From the NCBI RefSeq assembly GCF_004323735.1, contig NZ_CP036455.1, forward strand, positions 5,637,101 to 5,701,100: a stretch of 64,000 nucleotides of DNA, given 5' to 3'. Position numbers and translations under genes: made by a program. The stretch comes from Streptomonospora litoralis. Lineage in GTDB: Bacteria; Actinomycetota; Actinomycetes; Streptosporangiales; Streptosporangiaceae. How positions within the stretch are numbered: the stretch's first letter is position 1; every line of letters starts with the position of its first letter. Below are positions 1-64,000 of this stretch, one piece after another. A model generated the notes under the pieces. That model was not told the origin of the DNA, did not search any database, and saw nothing but the letters and a program-made list of their open reading frames with translations.

Positions 1-47
1 ATTCCCACGATTCCAATCCCCCGGATCGCGCACCTGGAGGTGCTGCA

Positions 48-1511
48 GTGAGACTCGCAATACGCGGGAGTCGCGAGACCCCCCGCCGCAGCCGGGCGAG
101 CCGTGCCCGGCGGCTGACCGGTGCGGCGCTCGCGACGTTTCTCGGCGCGGCGGTACTGGCTCCGGCCGCCCCCGCCGCCGCCGACTCTCCGCTCCGTGAC
201 CACGCCGCTCAGCAGGGTTTCGAGATCGGCGCGGCGCTGGGCGCCGACCATCTGCAGAACGACAGCCAGTTCGCCGACCTGGCGGCCACCGAGTTCAACG
301 CCTCGACGCCCGAGAACTCCATGAAGTGGTCCGTCACCGAGCCGTCCCGCGGCCAGTTCGACTTCAGCCAGGCCGACGCGTACATGGACTTCGCCCAGGC
401 GAACAACCAGAAGGTGCGCGGCCACACGCTGGTGTGGCACAGCCAGCTGCCGTCCTGGGTGGAGAACGGCAACTTCAGCGAGAGCGAGCTGCTCTCGATC
501 ATGGAGAACCACATCGACGAGGTGGCCGGCCGCTACGCCGGTGAGATCGCCTACTGGGACGTCGCCAACGAGATCTTCCTGGGCGACGGTTCCTGGCGGA
601 ACTCGGTCTTCTACGAGACGATCGGCCCGGACTTCGTGGCCGAGGCGCTGCGTATGGCCGCCGAGGCCGACCCCAGCGCCGAGCTGTGGCTGAACGACTA
701 CAGCATCGACGGGATCAACGCCAAGAGCGACGCGTACTACAACCTGATCCAGGACCTGCTGGCCCAGGGCGTCCCGATCGACGGCATCGGCCTGCAGGCG
801 CACCTGATCAACGGCCAGGTGCCCAGCAGCCTGCAGCAGAACATCCAGCGCTTCGCCGACCTCGGCATCGACGTCGCGATCACCGAGCTGGACGTCCGCA
901 TCCAGATGCCCGCCAGCGACAGCGAACTGCAGCAGCAGGCGCAGGACTACCGCGCGGTGATGGACGCCTGCCTGGCGGTGGACGGCTGCATCGGCGTGAC
1001 CGTGTGGGGCATCGTCGACAAGTACTCCTGGGTGCCCGACACCTTCGAGGGCGAGGGCGCTCCGCTGCTCTACAACGACAACTACCAGCCCAAGCCGGCC
1101 TACGACGCCGTCCACGCGGCCCTGGGCGGGCAGAACGACGACGGCGACGACGGCGATGACGGGGACGACGATCCGCCGCCCGACCCCTCGGGTCCCTGCG
1201 CGGTCTCCTACTCCGTGGCCAACGAGTGGAACAGCGGGTTCACCGGCCAGCTGACCTTCACCAACAACGGCAGCTCCGCGCTGAACGGCTGGGACCTGCA
1301 GTTCGACTTCGCCGACGGCCAGCAGGTCAACAACGGATGGTCCGCCGAGTGGTCGCAGTCCGGATCCACCGTGACCGTGTCCAACGCCTCGTGGAACGCG
1401 TCCGTTCCGGCCGGCGGCTCGGTGAGCGTCGGGTTCAACGCCACGCACAGCGGCGCCAACTCCGAGCCGGACTCCTTCACCCTCAACGGACAGTCCTGCA
1501 GCGTCTCCTGA
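48..1511 (+). CDS. Secreted endo-1,4-beta-xylanase, GH10 plus CBM2
   Basis: The 487-residue product hydrolyses internal beta-1,4 bonds of xylan outside the cell. An arginine-rich signal peptide runs to about residue 45, cut near APAAADS. A GH10 catalytic barrel follows (about 50-360): the acid/base is Glu175 in WDVANEIF and the nucleophile is Glu280 in ITELDVR. An aspartate-rich linker (about 365-380) leads to a C-terminal family 2 carbohydrate-binding module (about 383-487) whose framing cysteines lie near each end, with binding-type tryptophans such as GW in the module. The GTG start has a CTGGAGG Shine-Dalgarno at 34-40. Only 47 bases precede it here, so promoter and regulator sites cannot be judged. 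It stands alone and no other xylan-degradation gene is adjacent. Confidence 0.95.
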   Translation: MRLAIRGSRETPRRSRASRARRLTGAALATFLGAAVLAPAAPAAADSPLRDHAAQQGFEIGAALGADHLQNDSQFADLAATEFNASTPENSMKWSVTEPSRGQFDFSQADAYMDFAQANNQKVRGHTLVWHSQLPSWVENGNFSESELLSIMENHIDEVAGRYAGEIAYWDVANEIFLGDGSWRNSVFYETIGPDFVAEALRMAAEADPSAELWLNDYSIDGINAKSDAYYNLIQDLLAQGVPIDGIGLQAHLINGQVPSSLQQNIQRFADLGIDVAITELDVRIQMPASDSELQQQAQDYRAVMDACLAVDGCIGVTVWGIVDKYSWVPDTFEGEGAPLLYNDNYQPKPAYDAVHAALGGQNDDGDDGDDGDDDPPPDPSGPCAVSYSVANEWNSGFTGQLTFTNNGSSALNGWDLQFDFADGQQVNNGWSAEWSQSGSTVTVSNASWNASVPAGGSVSVGFNATHSGANSEPDSFTLNGQSCSVS

Positions 1512-1852
1512 TTCCGGCAACCACCCTTCCCGGAGCCTCCGGGCCCCGGCCGGACGCCACAGGCACCGGCCGGGGAGGGTGACCGCCGGACCGGCCGGAC
1601 CGCATCCCCCATTCCGGCCAGTCCGGCCCGGCCCCCGCCGCGACCGCGGTGGGGGCCGTTTCGCGTCCTGGCGCCGCAAGGCCGGGGACCGGTCCCGTCC
1701 GGTGCCGGGACCGCACAGCGCAGCGCAGTCGCCTCCGCAGGCGGCAGCGAGCCGGACGGATCGCGGCGCTCGGGCAGCTGGTTTCATGGGTCGGGACACC
1801 GGGGCGTCTAAGGGCCCTGAGGTGAAGAACCCGAGGTCGCGATGGGGGAACC
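1512..1852. other. Gene-free spacer with a terminator
   Basis: No convincing gene is seen between the xylanase and the FGE gene. The notable content is the hairpin at 1630-1657. The frames open across this stretch have the arginine/proline-rich composition of GC-rich noise. Confidence 0.5.
1630..1660 (+). terminator. Probable terminator of the xylanase gene
   Basis: GGCCCCC and GGGGGCC form the outer stem, with an inner CCGCG/CGCGG pairing, followed by GTTT. It lies about 120 bases after the xylanase stop. Confidence 0.6.
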
Positions 1853-2869
1853 GTGCCGGACGAAACGGGCACGACGGCGGGTCCGGCGCCGTGCTGCGCG
1901 GCGGCGCGGCGGGCCGGCGCGGCGGATGCGGCCGATGCGGGGCCGGGTCGTCGGGCGGAGCAGGAGGCGGTCGGCGGCGCGGTGGCGCGCGGTCGGTCGG
2001 TCCGCGCTCTCCCGCACAGCGACGTCGCCCTGCCCGGCGGTGCCTTCGCCATGGGCGACTCCTTCGGCGAGGGCTACACCGCCGACGGCGAGCGCCCGGT
2101 CCACGAGGTCGAGGTGTCCCCGCTGCGGATCGACGCGACCGCCGTCACCAACCGCGCCTTCGCCCTGTTCGCCGACGCGACCGGGTACCGCACCGACGCC
2201 GAGCGCTTCGGCTCCTCGGCCGTCTTCCACCTCGCAGTGCGGGCGCGCCGCACCGACGTGCTCGGCTCCCCTCCCTCCGCGCCCTGGTGGCTGGAGGTCG
2301 CCGGGGCGGATTGGCGCCACCCGTTCGGCCCGCTGAGCGGCCTGGACGGCCTCACCGACCATCCGGTCGTGCACGTCTCCTGGGCCGACGCGCAGGCCTA
2401 CTGCGCGTGGGCCGACCGGCGGTTGCCCACCGAGGCCGAATGGGAGTACGCGGCGCGCGGGGGCCTGGACGGGCGCCGGTTCGCCTGGGGCGACGACCTG
2501 GCGCCGGGCGGCCGCTGGCGCTGCAACATCTGGCAGGGCCGGTTCCCGCACGACAACACCGCCGAGGACGGCTGGCTGTGCACGGCGCCGGTGCGCTTCT
2601 ATCCGCCCAACGGTTTCGGCCTCTTCGAGACGGCCGGCAACGTGTGGGAGTGGTGCGCCGACGCGTTCGACCCGGGCTACTACGCCCGCTCGCCGCGCCG
2701 CGATCCGGGCGGTCCCGGCGCCGACGAGCATGCGCCACGCGTGATGCGCGGCGGCTCCTACCTGTGCCACGACTCCTACTGCCACCGCTACCGCGTGGCC
2801 GCCCGCACCCGGAACACCCCCGACTCCAGCAGCGGCAACTGCGGCTTCCGCACGGTCGCCCGCGGCTGA
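1853..2869 (+). CDS. Formylglycine-generating enzyme (SUMF1/FGE family)
   Basis: FGE oxidises a cysteine in the CxPxR motif of type I sulfatases to formylglycine. The 338-residue protein follows the actinobacterial FGE pattern throughout: LPGGAFAMGDSFGEGY (about 60-75), AERFGSSAVFHL (about 117), HPVVHVSW (about 170), LPTEAEWEYAARGG (about 191), AGNVWEWC (about 261) and GGSYLCHDSYCHRYR (300 onward). Cys305 and Cys310 match the two copper-binding catalytic cysteines of the family, and NTPDSSSGNCGFR closes the active site. The N-terminus has a CC pair at residues 14-15. The GTG start is preceded by GGGGGAA at close spacing, so a start further in is possible. No sulfatase gene is seen in this window, so its substrate must be encoded elsewhere. 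Confidence 0.92.
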   Translation: MPDETGTTAGPAPCCAAARRAGAADAADAGPGRRAEQEAVGGAVARGRSVRALPHSDVALPGGAFAMGDSFGEGYTADGERPVHEVEVSPLRIDATAVTNRAFALFADATGYRTDAERFGSSAVFHLAVRARRTDVLGSPPSAPWWLEVAGADWRHPFGPLSGLDGLTDHPVVHVSWADAQAYCAWADRRLPTEAEWEYAARGGLDGRRFAWGDDLAPGGRWRCNIWQGRFPHDNTAEDGWLCTAPVRFYPPNGFGLFETAGNVWEWCADAFDPGYYARSPRRDPGGPGADEHAPRVMRGGSYLCHDSYCHRYRVAARTRNTPDSSSGNCGFRTVARG

Positions 2870-2872
2870 TCG

Positions 2873-2916
2873 CCGGGGGCGCCCGCCACAACCCGGCGGG
2901 CGCCCCCGGGAAATTT
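2873..2916 (+). terminator. Rho-independent terminator after FGE gene
   Basis: A perfect 15-bp stem (CCGGGGGCGCCCGCC and its complement, loop ACAACCC) occupies 2873-2909 and is followed by GAAATTTT. It starts four bases after the FGE stop. Confidence 0.9.
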
Positions 2917-3018
2917 TGCCCACCCGTCGCGCTCGGCCGCCGGCGCGGAGCAGACTGGGGGCCCACGGGACCGCGTCGCCCCTCACGCGCCCGATTCCCC
3001 CAGGAGAGAGGCACCCCC

Positions 3019-3480
3019 ATGCGCCGAGCCGCCGTCATCGCCGGCACAACCGCCGTCCTGGCCGCCCTGACCGCCGCCTGCGGCGGAGGCGCGGCAGGCA
3101 CGCCCTCGCCGACCGCCGCCCCATCGCCGACGGCGCCGACCCAGGCCGCGTCGATCTCCCCCGAGGCGCAGCAGGCCGCCACGCAAGAGGTCTGTGCGGC
3201 GCTGACCAAGGCCGAGGAGGTGCGCAAGGACAGCGACACCCCGGCCGAGGCGGCCGCCGCGTTCACCCTGGAGACCGACGCCCACACGCGCAGCCTCGAA
3301 GAGGGCGTCGACCCCGGATTGCACGCGATCGCCGAGGAACACCTCGGCGACAGCGAAGCGGCCGCGCCCGCGATGCGCGACTGGTGCGCCGACAACACGC
3401 CCGCGCCGAGCGCGGCCGCCGAAGGTCAGCCGCCGCCAGGGCCCGCGACCGGAGCCGGGCCCGATCAGCCCAGCAGGTAG
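3019..3480 (+). CDS. Small putative lipoprotein
   Basis: The 153-residue product begins with a short signal peptide ending LTAACGGG, a fair lipobox with the modified cysteine near residue 20. A Ser/Thr/Pro/Ala linker follows, then a soluble helical region (about 50-125) with two cysteines (EVC and WCADN) that could pair. The ATG has GGAGAGAGGC-like purines (3003-3011) at workable spacing. It is the only gene between the FGE terminator and the convergent transporter, and its last 16 bases overlap the end of that gene. No family is recognised; an envelope role is inferred from the signal only. Confidence 0.75.
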   Translation: MRRAAVIAGTTAVLAALTAACGGGAAGTPSPTAAPSPTAPTQAASISPEAQQAATQEVCAALTKAEEVRKDSDTPAEAAAAFTLETDAHTRSLEEGVDPGLHAIAEEHLGDSEAAAPAMRDWCADNTPAPSAAAEGQPPPGPATGAGPDQPSR

Positions 3481-4391
3481 GCGATCGCCACCAGCACCGG
3501 CAGTGTCAGAAACGTCGTCAGCAGCACCGTCTCACGGGTCATCTCCTGCGCGGTGCGGTACAGCACCGCGTAGGTGTACATGTTCTGCGCCGTGGGCAAC
3601 GCGGCGATCACCACGACCGCGAACAGTCCGGTGCCCTGCAGGCCGAACACGAACGCGCCCAGCGCCCAGGCCACGGCGGGTTGCACCAGGCACTTCAGCA
3701 GGACCGCCAGCACGACGGCGCCCCGCTCGGGGCCGCGGCCGGGCACGGGGCTGCCGTGCAGCGAGATACCGAAGGCCAGCAGCACCGCAGGCACCGACAT
3801 CGATCCCACCAGCTCGAACGGCTGCATCAGCGGGTCGGGCACCGCCCAGCCGGTCGCCGCGACCGCGACGCCCGCCAGACAGCCGATCACCACCGGATTG
3901 CGCAGCGGCGCGGCCAGGATCCGCAGCGGCCCGTTGCGCGTGCCGGGCTCGCGCCCCCGCAGGTCCAGGATCGTCAGGCCGATCGGGCCCAGCACGATCA
4001 GCTGGAACAGCAGCACCGGCGCGATCAGGGACGCGTCTCCCAGCACGTAGACCGACACGGGGATGCCCAGGTTGCCGGAGTTGACGTAGGTCGCGCACAG
4101 GGCGCCCATCGTGGTGGTGCCCACGCCCCAGCGGCGCAGCGCTCCAACTGCGGCGAACAGCACGCCGACGAACGCCATACTGAGCGCGCTCACCAGCAGC
4201 GGGGCGTCCACCAGCACGGACAGGTCGGCGCCGGACAGGATCTCGAACAGCAGCGCCGGCGTGGCCACGTAGAAGGCCAGGTTGGTCAGCACCTGGCGGC
4301 CGTTGGAGCCCAGAAGGTCGAGTCGGCCGAGCACATAGCCGAGAGCGACGATGCTGGCGATGACGCCGAACCCGATGACGACGCCGGTCAC
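3465..4391 (-). CDS. AEC (auxin efflux carrier) family transporter
   Basis: The 308-residue protein is almost entirely hydrophobic, with about ten membrane helices in two five-helix halves, as in the AEC/PIN-like family. These secondary transporters move organic acids such as malate or malonate; the substrate here is unknown. Recognisable features are the first helix VIGFGVIASIVALGYVLGR, the mid-protein hydrophilic loop LRGREPGTRNGP, and the polar C-terminal repeat ALPTAQNMYTYAV, where the family has a conserved Asn/Tyr cluster. The start chosen is the GTG at 4391 because GGGGGGAAG sits just upstream; an ATG eight codons further out (4415) lacks a ribosome site. It converges on the lipoprotein gene. 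Confidence 0.88.
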   Translation of the reverse strand: MTGVVIGFGVIASIVALGYVLGRLDLLGSNGRQVLTNLAFYVATPALLFEILSGADLSVLVDAPLLVSALSMAFVGVLFAAVGALRRWGVGTTTMGALCATYVNSGNLGIPVSVYVLGDASLIAPVLLFQLIVLGPIGLTILDLRGREPGTRNGPLRILAAPLRNPVVIGCLAGVAVAATGWAVPDPLMQPFELVGSMSVPAVLLAFGISLHGSPVPGRGPERGAVVLAVLLKCLVQPAVAWALGAFVFGLQGTGLFAVVVIAALPTAQNMYTYAVLYRTAQEMTRETVLLTTFLTLPVLVAIAYLLG

Positions 4392-4657
4392 GGCGCTTCC
4401 CCCCAAGCTGCCCATAGGTGTCGGCGAAGATCGCGTCGACACTAATCACGGCCGCCGATCGCCGCCACGGCGTGGCTCACACCGGCCGTCGGCCGCACCG
4501 GCCCTGCGCACCCGCCACCGCAACCGGGTGAAAGGGTTCGATCGGCCAACCGCGCCCTCTGTCCCCCCGGCCGGGGCGTCTGTTCGAACATGTTCCCCGG
4601 CGTCGCGGGCAGCGGGCCCGTAGTCGAACGACTCCGCTCCGATGTGGAGGAGGCACG

Positions 4658-4891
4658 ATGGCTGAGACGACGCCGAGCAGTGCGCTCAAGGACAAGAACT
4701 ACAACCTGGTGTGGGCCGTGCAGCAGTCGCTGGAGAATGTGTACCGGCTGCAGACCTTCATCGAGGACGCCGAGCGCGAAGGCGACCAGGAGGTCGCCAC
4801 CTGGTTGCGCCGCATCCAGGAGAACAACCAGAAGGCCGGGGAGCAGGGCAAGCGCATGCTGCTGCAGCGCCTGCAGGCCGAGAACGGGTGA
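4658..4891 (+). CDS. Conserved small helical protein, unknown function
   Basis: A 77-residue acidic, cysteine-free protein predicted to be nearly all helix, with heptad-like spacing in YRLQTFIEDAEREGDQEVA and a glutamine/lysine-rich second helix. It has a strong ribosome site (GGAGGAGGCACG before the ATG), and codon use is typical of the genome, so it is very likely translated. Similar short proteins with the IEDAEREGD-type segment are, from memory, found in other actinomycetes, but I know no function. It stands alone between divergent and convergent minus-strand genes. Confidence 0.75.
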   Translation: MAETTPSSALKDKNYNLVWAVQQSLENVYRLQTFIEDAEREGDQEVATWLRRIQENNQKAGEQGKRMLLQRLQAENG

Positions 4892-4999
4892 CAGCCGACG
4901 TGCGGCAAGTGCGGCCTCCGCGCGCCGCACCCGGCCCCTGATGTGACCACGCGGCCGCCCTCCGAGCGCAGACCGCTCGGTCGGCGGCCGCGCGACTGC

Positions 5000-5293
5000 T
5001 CACCGGGTGTGCGGCGCGAACAGCAGCGCGGCGTCGGCACGCTCGACGGTGCCGCCGTAGCCGTACATCCGCACGCCGCGCGCGACGCCCGTGCGGCGGT
5101 AGCGGTGCAGTCCCGGTTCGGCGGTGCTCAACCGCAAGGCGCGGTCGGCGGGGCCCTCGCCGGGCAGCGTGTCGGGCTCCGCGTGCCGCTCGACGACCAC
5201 GACGGCCTCCGGCGCCTCGTCCACCGTGTAGGTCCTGCCGTCGAGCGGTCCGCCGGCGAACCCGACGCTGACGCCTTCGCCGTCGGATCGCAT
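5000..5293 (-). CDS. Hypothetical protein with GGPLDGR motif
   Basis: The frame encodes about 97 residues from the ATG at 5293, MRSDGEGVSVGFAGGPLDGR, then a TYTVDEAPEAVVVVERH strand pattern and a tyrosine/arginine-rich end. The GGPLDGR(T/V) start of a small beta-rich fold is common among actinobacterial and phage hypothetical proteins. The start is uncertain: an upstream GTG and an ATG at 5392 are in frame and none has a strong ribosome site. It ends facing the small helical protein gene. No function can be given. Confidence 0.55.
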   Translation of the reverse strand: MRSDGEGVSVGFAGGPLDGRTYTVDEAPEAVVVVERHAEPDTLPGEGPADRALRLSTAEPGLHRYRRTGVARGVRMYGYGGTVERADAALLFAPHTR

Positions 5294-5504
5294 CTGCTTC
5301 ACGGCACCGATGATGCCGTCCCGCGCTGCCCGGCGCCAGCCGCCGCCGCGGACGGCGCGGGGCGGTCGGGACCGCGAACGGATGATGATCACAAACGGCG
5401 GAACCGGCGAACCGGACGTTTCGGATGCGCATCATACGAATCGATGATCCGCCGGAACCAGATCCGGCATCCCCCGACGATGGTCATGGAAAGGCAGTCC
5501 CCAC

Positions 5505-6032
5505 GTGCGATCGCTCCCTAAAGCTGTACTACCCCTCGCCCTCCTCCTCGCCGCCCAAGCGGGGTGCTCCGCTTCGGCCCCGGCCGAAACGCAGGATGCG
5601 GGAGGCCGGCCGTCGCAGCCGCCGTCCGCAAGCGCGCAGCCGACGTCGGGCCCCGAAGCGGTGGCGTCCGCGACGGAGACCGCGAAGACCTACGTCGCCG
5701 CGCTGGAGGACGGTAACGGCGAGGCGGGGTGCAGCGTGGCCTCCACCGCGATGCGGGCCCAGCTGACGGAACTGGCTGCCGACGAGGGCGGCGAGGGAGG
5801 GTGCGCCGCGGGCTTCGCCCTGTTCGCCGCCGAGCAGCCCGGCGTGGGCGGTATGGCTGTCGGCGAGGTCGAGATCGGCCCGTGGCAGGAGGCCGACTCC
5901 GGCGCCGAACCGGTCGCCCACGCGGAGATCGGCTACCCCGACGGCGCTGACACCGCCGACGGCATGACGGTGGACGGCCTCCAACTTCCCTACCAAGACG
6001 GCGCCTGGGTCGTGGACGCCGACGTGCACTGA
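5505..6032 (+). CDS. Putative exported lipoprotein
   Basis: The 175-residue protein opens with MRSLPKAVLPLALLLAAQAG, followed at once by cysteine: a signal peptide with an imperfect lipobox at residue 21. A low-complexity linker leads to a domain of about 120 residues with a helix (TAKTYVAALEDGNGEAGCSV), two further cysteines that may pair, and a C-terminal beta pattern ending GAWVVDADVH. This resembles small actinobacterial lipoproteins with an NTF2-like or DUF4878-type fold, but that is inference. The GTG start has GGAAAGG about ten bases upstream. A strong bidirectional hairpin follows its stop. Confidence 0.75.
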   Translation: MRSLPKAVLPLALLLAAQAGCSASAPAETQDAGGRPSQPPSASAQPTSGPEAVASATETAKTYVAALEDGNGEAGCSVASTAMRAQLTELAADEGGEGGCAAGFALFAAEQPGVGGMAVGEVEIGPWQEADSGAEPVAHAEIGYPDGADTADGMTVDGLQLPYQDGAWVVDADVH

Positions 6033-6059
6033 GCCTGCCGGCCGCTTTCCGGGCACGGG

Positions 6060-6088
6060 ACGGGGGGCGGGGTCGTTCCGCCCCCCGT
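6060..6088. terminator. Bidirectional terminator hairpin
   Basis: ACGGGGGGCGG and its perfect complement surround the loop GGTCGTT. It sits between the plus-strand lipoprotein gene and the end of a minus-strand small frame at 6090. Confidence 0.8.
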
Positions 6089-6089
6089 A

Positions 6090-6185
6090 CTACTTGAAGT
6101 CGGCCCAGACCGCCGCGACTATCGCGCCGAGGACGATCGGGCCGCCGAGGAGCCCGATCTCGGCGTCCCAGGAGCCGATGCCCAC
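6090..6185 (-). CDS. Possible small membrane peptide
   Basis: A minus-strand frame ends exactly at the bidirectional terminator. From an internal GTG at 6185 it gives 31 residues with one hydrophobic stretch (GLLGGPIVLGAIVAAVWADF) and strongly GC-biased third positions. The true start could be further upstream, because the frame stays open, and no clear ribosome site is visible. The only support is codon bias, a plausible membrane helix and the terminator position. Confidence 0.35.
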   Translation of the reverse strand: MGIGSWDAEIGLLGGPIVLGAIVAAVWADFK

Positions 6186-6255
6186 CGTGGTGTCATCCGG
6201 CCGGGCGGCGGCGTCCGGCTCCGACCGCCGTGCCGTACCGGCGGGCGGCCGAGTT

Positions 6256-6269
6256 GTTCCACGTGAAAC
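6256..6269. promoter_or_regulatory. parS centromere site (ParB binding)
   Basis: GTTCCACGTGAAAC is the exact reverse complement of the Streptomyces parS form GTTTCACGTGGAAC. ParB loads at such sites, which cluster around oriC in actinobacteria. It lies in an intergenic stretch upstream of the Nudix gene. No second copy of the full 14-mer was seen in this window. Confidence 0.88.
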
Positions 6270-6560
6270 CGCGCAGGTCGGTCGGGGCAGACGCGGGCTG
6301 CGGCCGGGCGCGGACGCACCCCGCGCGGGGCGGTGGCCGCACTCGAATCCGCACCGGCGGTGGCGGCGACCACGGCGGATACGCCAGGCTGGACGTCCGC
6401 ACACGGTCGGCCGCCTCGGGCGCTGTCGGCCCGACCTCCGGCGGCACGTCCCGGATGCCCCGGATACGGTGCCGCTCCCGCAGGCACCGCCGAGTCGTGC
6501 GCCGCCCGGAGAGCCCGACAGCACCGAGCGGACCCCCAGCCTCGACCAGGAGAAGCCCGC

Positions 6561-7076
6561 ATGACGACCCCCTCGCCGTCCGCCGACCCCGCACCCCTGA
6601 TGGCCGCGGCGGCCATCGCCCCCGGGCCCGAGTGGACCCTCACCTTCGTGATGCAGAGCCGAGGCGTCTACGCGGGCCACTGGCTGCTGCCGGGCGGCCG
6701 GATCCGCCCGGACGAGAGTGCGGAGCAGGCGGCGCGGCGCGAGGCCGCCGAGGAGTCGGGCGTGCGCCTGGGCCCGCTCGCGCCCACCGGGATCTACGAC
6801 ATCCGCGGCGGTTCCGAGGACGGCGAGCCCTACTGGTTCCGCATGCACGTCTACCGGGCGCTGCAGACGAGCGCCGTGCCGGAGGGGTTCGCCCCCGACC
6901 CCGCCGAAGTGGCCGGCGTCTGCCAGGTGCATCCGCGCGACATCCTGCCGCACCCGACGGACATGGTCATTCTGAACGACGCCGGACTCGCGGACTACGA
7001 CCCCGCGCTGGTCCGCCGCCTGCTGTCGGCCGACGGCGTCGTGATGGCTCCCCTCGACAGCGCTCTGCCGTCCTGA
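6561..7076 (+). CDS. Nudix hydrolase
   Basis: A 171-residue protein of the MutT/Nudix superfamily, which cleaves nucleoside diphosphates linked to other groups. The Nudix box is complete: a glycine in LPGGRI, the spaced Glu of RPDES, then REAAEESGV, giving Mg-binding glutamates at about residues 62-66. The segment before the box (WTLTFVMQSRGVYAGHWLLPGG) is the usual beta-hairpin entry. The ATG has CCAGGAGAAG upstream. The box does not predict the substrate. It lies downstream of parS and about 100 bases before the S9 peptidase gene. Confidence 0.88.
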   Translation: MTTPSPSADPAPLMAAAAIAPGPEWTLTFVMQSRGVYAGHWLLPGGRIRPDESAEQAARREAAEESGVRLGPLAPTGIYDIRGGSEDGEPYWFRMHVYRALQTSAVPEGFAPDPAEVAGVCQVHPRDILPHPTDMVILNDAGLADYDPALVRRLLSADGVVMAPLDSALPS

Positions 7077-7176
7077 TCGCCGCCGGACGCCGCGGGACCG
7101 TGCTCCTCGCCGGCGAGTCCGGTCCACTGGACGATTCGCGCACATCAGAGGCATCGCGGCTGCTTTACTGGAGATC

Positions 7177-9036
7177 ATGCGTGAGCGTTGGCAGGATCGG
7201 TTCCGCGCGGGCAGTGTCAGCCTCCCCTCCTGGGCCCGGGAGGCACCGGACCACTCGCTGTTCCGCAGCAACACCAGCGGTACCTGGGAGCTGCATACCT
7301 GGGACCGGACGACGGGGCATCGGCGGCAGCTGACCAAGCGCCCCCACGGCACCGAGACCGGCGCGCTCGACCCCGCGGGCGAGTTCGTGTGGTGGTTCGA
7401 CGACACCGACGGCGACGAGTTCGGCGTGTGGCGGCGCCAGCCGTTCGCCGGCGGCCCCGACTCCACGCCGCTGCCCGACCTCGCCCCCTCCTACGACAGC
7501 GGTCTGGCGCTGGGCACCGGCGGGTTCGCGGTGGTGGGGCGCTCCACCGACGAAGGCTTCAGCGCGCACGCCGGGACGGCCCCGGGGCCGTCCCGCACGG
7601 TCTACGCGCACCGCTGCGAGGGCTGGGTGGCCGATCTCTCCGACGACGGCTCGCTCCTGGCGATCGCGCACAGCGAGCACGGCGACAGCCGGCACATGGC
7701 CGTGCGGGTGCTGCGCCTGGCCCCGGCGCCCGCTCCCTCGGCGGCCGCCGCACAACAGGCCGGCGCCCCCGATCCGGCCGCCGCGGGCACCCGCACGGAG
7801 GCCGCCGCCACCGTGACCGACCTGTGGGACGGCCCCGGCCTCGACCTCGTCCCCGTCGCCTTCGAACCCGGCGGCCACCGCCTGCTGGTCCTGCACGAGC
7901 GCCGCGGCGTCCGCGCACCCCTGGTATGGGACCCGTTCACCGGCGCCGAGCAGGAGATCGACACCGGTCTGCCCGGCGAGCTGGGCGCCGACTGGACACC
8001 CGACGCGGCCGCCCTGCTGATCTCCCAGGAGCACCGGGGCCGCATCCTGCTGCACCGCTACACCCTGGCGACGGGCGCGCTCACCGCCCTCGACGTCCCG
8101 CCGGGCGTGGCCGCGGCCGCCTCGGCCCGTCCCGACGGCACCGTCGAGTACCGGTGGTCCGACTCCGCGCACCCGCCGGCCGTGCGCGACACCTCCGGCG
8201 CGACGGTACTGCGCCCGCAAGGCCCGTCGGCGCCGCCGTCGGTGCCCGTCCACGACGCCGCAGTCGAGGGCCCCGGCGGCGCGATCCACGTACTCGTGTC
8301 GCTGCCGGAGGAGGGCGAGCGGCCCTATCCGGCGGTCTTCGTCGTGCACGGCGGCCCGCAGGCCCAGGACTACGACGCCTTCCTGCCCGACGTCGCGGCC
8401 TGGGTCGACCACGGCTTCGCGGTCGTGCGCGTCAACTACCGCGGCTCCACCGGCTACGGCGCGGCGTGGCGGGACGCGCTGGAAGGCCGCGTGGGCATCA
8501 CCGAATTGGAGGACATCACGGCGGTGCGCGACTGGGCGGTGCAGACCGGACTGGCCGACCCCGAGCGGCTGCTCATCGAGGGCGGCTCGTGGGGCGGCTA
8601 CCTCGTGCTGCTCGCGCTGGGGCTCCGGCCCGGCGACTGGAGCGCCGGGATCGCGGCGGTGCCCATCGCCGACTACGAGGCCTCCTACGCCGACCAGATG
8701 GAGGCGCTGCGCGCTTTCGACCGGTCGATGTTCGGCGGCTCCCCCGAAGAGGTGCCCGAACGGTACCGGGCCTCCTCCCCCATCACCTATGCGGCCGACG
8801 TGCTGGCGCCGCTGCTGGTGCTGGCCGGCGAGAACGACCCGCGCTGCCCGATCCGGCAGGTCGACAACTACCTCGCCCGCCTCACCGAGCTCGGCAAGCC
8901 CCACGAGGTCTACCGCTTCGACGCCGGCCACGGCTCCTTCGTGGTGGACGAGCGCATCCGCCAGATGGCGGCCGAGCTCGACTTCGCGCTGAGAGTCACC
9001 GGGCAACGGGAGGGCGCGCGGCCGGGATCGTTGTAG
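7177..9036 (+). CDS. S9 family prolyl oligopeptidase-like serine peptidase
   Basis: The 619-residue protein has an N-terminal seven-bladed propeller-like region (about 1-360, WD/TolB-type repeats such as HLYTWDRTTGHRRQLT-like segments) and a C-terminal alpha/beta-hydrolase domain (about 370-610). The catalytic triad can be placed: Ser471 in GGSWGGY, Asp554 in GENDPRCP and His585 in DAGHGS. HGGPQAQ near residue 390 supplies the oxyanion region. No signal peptide is seen, so it should act on peptides in the cytoplasm. The ATG follows ACTGGAGATC. Its stop codon is two bases before the start of the GntR regulator, so the two are probably cotranscribed and the regulator may control the pair. Confidence 0.92.
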   Translation: MRERWQDRFRAGSVSLPSWAREAPDHSLFRSNTSGTWELHTWDRTTGHRRQLTKRPHGTETGALDPAGEFVWWFDDTDGDEFGVWRRQPFAGGPDSTPLPDLAPSYDSGLALGTGGFAVVGRSTDEGFSAHAGTAPGPSRTVYAHRCEGWVADLSDDGSLLAIAHSEHGDSRHMAVRVLRLAPAPAPSAAAAQQAGAPDPAAAGTRTEAAATVTDLWDGPGLDLVPVAFEPGGHRLLVLHERRGVRAPLVWDPFTGAEQEIDTGLPGELGADWTPDAAALLISQEHRGRILLHRYTLATGALTALDVPPGVAAAASARPDGTVEYRWSDSAHPPAVRDTSGATVLRPQGPSAPPSVPVHDAAVEGPGGAIHVLVSLPEEGERPYPAVFVVHGGPQAQDYDAFLPDVAAWVDHGFAVVRVNYRGSTGYGAAWRDALEGRVGITELEDITAVRDWAVQTGLADPERLLIEGGSWGGYLVLLALGLRPGDWSAGIAAVPIADYEASYADQMEALRAFDRSMFGGSPEEVPERYRASSPITYAADVLAPLLVLAGENDPRCPIRQVDNYLARLTELGKPHEVYRFDAGHGSFVVDERIRQMAAELDFALRVTGQREGARPGSL

Positions 9037-9038
9037 CC

Positions 9039-9773
9039 ATGGACGGGCAACCGCGCTACCTGTGGGTGGCCGACCTGCTGCGCAGGCCCATCCTGGACGG
9101 CGAACTGGAGCCGGGGTCCCGACTGCCCTCGCGCTCCCGGCTCGCCCGCACCTACGGAGTAAGTGAACAGGTGTCGCGCCACGCGCTGCGGCTGCTGGTC
9201 AGCGAAGGTCTGGTGGAGGCGCGGCCGGGGTCGGGGTACTACGTGCGCACCGTGCCGCAGATCCACCGCTTCTCCCGCACCGACCGCTCCTCGGGGGCGG
9301 GCGTCGACCCGCTCCAGCGCGCCGACCTGGGCACCCGGACCGAGACCGTGTGCGGGATCGTCGCGCGGCGGCTGGAGCTGCGCGACGGCGTGCGGGTCTT
9401 CCGCACCAGCTGCCTGGGGATGGCCGACGACATGCCGGTCGCGCTGCACACCGCCTGGGAGCCGGCGGCGCTCACCCAGGGCACGCTGCGCACACCCGCC
9501 GACGCCGAGGCGGGCACCAGCGTCCTGCAGCGGCTCGGCGCGGCAGGCGTCGCGATCGACCGCGTGGTGGAGGAGGTCGGCGTGCGCCCGCTGCGCGAAC
9601 CCGAGTCGAGCCTGCTGAAGCTGGCACCGGGACTGCCCGTTCTCGTCGTCGAACGCACCCATTACCAGGGGCGGCGCCCGGTGGAGACCTCCGACCTGGT
9701 CGGGTCGATAGACCACTGCCGGCTGCTGTACCGGCTCAGCCTGGCCCGCTCGCCGAAGCGGGAGGGCCGCTGA
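9039..9773 (+). CDS. GntR/HutC family transcriptional regulator
   Basis: The 244-residue protein has an N-terminal winged helix (about 6-72; LEPGSRLPSRSRLARTYGVS and the recognition segment EQVSRHALRLLVSEGLV) ending in the GSGYYVR wing, then a UTRA ligand-binding domain (about 85-240). This is the HutC subfamily, whose effectors are small metabolites. The start is the ATG two bases after the peptidase stop, with purine-rich sequence inside the end of that gene. Cotranscription with the peptidase suggests it responds to a peptide- or amino-acid-derived ligand, which is inference. Confidence 0.88.
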   Translation: MDGQPRYLWVADLLRRPILDGELEPGSRLPSRSRLARTYGVSEQVSRHALRLLVSEGLVEARPGSGYYVRTVPQIHRFSRTDRSSGAGVDPLQRADLGTRTETVCGIVARRLELRDGVRVFRTSCLGMADDMPVALHTAWEPAALTQGTLRTPADAEAGTSVLQRLGAAGVAIDRVVEEVGVRPLREPESSLLKLAPGLPVLVVERTHYQGRRPVETSDLVGSIDHCRLLYRLSLARSPKREGR

Positions 9774-9834
9774 GGCGGCGACGGTGTCGGCGTCCGCATC
9801 GGTTGCCCGGCGCCGGGCGCCGCCGAAAGCGCGA

Positions 9835-9868
9835 ACGGCCGGCCGGTCCGCGCGGACCGGCCGGCCGT
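9835..9868. terminator. Bidirectional terminator, 34-bp perfect palindrome
   Basis: The 17-base arm ACGGCCGGCCGGTCCGC is followed directly by its reverse complement. It sits between the convergent GntR and asd genes. Confidence 0.75.
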
Positions 9869-9892
9869 GCTGCGTCGAACGCGTCGAACGCG

Positions 9893-10954
9893 TCAGGCCG
9901 TGGAGAACTCCTCCGCCACGACCTCGGCGATCTGGGCGGTGTTCAGCGCGGCGCCCTTGCGCAGGTTGTCGCCGCACATGAACAGCTCCAGCGACCGCGG
10001 GTCGTCCAGCGACCGGCGGATCCGGCCGACCCAGGTGGGGTCGGTGCCCACGACGTCGGCCGGGGTCGGGTACTCACCGCGGGCCGGGTCGTCCTGGACG
10101 ACGACGCCCGGGGCCGAGGACAGCACCTTGCGGGCGTCGTCGGCGGCGACCTCGGTCTCGAAGGTGGCGTGCACCACCAGCGAGTGCGTGGTGACAACCG
10201 GGACCCGCACGCAGGTCGCCGAGACCGGCAGCTCGGGCATACCCAGGATCTTGCGGGACTCGTTGCGGACCTTCAGCTCCTCGGAGGCGTAGCCGTCCTC
10301 CTTCAGCGAGCCGGCCCAGGGGACCACGTTCATCGCCAGCGGCGCCGGGAACGGGCCCAGCTCGCCCACCGCGGCGCGCACGTCGCCGGCGCGGGTGCCC
10401 AGCGTGCGGTCGGTGGCCGCCTTCTCGATCTGGTCGTGCAGGGTGTCGATGCCCTCCTGGCCGGCGCCGGAGGCCGCCTGGTAGGAGGCCACCACCAGCC
10501 CGCTCAGGCCGTAGGCGCGGTGCAGCGCGCCCATGGCGACGATCATCGACAGCGTCGTGCAGTTGGGGTTGCTGATGATGCCGCGCGGGCGGTTGCGGGT
10601 CTGCTCGGCGTTGACCTCGGGCACCACCAGCGGCACCTCGGGGTCCATCCGGTACGCGCCGGAATTGTCCACCGCGATCGCCCCGCGCTCGGCCGCGACC
10701 GGGGCCCACTGCTTGGAGACCTCGTCGGGCACGTCGAACATGGCGACGTCGACGTCGTCGAAGACCTCAGGTGCCAGGGCCTGGACCTCGACCTCCTCGC
10801 CGCGGACGGTGAGCCGCTTGCCGGCCGAACGCGGGGAGGCCACCAGGCGGATCTCACCCCAGACATTCTCGCGGGTGGAGAGGATGTCCAGCATGACGGT
10901 GCCGACGGCGCCGGTGGCACCGACGACGGCAAGGGTGGGGCGGCGTGCACTCAT
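9893..10954 (-). CDS. asd: Aspartate-semialdehyde dehydrogenase
   Basis: This enzyme converts aspartyl-4-phosphate to aspartate semialdehyde with NADPH, the second step toward lysine, diaminopimelate, threonine and methionine. The 353-residue protein has the NADP-binding GATGAVGT motif at the N-terminus, the catalytic Cys132 in SNPNCTT, the substrate loop SYQAASGAG and the conserved histidine in RVPVVTTHS. Length is normal for the family. Its start overlaps the last four bases of lysC in an ATGA arrangement, so the two form a translationally coupled operon. A palindromic terminator lies downstream. Confidence 0.97.
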
Positions 10955-12222
10955 CGTCCGGTACCTCCGTACACAACGGCTTCGACCTGCGCGGCGTCGA
11001 GCTGGAACTCGGAGTGGGCCGCCGCTACGGCCGTGTCGACCTGGTCCTGTTCGACGACCACGGAGATGCGGATCTCCGAGGTCGAGATCATCTCGATGTT
11101 GGTGCCCGACTTGGCCAGGGCGTCGAAGAAGCGCGCGGTGACACCGGGGTAGGAGCGCATGCCCGCGCCGATCAGCGAGACCTTGCCGATCTGGTCGTCA
11201 TAGCGCAGCGACTCGAAGCCGACCTTCTCCTGCACCTTCTTCAGGGCGGTCAGCGCCGTCTGCCCGGCCTCCATCGGCACGGTGAAGGAGATGTCGGTGC
11301 GCGACGTCGAGGCGGCCGACACGTTCTGCACGATCATGTCGATGTTGATCTCGGCGTCGGAGAGGACCGAGAAGAGCGTCGCCGCCTCACCGATCCTGTC
11401 GGGGACGCCCACCACCGTGATCTTGGCCTCGCTCCGGTCGTGTGCCACCCCGGAGATGATCGGTTGTTCCATGCCTTCGGATTCCTCAACTTCTGTGACG
11501 ACCCAGGTACCGGGCTTCTGACTGAACGACGAGCGCACGTGCAGCGGGATTCCGTACCGCCGGGCGTACTCCACGCAGCGCAGGTGCAGGATCTTGGTGC
11601 CGCAGGCGGCCATCTCCAGCATCTCCTCGTAGGAGATCCGGGGAATGCGCTGGGCGGAGGGCGCGATCCTGGGGTCGGCGGTGAAGACGCCGTCGACGTC
11701 GCTGTAGATCTCGCAGGCGTCGGCGTTCAGTGCCGCGGCGAGTGCGACGGCCGTGGTGTCGGAACCCCCGCGGCCGAGTGTGGTGATGTCCTTGCTGTCC
11801 TCCGACACGCCTTGGAAGCCCGCGACGATGCAGATGGAGCCCTCGTCGAGGGCCTCCTGGATACGGCCCGGGGTGACATCGATGATCTTGGCGTTGCCAT
11901 GGAGGGACGTGGTGATGACGCCGGCCTGCGAACCGGTGAACGAGCGGGCCTCGTAGCCGAGGTTGCCGATCGCCATGGCGACCAGCGCCATGGACATGCG
12001 CTCACCGGAGGTCAGCAGCATGTCCAGCTCGCGCCCGGGAGGCAGCGGCGATACCTGTTCGGCCAGGTCGAGGAGCTCGTCTGTGGTGTCGCCCATGGCC
12101 GAGACCACGACGACGACGTCGTATCCCGCCTTTTTCTGAGCGACGATCCGCTGGGCCACTCGCTTGATGGCTTCCGCATCGGCGACGGAAGACCCACCGT
12201 ACTTCTGCACGATCAGAGCCAC
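10951..12222 (-). CDS. lysC: Aspartate kinase
   Basis: LysC phosphorylates aspartate, the first committed step of the aspartate pathway. The 423-residue protein starts with [11 protein letters not shown] (the KxGGSS nucleotide-binding motif), carries the kinase domain to about residue 250 (including [13 protein letters not shown] and the [12 protein letters not shown] segment), and ends with two ACT domains (about 265-410) that bind the feedback effectors lysine and threonine. In related actinobacteria an internal start yields a separate beta subunit from the C-terminal part; whether that happens here cannot be seen. The GTG start has AGGAG nine bases upstream. asd follows with a four-base overlap. 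Confidence 0.97.
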
Positions 12223-12694
12223 GGTCGTTGCTCCTGGGAGTTCGGGATCACGGTAATCAACTGGAAATTGTAGCTAGCGCAATGTTCCGGACGCCGTCTC
12301 ACCTGCGGAACCGCCGGATCGGCAGGTCGCAGGCGGCAGAGTACCGGCGCCGGGATGTACCCCATAGGCGGGCGAATACTCGTGTTTCCGACAAGTTGCG
12401 CCGCCAGCTCGGCAAACGCCGTCCCGGCCACGCAGCACGCCCGCCAGACACCCGGCCGCGGAGTGTGAGCGAGGGCATGTTCGGTGGGCCGCTGTCCTAC
12501 TGCGCGGCGCCCCAGCACCACTCTCGCCGCGTTCTCGTCAGTCGACAGGGAACCACCCTGACTCCCTCCTCGGCCTTGCGAGAGTGGCACTGGTCCCTAT
12601 CGCAGCGCCTCGCGGCAGAAAGGCGCTTCGCGCACTCGTCCGCGAGGCGCACACGAGTGCGCCGCTCGCTACGGACGGACCCACCGAACACACC
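12223..12694. other. Gene-free region between recR and lysC
   Basis: No credible gene is seen. A 10-bp inverted repeat with a 13-base loop (GCGCACTCGT/ACGAGTGCGC) at 12630-12662 is likely the recR terminator on the minus strand. The AT-richer part at 12240-12275 probably holds the lysC promoter. I see no lysine riboswitch. Confidence 0.5.
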
Positions 12695-13294
12695 CTAGAA
12701 CTCCAAACTCCGCCGGCCCTCGAAGGCCCGGCCCAGAGTCACCTCGTCGGCGTACTCCAAGTCGCCGCCGACGGGCAGGCCGCTGGCCAGCCGGGTGACT
12801 TTCAGCCCCAGGGGTTTGACCAGCCGCGCCAGGTAGGTCGCGGTGGCCTCCCCTTCCAGATTGGGGTCGGTGGCCAGGATCAGCTCGGTGATCTGGCCGT
12901 CGGAGAGCCGGGACATCAGCTCCTTGATGCGCAGGTCGTCGGGTCCGACGCCCTCGATCGGGCTGATGGCGCCGCCGAGGACGTGGTAGCGGCCGCGGAA
13001 CTCGCGGGTGCGCTCTATGGCCACGACGTCCTTGGACTCCTCGACGACGCAGATGACAGCGGAGTCGCGCCGGGCGTCACGGCAGATGCGGCACTCGTCC
13101 TCCTCGGAGACGTTGCCGCACACGGCGCAGAACCGCACCCGGTCCTTGACCTCGACCAGCGCGTCGGCGAGGCGCTTGACGTCGGCGGTCTCGGAGGCGA
13201 GCAGGTGGAAGGCGATACGCTGCGCGCTCTTCGGACCGACGCCGGGCAGCCGCCCGAGCTCGTCGATCAGGTTCTGAACAGCGCCCTCGTACAT
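12695..13294 (-). CDS. recR: Recombination mediator RecR
   Basis: RecR works with RecF and RecO to load RecA on gapped DNA. The 199-residue protein has the N-terminal helix-hairpin-helix ([20 protein letters not shown]), a C4 zinc finger ([16 protein letters not shown]) and the Toprim domain ([14 protein letters not shown], then [13 protein letters not shown]), with the C-terminal Walker-B-like region following. The start is the ATG giving [13 protein letters not shown], the usual RecR N-terminus; the longer upstream frame is noise. As elsewhere in actinobacteria it lies near ybaB and dnaX, but here a plus-strand gene has come between. Confidence 0.96.
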
Positions 13295-13454
13295 CGCCCA
13301 CCCACGTGTGTCATTCCTACGCCCACTACCGTAGCCGAGACCCCGGCCCGCTGCCGCCACCGGCGGGCTCGATGCCGAGGGCCGATTGACACCGTGGGCC
13401 GCTAGGTTGGCCGGACACCGGGGACGGCAGCGAGGAGAAGGGACAGCGGCGGCC

Positions 13455-14186
13455 ATGAGCGAGACGACGGAGACGGCACCCGAGCCGCGCCAGTGGTTCA
13501 GCGTGGCACTGGAGCGGATGGGGGCCACCTATGCGGCCTGGGCGCTGGAGCAGATCGAGCTCTACAACGAACACCACCCCGTCGATGACTGGCATGTCGA
13601 CGTCGAAGCTTCCACCTTCCGGCAGGGCTCGGTGACCGTGCGAATGGCTCCGCTGGGGACCTTCGGCACCGACGGAAGCTGGATGTGGGCGTGGGCGAAT
13701 ACGCACATGAACCCGCCCGGTTCGCAGCGCCTCGCGGCGTCGCTGGAGCTGCGGCGCATCGGCGAGCAGTACGACGTACCCGAGCTGGTCACACCGCGGC
13801 TGGAACTGTCCGAGTTCGCCGACGCGCGGATGGTCGCGGAGCGATTGCTCGTGGCGGCGACCGGGGTGCTCGCGGGCCGCGGGTACGGCAGCGTCACGGT
13901 CGACACCGGCGCGCGCTTCGCCATGCTGATGGTCGACGACGCCATCCCGCGTCCGCAGTTCGACATGACGACCGTGCCCCGCCGGATCATGCAGGGCATC
14001 GAGGTGTTCCCGCACGACCACCGCGCCACGGTCGGCGGCTACCTGACGCGGCACGGCTTCGAGGTCGAGGAGCCCGACGCGGCGTCGCTGCGCGGCGTCC
14101 GGCCCGACTGCACGTTGCGCGCCGCATTCGACGAGCACGGGAGGCTCGCCGACCTCTCCTTCGGCAACTCCGGCTCCGCGGGCTGA
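13455..14186 (+). CDS. DUF6882-like protein of unknown function
   Basis: The 243-residue protein has no signal peptide or membrane helix. The segment [16 protein letters not shown] (about 75-90) resembles the WxWAW signature I associate with DUF6882; that assignment is from memory and moderate. The C-terminal half contains a second conserved region around [20 protein letters not shown]. The ATG at 13455 has GAGGAGAAGGGA upstream. It diverges from recR and converges on ybaB across a hairpin, interrupting the usual recR-ybaB-dnaX order. Confidence 0.75.
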
Positions 14187-14239
14187 AGGGACGGCGGAAC
14201 GGGGTGCGCCCGTGTGCCGCCCCGCTCGGGAGCCGGTGC

Positions 14240-14276
14240 CCGGTTCCGCCCGCGAGCGCACCGCGGGCGGAACCGG
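14240..14276. terminator. Bidirectional terminator hairpin
   Basis: A perfect 15-bp stem (CCGGTTCCGCCCGCG and its complement) with loop AGCGCAC lies between the convergent genes ending at 14186 and 14278. Confidence 0.85.
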
Positions 14277-14277
14277 A

Positions 14278-14643
14278 TCAGAATCCCGGAAGCCCCGGCA
14301 TGCCGCCGCCGGGCATGCCGCCGCCCAGCCCTTCGGCGAGCGGACCCATCTTCTCCTGCTGCAGCTCCTCCACCGAGGACTCGGCGTCGCGGATGGCGGC
14401 CAGCACCATGTCCGCGACCGTCTGCGCGGTCTCCTCGGCGTCGTCGGTGTCGATGGCCTGGGAATCGATGTTGATCTCCTCCACCGAACCGCGGCCGTTC
14501 ACCGTGACCTTCACCAGCCCGCCGCCCGAGGTGCCCTCGACCTTGGCTTCGTCGAGCTGCTGCTGGGCCTCCATCAGCTGCTGCTGCATCTGCTGAGCCT
14601 GCTGGAGGAGGGCCTGCATGTCCATTCCGCCGCCAGAGTTCAC
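14278..14643 (-). CDS. YbaB/EbfC family nucleoid-associated protein
   Basis: The 121-residue protein has the typical glutamine/methionine-rich first helix (QALLQQAQQMQQQLMEAQQQ), a central beta hairpin with the GGGLVKVTVNGRG motif, and a C-terminal helix, then a Gly/Met/Pro tail. EbfC-type proteins are DNA-binding dimers found next to dnaX and recR in most bacteria. The GTG start is chosen because AGGAGAG lies five bases upstream. dnaX lies about 165 bases upstream on the same strand. Confidence 0.93.
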   Translation of the reverse strand: MNSGGGMDMQALLQQAQQMQQQLMEAQQQLDEAKVEGTSGGGLVKVTVNGRGSVEEINIDSQAIDTDDAEETAQTVADMVLAAIRDAESSVEELQQEKMGPLAEGLGGGMPGGGMPGLPGF

Positions 14644-14755
14644 TGCATCTCTCCTTGCCTGCGCTGTCCGTGCCTGCGAGCGTATCCGCTCCACGCGCTT
14701 CGATCCGTGCGCGTCAGGGCCACTCGGCTTGCGCGCCGAGGGTGTCCATGAGGAC

Positions 14756-14800
14756 GGATTCGGCGCCGAAAGCGTTCCCACAGACAGACTCGGCTCGGCT
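14756..14800. repeat. Dispersed repeat related to the palindrome at 47199
   Basis: GGATTCGGCGCCGAA, ten variable bases, then CAGACAGACTCGGC, one variable base and CGGCTT. The same blocks in the same order and spacing occur at 47199-47254 on the minus strand. It sits in the dnaX-ybaB spacer. Confidence 0.6.
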
Positions 14801-14809
14801 TTCCGGGGC

Positions 14810-17032
14810 TCAGTCCTCGGAGTGGTCGATCTCGCTGATGATCTTGCCGCCGAGTTCGGCCTCTATGAGCGCGAACCCCGATGACGTCCGGGGCCCGCCC
14901 CCGCCGGCAGCGGTGCTCGGTCCCGGGGTCTGCTGCCGGGCATCGGCAGCGGGGTCCGGTTGCGATTGCGTGGCGGGCTGCGGCGCGGGCGTGGACACGG
15001 GATCGGGTGGGGGCGCCTGCGCCGTGTCAGGGTCGGGAGGAGGAGCCGCCACCGCGTCCTCGTAGGGGTCGGGCGGAGGTTCCTGCTGGTGCGGCAGCGC
15101 GGGCGGCCCCGGCTCAGCCGGCGGACCTGAGTCGGCCTCCTCCGCAGGTGCGGGCGGCTCGGCCGCGGCCGAAGCCTCGGGCTCGCCGCCCGGCGGCGGC
15201 TCCGGCGACGGCTCCGGGGCACCCGGCGACGGAGGATCCGGCGGTGGGTCCCATCGCGCCGGTTCGGCGGCTGATGGCGCGGCCGACGGGCGCGGCCCTT
15301 GATTCGACATCGCCACGCCGCTCACGCGCACATCGGCGCCCAGTACTCGGCGGATCGCCTGGACGACGATCTGGTCGTTGCCGCTGCTCGTGAGTGCCTT
15401 GGCGTCATTGGGGCGGGCGAACCCGAGCTGAACGTGGCTACCGTCGACCACGACCGGACGCACGTCCATACCGCTTAGCCAGATCCAGACGGCCTTCTTC
15501 AGACCGTAGACCGCCGCCATCACCTGGTCCCAGGACGTCTGAACCGCGTTCAGATCCAGGGAGCCGTTACTTCCCCGCCGCGGCCCCGCTGCGGCGGCGC
15601 GGGCGGGCGCCTGCGCTCCGTCGCCGCCGGGAGTGCCCCAGTCGTCGGCCGCGGGCCCCGATCCCTGCCGCTGCGGGCCGGAGTCGGCGGCCGGGGCAGC
15701 CGGATTCTGCGGTGTGGGAGCGGGCCGGGGCTCGGAGCGCGGCGGAGGCGACGCCGCCGGGGCCGCCGAGGGCTCCTCGGTGGCCGGCTGCGCGGCGGGA
15801 GCCGGTCCCGCGGGAGGTGCCGGTGCCGGTGCGGCCGGAGCCGCGGACGCGGACGCCTGTCCGGACGCCATCCGCTGCTCCAACTGCTCCAGGCGGGCCA
15901 GCAGCGCGCCGGAGTCGCCCCCGCCTGGAGCGGCCCCCGGCAGCAGGATCCGCGCGCTCATCAGCTCCAGCAGCAGCCGCGGCGAGGTGGCGCCGCGCAT
16001 CTCGGTCAGGCCCTGGTTGAGGATGTCGGCCGCCCGGGTGAGCCGGGCCGGGCCGAGGCGTTCGGCCTGCTCGCGCATGCGCTCGACGGCGTCGGGCGCG
16101 ACGTTGATCAGGCCCTTCTCCAGGGCGTCGGGCACGGCGGCCAGCACGACCAGGTCGCGGGTGCGCTCCAGCAGGTCGGCGGTGAAGCGGCGGGGGTCGT
16201 GGCCGCCCTCCATCACCCGGTCGATGAGGCCGAATACCGCGGCGCCGTCGGCGTCGCCGAGGGCGTCGACCATGTCGCCGAGCAGGCTGGAGTCGGTGTA
16301 GCCGAGCAGCGCCACGGCACCGTCGCGAGTGATGCCGCTCTCGTCGGAGCCGGCCCGCAGCTGGTCCAGGATGGACAGCGAGTCGCGCGCCGACCCCGCG
16401 CCCGCGCGCACCACCAGCGGCAGCGCGGCGGGATCGAAGGGGACGCCCTCGTCGGTGAGGATCTCCTCCATGAGTTCGCGCAGCGTGCTCGGCGGGATCA
16501 GCCGGAACGGGTAGTGGTGGGTGCGCGAGCGGATGGTGCCGATGACCTTGTCCGGCTCGGTGGTGGCGAAGACGAACTTCAGGTGCGGCGGGGGCTCCTC
16601 GACAAGCTTGAGCAGCGCGTTGAAGCCCTCGCGGGTCACCATGTGCGCCTCGTCGATGACGTAGACCTTGTAACGCGAGTTCACCGGCGCGAAGAACGCG
16701 CGTTCGCGCAGGTCGCGGGCGTCGTCGACGCCGCCGTGCGAGGCGGCGTCGATCTCGATGACGTCGATGCTGCCGGGGCCGTCGGGCGCCAGCGCGACGC
16801 AGGACTCGCATTCGCCGCAGGGATCGGGGGTGGGCCCCTGGTCGCAGTTGAGGGAGCGGGCCAGGATGCGCGCGCTTGAGGTCTTGCCGCAGCCCCGCGG
16901 ACCGCTGAAGAGGTAGGCGTGGTTGATGCGGCCGTTGCGCAGCGCCTGGCGCAGCGGTTCGGTGACGTGCTCCTGCCCGCGGACCTCGCCGAACGTCGCA
17001 GGGCGGTACTTGCGATACAGCGCGATGCTCAC
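14810..17032 (-). CDS. dnaX: DNA polymerase III subunits gamma/tau
   Basis: DnaX is the clamp-loader ATPase of the replisome. The 740-residue product has Walker A GPRGCGKT (near residue 45), a zinc-binding cysteine cluster (CDQGPTPDPCGECESC), Walker B VIDEAH and the arginine-finger region, then domain III (to about 370). A long Pro/Ala/Glu-rich linker (about 385-500) separates a conserved tau-like region (WDQVMAAVYGLKKAVWIW) and another disordered, proline-rich tail. The GTG at 17032 gives VSIALYRKYRPATF, the standard N-terminus; GGAGGGAG lies 13 bases upstream. Separate gamma production by frameshifting cannot be judged. ffs lies about 165 bases upstream on the same strand. Confidence 0.96.
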   Translation of the reverse strand: MSIALYRKYRPATFGEVRGQEHVTEPLRQALRNGRINHAYLFSGPRGCGKTSSARILARSLNCDQGPTPDPCGECESCVALAPDGPGSIDVIEIDAASHGGVDDARDLRERAFFAPVNSRYKVYVIDEAHMVTREGFNALLKLVEEPPPHLKFVFATTEPDKVIGTIRSRTHHYPFRLIPPSTLRELMEEILTDEGVPFDPAALPLVVRAGAGSARDSLSILDQLRAGSDESGITRDGAVALLGYTDSSLLGDMVDALGDADGAAVFGLIDRVMEGGHDPRRFTADLLERTRDLVVLAAVPDALEKGLINVAPDAVERMREQAERLGPARLTRAADILNQGLTEMRGATSPRLLLELMSARILLPGAAPGGGDSGALLARLEQLEQRMASGQASASAAPAAPAPAPPAGPAPAAQPATEEPSAAPAASPPPRSEPRPAPTPQNPAAPAADSGPQRQGSGPAADDWGTPGGDGAQAPARAAAAGPRRGSNGSLDLNAVQTSWDQVMAAVYGLKKAVWIWLSGMDVRPVVVDGSHVQLGFARPNDAKALTSSGNDQIVVQAIRRVLGADVRVSGVAMSNQGPRPSAAPSAAEPARWDPPPDPPSPGAPEPSPEPPPGGEPEASAAAEPPAPAEEADSGPPAEPGPPALPHQQEPPPDPYEDAVAAPPPDPDTAQAPPPDPVSTPAPQPATQSQPDPAADARQQTPGPSTAAGGGGPRTSSGFALIEAELGGKIISEIDHSED

Positions 17033-17197
17033 GGCGCGCTCACTGCTCCCTCCGCGGACCGGCACGGTGCGGACACCCGGGAGCGACCGATCGCCCCCGG
17101 CCGTGTCCGCGAGTCCATTGAACCCTCTACCTGTGACAGATCGCAGGGGGCTGCGCCGGCGAGGCGGGGGCGGATTGGCCTCCCGGGAAAGAGAAAG

Positions 17198-17284
17198 GAC
17201 CCCCCGCGCACCCGCCAGAGCTTACTTATCCTTGCTGCCTTCCGGCCCTGGGGAGGTTCATAAGGTGACGCCGCACGAGGGGTC
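17198..17284 (-). ncRNA. ffs: Small (4.5S-type) signal recognition particle RNA
   Basis: The minus strand contains the universally conserved SRP RNA tip, GAACCTCCCCAGGGCCGG followed by AAGGCAGCAAGGATAAG. The ends pair: GACCCCTCGTGCG with the 3' region ending GCGCGGGGGGTC, with G-U pairs, which sets the limits at about 17284 and 17198 (87 nt). The RNA binds Ffh and targets membrane proteins. Location just upstream of dnaX is usual for actinobacteria. A T-rich stretch follows the 3' end. Confidence 0.95.
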
Positions 17285-17291
17285 TGCCCCC

Positions 17292-17320
17292 ACTCTATCG
17301 GACGTGCGCGCCTCGGCGAA
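17292..17320 (-). promoter_or_regulatory. Promoter of ffs
   Basis: On the minus strand, TTCGCC (17315-17320), a 17-base spacer and TAGAGT (17292-17297) put the transcription start seven bases on, exactly at the predicted RNA 5' end at 17284. Confidence 0.7.
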
Positions 17321-17617
17321 CCGCTCTTCGGCGGTCGCGGTGGGCGGGGACTCAGAGGAGCGCGCTCGGGGGGCGCAGTCGCGTCTTCGGGCCGACTTCG
17401 CGGACTGTTTCACGGCAGGGCCTCTTCTCGGACTGCGGAGACTCACCGGAATCGCCGCGCCGCCGGCTGTGGCGAGTCCGGAATGCGCACGCGCGTCGGC
17501 CGGGCGCGCCCCAGTGCCCCGGGACACGGGGGTGCGCCCGCCCAATGGGTGGAAACCGCAAGGTGGAGACCGTCTGCGCGTCACAGGCACCCCGCGCAAT
17601 CCGGTAGAGTCGTCTGC

Positions 17618-17702
17618 GGAGGATTCGCTCAGAGGCCTAGAGCGCGCGCTTGGAAAGCGCGTTGGGGGCAACCCCTCACGAGTTCGAATCTCGTATCCTC
17701 CG
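17618..17702 (+). tRNA. tRNA-Ser(GGA)
   Basis: An 85-nt class II tRNA: acceptor stem GGAGGAT/ATCCTCC, anticodon loop TTGGAAA with anticodon GGA, a long variable arm (TTGGGGGCAACCCCTCA region) and T-arm with GTTCGAATC. Discriminator G; CCA is not encoded. A TAGAGT -10 element lies at 17605-17610. Confidence 0.97.
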
Positions 17703-18068
17703 CCGCCTCTACGCAGGCAGTACGAAGGCCCCGACCGGGTGCGCGGTCGGGGCCTTCGTCGTTTCCGCGGGTCGTGGCCCGCGGCCGGGTTCCGTCGACG
17801 CAGTCGGCCGGGGATCGGCGGTCCTGCTCTCCAGGGGCCGACGACGACGCCGAGCGCGCGGCTCTGCGGAACGGCTCCAGATCTCCCACCGCAGGACCGG
17901 CCGGAACCGCAGCGCCCCCGGTGACCCGGGAGCGGGGCCGCGCCTCCTCCCTGGCCGCATCCGGACGGTTTGTTTCGCCCGAATGCTCCCGGGGAGGGGG
18001 AGAACACCGCCGGCGGCCCGCTTCCCTCGGCGGTCGTGTGGTCCCCCAACACCGCGAGGAGGGTCGGG
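17703..18068. other. Gene-free spacer between tRNA-Ser(GGA) and ABC exporter genes
   Basis: Apart from the tRNA terminator at 17722-17765 and the ribosome site of the exporter gene near 18054-18062, nothing is recognised. There is no integrase gene and no repeated tRNA 3' end. Confidence 0.5.
17722..17765 (+). terminator. Terminator of tRNA-Ser(GGA)
   Basis: GAAGGCCCCGACC and GGTCGGGGCCTTC pair around an eight-base loop, followed by GTCGTTT. It begins 20 bases after the tRNA. Confidence 0.88.
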
Positions 18069-19034
18069 ATGCACGACAGTCTCGTGCTGGATCGTGTAAC
18101 CAGGCACTACAAACAGGTAAGGGCGCTCGACGCGCTGTCGATGACCGTGGGCGGCGGCGAGCTGTTCGGGTTCGTCGGCGGCAACGGCGCCGGCAAGACC
18201 ACAGCCATGCGCATCGTGCTCGGGGTACTGGCCGCCGACAGCGGAACCGTGTACTGGCGCGGCCGCCCGCTCGATCTGGCGGCGCGCCGCCGGATCGGCT
18301 ACATGCCCGAAGAACGGGGGCTTTACCCCAAGATGGGCGCCCGCGAACAGCTCGTCCACTTCGCCCGGTTGCACGGCGTCGATCCCGCCGGCGCCCGGCG
18401 CCGCGCCGACCACTGGCTGGAGCGGTTCGGACTGGCCGACCGCGCCCGCGACGAGGTCGCCAACCTCAGCCTGGGCAACCAGCAGCGCGTGCAACTCGCC
18501 GCCGCGCTGGTGCACGACCCTGTCCTGCTGGTGCTGGACGAGCCTTTCTCCGGGCTGGATCCGGCGGCGGTGGACGAGATGAGCGCGGTGCTGCGGGAGC
18601 GCGCGGCCGAGGGAGCGCCCGTTCTGTTCTCCAGCCACCACCTGGAACTCGTCGAGCGGTTGTGCGACCGCATCGGCATCATCAAGGAGGGGGCGCTGGT
18701 CGCCGAAGGCACCGTCGAGGAGTTGCGCAGCGGCGGACCGCGGCGCTACGCGGTCCGCGTCGAGCCCGGCGAGGCGCAGGGCAATTGGGTCGAGCGGGTA
18801 CCGGGGGCGCGCGCCGTCGGGGACGACCAAGGCGCCGTCATCGTCGAACTGCCCGGCGGCACCGACGACCAGGACCTGCTCCGCGCTGCCCTGGCGGCCG
18901 GGCCCGTCCGCTCGTTCACCCCGCACCTGCCCCGGCTGGCCGAGCTGTACCGCGAGACAGTGGAACCGGTCCGCGGCGGATCCGCCGCGGACACCGCCGA
19001 CGCCGCCCCCGCAGCGGAGAGGAGCGCGGTATGA
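18069..19034 (+). CDS. ABC exporter ATP-binding protein (NatA-like)
   Basis: The 321-residue ATPase has Walker A GGNGAGKTT (near residue 38), the signature LSLGNQQRVQLAAAL (near 137), Walker B LLVLDEPFSGLDP and the H-loop FSSHHLE. A C-terminal domain of about 100 residues follows, as in NatA-type exporter ATPases (DUF4162-like). It powers the membrane protein encoded next; substrates of such pairs include sodium and toxic compounds and are not predictable here. The ATG has GAGGAGGGT upstream. Its stop overlaps the next start by four bases (ATGA). Confidence 0.92.
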   Translation: MHDSLVLDRVTRHYKQVRALDALSMTVGGGELFGFVGGNGAGKTTAMRIVLGVLAADSGTVYWRGRPLDLAARRRIGYMPEERGLYPKMGAREQLVHFARLHGVDPAGARRRADHWLERFGLADRARDEVANLSLGNQQRVQLAAALVHDPVLLVLDEPFSGLDPAAVDEMSAVLRERAAEGAPVLFSSHHLELVERLCDRIGIIKEGALVAEGTVEELRSGGPRRYAVRVEPGEAQGNWVERVPGARAVGDDQGAVIVELPGGTDDQDLLRAALAAGPVRSFTPHLPRLAELYRETVEPVRGGSAADTADAAPAAERSAV

Positions 19035-20314
19035 GCACCGAAGACATCCGGCGGAGCGGATCCGGGCCGGAGGCGGAGACGGAGACACCGGATGCGAGTG
19101 GTGCGCAACCGGGCTCCGGGCAGGCGGTGTGGCTGGTCGCCCGCCGCGAGATGGTGACCCGGGTACGCAGCAAGGCCTTTCTCTTCGGCACACTCGGGAT
19201 GGTCGTGGCGATCCTGCTGATCGCCGCGGTTCCGATGGTCGCCGGTCTGCTCTTCGGCGGCGACGGCGGTGCGCGGGTGGCGGCCGCGCCGCAGGTCCGG
19301 CCGATCCTGCAGCAGGCGGTCGAAGGCAGCGCCGACTCCCCCGGCAGCCCGATCGAGGCGGCGCAGTGGCAGGGCCGTGCGCAGGCCGAGGAAGCCGTGC
19401 GCGCGGGAGAGCTCGACGCCGCGCTGGTCTCGGGTGAGGACGGACCGGTCATGCTGGTCGACGGGACACCCGACCCCGCCTTGGCCCGCGCGCTCGACGA
19501 GGCCTACGCCCGGCACAGCACCGCCGAGGCCCTCCAGGGCTCCGGCGCCGACACCAGCACCGTCCAGCAGGCCATGTCCGCCTCGGTCGGTGTGGACACC
19601 CTCGGCGGCGCCGGGGACACCCAGGCGTTCCTCGCCCGGATGGTGGTCGGCTACGCGCTGACCTTCCTGCTCTACCTGTCCATCCTGACGTTCGGCGTCT
19701 ACGTCGCCCAGGGGGTGGTCGAGGAGAAGGCGAGCCGCGTCGTCGAGCTGATGCTGGCGGCGGTGCGGCCCTGGCAGCTGCTCTTCGGCAAGGTCCTGGG
19801 GATCGGCGCACTGGGCCTGGCCCAGGTCGGTGTGGTGCTGGTGGCGGGGGTCGGCGTCGCGGCGCTCACGGACTACCTGTCCGACCTGCCGGTGTCCTTC
19901 ACCCTGCTGGCGATCAGCCTGGTGGCCTGGTTCGTGCTGGGCTATCTGTTCTTCGCGACGATGCTGGCGGCCTCGGCGTCGCTCGTCTCGCGCCAGGAGG
20001 ATGTGCAGTCGGCCATCCAGCCGGTGATCCTGATCATCGCGGTCCCGCTGGTCGTGACCATGATGACGATCACGGGCGGCGGCGGAGTCGCCGTCGACGT
20101 GTTGGCGGTGCTGCCGCCGTTCTCCCCATTCATGATGCCCATGCGGCTGGCCATGGGCGAGGCGGCGCTGTGGCAGAACGTCCTGGCTCTAGCGATCCTG
20201 GCCGCCGCACTGGCGGGCATGGTGTGGCTGGCGGCGCGCATCTACAGCGGCGCGGTGCTGGGCACCGGCGGCAAGATCAAGGCCAAGGACGCCTTCCGCG
20301 CGGGTTCCCGATAG
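19031..20314 (+). CDS. ABC exporter permease (NatB-like)
   Basis: The 427-residue membrane protein has a hydrophilic N-terminus, a first helix (FGTLGMVVAILLIAAVPMVA), a large extracytoplasmic region (about 75-205), and then five helices, the usual ABC2 permease plan. RVVELMLAAVRPWQLLFGKV, between membrane segments, is the conserved coupling region of the family. It is translationally coupled to the ATPase gene before it. The pair forms a complete exporter; substrate unknown. A hairpin follows at 20391. Confidence 0.9.
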   Translation: MSTEDIRRSGSGPEAETETPDASGAQPGSGQAVWLVARREMVTRVRSKAFLFGTLGMVVAILLIAAVPMVAGLLFGGDGGARVAAAPQVRPILQQAVEGSADSPGSPIEAAQWQGRAQAEEAVRAGELDAALVSGEDGPVMLVDGTPDPALARALDEAYARHSTAEALQGSGADTSTVQQAMSASVGVDTLGGAGDTQAFLARMVVGYALTFLLYLSILTFGVYVAQGVVEEKASRVVELMLAAVRPWQLLFGKVLGIGALGLAQVGVVLVAGVGVAALTDYLSDLPVSFTLLAISLVAWFVLGYLFFATMLAASASLVSRQEDVQSAIQPVILIIAVPLVVTMMTITGGGGVAVDVLAVLPPFSPFMMPMRLAMGEAALWQNVLALAILAAALAGMVWLAARIYSGAVLGTGGKIKAKDAFRAGSR

Positions 20315-20390
20315 CGGTTGCGCCACGGCTGGTTCGGATGGGTCGGCGACGCGGCGGCCGCAGGCCTACCGGAAAACCCTTCGGATCGGG

Positions 20391-20420
20391 CCGGCTCAGG
20401 GAGGCGCCACCTGAGGCCGG
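20391..20420. terminator. Hairpin between convergent genes
   Basis: CCGGCTCAGG and CCTGAGGCCGG pair with one bulged base around GAGGCGCCA. It lies between the exporter operon and the toxin-antitoxin genes. Confidence 0.55.
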
Positions 20421-20435
20421 ACCCTCACCGGTATT

Positions 20436-20753
20436 CTAACCGACAGTGATGCTATCGTCACCGAAGCGCGCCACGATCGCGATTTCGCCGCCGAGAGCTT
20501 CGACGTAGCTGCGGACAGTGGCAATCTCCGAGCGATCCAGCTCGCCTCGTTCGATGCGTGAGACCCGGGACTGAGACACTCCGAGTGTGTGCGCCAGAGC
20601 ACTCTGGTCGATCCCGTAAGCCTGGCGGATCTCGGCCAGGCGATACGCCCTGGTTTCGGCGCGCAGCCGAGCACCGATGGTTTCGATGCGGTCGGCGTCG
20701 AGTCCGCCTTCCTCGACTGCTGCGGCCCGGACGTCCTTCCAGTTGTGCGCCAT
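20436..20753 (-). CDS. HigA-like XRE antitoxin
   Basis: The 105-residue protein carries an XRE helix-turn-helix (about 45-95; DQSALAHTLGVSQSRVSRIE is the typical HigA-type segment) after an N-terminal helical region that includes VRAAAVEEGGLDADRIE. Such proteins neutralise HigB-type RNase toxins and repress their own operon. GAGAGGG precedes the ATG. It starts five bases after the stop of the restored toxin frame, giving the toxin-first order of higBA operons. The antitoxin reads intact although the toxin does not. Confidence 0.87.
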   Translation of the reverse strand: MAHNWKDVRAAAVEEGGLDADRIETIGARLRAETRAYRLAEIRQAYGIDQSALAHTLGVSQSRVSRIERGELDRSEIATVRSYVEALGGEIAIVARFGDDSITVG

Positions 20754-20758
20754 AGTGA

Positions 20759-21132
20759 TCAATCCCTCTCCGACTCGTAGCCACCTTCCAGCCAACGCTG
20801 ATACCGCAATTCGGCTAGCGGGATACTCTCCGCATACCACGACTGCCATTTCCGGTCTTGTCGCCGGCCACGAGCAAAACTGCCTGCCTTTCGGGATCGA
20901 AGACGAACAGCGCTCGGACCTCGGTGCATCCGGCAGACCCCGGGCGGAGCTCCTTCAGGTTGTGAACGCTCGTGCCCTTGATCCCGTCGACCAGCGGACG
21001 CCCCAGCGTCGGACCGGACAACTCCAGCTGGTCGATCCCAGCCGCGACGAGTTCAGCCGTCTTGGAATCATCGACTACCAACTTCATGAACCACTCGTTG
21101 ACCTCCTCGACCAGGATGACGCTCCAACTCAC
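20759..21132 (-). pseudogene. HigB-like toxin, disrupted by a frameshift
   Basis: The gene encodes a phage Gp49-like HigB toxin, a ribosome-dependent mRNA interferase family: EEVNEWFMKL, GRPLVDGIKGTSVHNLKELR and VRALFVFDPERQAVLLVAGDK are family-typical. After GDKTG the frame is lost: it runs into a stop at 20815 as NGSRGMRRVSR. One base on, the expected end WQSWYAESIPLAELRYQRWL continues to a stop at 20759. The break lies in GGAAATGG (20846-20853), where one missing A would restore G-K-W. The lost C-terminal segment is conserved in the family, so activity is doubtful. The GTG start almost coincides with the predicted transcription start. Confidence 0.82.
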
Positions 21133-21138
21133 CCCTCG

Positions 21139-21167
21139 ACTATGACGTAAGTGTTCTATGACATCAA
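21139..21167 (-). promoter_or_regulatory. Promoter/operator of the toxin-antitoxin operon
   Basis: On the minus strand TTGATG (21162-21167), a 17-base spacer and CATAGT (21139-21144) form a sigma70-like promoter. Transcription would start at about the GTG codon, giving a leaderless mRNA. GTCATAG occurs twice across the -35 to -10 interval and may be the antitoxin operator. Confidence 0.5.
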
Positions 21168-21363
21168 CGTTCTAAACCAGGGGCTTCTTCCCGGTGTGCA
21201 CCGCCGCCGAGCTCTCACGGGTCGCGGGGCGGTGCGGCCGTTCCGTGCAGCGCGGGCGTGCCGATGGTGCGATGCGTGCGCTTGGGGCTCGGGCCGGAGG
21301 TTCTCGGCGAGACTTCCCGATCGACGGGTACCGACGGCACGGGAGGCCACCATTTCCGCGAGC

Positions 21364-22644
21364 ATGTCCGACTCCGCTGGAGCGACCGGAGCGGCCGCAT
21401 CCCTCTTCGCCGATCTCGACCGGCGCGCCGCCGCGCTCGAACCCTTCTACGAGGACCTGCACCGCAACCCGGAGCTCGCCTTCCGCGAGACCCGCACCGC
21501 CGGTCTCGGCGCACAGCGGCTGGAGGCGGCCGGGTACGCGGTAACGACGGGCATCGGCGGCACCGGGGTCGTCGGCGTGCTGTCCAACGGCGCGGGGCCG
21601 GTGGTGCTGCTGCGGGCCGACATGGACGGCCTGCCGGTGCGCGAGGACAGCGGGCTGGCCTACGCCTCCACCGCCACCGGCGAGTGGAACGGCTCCCAGG
21701 TCCCGGTGATGCACGCCTGCGGCCATGACGTGCACGTCGCCTGCCTGATCGGGGCGGCCGAGCTGCTGGCCGACCGGCGCGACGCCTGGAGTGGGACGGT
21801 GGTGGCGCTGCTGCAGCCCGCCGAGGAGACCGGCGAGGGCGCCCGCGCCATGCTCGACGACGGCCTCTACGACCGCGTCCCGATGCCCGACGCCGTGCTC
21901 GCCCAGCATGTGACCCCGCTGGCCGCCGGTCATCTGGCGTTCTGCGCCGGCGCGTTCATGGCCGCCTCCGACCAGCTGCGCATCACCTTCCGGGGCCGCG
22001 GCGGACACGGCTCGCGGCCCGAGGCCGCGGTCGACCCGGTGCTGATGGCGGCGGCGTTCGTGCAGCGCGTGCAGGCGGTCGTCTCGCGCGAGACCACGCC
22101 GGGAGAGCGCGTGGTGGTCACGGTCGGTTCCATCACCGCCGGCGACACCCCCAACGTCATCCCCGAGGAGGCCGTGGCGCTGCTCAACCTGCGCAGCTTC
22201 GACCCCGGTGTGCGCGAGCGGGCGCTGGCCTCGATCGACCGCATCGCGGCCGCCGAGGCCCAGGCGTCCGGTGCGCCGCACCCGCCGCAGACCGAGCACA
22301 TCGGCAGCTTCCCTGTGGGCCACAACGACGACGACGCTGTCGAGGCGGTCAACGCGGCCTTCCGGCGCGAGTTCGGCGCCGAGCACCTGCACCGGCTCGA
22401 CCCGGCCACCGGCAGCGAAGACGTGGGCCACCTGGCAGAGGCAGCCGGAGCCCCGATGTACTACTGGTGGCTGGGCGGCTGGGAGCCCGCCGAGTTCGCC
22501 CGCCTGCACGCCGCGGGCCGCGCGGCGCTCGAACTGCCCGCCAACCACTCGCCGCGCTTCGCCCCCCTCAAGCGGCCCACCCTGGACACCGGGGTGCGGG
22601 CGCTGGTCACCGCCGCGCTCAGCCGGTTGACGGCAGAGCGCTGA
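21364..22644 (+). CDS. M20D family amidohydrolase (N-acyl amino acid hydrolase-like)
   Basis: The 426-residue metalloenzyme belongs to the IAA-amino acid/N-acetyl amino acid hydrolase branch. Metal-ligand motifs are RADMDGLPV (near 80), HACGHDVH (His117, Cys119, His121), PAEETGEGA (near 155) and GSEDVGHLAE near the C-terminus. DLHRNPELAFRE at the N-terminus is typical. It should release amino acids from N-acylated forms in the cytoplasm. The ATG at 21364 begins just before the conserved region. It converges with the AsnC-type regulator (26-base overlap of gene ends), and a peptide-uptake operon lies beyond, suggesting a joint role in amino-acid scavenging. Confidence 0.9.
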   Translation: MSDSAGATGAAASLFADLDRRAAALEPFYEDLHRNPELAFRETRTAGLGAQRLEAAGYAVTTGIGGTGVVGVLSNGAGPVVLLRADMDGLPVREDSGLAYASTATGEWNGSQVPVMHACGHDVHVACLIGAAELLADRRDAWSGTVVALLQPAEETGEGARAMLDDGLYDRVPMPDAVLAQHVTPLAAGHLAFCAGAFMAASDQLRITFRGRGGHGSRPEAAVDPVLMAAAFVQRVQAVVSRETTPGERVVVTVGSITAGDTPNVIPEEAVALLNLRSFDPGVRERALASIDRIAAAEAQASGAPHPPQTEHIGSFPVGHNDDDAVEAVNAAFRREFGAEHLHRLDPATGSEDVGHLAEAAGAPMYYWWLGGWEPAEFARLHAAGRAALELPANHSPRFAPLKRPTLDTGVRALVTAALSRLTAER

Positions 22645-23659
22645 GGCCCTCGCCCGCTTCTGCGGGCTCGGCCCAGACGTCCATCGGCACGTGGCCGACG
22701 CCTCTGCCGTCGGCCCCGATCAACCGGCCCATCCGCTTGACCTGCCGAACGGTCACGAGCCGGTCCTGCACGACCGCGCCGGGGTGCGCCTCGGCCAGCC
22801 GGCGCTCCCACTCGTGCAGATCCTCCAGCCGGTGCAGCCACAGCACGGCGGCGGCGTTGGCCCGCCCGGCCGTCGTCGCGGCCATGCGGGTCTCCGGCAT
22901 GGCGGTCAGGTCGGCACACACCCCGTGCACCTCTCCGGCGGGCACCCCCAGCCAGACCGTGACGAGCACCGGCCAGCCGGCGACCGAGGAGGCGGTGTCG
23001 CAGCGCAGCACGAGCCGCTGGGTGGCCAGTAGCTCGGCGAGCCGCCGGCGCAGTGTGTTGGCCGGAATGCCGGTGCGCCGACTCAGCTGCGCGTAGGGCA
23101 TCCGCCCGTCCTCGCCCAGCGCAAGCATGACCTCCCGCTCCCCAGCGAGGCTGCGCACGGGGCGGCGCCCGTCGCGGGCGGACCCGCCGATCGCGCTCTG
23201 CTGGCCGCGGTCCAGCGCGTCCAACCGCCAATGGCTGCCGTCGCTGGCGGTGCGGGCGACCGGAGTCAGCCGGACGGCGCGCACCCCGGGCACCGCCGCC
23301 GCCACGTCCATCGCGTAGACCGACAGGGCCTGGGTGCTCACCGCCGCGGCGGTGACCAGGACGCTGTACTCGCCGCTGACGATCTCCACGTTGAGAGCGT
23401 GCGGGTGCCGCGCCAACCGTTCGGCGACCGATGTGACACCGCCCGCCCGGCAGGCCACCTCGATGAAGGCCATCGCACCCGTAGGCACCGCGGGCGGGCC
23501 CGGATAGCAGGTCACCCACGCCTCGCCGTCGGCGCTCAGCCGCGCCCAGCGGCGGGACAGCGTCGATGGGTCGGTCTCCAAGGGCTCCGCCAGCTCCGCC
23601 CAGGAGGCGCGGGGGGAGAGTTGGACGGCGTTGATCAGCGCGAGGTCGAGTTCGTCCAT
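22619..23659 (-). CDS. Lrp/AsnC family regulator with duplicated module
   Basis: The 346-residue protein is about twice the normal Lrp length and contains two modules. The first has a helix-turn-helix (about 3-50, DLALINAVQLSPRASWAELA) and a RAM-type ligand-binding region (to about 150). The second repeats this (EREVMLALGEDGRMPYAQLS, then a ferredoxin-like region to about 320). Double-module AsnC regulators are common in actinobacteria and typically sense an amino acid. The ATG at 23659 fits the conserved start. It diverges from the peptide ABC operon and converges on the M20D gene, so it is the natural candidate regulator of both. Confidence 0.88.
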   Translation of the reverse strand: MDELDLALINAVQLSPRASWAELAEPLETDPSTLSRRWARLSADGEAWVTCYPGPPAVPTGAMAFIEVACRAGGVTSVAERLARHPHALNVEIVSGEYSVLVTAAAVSTQALSVYAMDVAAAVPGVRAVRLTPVARTASDGSHWRLDALDRGQQSAIGGSARDGRRPVRSLAGEREVMLALGEDGRMPYAQLSRRTGIPANTLRRRLAELLATQRLVLRCDTASSVAGWPVLVTVWLGVPAGEVHGVCADLTAMPETRMAATTAGRANAAAVLWLHRLEDLHEWERRLAEAHPGAVVQDRLVTVRQVKRMGRLIGADGRGVGHVPMDVWAEPAEAGEGLSALPSTG

Positions 23660-23689
23660 GTGTGGCCGATCTGTGCGTGAACATGCGTG

Positions 23690-23699
23690 TAATCGATTA
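23690..23699. promoter_or_regulatory. Candidate AsnC-type operator
   Basis: TAATCGATTA, a perfect palindrome and the most AT-rich part of the 157-bp spacer, lies between the divergent regulator and transporter genes. Assignment rests on position only. Confidence 0.4.
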
Positions 23700-23816
23700 T
23701 TTCCGGCATCTGGCCGCTTTTCTGTGCAGGTTAGCGATCCTGGCCGTGTCCAGCCAGGGGGCGGGCGGGACGCACGACACATCCCGGAAGCGCACTGCGG
23801 ACGCAGGGAGGATCCC

Positions 23817-25364
23817 TTGAGCGGAACCCGATACCGGACCGGAACGGCGGCCGTGCTCGGCATGGCCGTGCTGGCGGCGACCGCCTGTACGACCGGCGGC
23901 ACAGGAGCAGGCGGAGCGGGCACCGCCGACGGGACGGTGCGGCTCGCGGTGTCCGGCGACGCCACCACCTTCGACCCCGCGCGCGGCAACGCGTCCACCG
24001 ACTACGAGTTCGCCCGCCTGGCCTACGACACACTGCTGAGCTTCGACACCGACGGGGAACTGGTGCCGGGGCTCGCGAAGTCGTGGGAGAACACGCCGAC
24101 CGAGGCGACGTTCACCCTGCGCGACGGCGTGACCTGCTCCAACGGCGAGAAGCTGACCGCCACCATGGTCGCGGACACGCTGCGGCACATCGCCGACCCC
24201 GAAACCGGCTCGTCGGCCCGCTACCTGGTGTTCGGCCCGCACGAGCCGACCATCACCGCCGACGACGAAGCGGGCAAGGTCACCATCGAGCTGGACGGCC
24301 CGTGGTCGGACCTGCCGGTCGGCCTGGCCGGTTCGACGGCCTCCATCACCTGCTCCGACGACCCGGAGAAACTCAACAGCGGCGGCGCCCCCGGCACGGG
24401 CCCCTACACGCTCACCGAGTCCAAGCGCGGCGCCACCTACACCTTCACCAGGCGCGACGACTACGACTGGGCGCCCGAGCACGGCGGCGGCATCTCCGGG
24501 AAGCGCCCCGAGAAGCTCGTCTACCAGGTGATCAGCAACGAGAGCACCGTCGCCAACCAACTGGAGACCGGTGCGCTGGACTACGCCACGTTCACCGGGA
24601 CCGAGGCCCAGCGCTTCACCGACGGCGACTACACCAGTCTCTCCCGGCCGACCGTGCACATGTTCCTGGTGTTCAACCAGCGCGAGGGCCGCCCCGGCGC
24701 CGACCCCGAGGTGCGCGAGGCCGCCGCGCAGGCGGTGGACCGGGCGGCGTTCGACGAGGCCACGACCGGCGGCGCGGGAACCCTGCTGACCAGCGTCATG
24801 TCCGACCGGATCCGCTGCGTGCTCGACGACGAGTCGCTGCTGACCGGACAGGACAAGCAGGCCGCCGCCGAGGGCCTCGACGGGGTGGACGTCAAACTGG
24901 TGGGCACCAACGCGGTCGCCGGCGGCAACGGCAACGAGTACGTCCGCGCCGCGCTGGAGGAAGCCGGCGCGTCGGTGGACCTGCGCAACATCGACAACGC
25001 CTCCTGGGCCACCGACGTGCTGGGCAACCAGGGCGACTGGGACATGACCGTGATGGCCGCGCTGAACTCCTCCGGAGTGCTGACACCGACCATGTCGCTG
25101 CTCTCCGGCGCCGAACCGCCGCAGGGCCGCAACTTCGCCGGCGTGCACAACGACAAGCTGGACCAGGGCTTCGCCGATGCGCTGTCCACCACCGACGCCG
25201 GCGAGAAGTGCGCCGCCTGGGAGCGCGCGCAGCGCGCGATGCTCAAGCGCCACGACGTGGTGCCGCTGTCCACGGTCGACGTCTCCTTCGTGATGGCGCC
25301 CGGGATCTCGGCGGCGGCGTTCCCCGCCGGAGTCGACACCTCCACCCTGCGGATCGAGGGCTGA
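23817..25364 (+). CDS. Peptide ABC transporter substrate-binding lipoprotein
   Basis: A family 5 extracellular solute-binding protein (515 residues) that captures oligopeptides or similar amides outside the cell. The N-terminal signal ends VLAATACTTGG, with the lipidated cysteine near residue 22. Family features are DATTFDPARGNASTDYEFARLAYDTLLSF and the late VNQREG-like and AAAQAVDRAAF segments. The TTG start is chosen because GGGAGG lies six to seven bases upstream and the longer frame has no signal-like N-terminus. It opens a five-gene operon continuing without gaps into permease and ATPase genes. Confidence 0.9.
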   Translation: MSGTRYRTGTAAVLGMAVLAATACTTGGTGAGGAGTADGTVRLAVSGDATTFDPARGNASTDYEFARLAYDTLLSFDTDGELVPGLAKSWENTPTEATFTLRDGVTCSNGEKLTATMVADTLRHIADPETGSSARYLVFGPHEPTITADDEAGKVTIELDGPWSDLPVGLAGSTASITCSDDPEKLNSGGAPGTGPYTLTESKRGATYTFTRRDDYDWAPEHGGGISGKRPEKLVYQVISNESTVANQLETGALDYATFTGTEAQRFTDGDYTSLSRPTVHMFLVFNQREGRPGADPEVREAAAQAVDRAAFDEATTGGAGTLLTSVMSDRIRCVLDDESLLTGQDKQAAAEGLDGVDVKLVGTNAVAGGNGNEYVRAALEEAGASVDLRNIDNASWATDVLGNQGDWDMTVMAALNSSGVLTPTMSLLSGAEPPQGRNFAGVHNDKLDQGFADALSTTDAGEKCAAWERAQRAMLKRHDVVPLSTVDVSFVMAPGISAAAFPAGVDTSTLRIEG

Positions 25365-25367
25365 TCC

Positions 25368-26411
25368 GTGGCCGGCTACGATCGCGCGCCGCACGGCGGC
25401 GGTGCGACCGAGGCCGCCCCCGCCGCGACGCAGGGGGCGGCCCGGCCCGCGCGCTCGCCGTGGCCGCGCTTCCTCATGCGCCGCCTGGGCGGGGTGGCCG
25501 TCGTGCTGGCCGTCCTCGTCGTCGCGACGTTCCTGCTGGTCCAGCTGGTGCCCGGCGACCCCGCACGCCAGGTGGCCGGTCCCGACGCCACCCCGCGGCA
25601 GATCGCCGCGGTCGAGCAGCGGCTGGGCCTCGACCGGCCGCCGCTGGAGCGCTTCACCTCCTACGTCGGCGGCCTTGTCACCGGCGATCTGGGCACCTCC
25701 TTCCGGACCGGCCAACCGGTCCTGGAGGTCATCGCCGGGCGGCTGCCGTTCACCGCGCAACTCGCCCTGCTGGCGGTGCTGGCGGTACTCGTGATCGCGG
25801 TGCCGCTGGGCATGGCGGTGGCGGTGGCCTGCCGGGGCGGGCGCCGCCGCCGGCTGGACACCCTGTTCTCCACCGCCACCTCGGTCTTCGGCTCAACGCC
25901 GGAGTACATCGTGGGCACCGCGCTGGTGCTGGTGTTCGCCGTCTGGCTGGGGTGGCTGCCCGCCGCGGGCGCCGCCACCGTGCCTTCGCTGCTGCTGCCG
26001 ATCGCCGCGGTGGCGCTGCCGCCGGCCTGCCATCTCTCCCGCATCGTGCGCCGCGAAGCCGCCGTCGTGCTGGAGCAGGACTACATGCGCACGGCACGCG
26101 GCAAGCGGCTGGGCGGCTGGGCGCTGTACGTCCGCCACGCGCTGCCGAATCTGCTGACCTCGGCGCTGACACTGGGCGGGCTGCTGCTGGCGGGGCTGCT
26201 GGGCGGCACCGTCATCGTCGAGTCGGTCTTCGCCTGGCCCGGCCTGGGCACCCTCGTCGTCCAGGCCATCCTGAACCGCGACTATCCCGTCATCCAGGGG
26301 ATCGTGCTGGTTATCGGCCTGCTGGCGACCCTGGTCAACCTGTTCGTCGACGTGTGCCTGGGCGTGCTGGACCCCCGGTCCCTGCACGGGCGCGGTGAGG
26401 AGGCACGATGA
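25368..26411 (+). CDS. Peptide ABC transporter permease (DppB/OppB type)
   Basis: The 347-residue membrane protein has a hydrophilic N-terminal extension of about 35 residues, then six helices. GDLGTSFRTGQPV and the cytoplasmic EAA-type loop RTARGKRLGGWALYVRHALPN, which contacts the ATPase, are typical of the OppB group. The GTG start lies three bases after the binding-protein stop; GAGGG precedes it. Its end overlaps the next gene by four bases (ATGA), so it should be made in step with the fused partner. Confidence 0.92.
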   Translation: MAGYDRAPHGGGATEAAPAATQGAARPARSPWPRFLMRRLGGVAVVLAVLVVATFLLVQLVPGDPARQVAGPDATPRQIAAVEQRLGLDRPPLERFTSYVGGLVTGDLGTSFRTGQPVLEVIAGRLPFTAQLALLAVLAVLVIAVPLGMAVAVACRGGRRRRLDTLFSTATSVFGSTPEYIVGTALVLVFAVWLGWLPAAGAATVPSLLLPIAAVALPPACHLSRIVRREAAVVLEQDYMRTARGKRLGGWALYVRHALPNLLTSALTLGGLLLAGLLGGTVIVESVFAWPGLGTLVVQAILNRDYPVIQGIVLVIGLLATLVNLFVDVCLGVLDPRSLHGRGEEAR

Positions 26412-28354
26412 GGCGGCGCCGGTCGATCCGCCTGGCCGTCGGAGCGGGCGGGCTGGGCGTGGTCGCCGTACTCGCGGTGATCGGCCCCCCGCTGTGGGGC
26501 GAGCAGGCCCGGAGCATGACGGGTGAGACCCGCGCCGCGCCCGGCCCCGAGCACTGGTTCGGCACCGACGCGCTGGGGCGCGATGTGCTCGCCCGCACGC
26601 TCGACGCCACCCGGCTGACGCTGGAGACCACCCTGGCGGCCACGGCGATCGCGGCGTGCGCGGGGATTCTGCTGGGATCGGCGATCTGGCTCGCGGGACC
26701 GCGGGTGCGCGCGGTCGGCATGCGCGTCATCGACATCATGGTGTCCTACCCGCCGCTCATCCTCGCGCTGCTGGTGACGGCGATCATGGGGGCGGGCCCG
26801 GTGGCCACCGTGGCGGCGGTGGGCGTGGCCGGCAGCCCCAACTTCGCGCGGTTGACCGCCAACCAGGCCGCAGCGATCGCCGGCCGCGACTTCATCTCCA
26901 CCGCGCGGCTGCTCGGTGTGCCGGGCCGCAAACTGTTCACCCGCCACCTGCTGCCGAACATGGCCGAGCCGCTGCTGGTCATGGTCTCGGTGGCGTTCGG
27001 CAGCATCCTGGTCGCCCTCTCCGGGCTGTCGTTCTTGGGGCTGGGGGTGCAGCCGCCGCAGACCGACTGGGGTTCGCTGCTGGCCGAAGGGCTCCGCGAA
27101 CTGCACACCAACCCCGCCCAGGCGATGGCACCGGCACTGGCCATCGTGGCGACCGGCGCCTGCGCGGGCCTGGTAGGCGACGCGGTGGCCGCCGCGGCCG
27201 ACCCCCGTTCGGCCGCCGGGTCGGCCGGGCGGCGCGGCCGCCGATCCGGCCCGCGGGCCCCGCTCGGTGCGGCCGCCGAGTCCGTGTCCGCCGCCGAGCA
27301 AACCGCCGAGCACAATGCGCTGACCGTGCGCGGCCTGGCCGTCACCGCTCCCGACGGCACCCGGCTGGTCGACGGAGTGGACTTCGACGTGCCCCGCGGC
27401 GCCACCGTCGGCGTGGTCGGGGAGTCGGGCTCGGGCAAAACGCTCACCGCGATGGCCGCCGCGCGGCTGCTGCCCGAAGGGCTCGGCGCCGAGGCGGACG
27501 CGCTCCGGCTGGGTGAATCCGACCTCCTCGCCGACCGGCTCGACGCGAGAACGCTGGCGACCGAACTCGGCATCGTGCACCAGGACCCCTCGGCGTCGTT
27601 CAACCCCGCACTGCGCGTCGGCACCCAGATCACCGAGGTGCTGCGCGTCCATCAGCGCCTGGAGAAGGTCGCGGCCTGGCATCGGGCCGTCGACCGCCTG
27701 CGCCAGGTGCGGGTGACCGCCCCCGAGGCCCGCATGCGCCAGTACCCGCACGAACTCTCCGGCGGTATGCGCCAGCGCGCGATGATCGCCGCGGCGCTGG
27801 CCACTTCGCCGAAGCTCATCATCGCCGACGAGCCCACGACAGCGCTCGACGTCACCGTGCAGGCCGACGTGCTGGCGCTGCTGCGCGAGGCGAACCGGCG
27901 CGACAAGGCGGCCGTGCTGCTCATCTCGCACGACATCGGCGTGGTGTCGTCGGTGTGCGACCGCATCCTGGTGATGTACGCGGGCCGGGTGGTGGAGGAG
28001 CTGACGGCCGAGGCCGTACGCCGCGGCGAGGCCGCCCACCCCTACACCCGCGCGCTGCTCGGCGCGACCCCGGCCGCCGCCTACTCTGCAGCGCGGGAGC
28101 GCGGCGAGGGGACACCCGAGCGCCTCACCGCCATTCCGGGGCGGCCGCCCGCGCCCGAGTCCCGCCCGGCGGGCTGCTCCTACGCGCCGCGGTGCCCGAT
28201 CGTCTTCGACCGCTGCCGCACCGAGGACCCGGCGCCGGTGCAGGTGCAGGGAGGCCGCGGCCGCGCCGCCTGCCACGCCGCCGAGGCGGACGGGGACCGG
28301 GAGGGGCCCGGCGCACCCGCCCACGACGACACGCCCGAAGGGTCCCGCGCATGA
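26408..28354 (+). CDS. Fused peptide ABC permease and ATPase (DppC-DppD type)
   Basis: One 648-residue polypeptide joins two usual subunits. Residues 1 to about 275 are the OppC-type permease: GTDALGRDVLARTL, five to six helices, and the coupling loop STARLLGVPGRKLFTRHLLP. A linker of about 30 residues leads to the ATPase (about 300-648): Walker A GESGSGKT (near 340), signature LSGGMRQRAMIA, Walker B LIIADEPTTALD, and the C-terminal oligopeptide-type cysteine motif CSYAPRCPIVFDRC. The reading frame is continuous with no sign of a lost stop codon. Both flanking genes overlap it by four bases. Together with the next ATPase it completes the transporter. Confidence 0.92.
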   Translation: MRRRRSIRLAVGAGGLGVVAVLAVIGPPLWGEQARSMTGETRAAPGPEHWFGTDALGRDVLARTLDATRLTLETTLAATAIAACAGILLGSAIWLAGPRVRAVGMRVIDIMVSYPPLILALLVTAIMGAGPVATVAAVGVAGSPNFARLTANQAAAIAGRDFISTARLLGVPGRKLFTRHLLPNMAEPLLVMVSVAFGSILVALSGLSFLGLGVQPPQTDWGSLLAEGLRELHTNPAQAMAPALAIVATGACAGLVGDAVAAAADPRSAAGSAGRRGRRSGPRAPLGAAAESVSAAEQTAEHNALTVRGLAVTAPDGTRLVDGVDFDVPRGATVGVVGESGSGKTLTAMAAARLLPEGLGAEADALRLGESDLLADRLDARTLATELGIVHQDPSASFNPALRVGTQITEVLRVHQRLEKVAAWHRAVDRLRQVRVTAPEARMRQYPHELSGGMRQRAMIAAALATSPKLIIADEPTTALDVTVQADVLALLREANRRDKAAVLLISHDIGVVSSVCDRILVMYAGRVVEELTAEAVRRGEAAHPYTRALLGATPAAAYSAARERGEGTPERLTAIPGRPPAPESRPAGCSYAPRCPIVFDRCRTEDPAPVQVQGGRGRAACHAAEADGDREGPGAPAHDDTPEGSRA

Positions 28355-29322
28355 CCGACGACACTCCTCCCGTCCTGGCGGCCGAAGGGCTGACCGTCGC
28401 CTTCGGGCGCGGATCCGGGCGGCACGCGGTGCTGCGCTCGATCGACCTCGACGTGCCGCCGGGCCAGGCGCTCGGGCTGGTCGGCGAGTCCGGATCGGGC
28501 AAGTCCACGCTCGCCCGGGCCCTGGTCGGCCTGGTGCGGCCGGCCGCCGGGCGGGTGCTGCACGACGGCCGCGACCCCGCGCACATGCGCCGCGCCGAAC
28601 TGGCCGAGCTGCGCCGCAGCGTGCAGCTGATCCCGCAGGACCCCTACGCCTCGCTGGATCCGCGGATGACCGTGGGCGCCGCCATCGCCGAGGCCGTCGA
28701 CCCGCGCCGCGCCGACCCGCGCCGCCACGCCGATCGGATCGCCTACTGGCTGGAAACCGTCGCGCTGGAGCGCGACGCCGCCGACCGCCACCCGCACGCC
28801 TTCTCCGGCGGCCAGCGCCAGCGCGTGGCCATCGCCCGCGCACTGGCGGCGCGCCCGCGGGCGGTGATCGCCGACGAGATCACCTCGGCGCTGGACTGCT
28901 CCGTGCAGGCCGAGATCCTCAACGTCCTGGCCGACCTGCGCGCCCGGCTCGGGCTGACCATGCTGTTCATCTCCCATGATCTGACGGTGGTCCGCCACGT
29001 CAGCGACCGGGTGGCCGTGCTCTACCTGGGCCGGGTGGTCGAGCAGGGCGAGACCGAGACGCTGTACTCGGCCCCGGCCCACCCCTACACCCGGCTGCTG
29101 CTGGACAGCGTGCCCGACGGCGGCCCGCTGCCGGAGGCGCGGGAGGCCGCGGCGGCGGAGGCGCCCGACCCGCGCGACCCGCCGCGGGGTTGCGCCTTCC
29201 ACCCGCGCTGCACCGCTCCCGGGCGCCGGGAGGACGTCTGCGCGGTCGCCGCCCCCGAACCGGACGGCCCGACCGCGGCGCGGTGCCACTTCCCGCTGGT
29301 GGGGGCCCACGCGGGGTCGTGA
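28351..29322 (+). CDS. Peptide ABC transporter ATPase (DppF/OppF type)
   Basis: The 323-residue ATPase has Walker A GESGSGKST (near residue 47), signature FSGGQRQRVAIARAL, H-loop FISHDL and the C-terminal cysteine-bearing region CAFHPRCTAPGR of oligopeptide-transporter ATPases. The Walker B region reads VIADEITSALD where the family normally has a proline after DE; the catalytic Asp-Glu pair is kept. It pairs with the ATPase half of the fused protein upstream as a heterodimer. ATGA overlap couples it to that gene. Confidence 0.92.
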   Translation: MTDDTPPVLAAEGLTVAFGRGSGRHAVLRSIDLDVPPGQALGLVGESGSGKSTLARALVGLVRPAAGRVLHDGRDPAHMRRAELAELRRSVQLIPQDPYASLDPRMTVGAAIAEAVDPRRADPRRHADRIAYWLETVALERDAADRHPHAFSGGQRQRVAIARALAARPRAVIADEITSALDCSVQAEILNVLADLRARLGLTMLFISHDLTVVRHVSDRVAVLYLGRVVEQGETETLYSAPAHPYTRLLLDSVPDGGPLPEAREAAAAEAPDPRDPPRGCAFHPRCTAPGRREDVCAVAAPEPDGPTAARCHFPLVGAHAGS

Positions 29323-29369
29323 ACCGGACAGGGCGCCCTCCGGGCGGCCCGAAACCGATGGGGGATGCG

Positions 29370-31019
29370 ATGGAGTACGCCGACACCGTCTTCTACAACG
29401 GTCCGGTGCTGACCATGGACGCCGCCGCGCCGCGCGCCGCCGCCCTGGCGGCCACCGGCGGCCTGATCAGCGCCGTCGGCGCCCGCGAGGAGATCGAGCG
29501 GCTGCGCGGCCCCGGCACCGAGACGGTCGACCTGGCCGGGCGCGCGCTGCTGCCCGGATTCGTCGAAGCGCACGGCCACCCGCTGAACACGGCCTTCACG
29601 CTGGCGCCGCCCGCGCTGGACGTGCGGCCGTTCGGGTTGCCCGACGGCGCCTCCGTCTACCGGGCGATCCGCCGGCGGCTGGCCGAGAAGCCGGACGAGC
29701 CGCTGCTGGCCTACGGCATCGACCTGCTACTGCAGCGCGACCTGGAGGTCCCGACCCGCGCGCTGCTGGACGAACTGTCGCCGCGGGCGCCGCTGGTGGT
29801 GATGACCAACAGCGGGCACGCCGCCTACGCGAACACACCTGCGCTGCGTGCGGCCGGAGTCACCCGCGAGTCCGCCGATCCCGAGGGAGCCAGGTTCGTC
29901 CGCGACGCCGCCGGCGAGCCGACCGGGGAGGCGCACGAAACGGCCGCGGTGACGGAACTGTCGCGCGTCGCCCTGGCCGGGGTCACGCCGCAGTCGGCGC
30001 TCGCGGCCCTGCGGTGGACCCTCCGCCGGCACGCCGCGGCCGGCGTCACCACCGTCGCCGATCTGGCCTGCGCACCGGCGTTCCTGCCGCTGCTGGAGGC
30101 CGCCGCGCACGAGCCGGACGTCCCGGTGCGCACCCGCGCCTACCTGATCGGCGACGAGGCGCTGGCCGCCGACCCCGGCCGGCGCTTCGCCGGACACGCG
30201 CCGGCCGCCGAGCTGTGCGGTGTCGCGGGGGTGAAACTGTGGGCCGACGGCTCACCGTGGCAGGGCAGCGTCGCCACCAGCTTCCCGTTCAAGGACAACG
30301 CGGCGACGCGGCGCATCGGCCTGGCCGGGTGCCCGCACGGGCAGATGAACTACCGGCCCGAGCAGCTCGCCGACCTGGCCGCGGCGTTCACCGCAAAGGG
30401 CTTCCCGCTCGCCTGCCACGTGCACGGCGACGTCACCGCCGACGCGGTCCTGGCCGCCTGCGCCGAGGCGGCCGCCCAGGACCCCGAAACGGTGCGGCGG
30501 CTGCGCCCGCGCCTGGAGCACTGCGGGGCGCTGACCGCCGAGCAGTTCCGCCGTGCGGCCGGACTCGGCGCGACGGTCAGCCTGTTCGTGGACCACATCC
30601 GCTACTGGGGCGGTGTCCTGGACCACGACCTGTTCGGGCGCGGACGCGCCGAGGCGTGGATGGCGGCGCGGTCGGCGCTGGACGCGGGGCACCGGATCTC
30701 CCTGCACAACGACGGCTGCTGTTCCCCGCTCGACCCGTTGAGCAGCGTGTCGACGGCTGTAACGCGCAACTGCGACACCAACGGCGAGGTCTACGGCGCC
30801 GACCAGCGCCTGACGGTGGAGGAGGCGCTGCGGGCGGTGACGGCGGATGCGGCCTGGCAACTGCACCTGGAGGACGAGGTGGGCACGCTGCGTCCCGGCA
30901 TGCGTGCGGACCTGACCGTGCTGACCGCCGATCCGGAGGCGGTACCGGCCGCGGAGCTGCGTAGGGGCGTCCGGGTCTGCGCCACCTATCTGGGCGGACG
31001 GCGCACGTTCGCGACGTGA
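29370..31019 (+). CDS. YtcJ-like metal-dependent amidohydrolase
   Basis: The 549-residue protein is an amidohydrolase family 3 member related to YtcJ/N-substituted formamide deformylase. The N-terminal beta domain ends in LLPGFVEAHGHP, whose histidines are metal ligands; GVKLWADGSPWQG, CHVHGD (near 350), RLEHCGAL and the late HNDGCCSPLDP complete the active-site pattern. A C-terminal beta domain (LRPGMRADLTVLTAD) closes it. Start: ATG 29370 with GGGGG five bases upstream; an ATG four codons earlier is possible. It ends the peptide-uptake operon, so its substrate is probably an amide taken up by the transporter. Confidence 0.88.
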   Translation: MEYADTVFYNGPVLTMDAAAPRAAALAATGGLISAVGAREEIERLRGPGTETVDLAGRALLPGFVEAHGHPLNTAFTLAPPALDVRPFGLPDGASVYRAIRRRLAEKPDEPLLAYGIDLLLQRDLEVPTRALLDELSPRAPLVVMTNSGHAAYANTPALRAAGVTRESADPEGARFVRDAAGEPTGEAHETAAVTELSRVALAGVTPQSALAALRWTLRRHAAAGVTTVADLACAPAFLPLLEAAAHEPDVPVRTRAYLIGDEALAADPGRRFAGHAPAAELCGVAGVKLWADGSPWQGSVATSFPFKDNAATRRIGLAGCPHGQMNYRPEQLADLAAAFTAKGFPLACHVHGDVTADAVLAACAEAAAQDPETVRRLRPRLEHCGALTAEQFRRAAGLGATVSLFVDHIRYWGGVLDHDLFGRGRAEAWMAARSALDAGHRISLHNDGCCSPLDPLSSVSTAVTRNCDTNGEVYGADQRLTVEEALRAVTADAAWQLHLEDEVGTLRPGMRADLTVLTADPEAVPAAELRRGVRVCATYLGGRRTFAT

Positions 31020-31064
31020 CGAACCGGCGGCGGGAAAGGCCGCACCGCCCGCGGACACACGAAG

Positions 31065-31092
31065 GCGCCCCGGGCTCGGCGGCCCGGGGCGC
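31065..31092. terminator. Bidirectional terminator hairpin
   Basis: GCGCCCCGGG and CCCGGGGCGC pair around CTCGGCGG, between the end of the peptide operon and the convergent STAS gene. Confidence 0.8.
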
Positions 31093-31142
31093 AATGCCGC
31101 TGTCGCTTTGTCGACCTGTCGGCGAGTCGGCTCGTCGCCGAC

Positions 31143-31583
31143 TCAGCTCGCTCGCGCGACGGGGCCGCCCCCGCGGGGCGTGGGCACGGCGCTACCCGCG
31201 CTCTCCGGCGGCGCGGCGCTCTCCTGGAGCCTGCCCTCGGCCTCGGCGCGGTCGGCGTAGGTACGCAGCAGACGAGGGAGACCCGTCTGCTCCAGCGCCT
31301 TCGCAGCGGGCGATTCGGCGCTCAACACGAGCGAAAGCCCGATGCCGCGCGCCTGGGTGCGCGTGTGCACCCGCTCCAGTACCTCGCGCATCTCGGACGA
31401 GCAGGAAAGCGTCGGGGTGAAGTCGATCACGAGATGCTCGATGCGCTCGTTGAGCAGCCATAGCAGCTGCTCGCGCAGGCAGCGGGTGTGCCACGGCTCG
31501 ATGCTCTGCGGAACCGTGACGACGGCCCCTCGTCCGATGTAGTCGACCTTCGCGACGATCTGCGTCGGTTGCTTCATAATCAC
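31143..31583 (-). CDS. STAS-domain anti-anti-sigma factor-like protein
   Basis: The 146-residue protein has a single STAS domain (about 10-110). The strand VTVPQSIEPWHTRCLREQLL, the helix-preceding loop TPTLSCSSEMREVLERVHTR, and a C-terminal GLPRLLRTY segment match SpoIIAA/BldG-type antagonists. The serines in LSCSS lie where the phosphorylated serine is found, so an anti-sigma kinase could switch it. A disordered tail of about 35 residues follows. GTG 31583 or ATG 31577 could be the start; AGGTGAT favours the latter. It diverges from a second STAS gene at 31945. No kinase or sigma gene is adjacent. Confidence 0.82.
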   Translation of the reverse strand: MIMKQPTQIVAKVDYIGRGAVVTVPQSIEPWHTRCLREQLLWLLNERIEHLVIDFTPTLSCSSEMREVLERVHTRTQARGIGLSLVLSAESPAAKALEQTGLPRLLRTYADRAEAEGRLQESAAPPESAGSAVPTPRGGGPVARAS

Positions 31584-31944
31584 CTGACCGGAAGCCCGGT
31601 CCCCTCCTTACGGGACCTCCGATTGTGTGGGAGTTCCCGCTGACCACGGTGCGCGTGTGCGGGAGCTCCCTGGGCCGCGCCTCCGGACCCATCCTTTTCG
31701 CTGCCCCTGGATTAATCGCCGCAAACATGAAAAAACTGCGGTCCGAAACACACAAAGGGGTCGCTGTTCTGAGGAATGAAATGATCTTCCATGCAGGACA
31801 CGCCCGAAATGGTGGATCCATAAGCGTCGTTTGCCCGACTTTGGCAAGCCGCTTGGTAGACAAGGGGAAGACCGTCGAGGAGTACGGCGGTCCGGTCCGG
31901 CCAGTGGCCTCCTCACAGCCTTCGGTCAAGGAAGACGAAGTCTC
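31584..31944. other. AT-richer divergent promoter region
   Basis: The spacer between the two STAS genes is clearly lower in GC than its surroundings, especially 31700-31800. It contains the inverted pair CCGCA/TGCGG around an A-rich loop near 31708-31732. A GTTTG-N-GGTAGA arrangement near 31829-31861 could be a sigma-B-like promoter; this is weak. No gene is convincing. Confidence 0.4.
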
Positions 31945-32301
31945 ATGCACACAGCATTCGCTTCGCCGGTCCGCTTCACAGACCGGCACACCATCGCCGC
32001 GATGCCCGTAGAGATCGACATCCACAATCGCGACGATCTGGTGTACAGCATGCTCGGGCTACTCGCCTCGGGCCACGGCGAACTCGTCGTGGACATGACC
32101 GAGACCACCTTCTGCGACTCTTCGGGCGTGCACGCACTGCTGCGTGCCCACCGCCGCGCACAGGCGCGCGGCCGGAAGATCTGCGTAGTCGCCCCGCACC
32201 CCAACGTCCGACGGGTTTTGGACATCTGCGGCGTCGGCCGGGTGATGCCGATCCACGGCGACCTCACCGAGGCCGTCCCGGATCGCCCCAAGGTCGCCTG
32301 A
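31945..32301 (+). CDS. STAS-domain anti-anti-sigma factor
   Basis: The 118-residue protein is a compact STAS domain: VEIDIHNRDDLVYSMLGLLA, the strand GELVVDMTET, then TFCDSSGVHALLRAHRRAQA. The serine pair in CDSSG is the standard phosphorylation site of SpoIIAA-type antagonists, which bind anti-sigma kinases to release sigma factors of the SigB/SigF group. The ATG at 31945 is preceded by GGAAG at long spacing. It diverges from the STAS gene at 31143. Partner proteins are not encoded in the window, so the pathway is unassigned. Confidence 0.87.
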   Translation: MHTAFASPVRFTDRHTIAAMPVEIDIHNRDDLVYSMLGLLASGHGELVVDMTETTFCDSSGVHALLRAHRRAQARGRKICVVAPHPNVRRVLDICGVGRVMPIHGDLTEAVPDRPKVA

Positions 32302-32812
32302 GGGTGGTTGCGGTCCGCGCCTGTCCGGCTCGCGGCCGCCCGCGGCGGCGCCCGCGCCCATCGGGTCGGGTGCCCGCCGGGGGCGGGCGGAGGGGCGGCG
32401 GGCGGCGCGAGCGTCTCGGGTCTGCTGGACGGTCTTGTCGGTCTGCCGGGAAGCGGGTCACCTAATGGGGAACAGCGGCGGCGACGGTGGCAGCGGGGCC
32501 GGGCCTGCGGTTACCGGGTCGGGTGGTCGCCGGTGGCGCACCCGACGAGGGGACGGCGGCGTCTGATGGCCGCACGGGGCTCCGCGTGTCCGTTGTGCCG
32601 CAGGGCGGTCCGGATACCGTGCTCATATGGCCGCATTCAGCGGCGTTTTTGGGATTTTGCGCACTGCATTCGACCGGCGACCGCTAGGAAACCCGGCAAA
32701 ACCCCCGAACCGGGCGGGGTGGCGCCCGAGGGCGGGACCGGTGCCACCTCCGCGACCAACCCCGTTCGGTGCCCGCGCCCAGACGCACGTCATGAAGTAC
32801 TACCAGCACCTC
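32302..32812. other. Gene-free region holding a degenerate repeat
   Basis: No supported gene. A degenerate copy of the 140-bp repeat occupies about 32330-32560; the remainder to 32812 shows no recognisable element. Confidence 0.5.
32330..32560 (+). repeat. Degenerate copy of the 140-bp repeat family
   Basis: The order of blocks GGTGCCCGCCGG, TCGGGTCTGCTGGACGG, TTGTCGGTCTGCCGGG and AGCGGCGGCGACGGTGG matches the units at 46.0-46.6 kb, with more divergence. It is a single copy with a partial second. Confidence 0.55.
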
Positions 32813-33409
32813 TCACCCCCGATGATCACGGGTGTCCAGTCCTTCGGCGCCGCCCTCGCAGGCCTCCACGATCCACCTCGCGCGTCGCCGCTTGCGGGTG
32901 GTGAGCGGTAGTTGCACGAGGTTCAACAGGCAGCAGAACGCCGCCCCGGCCGGACCGAACAACGGTTCGGTCTGAGAACTCAGCAGCGACCACCCGATTG
33001 CGGCGGTCGTGGCGACCAGGCCGACCGTGTTCACGGCCACGAACCACCTGCCCGGCGCCCGTTGCTGCAGAACCTTCTGCGCCTTCTCGACGGCGAGCCG
33101 GTTGACCTCGGGATCACCCCCCGGCTCGCCCCTCCTCAGCGCTCTGCGGGCCGCCCGCAGGCGTGCCGGATCGGTCTCGGGGGGCACGGCGAGCCCCCCA
33201 TCCCGGACGATCATGACGAAGACTGCGCCACCCGCCAGGCCGATCAGTACGGTGAGCGGTACCCACGGCCACAGCCCGACGGAGGACGGGACGAGGGCGG
33301 CCAGCGAGGTCAGCACCAGAACGACGCACGCGCCGAAGGCCACTCCGAAGCGGCCGGCGTGACGGTTGGCGGCCACCTGTAAGCGTTCGGCGAGCAGGTG
33401 ATCAGACAT
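32813..33409 (-). CDS. Four-helix membrane protein, paralogue 1 of 5
   Basis: The 198-residue protein is of unknown function. It has two membrane hairpins: helices near 20-42 and 47-69, then 118-140 and 148-168. Between them is a charged cytoplasmic-type linker containing RLRAARRALRRGEP and DPEVNRLAVEKAQ, shared by all five neighbours. It ends with a basic tail (TRKRRRARWIVEACE). GGAG lies eight bases before the ATG. It is the last gene of the tandem minus-strand array and is intact. No domain family is recognised. Confidence 0.82.
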   Translation of the reverse strand: MSDHLLAERLQVAANRHAGRFGVAFGACVVLVLTSLAALVPSSVGLWPWVPLTVLIGLAGGAVFVMIVRDGGLAVPPETDPARLRAARRALRRGEPGGDPEVNRLAVEKAQKVLQQRAPGRWFVAVNTVGLVATTAAIGWSLLSSQTEPLFGPAGAAFCCLLNLVQLPLTTRKRRRARWIVEACEGGAEGLDTRDHRG

Positions 33410-33480
33410 CGGTCGGTCTCCGGTGACTTGGCGACGTTGACGGCGCTGAGTCGACGGCGGCGTCGAGTCGGGAGCTTCGG

Positions 33481-34168
33481 TCAGTGGTGGTGCGGCCGGT
33501 CCCCGGCATCACCGGCGGCGGGGGTGACGGGTTCGTCCTGGTCGAGCAGCGCCGAAATGCGCTCCGATCGGCGCAGGCCGCGCTTGTGAAGGGGGTAGGC
33601 GGTCGCCGCGAGGACCGTGCAGAACACCGCGAAGACGCCGAACAGGATGGTCCGTCCCGCATGGCCGACGGCGACGGCTACGACCACCTGGCTCCACTGC
33701 AGGACGGCTCCGCACACGAAAACGGTCACGGTGAATTTCGGCGAGACCGACACCTCCGGGCTGCTCCGAGCGAGGCCGACGGCGAGACGGTTCGCCTCGG
33801 CGTCGTCCGTGGGTTCGCCGCGCTGCAGGACACGCTTGGCCGCACGCAACCGCGCCGGCTCCGTCTCCGGGCCGACTCCGGCATCGGCGCTCGTGCGCCT
33901 CACCTTGTCGGCGAAGAGCGCGCCCATGGCGGCACCCCCGACCCCCGGCAGGGCCACCAGGCCGATCCAGAAGGGGGCGGCCAGCTCAGATGCCCGGCAG
34001 GTCGACCAGGACGAGGCCGAGCAGGAACGCGGGGCCGACGAGCAGACCGGCGATTCCACCGAAGGCGCCACCCCAGCGGTAGGGGTGGGCCGCCTGGGAG
34101 ATCTGCATGCGTTCGAGCACATGTCCGCGGGCTCGGGGAGGATCGAAGTTGTTGGGGCTGCCTGCCAA
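33481..34168 (-). pseudogene. Four-helix membrane protein, paralogue 2 of 5, frameshifted
   Basis: A TTG start at 34168 has an excellent GGAGGTG ribosome site. It reads 60 codons including the first helix (AFGGIAGLLVGPAFLLGLVLV), then stops at 33986 in LPGI-stop. The neighbouring frame carries on as ELAAPFWIGLVALPG, the shared linker RLRAAKRVLQRGEP with DAEANRLAVGLA, two further helices and the tail RRSERISALLDQDEP to 33481. Removing one base in ATCTGAG (about 33995) joins the halves into a protein like the other paralogues. It is either a real single-base insertion or a sequence error. Confidence 0.8.
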
Positions 34169-34608
34169 GGGCGCACCTCCGGACTGTGGGGGCTCCTGCT
34201 GTCCCCATATCCACTCCGGCGGGCGGCATTCCGGCCGACTCCGGCCGCGTCACGGGCGCCCTGCTCACAAGGGGTACGAGTCACCCGTGGCCGCGAGGCG
34301 TCCGCAGCGGCTCCTTCAGTCCGGCTGCGCGCGGACCTGCCCCTCGAAGACGCCGACGAGGCGACCTTCTACCAGGGCGGGGACAAGGGATACATCACCT
34401 ACCCGCCCTACCGCCACTGACGGGGCGCATCGCCGGACCGCCGAACACCGCAGCAGCACTCGGGGCGCCGGGGCGACGCGCCGTCGCATCGAACCCGGTA
34501 CCGAGCGCTGCGACACCCAGACCCCCAAGCGGGTTCGAGCGCCTGCAGACCCCATATTCCCTACGGCGGTCCGCATTCCGGCTGCGCCGCTCCCCGTGCG
34601 ACGCCTAA
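34169..34608. other. Spacer between paralogues 2 and 3
   Basis: No gene is convincing. Two imperfect copies of a motif, CCCATATCCACTCCGGCGG near 34204 and CCCATATTCCCTACGGCGG near 34552, both followed by a GCATTCCGGC block, lie in the same direction about 350 bases apart. A plus-strand frame ending at 34420 has a protein-like end (EATFYQGGDKGYITYPPYRH) but no credible beginning; it may be a gene remnant. Confidence 0.4.
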
Positions 34609-35322
34609 TCACTGCACCGGAAGGGCGCCACCACCACGCGCGGCGCCGACCGATCCGATCCCTGCGGCCATCGTGTCGGCCGCGTGCAGCGCGAGCAGGC
34701 GCTCGGCACCGCGACGCTGCCGCGTCTCAGCGGGGACGGCGAAGAGCGCCATGGCGAAGAGGAGGACCGCGGCGGAACCGAAGAAGAGCATCCCGGCCGG
34801 AATTCCGTTCAGGGTGCACAAACCGGCCATCGAGCCTTCCAACAGCGCCAAGCAGAGAAAGAGCAGCCGGAGTGCTCGGGGATAGTACGGTCTCCGCACG
34901 GTGGCCCACGCCAGCGACACCGCGAGTCGGCTCACCTCGGCGTCTTCGGCCGGCACGCCCTGTTCGAGAGCACGGCGGGCCGCGTGAAGCCGCCACGGCT
35001 GTGTACCGGCATCGATGATGCCCGTGTCCAGGGCCTTGGCGGAGGCACCGACCAATAGGCCGATGACCGACCCGAACCCCAACCCCCCGACGACACACGC
35101 GAGCGGGACCGCGACCACCAAGAAGTCGACGATGTTCGCGGGAGCATCCGCGGCCGCCGTCCGATACCACCACGACCACAGCCCGACGCCCGCGATGAGG
35201 CCGAGCAGCGCCCCGAGGGGGACGGTGACGGCCAGGGGGCTCTTCGCCATGACGATCATCAGGCGCTCCCGCAGGTAGAGGCGTCTGCGAGCCGACGCGT
35301 GGAACCGGAGCGGGAGCGACAC
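34609..35322 (-). CDS. Four-helix membrane protein, paralogue 3 of 5
   Basis: The 237-residue protein has helices near 30-50, 65-95, 148-168 and 175-195, the linker RLHAARRALEQGVP with DAEVSRLAVSLA (about 110-140) and the basic tail TRQRRGAERLLALHAADT. Its plan matches paralogues 1 and 5 closely. The GTG start has AGGAGG five bases upstream, so translation should be strong. It is intact. The C-terminus adds a short glycine-rich end. Unknown function. Confidence 0.82.
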   Translation of the reverse strand: MSLPLRFHASARRRLYLRERLMIVMAKSPLAVTVPLGALLGLIAGVGLWSWWYRTAAADAPANIVDFLVVAVPLACVVGGLGFGSVIGLLVGASAKALDTGIIDAGTQPWRLHAARRALEQGVPAEDAEVSRLAVSLAWATVRRPYYPRALRLLFLCLALLEGSMAGLCTLNGIPAGMLFFGSAAVLLFAMALFAVPAETRQRRGAERLLALHAADTMAAGIGSVGAARGGGALPVQ

Positions 35323-35401
35323 GGTTGCCTCCTGGTCGTGGGGGATGGTGCGCCGCCCGCGTCCGCCGACGCCTGCTCGGCACGGGGGCGGCAGGCAGGG
35401 G

Positions 35402-36135
35402 TCAGAGGGAGCGGCACCGGTCGCCGGGCTCCGCGCTTCGGGCGCAGAAGCCGTCGACGGCGTACAGCGCTGCTACGCGCTCGCTGCGGCGGCGGGTGCG
35501 CGACCTGGCGGGCACCGCCACGAAGGCGACGGCGGTCCCCGTGATCGCGGTACCTGCGAACATGATCGCGGGGGACATCTCTCCGAGAACGAGAGCGGCG
35601 ACCAGCAGCGTCCACGCCAGGGCCGCCGTTCCGCCCGAGAATGCCTGGAGCCCGCGGCCCCGCCCGCCGGGTTTCGGCTCCCGCAGGCGCACCCGTGCCT
35701 GGGCCGCCGCCAGCCGGTTCGCTTCCGCGCCGTCGACCAGCTCGCCACGGTGCAGGGCGAGACGTGCACTGCGCCTCATCCTCGGCTCGGCACCGGACCG
35801 GGAGATCTCGTCCCTGTGGCCGGGCCGGAGGGTTGCGATCACAGCGCCCAATCCCAGCCCGGCGGCGCCTCCGAGGAGGTAGCCCAGCCCCGGGATACGC
35901 CGTCGATGATGCGGAGTTCGTACATGGTCGCCGCCAGCTCCGCCAGCACCGGCCCGAAAGCGGACAAGAGCTGCACGGCGCCGAGGACCGCCACGGCGAG
36001 CCAGCCGGTCCACCGCGAGATCAGGATGCGCTCCACCACGGTGTCGCGGAATCGCCCGGAGTTTCCGCCACCCGCGGACACGAGCGCTCGTCGGCCGGGG
36101 GAGGCTCGGCTGAGCGGGGCCGGCACCGCGATCAC
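35402..36135 (-). pseudogene. Four-helix membrane protein, paralogue 4 of 5, frameshifted
   Basis: The GTG start at 36135 overlaps the stop of paralogue 5 (GTGA), so the two are translationally coupled. The first frame gives a helix (GWLAVAVLGAVQLLSAFGPVL) and reaches MYELRIIDG near 35897. The family pattern then continues in another frame as IPGLGYLLGGAAGLGLGAVI, the linker RRSARLALHRGELV with GAEANRLAAAQA, two more helices and the tail RTRRRSERVAALYAVD, to 35402. One inserted base near GGCGTATCC restores a full-length protein of about 244 residues. Single-base loss or sequence error. Confidence 0.78.
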
Positions 36136-36824
36136 CCCTGCAGGGCCGGCGCCGACACCGACCCGCGGCGGCTGCCGGACCACTCGTCGGCGGCGTGCAG
36201 GGCGACGACCCGTTCCAGATTCCGCCGGGTCCTGTTCACTATCGCGGCTGCGCCGATGAACCAGACCGCGGCGGCTCCGAAGAAGACCATGCGGAACGCA
36301 TTCGCGTCGAGCACACCCCCGAGGAAACACACGGTCTGCATCAAGCCCCCTAAGACGAGCATCGTCCTGCCACCCCGCGTGAAGTCTCCGTGACGCGCAC
36401 GCATCCGGGCGATTCCGGCGGCGATCCGGTTCGCCTCGACGTCGCCGGTGAGCCGACCGTGCCGCAACGCCTGCCGGGCGAGGCGCATGCGCCAGGGCGC
36501 TGTGGAACGCCCGACGAGCGCGGCCCTCTCCGCACCCTTGGACGCCGCAGCGGCGGTGCCCCCGGCGACGCCTATGAGCGCGCCGAGCACGCCGCCGACA
36601 CACCCCGCGACGAGCACGACTCTGGGCTCGTCGCCGAACTCATTCGCCAGGAAACGGTCGGGAAAGCCCGCGAACAGGAAGAGCACGAGCAGCACGCCGC
36701 CCGCCAGGCCCGCGGCGACGCTCGTCGCGATGTCCCAAGGGACGGGCCTGCTCCACTTCCAGATGATGACGCGGTCGGACAGACGGCCGCGGGAACCGTG
36801 GGAGGTGCCGATGCTGGGGGGCAC
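36132..36824 (-). CDS. Four-helix membrane protein, paralogue 5 of 5
   Basis: The 230-residue protein is the first gene of the array. Helices lie near 32-60, 70-95, 150-172 and 180-198. The linker reads RMRLARQALRHGRL with DVEANRIAAGIARM, and the tail RTRRNLERVVALHAADEW. The GTG at 36824 is chosen because GAGGA lies six bases upstream; an in-frame GTG two codons earlier is too close to it. Its stop overlaps the start of paralogue 4. No known family. Confidence 0.8.
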   Translation of the reverse strand: MPPSIGTSHGSRGRLSDRVIIWKWSRPVPWDIATSVAAGLAGGVLLVLFLFAGFPDRFLANEFGDEPRVVLVAGCVGGVLGALIGVAGGTAAAASKGAERAALVGRSTAPWRMRLARQALRHGRLTGDVEANRIAAGIARMRARHGDFTRGGRTMLVLGGLMQTVCFLGGVLDANAFRMVFFGAAAVWFIGAAAIVNRTRRNLERVVALHAADEWSGSRRGSVSAPALQG

Positions 36825-36935
36825 GCGCACTCCTCGATGAGGGGGGTGTCGACAAGATCGTACCCATACCGGGCATCGATCCACGGTCCCGCCCCTTGCC
36901 CGGAACCGGCCACCCGTTCCCCGAGGAGTGTCCCG

Positions 36936-37538
36936 CTATTGCCCGGCGGTGGTGTTCGGCCGGTAGGTGCAGATCAGCACCCCTGTCGGCGTCTGCGTGA
37001 CGGAGACGAGTTCGAGGGGACGCGCCTCGCCGTCGTCGGGGAACAGCCGCTTGCCCCCGCCGAGCGTGATGGGCTCGATCATCAGCCGGTACTCGTCGAC
37101 CAGGTCCTTCTGGACGAACTGCCGCGCCAGGTCGGCGCTGCCCATCACCTGCAGGTCGCCGCCGTGTTGCCCGCGCAACTCCGCGACGGCGCCGAGCACG
37201 TCGTCCGATGGCAGGAGCCGGGAGTTGTTCCAGGTCATGTCCGCTTCGGACAGCGTGGTGGAAGCGACGTACTTGGGGATCTCGTTCATCCGGTCGGCGA
37301 AGGGGTCTCCTGCCCGTTGCGGCCACGCCTCGGCCATCACCTGCCAGGTGCGGCGTCCGAAGAGCAGGGCCTGGGTCTTCGCCATGGTCGCGTCCACGGC
37401 CGCGCCCATGGTCTCGGCATCGAAGAACCGGAACGACCAGCCCCCGTGTGCGAACCCGGCCTCGGTGTCCTCCTTGTCGTGGCCGGGCGCCTGCACGACG
37501 CCGTCGAGGCTCATGAAGTCGGCGAGCACGATACGCAT
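36936..37538 (-). CDS. Dihydrofolate reductase family protein (RibD C-terminal type)
   Basis: The 200-residue protein has the RibD_C/DHFR-like fold: MRIVLADFMSLDGVVQAPG at the start, LLFGRRTWQVMAEAWP (near 58), VMGSADLARQFVQKDLVDEY (near 130) and LGGGKRLFP near the end, a nucleotide-binding pattern. Members reduce unknown substrates with NADPH; few have known roles. AAGGAG lies eight bases before the ATG. It is not part of the paralogue array, which starts about 110 bases downstream. A second member of the superfamily lies at 48055. Confidence 0.88.
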   Translation of the reverse strand: MRIVLADFMSLDGVVQAPGHDKEDTEAGFAHGGWSFRFFDAETMGAAVDATMAKTQALLFGRRTWQVMAEAWPQRAGDPFADRMNEIPKYVASTTLSEADMTWNNSRLLPSDDVLGAVAELRGQHGGDLQVMGSADLARQFVQKDLVDEYRLMIEPITLGGGKRLFPDDGEARPLELVSVTQTPTGVLICTYRPNTTAGQ

Positions 37539-37609
37539 GTCCGTTACTCCTTCTCGCTGTCTGCGATGCGTTCAGGAGGGTAGACCGCCGATGCGTCCGG
37601 AACTCATCG

Positions 37610-38807
37610 CTACGCCGCATCCAGGATCTCGCGGACCGCCGGTACGTCCCGGAAGGGCGCCAGGGCAGTACGTACGGCTCGGCCGCGCTCGACTGTGCGT
37701 TCACTGCCGAGTCGGGCCGAGATGTCGAGCATGGTGCGGGCCACGGTCGCCGCCTGTTCGGGCTCGTTCGCGTCGGCATACGCGACGGCCAGCCAGGACA
37801 GGTAGAGCGCGCGTTCGCGTGTGCGTGGTGTCGTACCGCGACAGGACCTGTTCGAGCAGCGGGACCGCCCGCAGCGGCCGGTGGAGTTCGGTGAACACGC
37901 GCGCCTCCATGACGCGCAACTCGCCCTCGTCGACCCAGTAGAGCCAGGCGGGGTCGTCCTCGTCGCCGTGCCGGGAGAGGGCCGCCTCGGCTTCGCCGAG
38001 TGCGCGCACCGCCGCGGAAGGGTCGGCGGCCTTGGTATGCGCCCAGGCGAGTCGGTCCCAGAAGATCGCGCGGGCCCGGGGAGGAGCACCGGCTCCCGCT
38101 TCGGCGAGCGCCGCCTCGGCCAGCGCCGTGCCTTCTGTTTCACGGCCGGTATTGCTCCACTGGTAGGCGAGACACCCGGCCAACTGCCCCGCGAGCGTCG
38201 TGTCGCCCGCCTCGCGTGCGACGGCCAATCCCAACCGGTACGTCCGCTCCGCAGCGTTGTGCCAACCGGCGTCGGAGGCGATCCACCCCGCTATCTGCGC
38301 GAATTCCCCGACCGAGGTCTCCATTTCCCGCTGTACAGCCTCGCTGTTGGCACCCTGCTTCAACTGGAGCACCGCAGCGTCCAACTCGGCGAACGCCGAC
38401 CCCGCCAGGTCCTTGCCGGGGACGAAATCGTCCGCGAGGCGCAACGCGTGCACGCGCGCGGAGAGCCGTGCCGCGTCGGACCTGCCCGCCCGCCTGCGCC
38501 CACCATCCGGATCGCGAAGGGAAACCGCACTTTCGTCATCGGGCAGCAATTCCGCGAGGTCGGGCGAGACACCCGTCCGGCTACGGGCGATGGCCTGCTC
38601 CATGCGGGCGCGCGGAACATGCAGCACCGCGGACAGATGCGGCAGCCAGAACTTCGGAATTCGGCGCCCGGATTCCCATCGGTAGACCTCTTGGCGCGTG
38701 ACCGTCGCACGCCCGGACTCGGCGCACAAAGCCTCGGCCAACCTCGCCTGTGACCAGCCCAGCTCGCGTCTGCGGCTCTTCAGCAGTTCGGGCCGCCCTT
38801 CAGCCAT
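37610..38807 (-). pseudogene. XRE-TPR transcriptional regulator, frameshifted
   Basis: The N-terminus is an XRE helix-turn-helix (about 8-65; GWSQARLAEALCAESG then RQEVYRWESGRRIP), followed by a long helical, TPR-like repeat region (about 110-370; AERTYRLGLAVAREAGDTT is one unit). This is the layout of peptide- or ligand-sensing regulators. Near 37820, in GC-repeat sequence, the frame slips: the first frame ends in scrambled sequence at 37701, while the repeat pattern continues in another frame as ERALYLSWLAVAYADANEPE to 37610. Loss or gain of a base in GCGCGCGTTCGCG explains it. Most of the protein, including the DNA-binding part, is still encoded. A peptide gene is divergent. Confidence 0.8.
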
Positions 38808-38817
38808 GTCTCAATAG

Positions 38818-38845
38818 TGGCCTACGGATTGGCCTACAAGTAGGC
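38818..38845. promoter_or_regulatory. Repeated boxes upstream of the XRE-TPR gene
   Basis: TGGCCTAC occurs at 38818-38825 and 38830-38837 (12-base period), with an inverted GTAGGC at 38840-38845. The boxes lie about ten bases before the regulator start and are a likely operator. Confidence 0.55.
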
Positions 38846-38889
38846 AGATCCACAAAGAGCTCTCGGCGAACGAGAGTGGTCGCAAGAGA

Positions 38890-38918
38890 CCCCGGCGAGT
38901 GCGCGAACACTCCCGGGG
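38890..38918. other. Hairpin in the divergent spacer
   Basis: CCCCGGCGAGTG and CACTCCCGGGG pair with one bulge around CGCGAA, about 30 bases before the peptide gene. It could be an attenuator in the peptide transcript. Confidence 0.4.
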
Positions 38919-38948
38919 CACGGCCACCAGCTATCGGGAGCTGATGAC

Positions 38949-39092
38949 ATGACGGACATTATCCGCACCCCGCGCAGGCGGGCGAGCCGGATACGGCGGT
39001 ATGCGCCCATGCCCGCGGACCTGCCCGGGCCGAACGGGGCCGACGCGTCGGCGGCGACGACGGGGCGTTCGTCGATCGCCGGCCGCCGCTGA
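38949..39092 (+). CDS. Small basic peptide, divergent from XRE-TPR regulator
   Basis: A 47-residue peptide beginning MTDIIRTPRRRASRIRRYAP, followed by a Pro/Gly/Ala-rich part and ending SSIAGRR. It has eleven arginines and no hydrophobic signal. GGGAG lies about nine bases before the ATG, and a perfect 18-bp terminator stem starts 15 bases after its stop, which supports a real transcription unit. An XRE-TPR regulator gene diverges from it, an arrangement like peptide-sensing regulator pairs. Function unknown. Confidence 0.55.
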   Translation: MTDIIRTPRRRASRIRRYAPMPADLPGPNGADASAATTGRSSIAGRR

Positions 39093-39107
39093 TGTGAGTC
39101 ACCGTCC

Positions 39108-39150
39108 GCGCGGGGCCGGTCGGCGTGGAATCCGCCGACCGGCCCCGCGC
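39108..39150. terminator. Bidirectional terminator, 18-bp perfect stem
   Basis: GCGCGGGGCCGGTCGGCG and its exact complement surround TGGAATC, between the convergent peptide gene and the small membrane-protein gene. Confidence 0.85.
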
Positions 39151-39157
39151 CCTGCCC

Positions 39158-39403
39158 CTACCGGTCCTCGTCGGCTGCGGCCGCCTCCGTCTCGCCGCCT
39201 TGGGAGTCGGCGCGGCGGCGCAGCAGCTTCCCGACAAGCAGGTTCCCGACGAGCAGAACGACCAGGCCCGCGTTGGCGGCGATGATCCACAGACCGGCCT
39301 CGTGGCCCATCGACATCAGCATGAAGCCCGCCGCGAACGTTCCGAGCATCAACAACAGGAACGGGACGATTTCGCGGGGCACGGTGACAGGTCCGAAGCG
39401 CAT
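39158..39403 (-). CDS. Small two-helix membrane protein
   Basis: The 81-residue protein has two membrane helices (about 11-33, IVPFLLLMLGTFAAGFMLMS; and 39-59, LWIIAANAGLVVLLVGNLLV) and a charged C-terminal tail with KLLRRRADSQ and an acidic end. The start ATG gives a short MRFGPVTVPRE leader. It resembles the small uncharacterised membrane proteins common in actinomycetes. It is monocistronic, bounded by terminators. Confidence 0.72.
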   Translation of the reverse strand: MRFGPVTVPREIVPFLLLMLGTFAAGFMLMSMGHEAGLWIIAANAGLVVLLVGNLLVGKLLRRRADSQGGETEAAAADEDR

Positions 39404-39762
39404 GCGGCCTCCTCACGAGCCGTAGGGGGATGGCGCCGAGTCGACAAGTGTCCCAGTCGACACGAGGAGGTGCCGCACCCGCCCCCGAGGCCCGGCGCCG
39501 GTGCCGGTGCCGTCCGTATCGACGGGGCGTCGGGACAGGGTCGACGGGCGGCTATGTCGACATGGGCATATGGAGATCCCCGTCGTCCGCCATCCGACGG
39601 CCCAGCCGGTACCGGTCCGAGGGGCGTGTCGATCGCCGGGTCCGGAAGGGTCCGAACCGGAAACGCGAAAAGCCGACCGCTCCGGCGCGTGTACTCACCG
39701 GTGCGATCGGCTTCGCGATTCGGTCACGCCCTCCGCCTACCGGAGCAGGCGGCGGGGCTCGG
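39404..39762. other. Gene-free spacer with GTCGAC-rich sequence
   Basis: GTCGAC recurs several times between 39439 and 39560. The tRNA terminator at 39660-39713 is the only functional element recognised. No gene is supported. Confidence 0.45.
39660..39713 (-). terminator. Terminator of tRNA-Ser(CGA)
   Basis: On the minus strand AAGCCGATCGC pairs with GCGGTCGGCTT (one mismatch), followed by TTCGCGTTT. It begins 50 bases after the tRNA 3' end. Confidence 0.65.
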
Positions 39763-39847
39763 CGGTGGAGGTGGGATTCGAACCCACGGAAGGTTGCCCT
39801 TCACTCGCTTTCGAGGCGAGCGCCCTCGGCCACTAGGCGACTCCACC
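39763..39847 (-). tRNA. tRNA-Ser(CGA)
   Basis: An 85-nt class II tRNA: acceptor GGTGGAG/CTCCACC, anticodon loop CTCGAAA with anticodon CGA, long variable arm (GAAGGGCAACCTTC) and T-arm GTTCGAATC. Discriminator G; no encoded CCA. Its -10 element TAGAGT (39855-39860) overlaps the tadA stop codon. Confidence 0.97.
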
Positions 39848-39857
39848 GCGGACAACT

Positions 39858-40382
39858 CTACCGGATGCGGCGTAGTGAGAAGAACTCGGAGAGGACCGCC
39901 GCGCACTCGTCGGCGACATCGGGCGATACCAGGTCGGGCGGGAGGACCTCGGGGCGGTGGTTGAGGCGGCGGTCGCGGACGACGTCCCAGAGGGAGCCGA
40001 CTGCACCCGCTTTGGGGTCGCGGGCGCCGTAGACCAAGCGGTCGACGCGGGCCTGTACGAGCGCACCGGCGCACATCGTGCACGGCTCCAGGGTGACCGC
40101 CAGCGTGCAGCCGCCCAGCCGCCACTCGCCGCGGTGGCGGGCGGCCGCGCGCAGAGCCAGGACCTCGGCGTGGGCGGTGGGATCGCCCGCGGCCTCCCGC
40201 TCGTTGCGACCCGTGCCGATCACCTCGCCCCCGCCGTCGAGCACGACGGCGCCCACGGGGACGTCGCCGCTGTCCGCGGTGCGGCGGCTCTCCTCCAGTG
40301 CGCGGCGTAGAGCCGCGTCGACGTGTGCGCGGTCCATAGGGACCGGAACGATGCCGCCCGATTCCCCACCGGTTCCGGTCAC
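39858..40382 (-). CDS. tadA: tRNA adenosine(34) deaminase TadA
   Basis: TadA converts A34 of tRNA-Arg(ACG) to inosine. The protein has the zinc and proton-shuttle motif HAEVLAL and the paired-cysteine motif PCTMCAGAL, with GRNEREAAGDPTAHAE in the usual place. From the GTG at 40382 it has 174 residues; that start overlaps the previous stop in a GTGA arrangement, which suggests translational coupling. An ATG 15 codons later (40337) is closer to the typical N-terminus but has no ribosome site. tRNA-Ser(CGA) follows at once on the same strand. Confidence 0.93.
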   Translation of the reverse strand: MTGTGGESGGIVPVPMDRAHVDAALRRALEESRRTADSGDVPVGAVVLDGGGEVIGTGRNEREAAGDPTAHAEVLALRAAARHRGEWRLGGCTLAVTLEPCTMCAGALVQARVDRLVYGARDPKAGAVGSLWDVVRDRRLNHRPEVLPPDLVSPDVADECAAVLSEFFSLRRIR

Positions 40383-40864
40383 AGCCGCAGCGCGTCCAGC
40401 GGTTCGCCGAATCCCGCTCGTTCGGCGATCTCGGCGAGGACGTCGCCCGGCAGTAGCCCCTCACTCGTGGTCAGGGTGACCAGGTCGCCGGAGGGCGTGC
40501 CGAGGTCGCCGAGCAGGTCGGTGTCCCCACCGGGCTTGGGATAGGGCTTCTGCCCGGTGCCCTCCGCCTGTTCAGGCGCCTCGATCTCGCCGCTGTCGAG
40601 CAGCAGCGCCGCGACCGGATGCTCATGCACGACTCGCACGTCGGAGAGGAACACCCGGGGGTCGGCGTGGTCGTCGACCCGGACGACTGCGAACCACTCG
40701 TCGTCGGCTTCCATGAACAGGACCATGGTGCCGTCGGCGGCGAGTCCGCAGGAGTCGCGCATCGCATCGGCGACGTCGTCGATGCTGGCCGCGTCGTCCA
40801 GGTCCGTCTCCACGCCTCTCCACTCGTCCGCAACGCTGCAGAAGACCGCTGAGAAGATCGACAC
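40379..40864 (-). CDS. tRNA adenosine deaminase-associated protein
   Basis: The 161-residue acidic protein belongs to the actinobacterial family named for always lying next to tadA. Features are VLFMEADDEWFAVVRVDDHA, VFLSDVRVVHEHPVA (a strand pattern) and the C-terminal ILAEIAERAGFGEPLDAL. Its biochemical role is not known to me. The GTG at 40864 has GGGAGAG six bases upstream; the longer frame upstream is another gene's shadow. Its stop overlaps the start of tadA. A paralogue lies directly upstream. Confidence 0.85.
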   Translation of the reverse strand: MSIFSAVFCSVADEWRGVETDLDDAASIDDVADAMRDSCGLAADGTMVLFMEADDEWFAVVRVDDHADPRVFLSDVRVVHEHPVAALLLDSGEIEAPEQAEGTGQKPYPKPGGDTDLLGDLGTPSGDLVTLTTSEGLLPGDVLAEIAERAGFGEPLDALRL

Positions 40865-40943
40865 CGCACGCTCTCCCGTCCTCTCTCGCGGGCGCCGGGC
40901 CGGCCGGGGGCCTGCCTGCCTCCATGATCGATCCGAGGATCCC

Positions 40944-41453
40944 TTACCCCATCGTGTCCACCGCACGCTGGAACGCCTGCTGGAATCCGATGCGCTCGGC
41001 GATGCTGGCCAGCACCTCGTCGGGGTAGAGGTCGAGATCGCCGGCGAGGGCGCCGAGCTCCATCTCGTCCAAGCCGAGATCGGCGAGCACGGACATGTCG
41101 CCGGCGGGAAGCACCTGGTCGAGGTCCTCGTCGTCGGGCACGTCGATGTCGAGGTGCTCCAGCACGTCCCGGGCCAGCTGCCAGTCCACGGAAGCGGTGA
41201 CGTCGGACAGGAACACGCTGACATCGTCGCCGTAGACGCGCACGAGCACGAAGAAGTCGTCGCCGATGGCCAGCAGGCCGATGGAACCGCTGATGCTGGG
41301 CTGCTGCCGCAGCGCGTGCAGCACGCCCTTGAAGTCTTGCGTCAGGGCCATCGGGAGCTGGTAGACGTCCCAGTAGTTCTCTTCGCGGTAGGCGACCGCG
41401 GCGAAGTCGCCGCCGCCGTCGTCCTCGTCGTCGCCCAGTTCGAGTTCCGTCAT
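40944..41453 (-). CDS. tRNA adenosine deaminase-associated protein, paralogue
   Basis: The 169-residue protein shares the family plan of its neighbour: FFVLVRVYGDDVSVFLSDVT, an acidic middle (DIDVPDDEDLDQVLPAGDMS) and the end VLASIAERIGFQQAFQRAVD, which aligns with the end of the downstream protein. A helical N-terminal region (YQLPMALTQDFKGVLHAL) follows an Asp/Glu-rich start. ATG 41453 is preceded by GGTGGGG; GTG 41459 is an alternative. It heads the tadA operon, about 80 bases before the paralogue. Confidence 0.82.
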   Translation of the reverse strand: MTELELGDDEDDGGGDFAAVAYREENYWDVYQLPMALTQDFKGVLHALRQQPSISGSIGLLAIGDDFFVLVRVYGDDVSVFLSDVTASVDWQLARDVLEHLDIDVPDDEDLDQVLPAGDMSVLADLGLDEMELGALAGDLDLYPDEVLASIAERIGFQQAFQRAVDTMG

Positions 41454-41775
41454 CGTCACCCCACCAGCCCGGCTGTGATCGGGCCAGGATCGCAGATCGT
41501 CCGGCGCGGCGTCATCGTAGCGGTCGCGGTCGCCCGCGACCCGGTTTCCCCAGAGGGAATCTGCCTCGTGATAGAAGTCGGCGCTCACAGGTTCTATTAC
41601 AACGGACATCGGGCACCCAGCAGAACGCTACGGCCGACGCGGTTGGGTTACGGATGCATCCCGCGCGCAAGGGCACGGCCGAATCCCCTGTCGCCGCGGA
41701 CGGGACGACCGCAGCCGCGTGGATAGACTCGGTCGCCGATTTCCCATCGTTTGCCCAGCTCAATCGGAGTGCTCA
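41454..41775. other. Divergent promoter region of tadA operon and upp
   Basis: The spacer of 322 bases holds an AT-richer part at 41590-41610 (TTCTATTACAA), a possible -10 region for the minus-strand operon. No gene is supported. Confidence 0.4.
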
Positions 41776-42417
41776 ATGGAAACCCTGGTCGTCGACCACC
41801 CCCTGGTCGCGCACAAGCTCACGACCCTGCGCGACGTGGAGACCGATTCGCCCACGTTCCGCCGGCTGACCGACGAGCTGGTGACCCTGCTCGCCTACGA
41901 GGCGACCCGCGACGTGCGCGTGGCCGACGTGACGGTGGAGACGCCGCTGGCTCCGATGACCGGGGTACAGCTGACCCGGCCGACGCCCCTCGTCGTGCCG
42001 ATCCTGCGCGCAGGGCTGGGCATGCTGGACGGCATGACGCGGCTGCTGCCCACCGCCAAGGTCGGCTTCCTCGGCATGGCCCGCGACGAGGAGACGCTGC
42101 GTCCGGCCACCTACGCCGACCGGCTGCCCAACGACCTGTCGGGCCGGCAGTGCTACGTGCTCGACCCGATGCTCGCCACCGGAGGGACCCTGGCCGCGGC
42201 GCTGCGGCTGCTGGTGCAGCGCGGGGCCGACCATGTCACCGCCATCTGCCTACTGGCCGCCCCCGAGGGACTGCACACCCTGTCCGAAAACCTGGAGGGA
42301 AACAGCGACGCGACGCTGCGGGTGGTGACCGCGGCGGTCGACGAACGGCTGAACGACCAGGGCTTCATCCTGCCGGGCCTGGGAGACGCCGGCGACCGGC
42401 TGTACGGGTCGGTCTGA
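41776..42417 (+). CDS. upp: Uracil phosphoribosyltransferase
   Basis: Upp joins uracil to PRPP to give UMP in pyrimidine salvage. The 213-residue protein has [15 protein letters not shown] (near 75), the PRPP-binding loop [17 protein letters not shown] (near 128) and the uracil-binding C-terminal motif [16 protein letters not shown], all as in the family, and its length is normal. GGAG lies seven bases before the ATG. It is divergent from the tadA operon and appears monocistronic. Confidence 0.96.
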
Positions 42418-42976
42418 ACGGTCACCCGCTACCTCCGATCCACTCCCGATCAGATCGGATCGGAACTGTCCGAACCACATCGAGGTAGAGGGCATCTGAC
42501 CCCGTAGCCGCGGTTGCTCCGGCGCCGCACACACCGGACGCATCCGCGGCGCCCGGCGGGGCGCCGCCTCCGATCGGGCGAAGGCCGCCGACAGCACACC
42601 GACCGACTTTTTTGTATCAATCTGGATCTCGATGATTGGACGTCCGAAATCCGGGAACGACCGCCACGTGCTTGTTCGCCCCGCGATGCTCCATGCGGGC
42701 GCATCGCGTTCTGAGCACGTACGACTTGTCAATTTGCGTAGGCCGAATTCAGACTGAGACGGAGTCGTAACACAAAAGGGTGATCATGGTGCACAGTCAC
42801 TCCTGTCCCATCGATCACGCGCAACCGACCACACCCTCCCCTGACCCCTCGTCCCCTCCCACTGAACAGCATCGGCACGCATGCCCGACAGATAGTCTGA
42901 ACCCGAGGGCGGTTACGAAGCGCCTGTATGCGGGTACACAGCGCAACCGGTCACCCTTTTCCCTCGAAGGAGTGAG
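42418..42976. other. Gene-free, relatively AT-rich spacer
   Basis: No supported gene. Base composition drops in 42590-42790, including TTTTTTTGTATCAATCTGG near 42607, and the region probably holds the promoter of the gene at 42977. A frame at 42780-43031 is rejected for composition and overlap with that gene. Confidence 0.45.
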
Positions 42977-43198
42977 ATGCCCGAGAAGACCACCACGCCG
43001 CGCGAACTCTCCCCCGTCGTCGACCGCCTGAACTCCGAGTTCACCGGCGTACACGACAGCGCGACCGTCACCAGGTGCGTGGACGCGGCGCGCCAGGGGG
43101 CCCTGGACGTCACCGGCCGGGCCACTCCGGAGCTAGTGGAACGCATCGCGCGCCAGCACCTCCAGGTCCTCGCTCTGGCATTCGCCGAACGCCGCTGA
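42977..43198 (+). CDS. Three-helix-bundle dimerisation domain-like protein
   Basis: The 73-residue protein fits the small actinobacterial three-helix domain: PVVDRLNSEFTGVHDSATVT, RCVDAARQGALDVTG and ELVERIARQHLQVLALAFAE are three helices in the expected order. Related proteins act as dimerisation modules, sometimes linked to stress regulation; here the role is unknown. GAAGGAGTGAG precedes the ATG by seven bases. It precedes two small membrane-associated genes in the same direction, but the gap of 140 bases suggests a separate promoter. Confidence 0.7.
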   Translation: MPEKTTTPRELSPVVDRLNSEFTGVHDSATVTRCVDAARQGALDVTGRATPELVERIARQHLQVLALAFAERR

Positions 43199-43341
43199 GC
43201 CTTCCCCCGCCGAGTGATCAGCACCACACCGGCCGATGGGGAACGCCACGCCGGTAACGGGCATCTGGCTTTACGGGCCCGTATGTCGGTGTAACAATCA
43301 CCTTGGGTCAGTGGGTCGTCAGCATTCGCGGGGAGTCGGTC

Positions 43342-43506
43342 ATGGCGAGGTTGAAAAAGTGGTTGGGGTACGCCCTCATCGCTTTCGTCGCGTTCTATCT
43401 GCTCACACAGCCGGAAAGCGCCGCAGGGGTCATCCAGACCGGTGTCGGGGGGCTCATGTCGGCAGCCGAATCACTGTCCCGATTCGTGAACACCCTGAGC
43501 GCATAG
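43342..43506 (+). CDS. Small single-helix membrane protein
   Basis: The 54-residue protein starts MARLKKWLGYALIAFVAFYL, a positively charged N-terminus with one membrane helix, then an amphipathic C-terminal helix. GGGGAG lies seven to eight bases before the ATG. It is 13 bases upstream of the PH-domain protein gene, so they are probably cotranscribed and the peptide may act with that protein. Confidence 0.72.
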   Translation: MARLKKWLGYALIAFVAFYLLTQPESAAGVIQTGVGGLMSAAESLSRFVNTLSA

Positions 43507-43519
43507 GGGTCACCCGGCC

Positions 43520-44038
43520 ATGAGGCTCGTCGCGCCGCCGAACAGAGCACCGGCATCGGTCAATCGCTACCTGCTGCCCTACGAACAGGACGTCGTCACC
43601 ATCCGACGGCACCCGGCGGTGCTGATCGGACCCGTCGCCGCCGTGCTGGGTGCGCTGATCTTCGCGGGCATCCTGAGCAATACCGTCATCGCGTCCAGCG
43701 CGGCCGCGCTGGCGGTGATCTGGTGGGTGTGGCTGCTGATCCTGGTCTGGTTCGTGTGGCGGGTCGCCGAGTGGTCCGTCGACTACTTCGTCATCACGTC
43801 GCAGCGCCTGCTGCTGACCCAAGGGCTAATCACCCGGCAGGTGAACATGATGCCCCTGGGCAAGGTGACCGACATGCGCTTCGAACGCTCACTCCTGGGC
43901 CGTTTCCTGGGCTACGGCACTTTCGTGATGGAGTCGGCCGGTCAGGACCAGGCGCTGAGCAGGATCAACTTCGTGCCCTACCCGGAGCAGCTCTACCTCG
44001 AAGTCGTCGGGCTGATCTTCAAGGACCCCAACGAGTGA
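43520..44038 (+). CDS. Bacterial PH-domain membrane protein (YdbS-like)
   Basis: The 172-residue protein has an N-terminal soluble strand (VNRYLLPYEQDVVTIRRHP), a double membrane hairpin (about 36-85), and a C-terminal bPH_2 domain beginning YFVITSQRLLLTQGLITRQV and containing MPLGKVTDMRFERSLLGRFL. Such proteins are widespread; their role in the envelope is not settled. It follows the 54-residue membrane peptide gene. A 34-bp palindrome lies 72 bases after its stop. Confidence 0.85.
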   Translation: MRLVAPPNRAPASVNRYLLPYEQDVVTIRRHPAVLIGPVAAVLGALIFAGILSNTVIASSAAALAVIWWVWLLILVWFVWRVAEWSVDYFVITSQRLLLTQGLITRQVNMMPLGKVTDMRFERSLLGRFLGYGTFVMESAGQDQALSRINFVPYPEQLYLEVVGLIFKDPNE

Positions 44039-44110
44039 ACTCGTGCCCGTCCGGCACGTGCCGCCGGATGCGGTGGAGCGGGCCGAAGCGCCCGCCCGGG
44101 CAACGCCGAC

Positions 44111-44144
44111 GTTGAGGGGGCGGCCGCGCGGCCGCCCCCTCAAC
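44111..44144. terminator. 34-bp perfect palindrome, likely terminator
   Basis: The arm GTTGAGGGGGCGGCCGC is followed directly by its reverse complement. It follows the PH-domain gene. Confidence 0.7.
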
Positions 44145-44451
44145 GCGTCCGCGGCCGTCTTCACCGGCCCGGCCCCCTGCCCGCGGACTCGAAGAGCGCA
44201 CCGCCGCCTGCGCGGGAGCCCGGCCGCCGGCGGAGTACCCGCCGCCCGTCGCCGCGGTGGCACGCACCGCACCCGGCAGGTCCCAGCCGATCCGAAGGGG
44301 CCGCCACGAAGCGTTTCGCGTCCACGGTCACCACCCCATGCGGCGGCCGCGCCGGACGAAGCTACCCGGGCAAGCGCCGCACACCAGGTGAGAGCGGTGG
44401 GACACGCTCCGACCGGGCCGTCCGGGCGGCCTGTTCGACAAGTGCTTCGTT

Positions 44452-44471
44452 TTGTTCACCTGTTGTTCACC
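44452..44471. promoter_or_regulatory. Two TTGTTCACC boxes, 11-base period
   Basis: TTGTTCACC occurs at 44452-44460 and 44463-44471, one helical turn apart, about 130 bases before the 84-residue protein gene. A regulator site is inferred from phasing. Confidence 0.4.
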
Positions 44472-44604
44472 TTGACCACTCCGCTCCAGCTGAGACCCCC
44501 TGTCGACCTTCGGATACAGCCGATTCACGGGAAACCCAGGTTGACTTGTCGGTAAACGAAGGGTTAACTGTAGTATTCACCGAGGCGAACAAGGGGGTGC
44601 CGAA

Positions 44605-44859
44605 ATGAACCAACCGGTGAGCCCGGCGCCGCAGACCAGCCGTACCGCTCCGATCCGCCGCCGCACTCGCAGTGCCCTACGGCGCAAGAGCACCGCGGAG
44701 AGCGCCGCCCCGGCGGCGCCCGCAGCGCCGCAGCCGCGCGAAACCGCCGAGGCGGTGAAGGCAGTCGAGGAGGTCGTCGCCTCCGACCGTCCGCTGCTGA
44801 GCTGGGTGCTCGTCACCGACGACAACGGACGAACCCGGCCGGAGGCCCACTGGGCCTGA
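44605..44859 (+). CDS. Small protein of unknown function, basic N-terminus
   Basis: The 84-residue protein has a disordered, arginine-rich N-terminus (IRRRTRSALRRKSTAE), an alanine/proline linker, and a more conserved-looking C-terminus (RPLLSWVLVTDDNGRTRPEA). GGGGGTG lies before the ATG. A strong hairpin follows the stop, so it is a single transcription unit with its own upstream repeats. No family is recognised. Confidence 0.62.
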   Translation: MNQPVSPAPQTSRTAPIRRRTRSALRRKSTAESAAPAAPAAPQPRETAEAVKAVEEVVASDRPLLSWVLVTDDNGRTRPEAHWA

Positions 44860-44877
44860 TCCGAGGGGTCATGCTTC

Positions 44878-44914
44878 GCTGAGGGTCGGCCGCGCAGCGC
44901 GGCCGACCCTCAGC
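44878..44914. terminator. Bidirectional terminator, 17-bp perfect stem
   Basis: GCTGAGGGTCGGCCGCG and its complement surround CAG, between the 84-residue protein gene and the convergent RidA gene. Confidence 0.85.
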
Positions 44915-45028
44915 GCTTCCGTCGCGCCGCGGCGCCCCGGATCGCCCCCTGGAACACCGGGGGACGAAAAGGTGAACGGAAGGTCCGGCCGCGGCTCTTC
45001 CGATGCGGAACGACCGTCCGCGGCGGCC

Positions 45029-45436
45029 TCAGTCCATGACCGCGGTGGCCTCGACCTCGACCAGGTGCTCCGGCACGTCCAGCGCCGCGACCCCCACGAG
45101 GGTCGCCGGCGGCACCGGGGTGATGCCCAGCCTCTCGGCCGCCCGAGCGACTCCCTCCATGAACAGAGGCATCTTGTCGGCGGTCCAGTCGACGACGTAG
45201 GCCCGCAGGCTCACCGCGTCGTCGAAGGAGCCGCCGACCTCGGCCAGGGCGGTGCCGATGTTGAGGTAGCACCGCTCGACCTGAGCCGCCAGATCGCCTT
45301 CGCCGACCGTGGTGCCGTCGGCGTCCCAGGCGACCTGCCCGGCGACGGAGACCAGCTTCGAGCCGGTCGCGATCGACACCTGCCGGTAAGCGCCGATCTC
45401 CGGCAGGCCGCCGGGGTTAACCAGGGTGATGGCCAT
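45029..45436 (-). CDS. RidA family protein
   Basis: The 135-residue protein is a RidA/YjgF member, a trimeric enzyme family that hydrolyses reactive enamine/imine intermediates. VSIATGSKLVSVAGQVAWDADG, the mid-protein ERCYLNIGTALAEVGGSFDD and the C-terminal PPATLVGVAALDVPEHLVEV match the fold; the segment ending VEVEATAV takes the place of the usual IEIEA motif. GAGGAGG lies ten bases before the ATG. The HxlR regulator gene diverges from it with a 150-base shared spacer. Confidence 0.88.
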   Translation of the reverse strand: MAITLVNPGGLPEIGAYRQVSIATGSKLVSVAGQVAWDADGTTVGEGDLAAQVERCYLNIGTALAEVGGSFDDAVSLRAYVVDWTADKMPLFMEGVARAAERLGITPVPPATLVGVAALDVPEHLVEVEATAVMD

Positions 45437-45586
45437 GACTGTACGCCTCCTCGTCCCATGAGCCCGCGGTCCTGTTCCCGCACGCCGGACCGCGACTCCA
45501 TTGGTCTCTTGCGGTTACTTGAGAACCGTAGGAGAGTGTGCGCTGACATGGAAGAACGCACTTTTCAGTGACTGGGGAACCCCATA

Positions 45587-45964
45587 GTGACCAAGCAGGT
45601 CAACGACTCGCCCGAGGCAGCGGATCTACGGCGCGCGGACTCCCTGGCGCGGGAGATCTTCTCCGACGTCGCCAACAAGTGGGCGCTGCTCATCATCGAG
45701 GCGCTCGGCGAGCGCACTCTGCGCTTCAGCGAACTGCGCGAGGAGGTCGAGGGCATCAGTCACAAGATGCTCACGCAGAATCTGCGCATGCTGGAACGCA
45801 ACGGTCTGGCCGAGCGGACGGTGCACCCGACCGTGCCGCCGCGGGTCGAGTACACCCTGACGCAGCCGGGCCGCGACCTGCGGGAGACGGTCGACCGCAT
45901 GTGCGAGTGGACGCACCGGCACTTCAGCCACATCGAGGACTCCCGGCAGCGCTTCGACGCCTGA
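45587..45964 (+). CDS. HxlR family transcriptional regulator
   Basis: The 125-residue winged-helix regulator has the HxlR pattern: SDVANKWALLIIEALGERTL, FSELREEVEGISHKMLTQNL (the recognition region), LERNGLAERTVHPTVPPRVE and YTLTQPGRDLRETV. No cysteine is seen at the usual sensory N-terminal position, so redox sensing is not supported. The GTG start follows GGGGAAC at a short distance. It probably controls the divergent RidA gene. The shared spacer has GGTTACTTGAGAACC, an inverted repeat, at about 45513-45527. Confidence 0.88.
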   Translation: MTKQVNDSPEAADLRRADSLAREIFSDVANKWALLIIEALGERTLRFSELREEVEGISHKMLTQNLRMLERNGLAERTVHPTVPPRVEYTLTQPGRDLRETVDRMCEWTHRHFSHIEDSRQRFDA

Positions 45965-46019
45965 GGGCCAACGCGAGACCAGGGTCGCCGATTCAGCCGT
46001 GTTCAAGAACGCCGGTCTG

Positions 46020-46620
46020 CTGTGCGGCCTTGCTGTGGCCTTGCCGGTTTTTCGGGTGGATGGGTGGTCTAAAGCGGCGGCGACGGTGGCGGATGGCTGG
46101 GCCTACGGTCACCGGGGCGAGTGCCCGCCGGTGGCGGCGGCCGACGGGGCGGCTCGGGTCCGCTGGGCGGCCTTGATGGTCTGCCGGGCGACGGGTGGAC
46201 TTGACTGAGAAGCGGCGGCGACGGTGGCGGATGGCCGGGACCGCGCCCACCGGGCCGGGTGCCCGCCGGTGGGGCGCCCGACGGGGCGGCTCGGGTCCGC
46301 TGGGCGGCCTTGATGGTCTGCCGGGTTGTAGGTGGTCTTCACTGGAAAAGCGGCGGCGAGGGCGCCAGTGGGGTCGGGCCCGCGCCCACCGGTACCGGTG
46401 CCCGCCGGTGGGGCGCCCGACGGGGGCGGCGACGGCAGGAATGGGGCCAGGCCCGCGGACGTCGGTTCGGGTGCTCGCCGGTTGGGCTGCCGACGAGGCG
46501 GCGAGGGCACCGCGGGGTGGCGCCCGCGGTCACCGGGCCGGGTGCTCGCCGGTTAGGCGCCCGACGGAGCGGCGACGACGCCGGCGGGGGCCCGGCCCGC
46601 GGTGGTCGGCGGCCGCCATG
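46020..46620 (+). repeat. Tandem repeat array, about 137-140 bp units
   Basis: CTTGATGGTCTGCCGGG recurs at 46172 and 46309 (137-base period), in units that also carry GGTGCCCGCCGGTGG, GACGGGGCGGCTCGGGTCCG and AGCGGCGGCGACGGTGGCGG. Two units are well kept and the later ones shorten and diverge. Confidence 0.75.
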
Positions 46621-47128
46621 CAGCCGGATCGGGGCCACGAGATGCACATACGTGCGGCGGCACCCGCCTCGGCGCCGCCCCGAGACGCCACCCTCGCACC
46701 GCCATTCCGCAATACGAAAAACACGCGGTGTTTTGCCCACAAATGCCCGAGTTATCAGTGGACCCACAGCCACGCCGCGACAGCGGTGGCCCACGAGGCG
46801 CACCGAATGGCGCGAAAACGCCCCCGACATCAACTTTTCGTGCGTCTCGTGGCCGCTGCGCCCGCCGAGGCCGTCCACAAAACGGGCATAGGCCCCCAAA
46901 AGTCCACCCCATCGGGCGGTGGAGCTCCCCGCGGCCGCACCCGGGCGCCACAAGCGACGCGTCGTCGCCCCCGGCCCCCGATCCGGCGCGCCACCGGGGG
47001 CGTGCGGGCATCCGCGGCCGCGCCCCGCCGCGCGGCCTCCGGCCGGTGCTGGCCCGGCAGGGGACACGGCGAGACCCAGCCGGCGCACCGGCGCCGGTAG
47101 GTCCCCTATGCCGGTCCATCCGGCGATG

Positions 47129-47181
47129 ATCGCGAACTTATGGCCGCGGAATACGCCTTCCTGCGACCATAAGTTCACGAT
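47129..47181. repeat. Imperfect 15-bp inverted repeat
   Basis: ATCGCGAACTTATGG (47129-47143) and CCATAAGTTCACGAT (47167-47181) pair with one mismatch around 23 bases, immediately before the 56-bp palindrome. Confidence 0.6.
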
Positions 47182-47198
47182 GACGGGCCAAGCCGCGC

Positions 47199-47254
47199 CG
47201 AGTCTGTCTGCAGGGCTGGATTCGGCGCCGAATCCAGCCCTGCAGACAGACTCG
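47199..47254. repeat. 56-bp perfect palindrome
   Basis: Two 28-base arms are exact reverse complements with no spacer, centred on TTCGGC|GCCGAA between 47226 and 47227. One arm on the minus strand shares GGATTCGGCGCCGAA and CAGACAGACTCGGC with the element at 14756. Confidence 0.9.
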
Positions 47255-47299
47255 ATGGCACCGGTGCCGCCCAACGCAGGGTTTTAACCAGACAGCGGC

Positions 47300-47800
47300 C
47301 GGAATCCGGTGAAAACCGCGCGTTCGATGCGCCGACCGGCCCACGGCGGCCCAACGCCGCCCCGCCGCCGGGCGCGCCACCGGCCAGCACCCGATCCGTC
47401 GACCACGGCCCCGAGCCACCGCCGACCTCGCCGCCCGTCGTTCCCCGTCAGAACACCCGCCACCCGGCAGACCAACAAGGCCGCCCAGCAGACCCGACCC
47501 GCCCCCGCCGCAACCGCCACCGGCGAGCACCCGATCCGTCGACCACGGCCCCGAGCCACCGCCGACCTCGCCGCCCGTCGTTCCCCGTCAGAACACCCGC
47601 CACCCGGCAGACCAACAAGGCCGCCCAGCAGACCCGACCCGCCCCCGCCGCAACCGCCACCGGCGGGCACCCGACCCGTCGACCGCGGGCCCAAACCACC
47701 GCCGACCTCGGCGCCCGTCGTTCCCCGTCAGAACACCCGCCACCCGGCAGACCAACAAGGCCGCCCAGCGGATCCGAGCCGCACGGCCCGACCGCCCATG
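47300..47800 (-). repeat. Tandem repeat array, exact 140-bp period
   Basis: CGTCAGAACACCCGCC recurs at 47446, 47586 and 47726. The first two full units are identical over essentially their whole length. Read on the minus strand the units match those at 46.0-46.6 kb, so the two arrays are inverted relative to each other. Confidence 0.85.
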
Positions 47801-48054
47801 GGAGGCCGGACCGATCCAGCACTTCTGAAACACGGCTAAGCCGAAAGAGCGGCATCGCCGCTCGCTCGGCTATCGATTTGTCGACAAATCGGCTCCATGC
47901 AACCGCTCTGAAGGCACATAGTCGTCCGCCTCCGTCGTGCGTCGTGCGTCGTGGGTCGTGCGAACGGAGCGTCGCCCGAATCCGTCGGAGGGCTCCGCTA
48001 ACCTGCGGTCATCCGCGTCCCGCGACGCCGTGCCGCGAGGAAGGTGCAGAACCC

Positions 48055-48594
48055 ATGGCCACGATGCTGTACTCGGCGACGATGTCCCTCGACGGGTTCA
48101 TCGCCGGCCCCGGGGGCGACATGTCCTGGCTGACCCCGTACCTGGGGCCCGACCCGACCATGGAGGGCCTCGTCCACCGGATCGGCGCCCTGCTCGTCGG
48201 CAACCGGACCTTCGGTGGCGACGACCCGAACAGGGGCACCGAGAACGAAGGCGCGTTCGGCGGCCAGTGGAGCGGCCCGACCTTCGTGCTCACCCACGCC
48301 CCGCCCGCGGAGCCGGTTTCCGGGGTGTCCTTCGTGGGTGATCTGGAGAGCGGGGTCGCCGCAGCGAAGGAGGCCGCCGGGGAGAAGTACGTCAACATCC
48401 TCGGCGCCGACGTCGCACGCCAGTGCCTGGAGGCCGGCCTGCTCGACGAGGTGCTGGTGGGCATCGTGCCCGTCATGCTCGGCGACGGCGTCCGGCTGTT
48501 CGACCATCCCGGCGGCACCGGCATCCGGTTGGAGCGCATCTGCCTGACCCACGCTCCGCTGGCGACCGACCTCTGGCTGCGGGTGGTCCGCTGA
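48055..48594 (+). CDS. Dihydrofolate reductase family protein (RibD C-terminal type)
   Basis: The 179-residue protein has the RibD_C pattern: LYSATMSLDGFIAGPGGDMS, ALLVGNRTFGGDDPN, a WSGPTFVLTH strand, YVNILGADVARQCLEAGLLD and the nucleotide-loop-type IVPVMLGDGVRLF. It is expected to be an NAD(P)H-dependent reductase of unknown substrate. The ATG at 48055 has GGAAGGTGC upstream. It borders the repeat island and has no partner genes. It is distinct in sequence from the member at 36936. Confidence 0.88.
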   Translation: MATMLYSATMSLDGFIAGPGGDMSWLTPYLGPDPTMEGLVHRIGALLVGNRTFGGDDPNRGTENEGAFGGQWSGPTFVLTHAPPAEPVSGVSFVGDLESGVAAAKEAAGEKYVNILGADVARQCLEAGLLDEVLVGIVPVMLGDGVRLFDHPGGTGIRLERICLTHAPLATDLWLRVVR

Positions 48595-48786
48595 CCCCGG
48601 CTATCGGGCCCGGTCGGCTGGTCGACGGGTCGCGCTGTCGACATGGCGGCGAGTCGACGAACCGGCGAATCGCCGACCCGGAACGGCGGGCTAACTGGCG
48701 CGGTAGCCGCGGGTTTTCCGCGTGCGCGGACAAGGTCCGCCGACAGCCCGCGCTCGGGGTGCGGCGCCGGGTCGAGCGGCGAGGCG

Positions 48787-49320
48787 TCAGTCGTCCTGCT
48801 CCGCGCGGGCCTTGATACCGCGCAAGGTGATCTCCATGCCGGTCCGCAGTTCGTCCAACCGGCCGACCACCAACTGCTCCTCCAGGTCGGGCATGCGGTC
48901 GATCGCGGCGGTAAGCCCGGAGCGGCCCGGTCCCAGACGCGCCGACTGGCGCAGCAGCGTGCCGCCGTCCGACCGGGGTTCGAGAGTGTAGCGCCATGTC
49001 GCCATGGGGCGGTCGGGATCGTCGGCGGGCGGGCCGAACCGCCCGTCGGCGTCCAGCACGACCCAGCCGAACGCGTGCTCCGGCTCGAACTCGACGATTT
49101 GGACGACGGTCCGCCACTCGCCGAGGCGCCGGCTGCGGTTGTGCCCCGCGAAGCGCGCCCCGACCGCCGGCTCCGTCGCGCCGTCGAGCCACTCCACCCG
49201 CATCAGCTCCGGACTGTGCAGCGCGGGCGCCGCGATGTCGGCCACGACCGCCCACACCCGCGCCGCCCCGGCGCCGATGCCCACCTCGGAGGACACCCGC
49301 GGCCCGTCCGCGAAACGCAT
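48787..49320 (-). CDS. SRPBCC (START-like) family protein
   Basis: The 177-residue protein has the polyketide-cyclase/START-like ligand-pocket fold: EVGIGAGAARVWAVVADIAA at the start, a strand with GARFAGHNRS, FEPEHAFGWVVLDAD in the middle and a long C-terminal helix (GLTAAIDRMPDLEEQLVVGR). The family binds or modifies hydrophobic small molecules; no catalytic residue can be assigned. The ATG at 49320 fits the conserved start. It diverges from the pentapeptide-repeat gene. Confidence 0.82.
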   Translation of the reverse strand: MRFADGPRVSSEVGIGAGAARVWAVVADIAAPALHSPELMRVEWLDGATEPAVGARFAGHNRSRRLGEWRTVVQIVEFEPEHAFGWVVLDADGRFGPPADDPDRPMATWRYTLEPRSDGGTLLRQSARLGPGRSGLTAAIDRMPDLEEQLVVGRLDELRTGMEITLRGIKARAEQDD

Positions 49321-49476
49321 GCCCGCTCCTCACCCCTAAATCCCGAACCCAGCGTCCTGCTCTGGCTGCCCAGTCTGCCGGAGGGCGCATAAACAGGTGG
49401 CGAGCGGTCTACACTCGATGCGGCCGCCTCCGGCCACGGTCGATCGCGATCTCCCGACCCCTTCTAACGTGTCCCC

Positions 49477-50688
49477 ATGGCCAGGAAGCCGTCCAGACAC
49501 ATGCAGACGCCGTCCACTGGCGACCGCAGACTCGCCGTCGTGATCGCGGCGGGATGGGGCGCCGCGACCGTACTGGTCCTCGTGCTGTGCGGCCTCGCCT
49601 GGTTGGCTTTGGGTATGCCCCGCTGGCAATCGGAACCTATTGTGACGCCGCGTCAGGCGGGTGAGATCCTGCGAATGGCTTTCGCCGTGGTTGCCGGCCT
49701 TGGCGGGGTCGCACTGCTCGTAATCGCCTACCGACGTCAGCGCACCACAGAGAACGGCGAGCAACGCGAGAACACACGGATGTTCACCGATCGGTTCACC
49801 ACAGCCGCGGGGCAACTCGGCGACCCTCAGCCCGCGGTTCGGCTGGCGGGCGTGCATGCACTGACTCACCTGGCCGACGACGCCCCCGCCAACTCACGGG
49901 TACTTCGACAGATGTGCATCGACGTGCTCTGCGCCTACTTCCGCATGCCGATGGAGGAGGCTCCGCAGGATCCGCCCTCCGGGGCAACACCGGAGGAATT
50001 GAAGGCTCACCATGCTGAACAACTAACCGCTAGGTCGATGCGCGAAATCCGCGCCACCATTATGCGCGTCATCGCCGACCACCTGCGCAAGGGCATCGGC
50101 GATCCTTCCGCTTGGCACGGGTACGACTTGGACTTCCGTGGCTCTGCGGTCGAGCACTGCGACTTCAGCGGCGCCTTGTTCATCGGCGGCCGCATCTCCT
50201 TCGCGGGAGCCGGATTCCAACTTCGCGGCCTCGGTTCGCCCGAGACTCCGTTCGGGGCGGAGCTTTCGTTTGCGGGGGCGAGGTTCGCTGGAGCATACGT
50301 CGACTTCAGCGGAGCGGGGTTCCACGGCGGCCGCCTTTCCTTCGCTGGAGCAGCCTTCGACCAAGGGGAAGTCTCCTTCGCAGGTGCTGGGTTCAGGCAG
50401 GTGCAAGCTTCCTTCGCTGGAGCCATGTTCGACGGAGGAAGGCTGGATTTCGACGGCGCGGGTTTCTCAGCATGCGAGATGTCGTTCGCCGGCGCCGAAA
50501 TCACGTCTGGTGCGCCTTCCGCTGACGGGGCTGGCTTCAGCCACTGCAAGCTGGACTTCGTCGACGTGGTATCCGCGGCTTCGGCGGTGCTGCTGCAGGG
50601 TGCAAGCTTCGCTGACTGCGAAATACGCCTGGCCGATGACGCGAAAGGTACTGACAGCGGCTCCGGGAACGAGCAGCACATCCGATAG
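49477..50688 (+). CDS. Pentapeptide-repeat membrane protein
   Basis: The 403-residue protein has two N-terminal membrane helices (about 20-45 and 65-85), a cytosolic helical region (about 95-200; TDRFTTAAGQLGDPQPAVRL is typical of actinobacterial members), and a C-terminal repeat part (about 205-385) of phenylalanine/alanine-glycine pentapeptides such as SFAGA, DFSGA, AGFHG and LSFAG, which should form a four-sided beta-helix. Its target is unknown. Codon use is less GC-biased than its neighbours, especially in the repeat part. It ends just before dnaB, convergent with it. Confidence 0.85.
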   Translation: MARKPSRHMQTPSTGDRRLAVVIAAGWGAATVLVLVLCGLAWLALGMPRWQSEPIVTPRQAGEILRMAFAVVAGLGGVALLVIAYRRQRTTENGEQRENTRMFTDRFTTAAGQLGDPQPAVRLAGVHALTHLADDAPANSRVLRQMCIDVLCAYFRMPMEEAPQDPPSGATPEELKAHHAEQLTARSMREIRATIMRVIADHLRKGIGDPSAWHGYDLDFRGSAVEHCDFSGALFIGGRISFAGAGFQLRGLGSPETPFGAELSFAGARFAGAYVDFSGAGFHGGRLSFAGAAFDQGEVSFAGAGFRQVQASFAGAMFDGGRLDFDGAGFSACEMSFAGAEITSGAPSADGAGFSHCKLDFVDVVSAASAVLLQGASFADCEIRLADDAKGTDSGSGNEQHIR

Positions 50689-50734
50689 CGGCGGTGCCGC
50701 GGGATCGGCGTGCGAATCGCGCCATGTCGACGAA

Positions 50735-52696
50735 TCACCCCGGTGCCATGTCGACGAAGCGACTGTAGTGGCCCTGGAACGCGACGGTGACCGTGGCGGT
50801 GGGGCCGTTGCGGTGCTTGGCCACGATCAGGTCGGCTTCGCCCGCACGGGGGGACTCCTTTTCGTGGACGTCCTCGCGGTAGAGCAGGATGACCATGTCC
50901 GCATCCTGCTCAATGCTGCCCGATTCACGAAGATCGCTAACTTGGGGTTTTTTGTCCGTTCTCTGCTCTGGACCGCGGTTGAGCTGGGAGAGCGCGATCA
51001 CCGGCACGTCCAGCTCCTTGGCGAGGAGCTTGAGGGACCGCGACATCTCGGAGACCTCCTGCTGGCGGCTCTCCACGCGGCCGGCGGAGCTCATCAGCTG
51101 CAGGTAGTCGACGATGATCAGTTTCAGGTCGTGCTGCTGCTTCAGGCGCCGGCACTTCGCGCGGATCTCCATCATCGAGAGGTTCGGCGAGTCGTCGATG
51201 AACAGCGGCGCGCCGGCGACCTCGCCCATGCGGCGGGCGAGGCGGGCCCAGTCGTCGTCGGTCATCAGGCCCGAGCGCATCGTGTGCAGCGGCACCCGCG
51301 CCTCCGCGGAGAGCAGGCGCATGACGATCTCGTTGCGGCCCATCTCCAGGCTGAAGAACACGCTGGTGAGCTGGTTCTTGATGGAGGCCGCGCGGGCGAA
51401 GTCCAGGGCGAGGGTGGAGTTGTGTGTGGGGATGCGCGCCCGCGTGGCCAGGTACAGGTGGTCGGGGTGGTCGACCTGGACGCAGCGCACCGGGACGCTG
51501 GGCACGCGCCGGGCGGCGACGATGCGGTGCGGCTCGTGGAGGTACTCGGGGCAATCGGGGTACTCCGCAGCCGCGGCGCCGTCCACAGGCTGGGGACCGA
51601 CTGCGGCGGCCGCCGCCGGGACCGCCGCCGAGGCGCCTTCGCGCCGCCCGACGGCCGCCCGGTCGGGCGAGCCGGACCTCCGCCGCGCCGGGTCGGTTCC
51701 GGGTGCCGCGACGACGGTGCCCGCGGGCTCGGCGGCCGCGGCTTCCAGGGCGGCGGCGATTTCGCCCGTCGTCCGCAGGCTGTGGACCAGCGCCCCACCG
51801 CCGGCCCGGTACGCCGTCGGCCACTGGTGCTGTGCGTCGGCCACCACGCGCGTTCCGTCTGCAAAGCGCAGTTCGTAGCAGGGCCGCCCGTGCATGACCT
51901 CGGTGGCGGCGGCCACCCGGGTGGGCGAGCCGTCGGCGGCCACCAGCTCGTCGCCCTCGGCCACCGCGCCCATCGTGGTCCATCCCCGGGGTGTCGGCAG
52001 CGGGGTGTCCAGCGCCAGCGCCTTGCCCACCGCCGGGCGCGCCGCGATGATGACCATCTGGCCCGGGTGCAGCCCGTTGGAGAGCTGGTCGAAGTCGGTG
52101 AATCCGGTGGGCACACCGGTCATGGAGCCGTCGTGGGAGGAGATCGCCTCGATCTCGTCCAGCGCGCCGGGCATGATGTCGCTCAGCGGCAGGTAGTCCT
52201 CGCCGGTACGGCGCTCGGCGACCCGGTAGATCTCGGCTTGGGCGTGGTCGACCAGGTCGTCGACTTCGCCGTCGCCGGAGTAGCCGATCTGGGCGATGCG
52301 GGTGCCCGCCTCGACGAGGCGCCGCAGCACCGCCCGGTCGGAGACGATGCGCGCGTAGTAGCCGGCGTTCGCGGCCGTGGGGATGGACTCGGTGAGCGTG
52401 TGCAGGTACGGCGCTCCCCCGACCCGCGCGATCTCGCCGCGCTTGGTCAGTTCGGCGTTGACCGAGATGGCGTCCACCGGCTCGCCGCGGGAGAACAGGT
52501 CGACGGCGACGTCGAAGACCGTCTGGTGGGCCGGCCGGTAGAAGTCGGCGGACCGCACGATCTCGACCACCTGGGTGATGGCCTCCTTGGACAGCAGCAT
52601 GCCGCCGAGCACGCTCTGCTCGGCCATGATGTCGTGCGGCGGTGTGCGCTCGAAGCCGGTGCCGGTGTCGTCCGGCGGGTGTTCGGCGACGCTCAC
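50735..52696 (-). CDS. dnaB: Replicative DNA helicase DnaB with intein
   Basis: DnaB is the hexameric helicase that unwinds DNA ahead of the replisome. The 653-residue precursor has the N-terminal primase-interacting domain (about 20-130, HDIMAEQSVLGGMLLS), a linker helix and the RecA-like motor. The motor's Walker A, ARPAVGK-STLALD, is split by an intein between Lys225 and the following Ser; after excision 452 residues remain, a normal length. Walker B-type LIIVDYLQLM, DLRESGSIEQDADMVILLYR and the end GHYSRFVDMAPG are conserved. The GTG start has GGGGGAA seven bases upstream. Without splicing the ATP site would be destroyed. Confidence 0.97.
   Translation of the reverse strand: MSVAEHPPDDTGTGFERTPPHDIMAEQSVLGGMLLSKEAITQVVEIVRSADFYRPAHQTVFDVAVDLFSRGEPVDAISVNAELTKRGEIARVGGAPYLHTLTESIPTAANAGYYARIVSDRAVLRRLVEAGTRIAQIGYSGDGEVDDLVDHAQAEIYRVAERRTGEDYLPLSDIMPGALDEIEAISSHDGSMTGVPTGFTDFDQLSNGLHPGQMVIIAARPAVGKALALDTPLPTPRGWTTMGAVAEGDELVAADGSPTRVAAATEVMHGRPCYELRFADGTRVVADAQHQWPTAYRAGGGALVHSLRTTGEIAAALEAAAAEPAGTVVAAPGTDPARRRSGSPDRAAVGRREGASAAVPAAAAAVGPQPVDGAAAAEYPDCPEYLHEPHRIVAARRVPSVPVRCVQVDHPDHLYLATRARIPTHNSTLALDFARAASIKNQLTSVFFSLEMGRNEIVMRLLSAEARVPLHTMRSGLMTDDDWARLARRMGEVAGAPLFIDDSPNLSMMEIRAKCRRLKQQHDLKLIIVDYLQLMSSAGRVESRQQEVSEMSRSLKLLAKELDVPVIALSQLNRGPEQRTDKKPQVSDLRESGSIEQDADMVILLYREDVHEKESPRAGEADLIVAKHRNGPTATVTVAFQGHYSRFVDMAPG
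51419..52021 (-). other. DnaB mini-intein with class 3 features
   Basis: The in-frame insert is 201 residues. It begins ALALDTPLPTPRGWTTMGAV, so the usual Cys1/Ser1 nucleophile is alanine, and ends IPTHN before serine. The three class 3 marks are present: Trp67 in DAQHQW (block B), Cys180 in VPVRCVQVDHP (block F) and Thr199 in the last block. In this class the block F cysteine starts splicing. The block positions are my reading. There is no endonuclease domain; about 80 Ala/Pro-rich residues take its place. Insertion is in the P-loop, after GK. Confidence 0.9.
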
Positions 52697-53031
52697 GTGG
52701 ATTCCCCCTGCTTCACGATCGGCATGTCCAGCATGCCCGAGCTTGGATTGTCGCTACTCGAGGACCCGCAGCGCAAAGCAGCCTGTGGACATCGCTGGGG
52801 AGAACCTGTGGACGACTGGGGAGATCCTGCGGATAGCTTGTGCACAGTGCCTGTGGATAACTTGTGCGCGCCGTGCAGATATCCTGTGTGACCTGCGCAG
52901 ACTTTATGCACCGGCTGTGCGTGGAAGAAATTTCTCCATTCGCTTTCCACAAGTTATCCACAAGCTTCCCCCGATTGGTGGATAACCCCCGGTCAACCAG
53001 TCGAACACCTGTCCGCTATCGTTGCAAGGCC
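52697..53031. other. dnaB upstream region
   Basis: This spacer between dnaB and the MATE gene is the AT-richer stretch that contains the DnaA-box cluster. No gene is supported; part of it should serve as the dnaB promoter. Confidence 0.5.
52784..52985. promoter_or_regulatory. Cluster of DnaA boxes upstream of dnaB
   Basis: Two perfect TTATCCACA boxes lie at 52852-52860 (minus) and 52954-52962 (plus). One- or two-mismatch relatives occur at 52784-52792, 52807-52815, 52904-52912 and 52977-52985, and TTTCCACAA near 52945. Six or seven boxes in about 200 bases is far above chance for GC-rich DNA. Confidence 0.75.
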
Positions 53032-54384
53032 ATGCCCCGACTCCTCTCCGCGCCGCCCTTCCGCCACGCCCACGACCGGGAGATCTTCCGCCTCGCGGTC
53101 CCCACGTTCTTCGCACTCGTCTCCGAGCCGCTCTTCCTGCTCAGCGACTCCGCGATCGTCGGCACCCTGGGCACGGCGGAGCTCGGCGGGCTCGGTGTGG
53201 CGGGACAGGTGCTGATGACCCTGGCCAACCTGTGCATCTTCCTGGCCTACGGCACCACCTCGGCGGTGGCCCGCCGCTTCGGTGCCGGGGAGACGGCCGC
53301 GGGACTGCGCAGCGGTATCGACGGGCTGTGGCTGGCGGTGCTCATCGGCGCGGCCATCCTCGCGATCGGGATGCCCGCCGCCCCCTGGCTGGTGCAGGCG
53401 CTCGGCGCCTCCCCCGACGTCGCCCCGCACGCACTGATCTACCTGCGGATCAGCCTGCTCAGCGCCCCCGGCCTGCTGATCATCATGGCCGGCACCGGCG
53501 TGCTGCGCGGGCTGCAGGACGCCACCACCCCGCTGGCCGTGTCGGTCGGCGCGAACCTGGCCAACATCGGGCTGGCCGCCCTCCTCGTCCTGGTATTGGA
53601 CTGGGGCATCGCGGGATCGGCGTGGGCCACCGTCGCCGCCCAGAACACCGGCGCCGCGGTCTACGTGGCCGTCGTCTGGCGCGCCGCCCGACGGCACGGC
53701 GTCTCTCCCGCACCCAGCGCGGCGGGGCTGCGCTCGGCCGCCGGAGCGGGGTTCGCGCTGTTCGTGCGCACCGTGTCGCTGCGCGTCGTGCTGGTGGTGT
53801 GCACCGCGGTCGCCGCCCGGCTGGGCGACCCCGAGATCGCCGCGCACCAGGTCGCGACGCAGATCTGGTCGCTGCTGGTGTTCGCGATGGACGCCATCGC
53901 CATCGCCGGGCAGGCGATCATCGGCCGCTACCTCGGTTCGTCCGACGTCTCGGGCGCCCGCGCCGCCACCCGACGCATGGTCGAATGGGGCGTCTTCGCG
54001 GGGCTGGTGTTCACGGCGGTGGTGTTCGCGGCGCGGCCGTGGGCCCCGCTGCTGTTCACCGACGATGCCCAGGTACACCGCCTGCTGCTCGGGGCGCTCG
54101 TGGTGGTCGCGCTGATGCAGCCGCTGTCCGGGGTGGTGATGGTGCTCGACGGCATCCTGATGGGCGCCGGCGACCAGCGCTACCTGGCCTGGGCGAGCTT
54201 CTGGACGATGCTGGTCTTCCTGCCCTTCGCCGCCGCTGTGCGGTTCTGCCTGGCCGACGACGCCCAAGCCGGACTGGTCGGCCTGTGGTGCGCGTTCGCG
54301 GTGTGGATGACGGCCCGCGGCGCGACGCTTGCGCTGCGGGCACGCAGCGGAGCCTGGCTGGTCGCCGGGGCTGCCCGGCCTTGA
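53032..54384 (+). CDS. MATE family efflux transporter (DinF-like)
   Basis: The 450-residue protein has about twelve membrane helices in two homologous halves. REIFRLAVPTFFALVSEPLF and LLSDSAIVGTLGTAELGGLG at the N-terminus, and the second-half counterpart GDPEIAAHQVATQIWSLLVF, are typical of the DinF branch. MATE proteins export drugs or metabolites using sodium or protons. The ATG at 53032 fits the conserved first helix. It diverges from dnaB across the DnaA-box cluster and converges on the amidase gene. Confidence 0.92.
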   Translation: MPRLLSAPPFRHAHDREIFRLAVPTFFALVSEPLFLLSDSAIVGTLGTAELGGLGVAGQVLMTLANLCIFLAYGTTSAVARRFGAGETAAGLRSGIDGLWLAVLIGAAILAIGMPAAPWLVQALGASPDVAPHALIYLRISLLSAPGLLIIMAGTGVLRGLQDATTPLAVSVGANLANIGLAALLVLVLDWGIAGSAWATVAAQNTGAAVYVAVVWRAARRHGVSPAPSAAGLRSAAGAGFALFVRTVSLRVVLVVCTAVAARLGDPEIAAHQVATQIWSLLVFAMDAIAIAGQAIIGRYLGSSDVSGARAATRRMVEWGVFAGLVFTAVVFAARPWAPLLFTDDAQVHRLLLGALVVVALMQPLSGVVMVLDGILMGAGDQRYLAWASFWTMLVFLPFAAAVRFCLADDAQAGLVGLWCAFAVWMTARGATLALRARSGAWLVAGAARP

Positions 54385-54401
54385 CCCCGGCGGCCTCGCC
54401 C

Positions 54402-55220
54402 TCAGCGGTCCTCGGGGCTCACCGCGGGACCGTGGTAGAACAGCGCCCTCCGCTCGGTGGCCGGGACCTCGGGATAGGTGGGCAGGTGCGACTCGGGTAC
54501 GGCGTCGTCGCGCAGCACCACCCGCGCCTGAAGGCTGCGCATCCTGGACCCGACGTCGCCGCGCAGCCGCGGCAGCATGCCGTAGAGCTTGTCGCCCGGG
54601 CAACTGGTGGCGTTGTAGTCGCGGTGGCCGACGATCGCCCGCGCCGGGTTGAGGCCGTAGGCCAGGCACAGCCACGCGCAGGTCTCGACGAGCGCGCTCA
54701 TCAGGTCCCGCGGCGGCGTCGCCGACATGTAGTTGCCCTCGTTCTCGATACCGATGGAGTGCGAGTTGTGGTTGGCCGTATGCGCGCCGACGACGTGGTT
54801 GTCGTGCGTGATCGCCTTCAGCGAGCGGTTGCGGCCCTCCATAACGTGGCCGCCGCGGCTGATGGTGAGCTGCTGGCCGGTGTCGTCCCAGCCGTTGCTG
54901 TCCATGTGGTAGTTCTGAATCGAACGCGACAGCCGGAACGCGTGGTTCCGGGAGCGGTCGGAGCTGTTCCCGGTGGCGGTGTGGTGCACGACGATCCGGT
55001 CGGGCGGCGCGCCCAGCACCGTCGCCCAACGCTTCGGCTTGCGGGCGTTCCATTCGCCGCGGTGGTAGATCCGCGGCCGGGGTAATGCGAGTGCGTCCTC
55101 GGCGGAAGCCAGGTCGATCGCACCGCCGAGAAGCACCCCGCCGGCCGCCAACGCGGCCCCGTGCAGGACACTTCGCCGTGCAACGCCCGTGTCCGCCCTG
55201 TCACCGTGATGACTGGACAT
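54402..55220 (-). CDS. Tat-exported N-acetylmuramoyl-L-alanine amidase (PGRP-like)
   Basis: The 272-residue protein is predicted to cut the amide bond between muramic acid and the stem peptide outside the membrane. The N-terminus has a twin-arginine signal (ARRSVLHGAALAAGG). The amidase_2/PGRP domain (about 45-215) shows VVHHTATGN, the strand HSIGIENEGNYM and GHRDYNATSCPGD, giving two histidines and a cysteine as zinc ligands. The C-terminal 50 residues are outside the domain. GGAAGGGTGGGG lies before the ATG. Its position downstream of rplI varies in other actinomycetes. Confidence 0.9.
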   Translation of the reverse strand: MSSHHGDRADTGVARRSVLHGAALAAGGVLLGGAIDLASAEDALALPRPRIYHRGEWNARKPKRWATVLGAPPDRIVVHHTATGNSSDRSRNHAFRLSRSIQNYHMDSNGWDDTGQQLTISRGGHVMEGRNRSLKAITHDNHVVGAHTANHNSHSIGIENEGNYMSATPPRDLMSALVETCAWLCLAYGLNPARAIVGHRDYNATSCPGDKLYGMLPRLRGDVGSRMRSLQARVVLRDDAVPESHLPTYPEVPATERRALFYHGPAVSPEDR

Positions 55221-55341
55221 ACCGGCCCCACCCTTCCTGTGGAGTTACAGGCCCACAGGACAAGATAAGTCACTCTTTGCGGCTAAAGCGTTACTAAAAG
55301 CAGTGGGCGTGTCGTGTCCTGCACCGCGTGGACGCACGAAA

Positions 55342-55372
55342 AGGCCCCGGCTCCCAACGGGAACCGGGGCCT
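55342..55372 (-). terminator. Terminator of the rpsF-ssb-rpsR-rplI operon
   Basis: AGGCCCCGG and CCGGGGCCT pair, extended by TCCC/GGGA around AAC. It lies just after rplI on the minus strand. Confidence 0.85.
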
Positions 55373-55395
55373 GCGGCGCTGCTGGGCAGCTGTGC

Positions 55396-55842
55396 TCAGA
55401 CGCCGACGACCTGCACCGCGATGGTGGCCGACACCTCGGGGTGCAGGCGGATCTGCACCTTGTGGTCGCCGACGGACTTGATCGGGTTGCGGATCTCGAT
55501 CCGGCGCTTGTCGACCTCGGGGCCGCCGGCCGACTTCACGGCCTGGGCGACGTCGGCGGCGGTGACCGAGCCGAACAGGCGGCCGCCGTCGCCGGCACGC
55601 TGGTCGAGCCGGACGCGCATGGCGTTCAGCCGACCGGCGACCTGCTGGGCGTCCTCCAGGTTGCGGATCTCCCGAGCGTCGCGGGCGCGGCGGATCGAGT
55701 CGATCTGCTTCTGGCCGCCGCGGGTCCACCGGATGGCGAAGCCGCGCGGCAGCAGGTAGTTGCGGCCGTAGCCGTCCCTCACCTCGACGACGTCGCCCGG
55801 GGCGCCGAGGCCGGTGACCTCTTGGGTCAGAATCAGCTTCAC
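55396..55842 (-). CDS. rplI: 50S ribosomal protein bL9
   Basis: bL9 is a structural protein of the large ribosomal subunit. The 148-residue protein starts [20 protein letters not shown], the conserved N-terminal domain, which contains the [13 protein letters not shown] signature, then the long connecting helix and a C-terminal rRNA-binding domain ([20 protein letters not shown]). The GTG start is preceded by GAGGGAGG. It is the last gene of the operon, 26 bases after rpsR. Confidence 0.97.
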
Positions 55843-55867
55843 GACAAACCTCCCTCGAAAATCCCCG

Positions 55868-56104
55868 TTAGCGAGCGGTGCTGGTGTAGGGCAGCAGCGC
55901 CATCTCGCGGGCGTTCTTGATCGCCGTGGCGACATCGCGCTGATGCTGCGTGCAGTTGCCGGTCACCCGACGAGCGCGGATCTTGCCGCGGTCGGAGATG
56001 AACTTACGCAGCAGCGTGGTGTCCTTGTAGTCGATGTAGGTCAGCTTTTCCTGACAGAACAGGCAAACCTTCTTCTTGGGCTTGCGCGCTGCCGGCTTCG
56101 CCAT
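55868..56104 (-). CDS. rpsR: 30S ribosomal protein bS18
   Basis: The 78-residue protein carries the expected bS18 sequence: [32 protein letters not shown] and [20 protein letters not shown]. The cysteines CLFC and the later cysteine suggest the zinc-binding form of bS18. The ATG gives [12 protein letters not shown]. It sits between ssb and rplI, in the conserved rpsF-ssb-rpsR-rplI order. Confidence 0.97.
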
Positions 56105-56213
56105 CGTGGTGCTCCTTTGCAAGAGCCCCGGATGTCCCGGGGATGGTCAATCGGACAGGGTTTCAGACATGCGCGGCCACACGGGCGCGCTGCCGACGTG
56201 GTAATGCGGCGGT

Positions 56214-56789
56214 CTAGAACGGAGGCTCGTCGGAGAAGCCTCCGCCGCCGAAGCCGCCGCCACCGCCACCGGTCGCCCACGGGTCGTCGGCCGGAGGGCC
56301 GGAACGGCCGCCCTGGGAGCCGCCGAAGCCGCCCCCCTGGTTGCCGTAGCCACCGCCCTGGCCGCCGCCTTGACCGCCGCCGTAACCTCCGCCACCGCCG
56401 AAACCGCCGCCTTGGCCGCCCTGGCGCTGCACCTTGGTCACCTTGGCGGTGGCGCTGCGCAGCGCGGGGCCGACCTCGTCGACGTCGATCTCGAAGACGG
56501 TGCGCTTCTCGCCTTCCTTGGTCTCGAACGAGCGCTGCTTGAGCCGGCCCTGCACGATGACGCGCATGCCGCGCTGCAGGCTCTCGGCGACGTTCTCCGC
56601 GTACTGCCGCCAGACGGAGCAGGTGAGGAACATCGACTCGCCGTCGCGCCACTCGCCGCTCTGCCGGTCGAAGATGCGCGGGGTCGAGGCGACGCGGAAG
56701 TTGGCGACCGCGGCACCGCTGGGGGTGAATCGCAGTTCCGGATCGTCGACGAGGTTGCCGACGAGCGTGATCTGGGTTTCGCCTGCCAT
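56214..56789 (-). CDS. ssb: Single-stranded DNA-binding protein
   Basis: SSB coats single-stranded DNA during replication and repair. The 191-residue protein has the OB fold (about 1-110: [20 protein letters not shown], then [20 protein letters not shown] and [20 protein letters not shown]), a glycine-rich linker (about 125-180) and the acidic hydrophobic tip DEPPF that recruits partner proteins. It lies between rpsF and rpsR, the essential SSB position in actinobacteria; length and tip are normal. Confidence 0.97.
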
Positions 56790-56882
56790 GGATTGGCTCC
56801 GGGATGGGTAGTCGGATCAGGCGTGCGGGCGCAGAACGCCGATGCAGCGGACGCCGGTGGTCGCGGTCGGGGGCCCCGGGCC

Positions 56883-57173
56883 TCAGTGCGCCGAGGGGCG
56901 CAGGACCTTCGTGCGCAGCACGGCCTCGGTGAGGCCGAGCTGGCGGTCGAGCTCCTTGACCGTCGCGGGCTCGGCGGACAGGTCGATCACCGCGTAGATG
57001 CCGTCGCTGTTCTTGGCGATGTCGTAGGCAAGCCGGCGCTTGCCCCAGACGTCGACCTTCTCGACCGTGCCGCCGTCGTTGCGGACGACCCCCAGGAACT
57101 GCTCCAGCGACGGGGACACCGTGCGCTCATCGAGGCTGGGGTCGAGGATGACCATCACTTCGTAACGACGCAT
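56883..57173 (-). CDS. rpsF: 30S ribosomal protein bS6
   Basis: The 96-residue protein starts [20 protein letters not shown] and contains [20 protein letters not shown] and the C-terminal [19 protein letters not shown], as expected for bS6, which binds 16S rRNA with bS18. GAGGAGG lies 11 bases before the ATG. It opens the rpsF-ssb-rpsR-rplI operon. The gene upstream is the mannosyltransferase-like gene, about 90 bases away. Confidence 0.97.
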
Positions 57174-57263
57174 GGGCGTTCGTACCTCCTCTGGACTGTC
57201 GCGGCCATGGTCTCTCCATGGCAGGAGGGCATTGAGCCAGACGAAAGCCAAGGTTACCAGCCG

Positions 57264-58619
57264 TCAAGGCCCTGAATCGCCCTTCCGCAGGCAATCCACA
57301 ACCGTGAGGACGCACAGGGCAGCGACCGCGCACAGCCGCCCCAGCAGGACCAGCGCGTAGCCCTCGAAGGCCAGACCCGCCGGCGGCCCGGCTACCGCGG
57401 GGTCGCTCTGCTGGGTGACGAACAGCAGGTGCTGCCAGATGCCGAAGAAATAGCAGACCTCGGCCACCTGCCACAGAGCGAAGAGCGCGACCGGCACGGC
57501 CGGGCGCACCGTACGCGGCCAGGCGAGGACGGCCAGAGGCAGCAGCCACAGCACGAACTGCGGTGACCACACCTTGTTCGTCATCAGGAAGGCGGCCACC
57601 ACCAGGAACACCAGCTGCTCCAGCGGCGGCCTCCGGCGCGCCAGCACCCCCAGCAGCGCGATCGCCGCGCAGGCGACCAGCAGTGAGCCCGTACCCGTGG
57701 CGTTGACCAGGTCCAGGTCGCCGGAATCGAACAGGCCGAAGCCGCCCAGCGCGTAATAGAGCGACCCCCAGTCGGCGCCGCGCTCCCGGCTGAAGGTGAA
57801 GAACGTCGCCCAGTTGTCCGGCGCGGCCAGCACGACCGGCAGGTTCACCGCGGCCCACGCGGCCACCGCCCCGCCGAGGGTGCGCAGGAAGCCGGACAGC
57901 GGCAGCCCGCCCTCCTTGCGCCACAGCTCCCGCAGCGCCAGCACGAAGAGCGGTCCCAGCACCAGGAACGGGTAGAACTTCGCGGCCGTCGCCAACCCGA
58001 TCAGCGCTCCGGCGGCCCACATCCGGCCGCGGGCGTAGCAGAGCAGGCCGCCGACCAGCAGCGCCACCGCCAGCAGGTCCCAGTTGATCAGGCCGGTCAG
58101 CACCGCAGACGGCGCCAGCGCGACGAACCCGCCGGCGAGCAGAGCCGCGCGGGGGTGGAAATCGCCGCCCGCGGCGGCGAGCCCGCCGCGGCCCGCGATG
58201 TGTCCGGTGCCCACCACCGCGACGACCAGGCAGCAGCCCAGTACCGCGGCGGTGACGTCGAAGTAGGCGAAACCTCGGGCGCTGTCGGGCAGCCACGCGA
58301 CGGCGCGCGCCGCCAAGTAGTGCAGGCCGCCGGTCAGTACGGGGTACTCGGTCTGGACGTCGAGGTAGGGCACGGCGCCGGTGCCGAGCTCGTCCCGGTA
58401 GTACAGCGGGAAGATGTCGCTGTAGCAGGCGTAGGTGTACTGGCCGCCCTCGATCCACGCGCCGCCGAAGCGGCACGGCCACTTCGCGAGGTAGGCCAGC
58501 ACGGCGCCGACGGCACCGAGGACGACCAGCCACAGTCCCGTCCGCCCTGTGTCGTGGGGCATACGCCGCGGGCCGGCGGCGAGATCGCCGCCGGCCCGCG
58601 GTTCGGGCGTCACAGTCAC
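57264..58619 (-). CDS. GT87-like membrane glycosyltransferase
   Basis: The 451-residue protein has about ten to twelve membrane helices and the DUF2029/GT87 plan of polyprenol-phosphate-mannose-dependent mannosyltransferases: an early extracytoplasmic loop with CYSDIFPLYYRDEL (the acidic pair is where catalysis occurs in the family) and a mid-protein AAKFYPFLVLGPLFVLAL segment. It should add sugars to envelope glycans or glycolipids; the acceptor is unknown. The GTG start follows the stop of the penicillin-binding protein without a gap, so the two form an operon. Confidence 0.82.
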   Translation of the reverse strand: MTVTPEPRAGGDLAAGPRRMPHDTGRTGLWLVVLGAVGAVLAYLAKWPCRFGGAWIEGGQYTYACYSDIFPLYYRDELGTGAVPYLDVQTEYPVLTGGLHYLAARAVAWLPDSARGFAYFDVTAAVLGCCLVVAVVGTGHIAGRGGLAAAGGDFHPRAALLAGGFVALAPSAVLTGLINWDLLAVALLVGGLLCYARGRMWAAGALIGLATAAKFYPFLVLGPLFVLALRELWRKEGGLPLSGFLRTLGGAVAAWAAVNLPVVLAAPDNWATFFTFSRERGADWGSLYYALGGFGLFDSGDLDLVNATGTGSLLVACAAIALLGVLARRRPPLEQLVFLVVAAFLMTNKVWSPQFVLWLLPLAVLAWPRTVRPAVPVALFALWQVAEVCYFFGIWQHLLFVTQQSDPAVAGPPAGLAFEGYALVLLGRLCAVAALCVLTVVDCLRKGDSGP

Positions 58620-61277
58620 CTAGAAGCCGCCCAGCTGGATTCCGTTGTCGTTGTCGTCCTCGTTGTTGCCGCCGTTGTTGCCGTTGCCGTTGCCGCCCTC
58701 GCCCGGCTCGCCGCCCGTGGGCTCCCCGGTCGGCGTGCCCGGCGTGGTGGGCTCGCAGTCCTCCCAGAAATTGTCCGGGCGGCACGGCGGAGTCGCGGTC
58801 TCCGTCGGATCCTCGGTCTGCTGAGTCGGCGACTCAGGCGCGGTCGGCGTAATCGTCTCGTCCGGCTCCTCGCTCGGCTCCTCCTGGGTCGGCGTGGCCT
58901 CCGGCGTGGGCGTCGGCCCGTAGCGCTTCGCGCTGCCCGAGTAGACCGGGTCCTCGAAGCGCATGACCTCCTTGCCCTTCATCGCCTCGGTCATGTACGT
59001 CTTCCAGATCTTGGCGGAGGTCGTACCACCGTAGATCGCCTCGACGCCGGGGATGACCAGCTTCTTGCCGTCGTCGCGGCTCAGCCCGACCGCCGTGGAG
59101 AGCTGCGGGGTGAACCCGACGAACCACGCCGACTTGGCGCTGTTGGAGGTACCGGTCTTGCCGGCCACCGGGCGGCCGTCGGGCAGCGCGGCCGATTCGC
59201 CACCGCCGTTCTCGACCACCTGGGTCATCGCGTAAGTGGCGTCGATCGCGGTCTGCCGGCTGAACGCCTGCGTGCCCGACTCCAGCTTGGCGGCGTCCTC
59301 GGGCTCGACCACGTCTCCCTCGGCGTTGGTGACCTTGGTGATCATGTGCTGGGGCATGTGCACGCCGCCGTTGGCGAACGTGGCGAACCCGGCCGCCTGG
59401 TCGAGCGCGGAGACGCGGTAGGTGCCCAGCGCGATGTTGGGCCCCAGCTGCGCGGTCTCGAACTGGTCCTCGCTGACGCCGGCCGCGGCCGCGGTGTCGC
59501 GCACCGCCTGCGGAGTGGTCTCGATCGCCAGCTGCACGAAGCTGGTGTTGATCGAGTCCGCGGTCGACTCGACGAGGTTCACTTGGCCGTGGTCGACGTT
59601 GCTGTCGTTCTGGATCGACTCACCGACACCCGGGAACTCCTGCGGGGAGTCGCCGTTGAACTCGCTCTTCAACCCGATCCCCTGCTCCAGTCCGGTCGCG
59701 AGGACGTAGGGCTTGAACGCCGAACCGGCCTGCGCGTCGAGCCGAAGCGAGTTGTTGGGGTCCTTCGTCCAGTCCGTGCCGCCGTAGAACGCCTTGATCT
59801 CGCCCGTCTGCGGCTTGACCGAGACGAGGCCCTGGACGGTCTCCTTCGGCATGTCGGGCAGAGTCTCGGAGAAGGCCTTAGCGGCCTCCTTCATCAGCTT
59901 GGGGTCGAGGGAGGTCTCGACCGTGTAGCCGCCGGTCTGCACCTGGCCGGGCTCCAGCCCGTACCGGTTGGCCAGCTCGTTGAGGACGGCCGTCTTGATA
60001 TAGCCCTCCTGGCCCTGCACCTCCAGGCCGGGGTCGTAAGGGACCGTTTCGGGGAACTCCAGCTCGTTGGCCTTCGCCTTCGTCATGCCCAGTTCGGGGT
60101 TGTTCTGGTGCATTTCGACCAGGCCGTCGCGGGTGTAGTCCCAGCGCTCCTTGAGGATCTCCTCCATCTCCGAGCCCTTCTCGATGTTCTCGAAGTTGCC
60201 CGGCTGCTGGATGATGGAGCCGATGAACACGCCCTCGGCCGCGTTGAGGTCCTGCACGTCCTTGCCGAAGTACGCCTGCGCGGCGGCCTGGACCCCGTAC
60301 GCCTGGCGGCCGAAGTAGATCGTGTTGAGGTACTTCTTCAGGATCTCATCGGGGGCCATGACCTGGCCCGCCTTGATCGCGATCATGATCTCGCGCAGCT
60401 TGCGGGTGTAGGTGCGCTCCTGGGAGAGGATGTCGTAGTAGTTGCGCGCCATCTGCTGCGTGATGGTGGAACCGCCGCCGGCCGAGCCCAGCGTCAGCAC
60501 GGCGCGCGCGGTGCCGGATATGGAGATGCCCGGCTCCTCGTAGAAGTTGCGCTGCTCGGCGGCGAGGACGCCGTTGACGACGGGCTGCGGAATCTCCTCG
60601 CCTTCTTTGATCATGACGCGGTTGACCTCGCCGGTGGTGACCGCCTCTTTGCCGTTGGCGTAGTTGATGCTGGTGGCCGCGAGCATCGCCCTGTCCTGCT
60701 CGTCGATCGTGCGGGGATCCGGCGTGCTGGCGTAGGCGATGCCCAGCACCGCCACGCCGGTGATGAACATCAGGCTGCAGGCGATGACGGCGGGCTTCCA
60801 CGCCTTGGCGAAGAAGCGCTTGACGGGGCCGCGGTCGTCGAACTCGTCGTGGTCGTCGTCCCGTGCGGCCCTGCGGCGGCCACCCGAGCCGTGCGCGGCC
60901 CGGCGGCCGGGTCCGCCGGGGCCGGCCTCGGATCTGGCGCCGCCTGCCGCGGCGCGCCGTTGGCCGCTCTGCCTGCCGGGCTCGGGGCGGCGCCGGCGGG
61001 CGTCGCCCGGCTCGGGGCGGCTGCGTCGGGCGGGGCGGTCGTCGTCCCAGAAGCCGTCGCCGTCGGCGGGGCCGGGGCGGCCGCGACCGCCACCGCCGCC
61101 TCCGCCGCCGTCCCAGTAGCCGGCGGTGTCGTCCCGGTCAGGCCTGCGCCGGCCGCCGGCGCGTTCGTCCCCCGCCGGGCCGCCGGCCCGGCGCCTGCCG
61201 CCGTCGCCGTGCGCGCCGCCGGCCGGGCCACCGGCCCGGCGGCGCCCGCCGGCATTCCGTCGTCTTTCGGTACTCAC
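58620..61277 (-). CDS. Class A penicillin-binding protein (bifunctional)
   Basis: The 885-residue enzyme polymerises and crosslinks peptidoglycan. An Arg/Gly-rich cytoplasmic N-terminus (about 1-150) precedes one membrane helix (near 165-185). The GT51 domain follows, with catalytic Glu241 in LAAEQRNFYEEPG and GGGSTITQQMARNYY. The transpeptidase has Ser519 in SAFKP, SINTSF as the SxN motif and KTGTS as the KTG motif. A Pro/Thr/Glu-rich and then Asn/Gly-rich tail of about 110 residues ends it. The GTG at 61277 has GAGGACGC upstream; the longer upstream frame is not typical. The glycosyltransferase gene follows at once. Confidence 0.95.
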   Translation of the reverse strand: MSTERRRNAGGRRRAGGPAGGAHGDGGRRRAGGPAGDERAGGRRRPDRDDTAGYWDGGGGGGGGRGRPGPADGDGFWDDDRPARRSRPEPGDARRRRPEPGRQSGQRRAAAGGARSEAGPGGPGRRAAHGSGGRRRAARDDDHDEFDDRGPVKRFFAKAWKPAVIACSLMFITGVAVLGIAYASTPDPRTIDEQDRAMLAATSINYANGKEAVTTGEVNRVMIKEGEEIPQPVVNGVLAAEQRNFYEEPGISISGTARAVLTLGSAGGGSTITQQMARNYYDILSQERTYTRKLREIMIAIKAGQVMAPDEILKKYLNTIYFGRQAYGVQAAAQAYFGKDVQDLNAAEGVFIGSIIQQPGNFENIEKGSEMEEILKERWDYTRDGLVEMHQNNPELGMTKAKANELEFPETVPYDPGLEVQGQEGYIKTAVLNELANRYGLEPGQVQTGGYTVETSLDPKLMKEAAKAFSETLPDMPKETVQGLVSVKPQTGEIKAFYGGTDWTKDPNNSLRLDAQAGSAFKPYVLATGLEQGIGLKSEFNGDSPQEFPGVGESIQNDSNVDHGQVNLVESTADSINTSFVQLAIETTPQAVRDTAAAAGVSEDQFETAQLGPNIALGTYRVSALDQAAGFATFANGGVHMPQHMITKVTNAEGDVVEPEDAAKLESGTQAFSRQTAIDATYAMTQVVENGGGESAALPDGRPVAGKTGTSNSAKSAWFVGFTPQLSTAVGLSRDDGKKLVIPGVEAIYGGTTSAKIWKTYMTEAMKGKEVMRFEDPVYSGSAKRYGPTPTPEATPTQEEPSEEPDETITPTAPESPTQQTEDPTETATPPCRPDNFWEDCEPTTPGTPTGEPTGGEPGEGGNGNGNNGGNNEDDNDNGIQLGGF

Positions 61278-62060
61278 GCGTCCTCGATTGCTGTTCAGCG
61301 GCCGATCGGCCTTACGACTCGGGTAGGGGAAGGGGGATGGGTGACCCTGCGCGAAGGCGATTCCGGCCGACGGTTCGAACCGCACCAATCGGTTTCGGGG
61401 GTTCCAGCGTCCGATTTATGGGACGCCCGACTGTCGCGGTTGGTTTTCGACCGCGCCGGAAACGCCGTCCTCTGCTTCCTCCTGTCGGCGACCTCTAGGC
61501 AAGAACCCCGTGGTGGGGCCCTGGTCGGGTGTCGGCCGTCACAGCCGCACTCGACGCGCTCGCCTTCCTCGGCCCGGGTCCGCGTTCACGGGGGTGGACC
61601 ACGGGCGCATCGGGCCCCACGGGTAAAGCACCCGTCACGGTAGAGCGATGCCGCCGCATAGCACAACCCGGGCGTGAGCGTAGCGGTCCGGCGGCGCAGG
61701 CCCGGAATCGGCGACTACGCCGTGTGCACGGACGACAGACTACGGTGCCCGCGCCGCGGCGCGGGTCCGAACGCGCCCGAGGGCTGCCACCGGGTGCATA
61801 CCTCCAGGTCGCCCGCCATGTATCTCGGACACCGGGCGGACTGCGGACTCAGCATGCGGTGTTAGATAGTCAACATGGGGTTGCGTTATATCGACGCGAT
61901 ATAGTCATACGTAGATAAACCACCCATCGGACCCATCTTTCCAGGAAGCCCGCAGTCGGGCAGATGCCGCCCGGACTCGCCGCATCGCCGCGCGGGCGGG
62001 AACAGATCCGGCCCCGGCGGGGCTGACTCCCATAGGCGCGACGAAGCAGGAGGTGCGGTG
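61278..62060. other. Gene-free divergent region before padR
   Basis: No gene is supported in 780 bases between the penicillin-binding protein gene and padR. GC content falls sharply at 61860-61925, where a palindrome overlaps a TATAGT -10-like sequence. Confidence 0.5.
61887..61903. promoter_or_regulatory. Candidate PadR operator
   Basis: TATATCG-ACG-CGATATA is a perfect 7-bp inverted repeat in a GC-rich genome. It overlaps TATAGT (61900-61905), so binding there would block transcription of padR-ino1. Confidence 0.55.
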
Positions 62061-62690
62061 ATGAGCTCAGGGCGGGCCCGCGTGCTGGAACTCGCCGTTC
62101 TCGGACACCTCGCCGCTGCCCCGATGCACGGCTACGAACTGCGCAAACGCCTCAACTCCGAACTCGGTGCGTTCCACGCCTTCTCCTACGGCTCCCTCTA
62201 CCCGTGTCTGAAGGCGATGCTGCGCGACGACCTCGTGTCCGTCTCCGCACCGGGCGATACGTCCGCCGCGCGGGGGCGCCGCTCGCGGATCGTGTACCGG
62301 CTCACCGAACACGGACGCGACCGGCTGCACGCACTCCTCGCCGAGAGCACGCCCGCGGCCACCGACGACGAGTGCTTCGGGGTGCACTTCACCCTGTTCG
62401 GCCGCACCCGCTCAGAGGTGCGGCTGCGTATCCTCGACGGTCGGCGCACGCGGCTGCTGGAGCGGCTCTCCACCCTGCGGCAACGCCTGGACGACCAGCC
62501 GGGCGACCCCTACACCGTTGAATTGAACCGCCATCGGGCAGCGGCGATCGAGAGCGAGGTCGACTGGCTCGACGGCCTCATCCGCCGGGAGCGGCGGTGC
62601 GCGGAGAAGCCGTCGGGCACCGATGCGACCATCGGCGGAGGCGTCCCCCTGAACAGGGGTGCTCCGCCGCACACCGACAGCCGGCGCTAG
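62061..62690 (+). CDS. PadR family transcriptional regulator
   Basis: The 209-residue protein has the PadR winged helix (about 8-90): VLGHLAAAPMHGYELRKRLN, then GSLYPCLKAMLRDDLVS, and the wing with IVYRLTEHGRDRLHALL. The C-terminal part (about 100-185; LRILDGRRTRLLERLSTLRQ) is the helical dimerisation region. AGGAGG lies eight bases before the ATG at 62061; a GTG one codon earlier is possible. It precedes ino1 by 87 bases in the same direction, an arrangement conserved in actinobacteria, and probably regulates itself and perhaps ino1. Confidence 0.9.
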   Translation: MSSGRARVLELAVLGHLAAAPMHGYELRKRLNSELGAFHAFSYGSLYPCLKAMLRDDLVSVSAPGDTSAARGRRSRIVYRLTEHGRDRLHALLAESTPAATDDECFGVHFTLFGRTRSEVRLRILDGRRTRLLERLSTLRQRLDDQPGDPYTVELNRHRAAAIESEVDWLDGLIRRERRCAEKPSGTDATIGGGVPLNRGAPPHTDSRR

Positions 62691-62777
62691 CCGGGCGGCC
62701 CAGTCGCCGCAGCTCGGCGCGCTTTCCCCGGCGCGCCGCGAACATCCCGATCAGCAACGAAAAAGGAGCAAGGACCA

Positions 62778-63857
62778 ATGGGTTCGGTACGCGTAGCCGT
62801 CGTCGGTGTCGGAAACTGTGCGGCGTCGCTCGTCCAGGGCGTCCACTACTACTCAGACGCCGACCCCGAGTCCCGGGTCCCCGGCCTCATGCATGTGCAG
62901 TTCGGCTCCTACCACGTGCGCGATGTGGAGTTCGTCGCGGCGTTCGACGTCGACGCGAAGAAGGTCGGCCACGACCTCGCCGACGCCATCAGCGCCAGCG
63001 AGAACAACACGATGAAGATCTGCGACGTCGCACCCACCGGAGTGACGGTGCAGCGCGGCCCCACCTTCGACGGGCTGGGGCAGTACTACCGCGAGACCAT
63101 CGAGGAGTCCACCGAGGACGCGGTCGACGTGGTCGCCGCGCTCAAGGCCGCCCGCGCCGACGTGCTCGTCTCCTATCTCCCCGTGGGCTCGGAGGAGGCC
63201 GACCGCTTCTACGCCCAGTGCGCCGTGGACGCCGGCGTGGCGTTCGTCAACGCGCTCCCGGTCTTCATCGCCTCCGACCCCGAGTGGGCCGACAAGTTCA
63301 CCGAGGCCGGCGTGCCCATCGTGGGCGACGACATCAAGTCCCAGGTCGGGGCGACCATAACGCACCGGGTGCTGTCCAAGCTCTTCGAGGACCGCGGGGT
63401 CGTCGTGGACCGCACCTACCAGCTCAACTTCGGCGGGAACATGGACTTCATGAACATGCTGGAGCGCGAGCGGCTGGAGTCCAAGAAGGTTTCCAAGACG
63501 CAGTCGGTCACCTCGCAGATCCCGCACGAACTCAAGGCCGGGTCGGTACACATCGGCCCCTCGGACCATGTGCCGTGGCTGGACGACCGCAAGTGGGCCT
63601 ACATCCGCCTGGAGGGCCGCGCCTTCGGCGACGCGCCGGTGAACCTGGAGTACAAGCTGGAGGTGTGGGATTCCCCCAACTCCGCCGGGATCATCATCGA
63701 CGCCATCCGCGCGGCGAAGATCGCCAAGGACCGCGGAATCGGCGGCCCCATCCTGTCGGCCTCCTCCTACTTCATGAAGTCGCCGCCCGTCCAGCACAGC
63801 GACAGCGACGGCCACGCGATGGTCGAGCGCTTCATCGCGGGCGAAATCGACCGCTGA
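62778..63857 (+). CDS. ino1: Inositol-3-phosphate synthase
   Basis: The enzyme converts glucose 6-phosphate to inositol 3-phosphate with bound NAD, the entry to phosphatidylinositol and mycothiol synthesis in actinobacteria. The 359-residue protein has [20 protein letters not shown] (NAD-binding start), [34 protein letters not shown] (active-site lysine region), [12 protein letters not shown] and a conserved C-terminus. Length is that of the short prokaryotic type. AAGGAGCAAGG lies before the ATG. It follows padR and shares its direction. Confidence 0.96.
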
Positions 63858-63877
63858 GCCGCGGTCGCGCCGCCGCC

Positions 63878-64000
63878 TCACGCGGATCCGTTCGCCAGCG
63901 GGGTACCGCTCGCGCGAGGCGGCCGCTCGGCCGTGGGCGGGGACGCCTGGATGCGGCCGGGGTCGGCCGCCGGGGATCGGCCGGCCGCCGCGGACGTCAT
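63878..64000 (-). CDS. C-terminal end of a gene running off the window
   Basis: A minus-strand frame is open from the window edge to a stop at 63878, giving 40 residues rich in Pro, Ala, Arg and Ser (RSPAADPGRIQASPP). This resembles the disordered tail of a larger protein, convergent with ino1. An ATG at the very edge could be chance. Nothing more can be said without the next bases. Confidence 0.35.
   Translation of the reverse strand: MTSAAAGRSPAADPGRIQASPPTAERPPRASGTPLANGSA

Follow-up and report, generated by a model that had tools for sequence, protein, structure and literature searches.

Five paralogous membrane protein genes in one array

In the window, i.e., the 64,000-nucleotide stretch of Streptomonospora litoralis DNA analysed here, five paralogous genes form a tandem array on the minus strand at positions 32813-36824; we number them W1 to W5 from the 5' end. 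W1 (36132..36824) is intact and encodes a four-helix membrane protein of 230 amino acids starting at the GTG at 36824, an alternative start being possible at the GTG at 36830. W2 (35402..36135) is broken and spans two frames, with an N-terminal piece at 36135..35839 and a remainder that ends at 35402; its start codon, a GTG, shares the GTGA at 36132-36135 with the W1 stop. W3 (34609..35322, 237 amino acids) is intact, and a ribosome site, AGGAGG, lies five bases ahead of its GTG. W4 (33481..34168) is likewise broken: its N-terminal piece (34168..33986) stops, and the remainder, in another frame, ends at 33481. W5 (32813..33409, 198 amino acids) is intact. The spacing of the array is uneven, with 440 bp between W3 and W4.

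When W5 was searched against its own genome, the other four genes ranked next (E 3e-14 to 2e-4). A five-row profile run across the same genome found the array genes only, the next-best match having an E-value of 0.06, and revealed no sixth copy outside the array; W1, from which the profile was partly built, matches it at E 3.6e-74. The combined motif A-x2-[AVL]-[LVI]-x2-G-x(4,6)-E-x-[NS]-R-[LI]-A occurs five times in the six-frame translation of the 64 kb, once per gene. The homology search and the motif count thus bear out the first-pass annotation of this DNA, which described five paralogous minus-strand genes sharing one plan. The GTGA coupling that it reported between its genes 4 and 5 is the W1/W2 overlap (its gene 5 being W1), and the strong ribosome site that it assigned to gene 3 is the AGGAGG of W3; its words "frames restored" hinted at the breaks that leave W2 and W4 in two frames each. 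The linker motifs in their original wording are present in four of the five genes, W2 lacking the first R and the D, and the tail motif had to be amended to R-x2-R-x2-E-R, which is one residue longer and is accompanied by AL-x3-D in W1-W4, W5 having neither. An N-terminal R and, directly ahead of the first membrane helix, a P, both absent from that annotation, are conserved in 83% and 81% of the family members with a letter at these positions.

Predicted topology and the cytoplasmic hairpin

The proteins are predicted to consist of a membrane hairpin, a cytoplasmic two-helix hairpin (the shared linker), a second membrane hairpin and a basic tail. Hydropathy and charge, as well as two structure models, consistently give four membrane helices in total, with the N-terminus, the linker and the tail inside. 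We considered 99 members, which are mutually related so that counts over them are not independent; each of the four helices is hydrophobic in 95-97 of them. With membrane boundaries set from the W3 model, here as well as in the region-wise analyses below, the N-terminus carries a net charge of +9 per 100 residues, helices 1 and 2 of the cytoplasmic hairpin carry +15 and +4, and the tail +11, whereas the two outer loops, which are short (about 9 and 5 residues on average), have -8 and -12. The turn of the cytoplasmic hairpin is modelled inside and yet is negative (-14). GxxxG motifs are found in membrane helices 1 and 2 of 47/99 and 53/99 members, more than in any of 200 shuffles, and in helices 3 and 4 of 18/99 and 6/99 members, with no enrichment over shuffles.

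The W3 model has a mean pLDDT of 80.5, rising to 92-93 in three blocks of residues 111-140. It shows the same plan as the model of a Nocardiopsis member that is only 18% identical to W3 (pTM 0.61 and 0.62). The first-pass annotation had named as a refuter the case that the shared linker is made of unrelated helices; both models instead give the same two-helix hairpin, but all nine input sequences are common to the two. Neither model matched a PDB structure in Foldseek at E 0.001 or better, and the W3 model matched no viral model at that level. In W3 the hairpin (34894..35001, minus strand) has predicted helices at residues 109-121 and 128-143; mapping of these limits onto the other genes, all on the same strand, places it at 36393..36500 in W1 (motif at residue 112), 35681..35788 in W2, 33754..33861 in W4 and 33065..33172 in W5. 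The hairpin residues kept across the family are A115 (93/99 members), G122 (88/99) and D127 (77/99); E129 is present in only 47/99.

A variable interval between STAS and tRNA genes

One border of the variable interval is a gene for a STAS-domain protein (31143..31577, minus strand; Pfam STAS, 3.9e-6), which is 66-74% identical in the relatives G004, G001 and G003 and 68-70% identical in G002 and G005. A second STAS-like gene (31945..32301, plus strand), matched by the first STAS gene of G001 at 32% identity (E 1e-8), converges on the array. The other border is a tRNA-Ser (cga) gene (39761..39847, minus strand), also present in relatives, beside a conserved gene (39858..40337, minus strand; 82-88% identity in three relatives) that we take to encode a tRNA adenosine deaminase-like protein. 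A single genus shows gain, loss and breakage of family copies: the tRNA-Ser/STAS locus holds 5, 3, 1, 1, 0 and 0 copies in six Streptomonospora genomes, and genome searches found no copy in G002. Broken copies occur elsewhere too, in L102 and L217, and L025 has a relic. The neighbours differ between loci, with STAS genes at two of them and ABC exporters at two others.

The breaks in W2 and W4 might be assembly errors, all five genes being in fact intact, which would be compatible with the other readings discussed below. We regard this as possible, though on the unlikely side. According to the part of PMC8448680 that deals with it, the S. litoralis M2 assembly was made with canu and polished, repetitive regions being corrected manually by Illumina contigs, and three breaks (W2, W4 and an HTH gene) do fall within 6 kb. 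On the tRNA side (39.8-53.9 kb), however, all nine matching G004 genes align in one piece at full or nearly full length, and on the other side five of seven do so, the remaining two aligning only partly though the window genes are open; the broken copies in other genomes also speak against an artefact. Over 149 residues, the C-terminal piece of W2 shares 46% identity with gene B of G004.

Almost all full-length relatives belong to Streptomonospora, Nocardiopsis or two nearby genera, with strong matches in at least 29 genomes of the Nocardiopsis genus group; the genome searches scored 7-8 candidates per genome, and copy numbers taken from them are therefore lower bounds. Of 396 genomes searched across the phylum, 13, including that of the window itself, have a match at E 1e-4. 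Two of the 12 others cover most of the profile (G381 at E 7e-9 and G390 at E 7e-6), and the remaining ten cover from about half or less to two thirds of it; genuine but remote relatives may be present in G021, G264, G381 and G651. One other genus has five matches in reading frames of about 975 codons; among these, L082, whose alignment was inspected, looks like a polytopic antiporter or a Nuo subunit, and we take its match for chance.

Rapid change outside the hairpin

The divergence noted at first pass is indeed fast in comparison with neighbouring genes: median identity is 57% for the family vs 88% for the neighbours, and dN/dS is 0.64 vs 0.26. The values come from Nei-Gojobori counting in GC-rich genomes, where codon bias lowers dS, and for this reason only the contrast with the neighbours is used; the accompanying Mann-Whitney p of 5e-12 overstates certainty, as pairs share branches. 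Comparison partners were best BLAST matches, and 3 of the 30 family comparisons (30, 31 and 35% identity) are probably not between orthologues, nor probably are some neighbour rows at 29-38% identity; without those three, the family median of dN/dS is 0.61. Within the proteins, amino-acid-changing differences per site are lowest in the cytoplasmic hairpin (0.15 in helix 1, 0.13 in the turn and 0.15 in helix 2, vs 0.20-0.33 elsewhere). Its dN/dS is 0.36 in helix 1, 0.23 in the turn and 0.64 in helix 2, the last being no lower than in the tail (0.64) or other cytoplasmic stretches (0.53-0.68). The membrane helices, at 0.84-0.95, look near neutral; the outer loops have values of 1.04 and 0.53. 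The diversifying pressure that had been proposed is not seen in the strict sense, region-pooled dN/dS being at most 1.04.

Such numbers could belong to a largely dispensable birth-and-death family under relaxed selection, in which most duplicates drift and decay and the proteins have only weak anchoring or membrane-stress roles. Besides the elevated dN/dS, above all in the membrane parts, the breaks in W2, W4, L102 and L217, the L025 relic and the lack of a detected G002 copy fit this explanation, as do the low coding scores per codon of W1, W3 and W5 (0.09-0.15), although the neighbouring STAS genes also score low (0.14-0.16). We nevertheless consider it unlikely on the whole, given the conservation of A115 and G122 in a hairpin with a dN/dS of 0.23-0.64 and the persistence of orthologous loci across many Nocardiopsis species.

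Fast divergence, tandem arrays and presence/absence variation beside a tRNA gene would fit an arms-race family that blocks phage DNA entry or protects against membrane-active toxins and was diversified by conflict. This we hold to be very improbable. No PADLOC anti-phage model matched any of the eight members scanned at E 0.01 (best E 0.031), and searches for relatives came up empty in plasmids (queried with W3 and one Nocardiopsis member), in phages (W3) and in viral contigs (one subfamily). No toxin or defence genes were seen in the neighbour lists, which were read by eye, no region is clearly above a dN/dS of 1, and the outer loops are short.

Tandem partners and the question of a hetero-oligomer

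The first-pass annotation envisaged one hetero-oligomeric complex of all five products. It is left unsupported by the two broken genes and by the variable copy number of the locus: the loss and decay of copies speak against an obligatory complex of all five, and at the Streptomonospora locus relatives do not keep one subunit set throughout. More generally, we find it doubtful that the paralogues make up a fixed hetero-oligomeric membrane complex, even though part of the Nocardiopsis evidence points that way. At Nocardiopsis loci b, c and d, the genes at each tandem position group across species in a clade of their own (SH-aLRT 98-100); the upstream genes of loci c and d come together in a ten-row clade (99), and in nine of these rows another member follows. 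A 4-bp start/stop overlap, seen in both W1/W2 and the G004 pair A/B, joins 14 of 27 adjacent member pairs vs 42 of 139 non-family neighbours, 30 pairs having been found and three dropped as two pieces of one broken gene; three of the 14 involve TTG starts, and W1/W2 was added by eye. Fisher's test gave p 0.025 for 14/26, omitting W3/W4 because of its 440 bp and keeping the second L209 pair despite an intervening gene, and the overlap pairs come from three locus types and hence are not independent.

Against a fixed complex stands the fact that most clusters are single-copy. In the first listing, drawn from 102 matches down to E 6.7e-8, 66 of 81 were so counted, at least four of which (L114, L115, L209, with shorter and more distant members, and L221) do have a tandem neighbour. 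L226 is partnerless, at locus b each of the two partners is also found singly (L197, L207), the upstream gene is present at only two of the four loci of type c, and the two copies of G108 are sisters of each other. The upstream gene of L107 does not group with the six-row clade of its locus; its identity to the L115 upstream gene is 31%, whereas the downstream genes are 87% identical, which indicates that partners can be exchanged. Hetero-pairs in Nocardiopsis are possible because some loci there keep distinct coupled partners.

Interpretation

Our best reading, to which we give a probability of roughly 40%, is that these proteins are membrane-anchored adaptors that present a small binding hairpin and belong to a fast birth-and-death family. 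The array would be a local expansion of a small-membrane-protein family not found in the libraries searched. The membrane hairpins may serve mainly as an oligomerising anchor, as the GxxxG enrichment in helices 1 and 2 suggests, and the SHOCT-like cytoplasmic hairpin would bind a putative cytosolic or membrane-associated partner, candidates being STAS regulators, ABC exporters or something else. Each paralogue would be an adaptor of slightly different specificity, produced in small amounts and in many cases dispensable; members of the array might combine into hetero-oligomers, but function would not require all five. That the inner hairpin changes least, between nearly free membrane helices, suggests that it is the working part, and as such it is a small testable unit. 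Counting against the adaptor reading are the neighbours that vary between loci, the dN/dS of hairpin helix 2, the negative turn, the low HH-suite probabilities for SHOCT/DUF1707 and the unsupported oligomerisation of the SHOCT domain, both given below. The near-neutral membrane parts and the many decayed copies would also suit a family that does little.

A bolder form of the adaptor reading, which we consider a long shot, is an undescribed adaptor class in which a SHOCT-like hairpin sits between freely evolving membrane hairpins, paralogues form changing hetero-oligomers, and a lineage remodels its membrane platforms as subunits are duplicated, swapped and dropped.

Comparison with known families

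The family seems to be unnamed and is seemingly missing from four libraries despite its strong matches in the Nocardiopsis group. No Pfam or NCBIfam model matched the window proteins at cut-off, and PADLOC, PHROGs and a PDB sequence search gave no full-length match, the best PDB match being an otopetrin (E 0.0029, profile positions 14-109); no paper on the family was found among open PMC full texts. The initial view that no family is recognisable, and that this is an old and diversified one with a fixed linker, is supported by these scans and the family searches.

The hairpin resembles SHOCT (PF09851) and DUF1707 (PF08044), which are also common in actinobacterial proteins: all have about 30-50 residues, a two-helix core and a conserved turn glycine, and they align in register, with G on G, a hydrophobic residue at +2, a basic one at +10 and a hydrophobic one at +11. 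As in SHOCT, both models and the G122 and D127 counts give two short helices around a conserved glycine and a conserved acidic residue. Unlike those domains, the linker sits between two membrane hairpins, in mid-protein in W1, W3, W5 and both models; in the part of PMC3581485 concerned with position, 89% of SHOCT proteins have the domain within 50 residues of the protein end. The window proteins do not match SHOCT at E 1, a Pfam scan of 52 members at E 0.01 listed 14 families without SHOCT, and by these scans the hairpin falls outside that family; neither scan reports DUF1707. With 27 members, none of 200 permutations (0/100 each) reached the score of the linker against the DUF1707 and SHOCT profiles; with 99 members 2 of 600 did (target permutations, DUF1707 1/150 and SHOCT 0/150; linker permutations, 0/150 and 1/150), the DUF1707 score falling from 15.3 to 13.3 as the alignment grew. 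HH-suite (hhalign) gives the linker a probability of only 4-7% against SHOCT/DUF1707; the positive control, in which DUF1707 was compared with SHOCT, gave 92%. Should the hairpin prove to be a genuine SHOCT relative, the domain would here be found within a polytopic membrane protein and not at a terminus. Oligomerisation by the SHOCT domain was unsupported in the authors' own test, as reported in the relevant part of PMC3581485.

PspM (Rv2743c, NF047839), also an actinobacterial membrane protein, is weakly matched by 2/52 members (best E 4e-4). It was rejected, as neither its 80-bit score nor a full-length match was reached and the window genome has no match; the PspM of L253 scores 17.8 bits against the family profile over the first membrane hairpin only, and the PspM-like protein of L254 does not match. 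In the part of PMC11237479 describing it, PspM has only two membrane helices, without the second hairpin. Actinobacterial Holin-X (PF07332) and DUF6404 (PF19942) are weakly matched by 5/52 (best E 8.6e-5) and 7/52 members (best E 4.2e-5), respectively, which we take for generic glycine-rich membrane hairpins. By description, the family can also be likened to the LiaI-LiaF-TM sensory region, which, in the part of PMC11237479 devoted to it, likewise has four membrane helices and belongs to a bacterial envelope-stress context.

Organization of the array in the window

The first-pass annotation had described a tandem array of paralogous four-helix membrane proteins with a common linker motif at window positions 32813-36824, and this observation is real: when the window is read in all six frames, the motif appears five times, a single time in each of the minus-strand genes W1 to W5 (numbered from the 5' end). 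The window (G000:C1:5637101-5701100) belongs to a genome of 5,814,190 bases in two contigs, and the array is flanked there by a RibD-like gene at 36936-37538 on one side and on the other by a STAS-type pair (31143-31577 and 31945-32301). The reading frames of W1, W3 and W5 are open, those of W2 and W4 are each divided between two frames, and the five products are 29-37% identical to one another in local alignments. The HTH regulator gene adjoining the array (37610-38807, minus strand) also continues in another frame and is the third broken ORF within 6 kb. A direct repeat of 44 nt, 82% identical, lies in and near the W3-W4 gap (34192-34235 and 34539-34582). Near the tRNA-Ser gene, a minus-strand ORF of 81 residues (39161-39403), hydrophobic by eye, has no Pfam match at E 0.001.

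Distribution and turnover of the family

A search of 60 genomes with a five-row profile gave matches in five, all from the window's genus and including the window's genome itself; with 13 rows, 39 of 341 genomes in the taxonomic family matched, and with 27 rows 91 of 345 in the order, many of the latter matches being weak and partial. Among the matches listed, the strongest 102 are spread over 38 genomes (Nocardiopsis 29, Streptomonospora five including the window's, and four other genera one each). In the phylum as a whole, 396 genomes were searched and 13 of them, again counting the window's own, match at E 1e-4. The family looks unnamed. Among the matches listed there are 81 clusters, with one copy in 66, two in 11, three in 3 and five in the window; at least four of the single-copy clusters (L114, L115, L209, L221) gained a tandem neighbour in a later, more sensitive search. 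A run of shorter, more distant relatives was seen in L209 (3552-5688, genome G152), three by profile and a fourth similar by eye, in which the hairpin is present and the N-terminal part is apparently different.

All six Streptomonospora genomes (window, G004, G001, G003, G002 and G005) have a recognizable interval from tRNA-Ser(cga) to the STAS pair, and it holds 5, 3, 1, 1, 0 and 0 family copies, respectively. The decayed second copy in G001, recognized by eye after the intact gene (L025, about 14700-15150), has legible hairpin letters and no clear profile match. Profile searches found no family copy in G002, G005 has two solitary copies elsewhere, and in G108, of another genus, a family pair adjoins the tadA-like gene that also borders this locus. 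The 16 flanking genes common to G004 and the window are 69-98% identical (more than 85% in 11), whereas the array genes reach 46% at most, and thus the locus is old, with a quickly changing content. The fixed five-subunit complex that had been suggested for the array is unlikely. Our preferred reading, to which we give a probability of about 0.4, is that the proteins are membrane-anchored adaptors presenting a small putative binding hairpin and subject to fast birth-and-death. Two further observations concern these genomes: DnaB of G001 (L025 1488-4682; 1064 aa) carries an intein-like insert of about 415 residues that the 653-aa DnaB of the window lacks, DnaB of G005 (L265 16352-19480) having 1042 aa; and three DUF1707 genes lie close together at G000:C1:4029650-4030867, with similar trios in G002, G003, G004 and G005.

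Tandem partners

One of the two main rivals to the adaptor reading is that members form hetero-pairs at some loci. Several contexts of the family were seen in Nocardiopsis. Locus b (L102, L103, L104, L110) presumably consists of a STAS gene, two members and a xylose-isomerase-like TIM barrel gene; locus c (L100, L101, L105, L106) of what we take to be a TetR gene, two to four members and ABC exporters; and locus d (L107-L109, L114, L115, L217) of two members beside a presumed opposite-strand DrrA/ABC-2 exporter, and five of the six loci have a presumed two-component system on their other flank. Solitary copies lie beside what we assume to be FecCD-like transporters, a clpX-like gene and others. 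The Pfam scan covered the neighbours in L100, L107 and L102 and confirmed TetR and ABC in the first, DrrA-like, ABC-2, kinase and regulator in the second, and STAS and TIM barrel in the third; the other labels are presumptive.

In a quick IQ-TREE tree of 103 rows, the tandem positions of loci b and c form separate clades (support 99-100). At locus d the downstream genes form one clade (98) and six upstream genes another (99), with the upstream gene of L107 outside; all seven fall, with L226 and the upstream members from two of the four c loci, in a 10-row clade (99), in which a family member follows in nine cases and is absent for L226. L107 and L115 are 31% identical in their upstream genes and 87% in their downstream genes, which suggests partner exchange. 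Either partner of locus b can occur alone (L197, L207). A 4-bp start/stop overlap joins 14 of 27 adjacent family pairs (30 listed rows minus three split genes, from three locus types; W1/W2 counted by eye) against 42 of 139 non-family neighbours within 200 bp, a modest difference. Support is weak (82-92) for the grouping of the Streptomonospora array members, which one solitary lineage (L028/L119) joins. W2 clusters with gene B of G004 and the pair from G108 (99); since the two copies of G108 are sisters (99), duplication there was local.

Rates of change

The other main rival is a drifting family that is nearly functionless. Over 18 locus pairs, the median dN/dS is 0.64 for family genes (n=30) against 0.26 for neighbours (n=114), and the median identity 57% against 88%; a hand recount that dropped three comparisons at 35% identity or less gave 0.61. 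Four neighbour rows out of 114 lie above 1, and the value is 1.01 in two rows of the family. At locus d the ABC-2 permease, likewise a membrane protein, remains at 0.14-0.26. When regions were pooled over 13 orthologue sets, dN/dS was 0.84-0.95 in the membrane helices, 1.04 and 0.53 in outer loops 1 and 2, 0.68 at the N-terminus, 0.64 and 0.53 in the cytoplasmic stretches before and after the hairpin, and 0.64 in the tail. Within the hairpin, the element on which the adaptor reading centers, it was 0.36 in helix 1, 0.23 in the turn and 0.64 in helix 2, and changing differences per site are at their minimum in these three parts (0.13-0.15).

Predicted structure and likeness to known domains

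The model of W3 (mean pLDDT 80.5, pTM 0.61) has helices at residues 5-27, 29-56, 62-99, 109-121, 128-143, 147-172 and 175-229, and that of a Nocardiopsis member (74.7 and 0.62), built from the same nine sequences, has the same helix order. The charges agree with the linker and both ends lying inside, the exception being the negative turn. No PDB chain matched either model, and no viral model matched that of W3, at E 0.001 or better.

The hairpin pattern (G, hydrophobic at +2, basic at +10, hydrophobic at +11) recalls SHOCT (PF09851) and DUF1707 (PF08044). With 27 members, hhalign scored 15.3 against DUF1707 and 12.5 against SHOCT, and none of the 100 column permutations for each attained these values; for the alignment of 99 members it gave 13.3 and 12.0, reached by 1/150 and 0/150 target permutations and by 0/150 and 1/150 linker permutations, respectively. 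Probabilities were 4-7% throughout, and the DUF1707/SHOCT control gave 92%. Our call is that the hairpin is not a SHOCT, but is SHOCT-like in shape.
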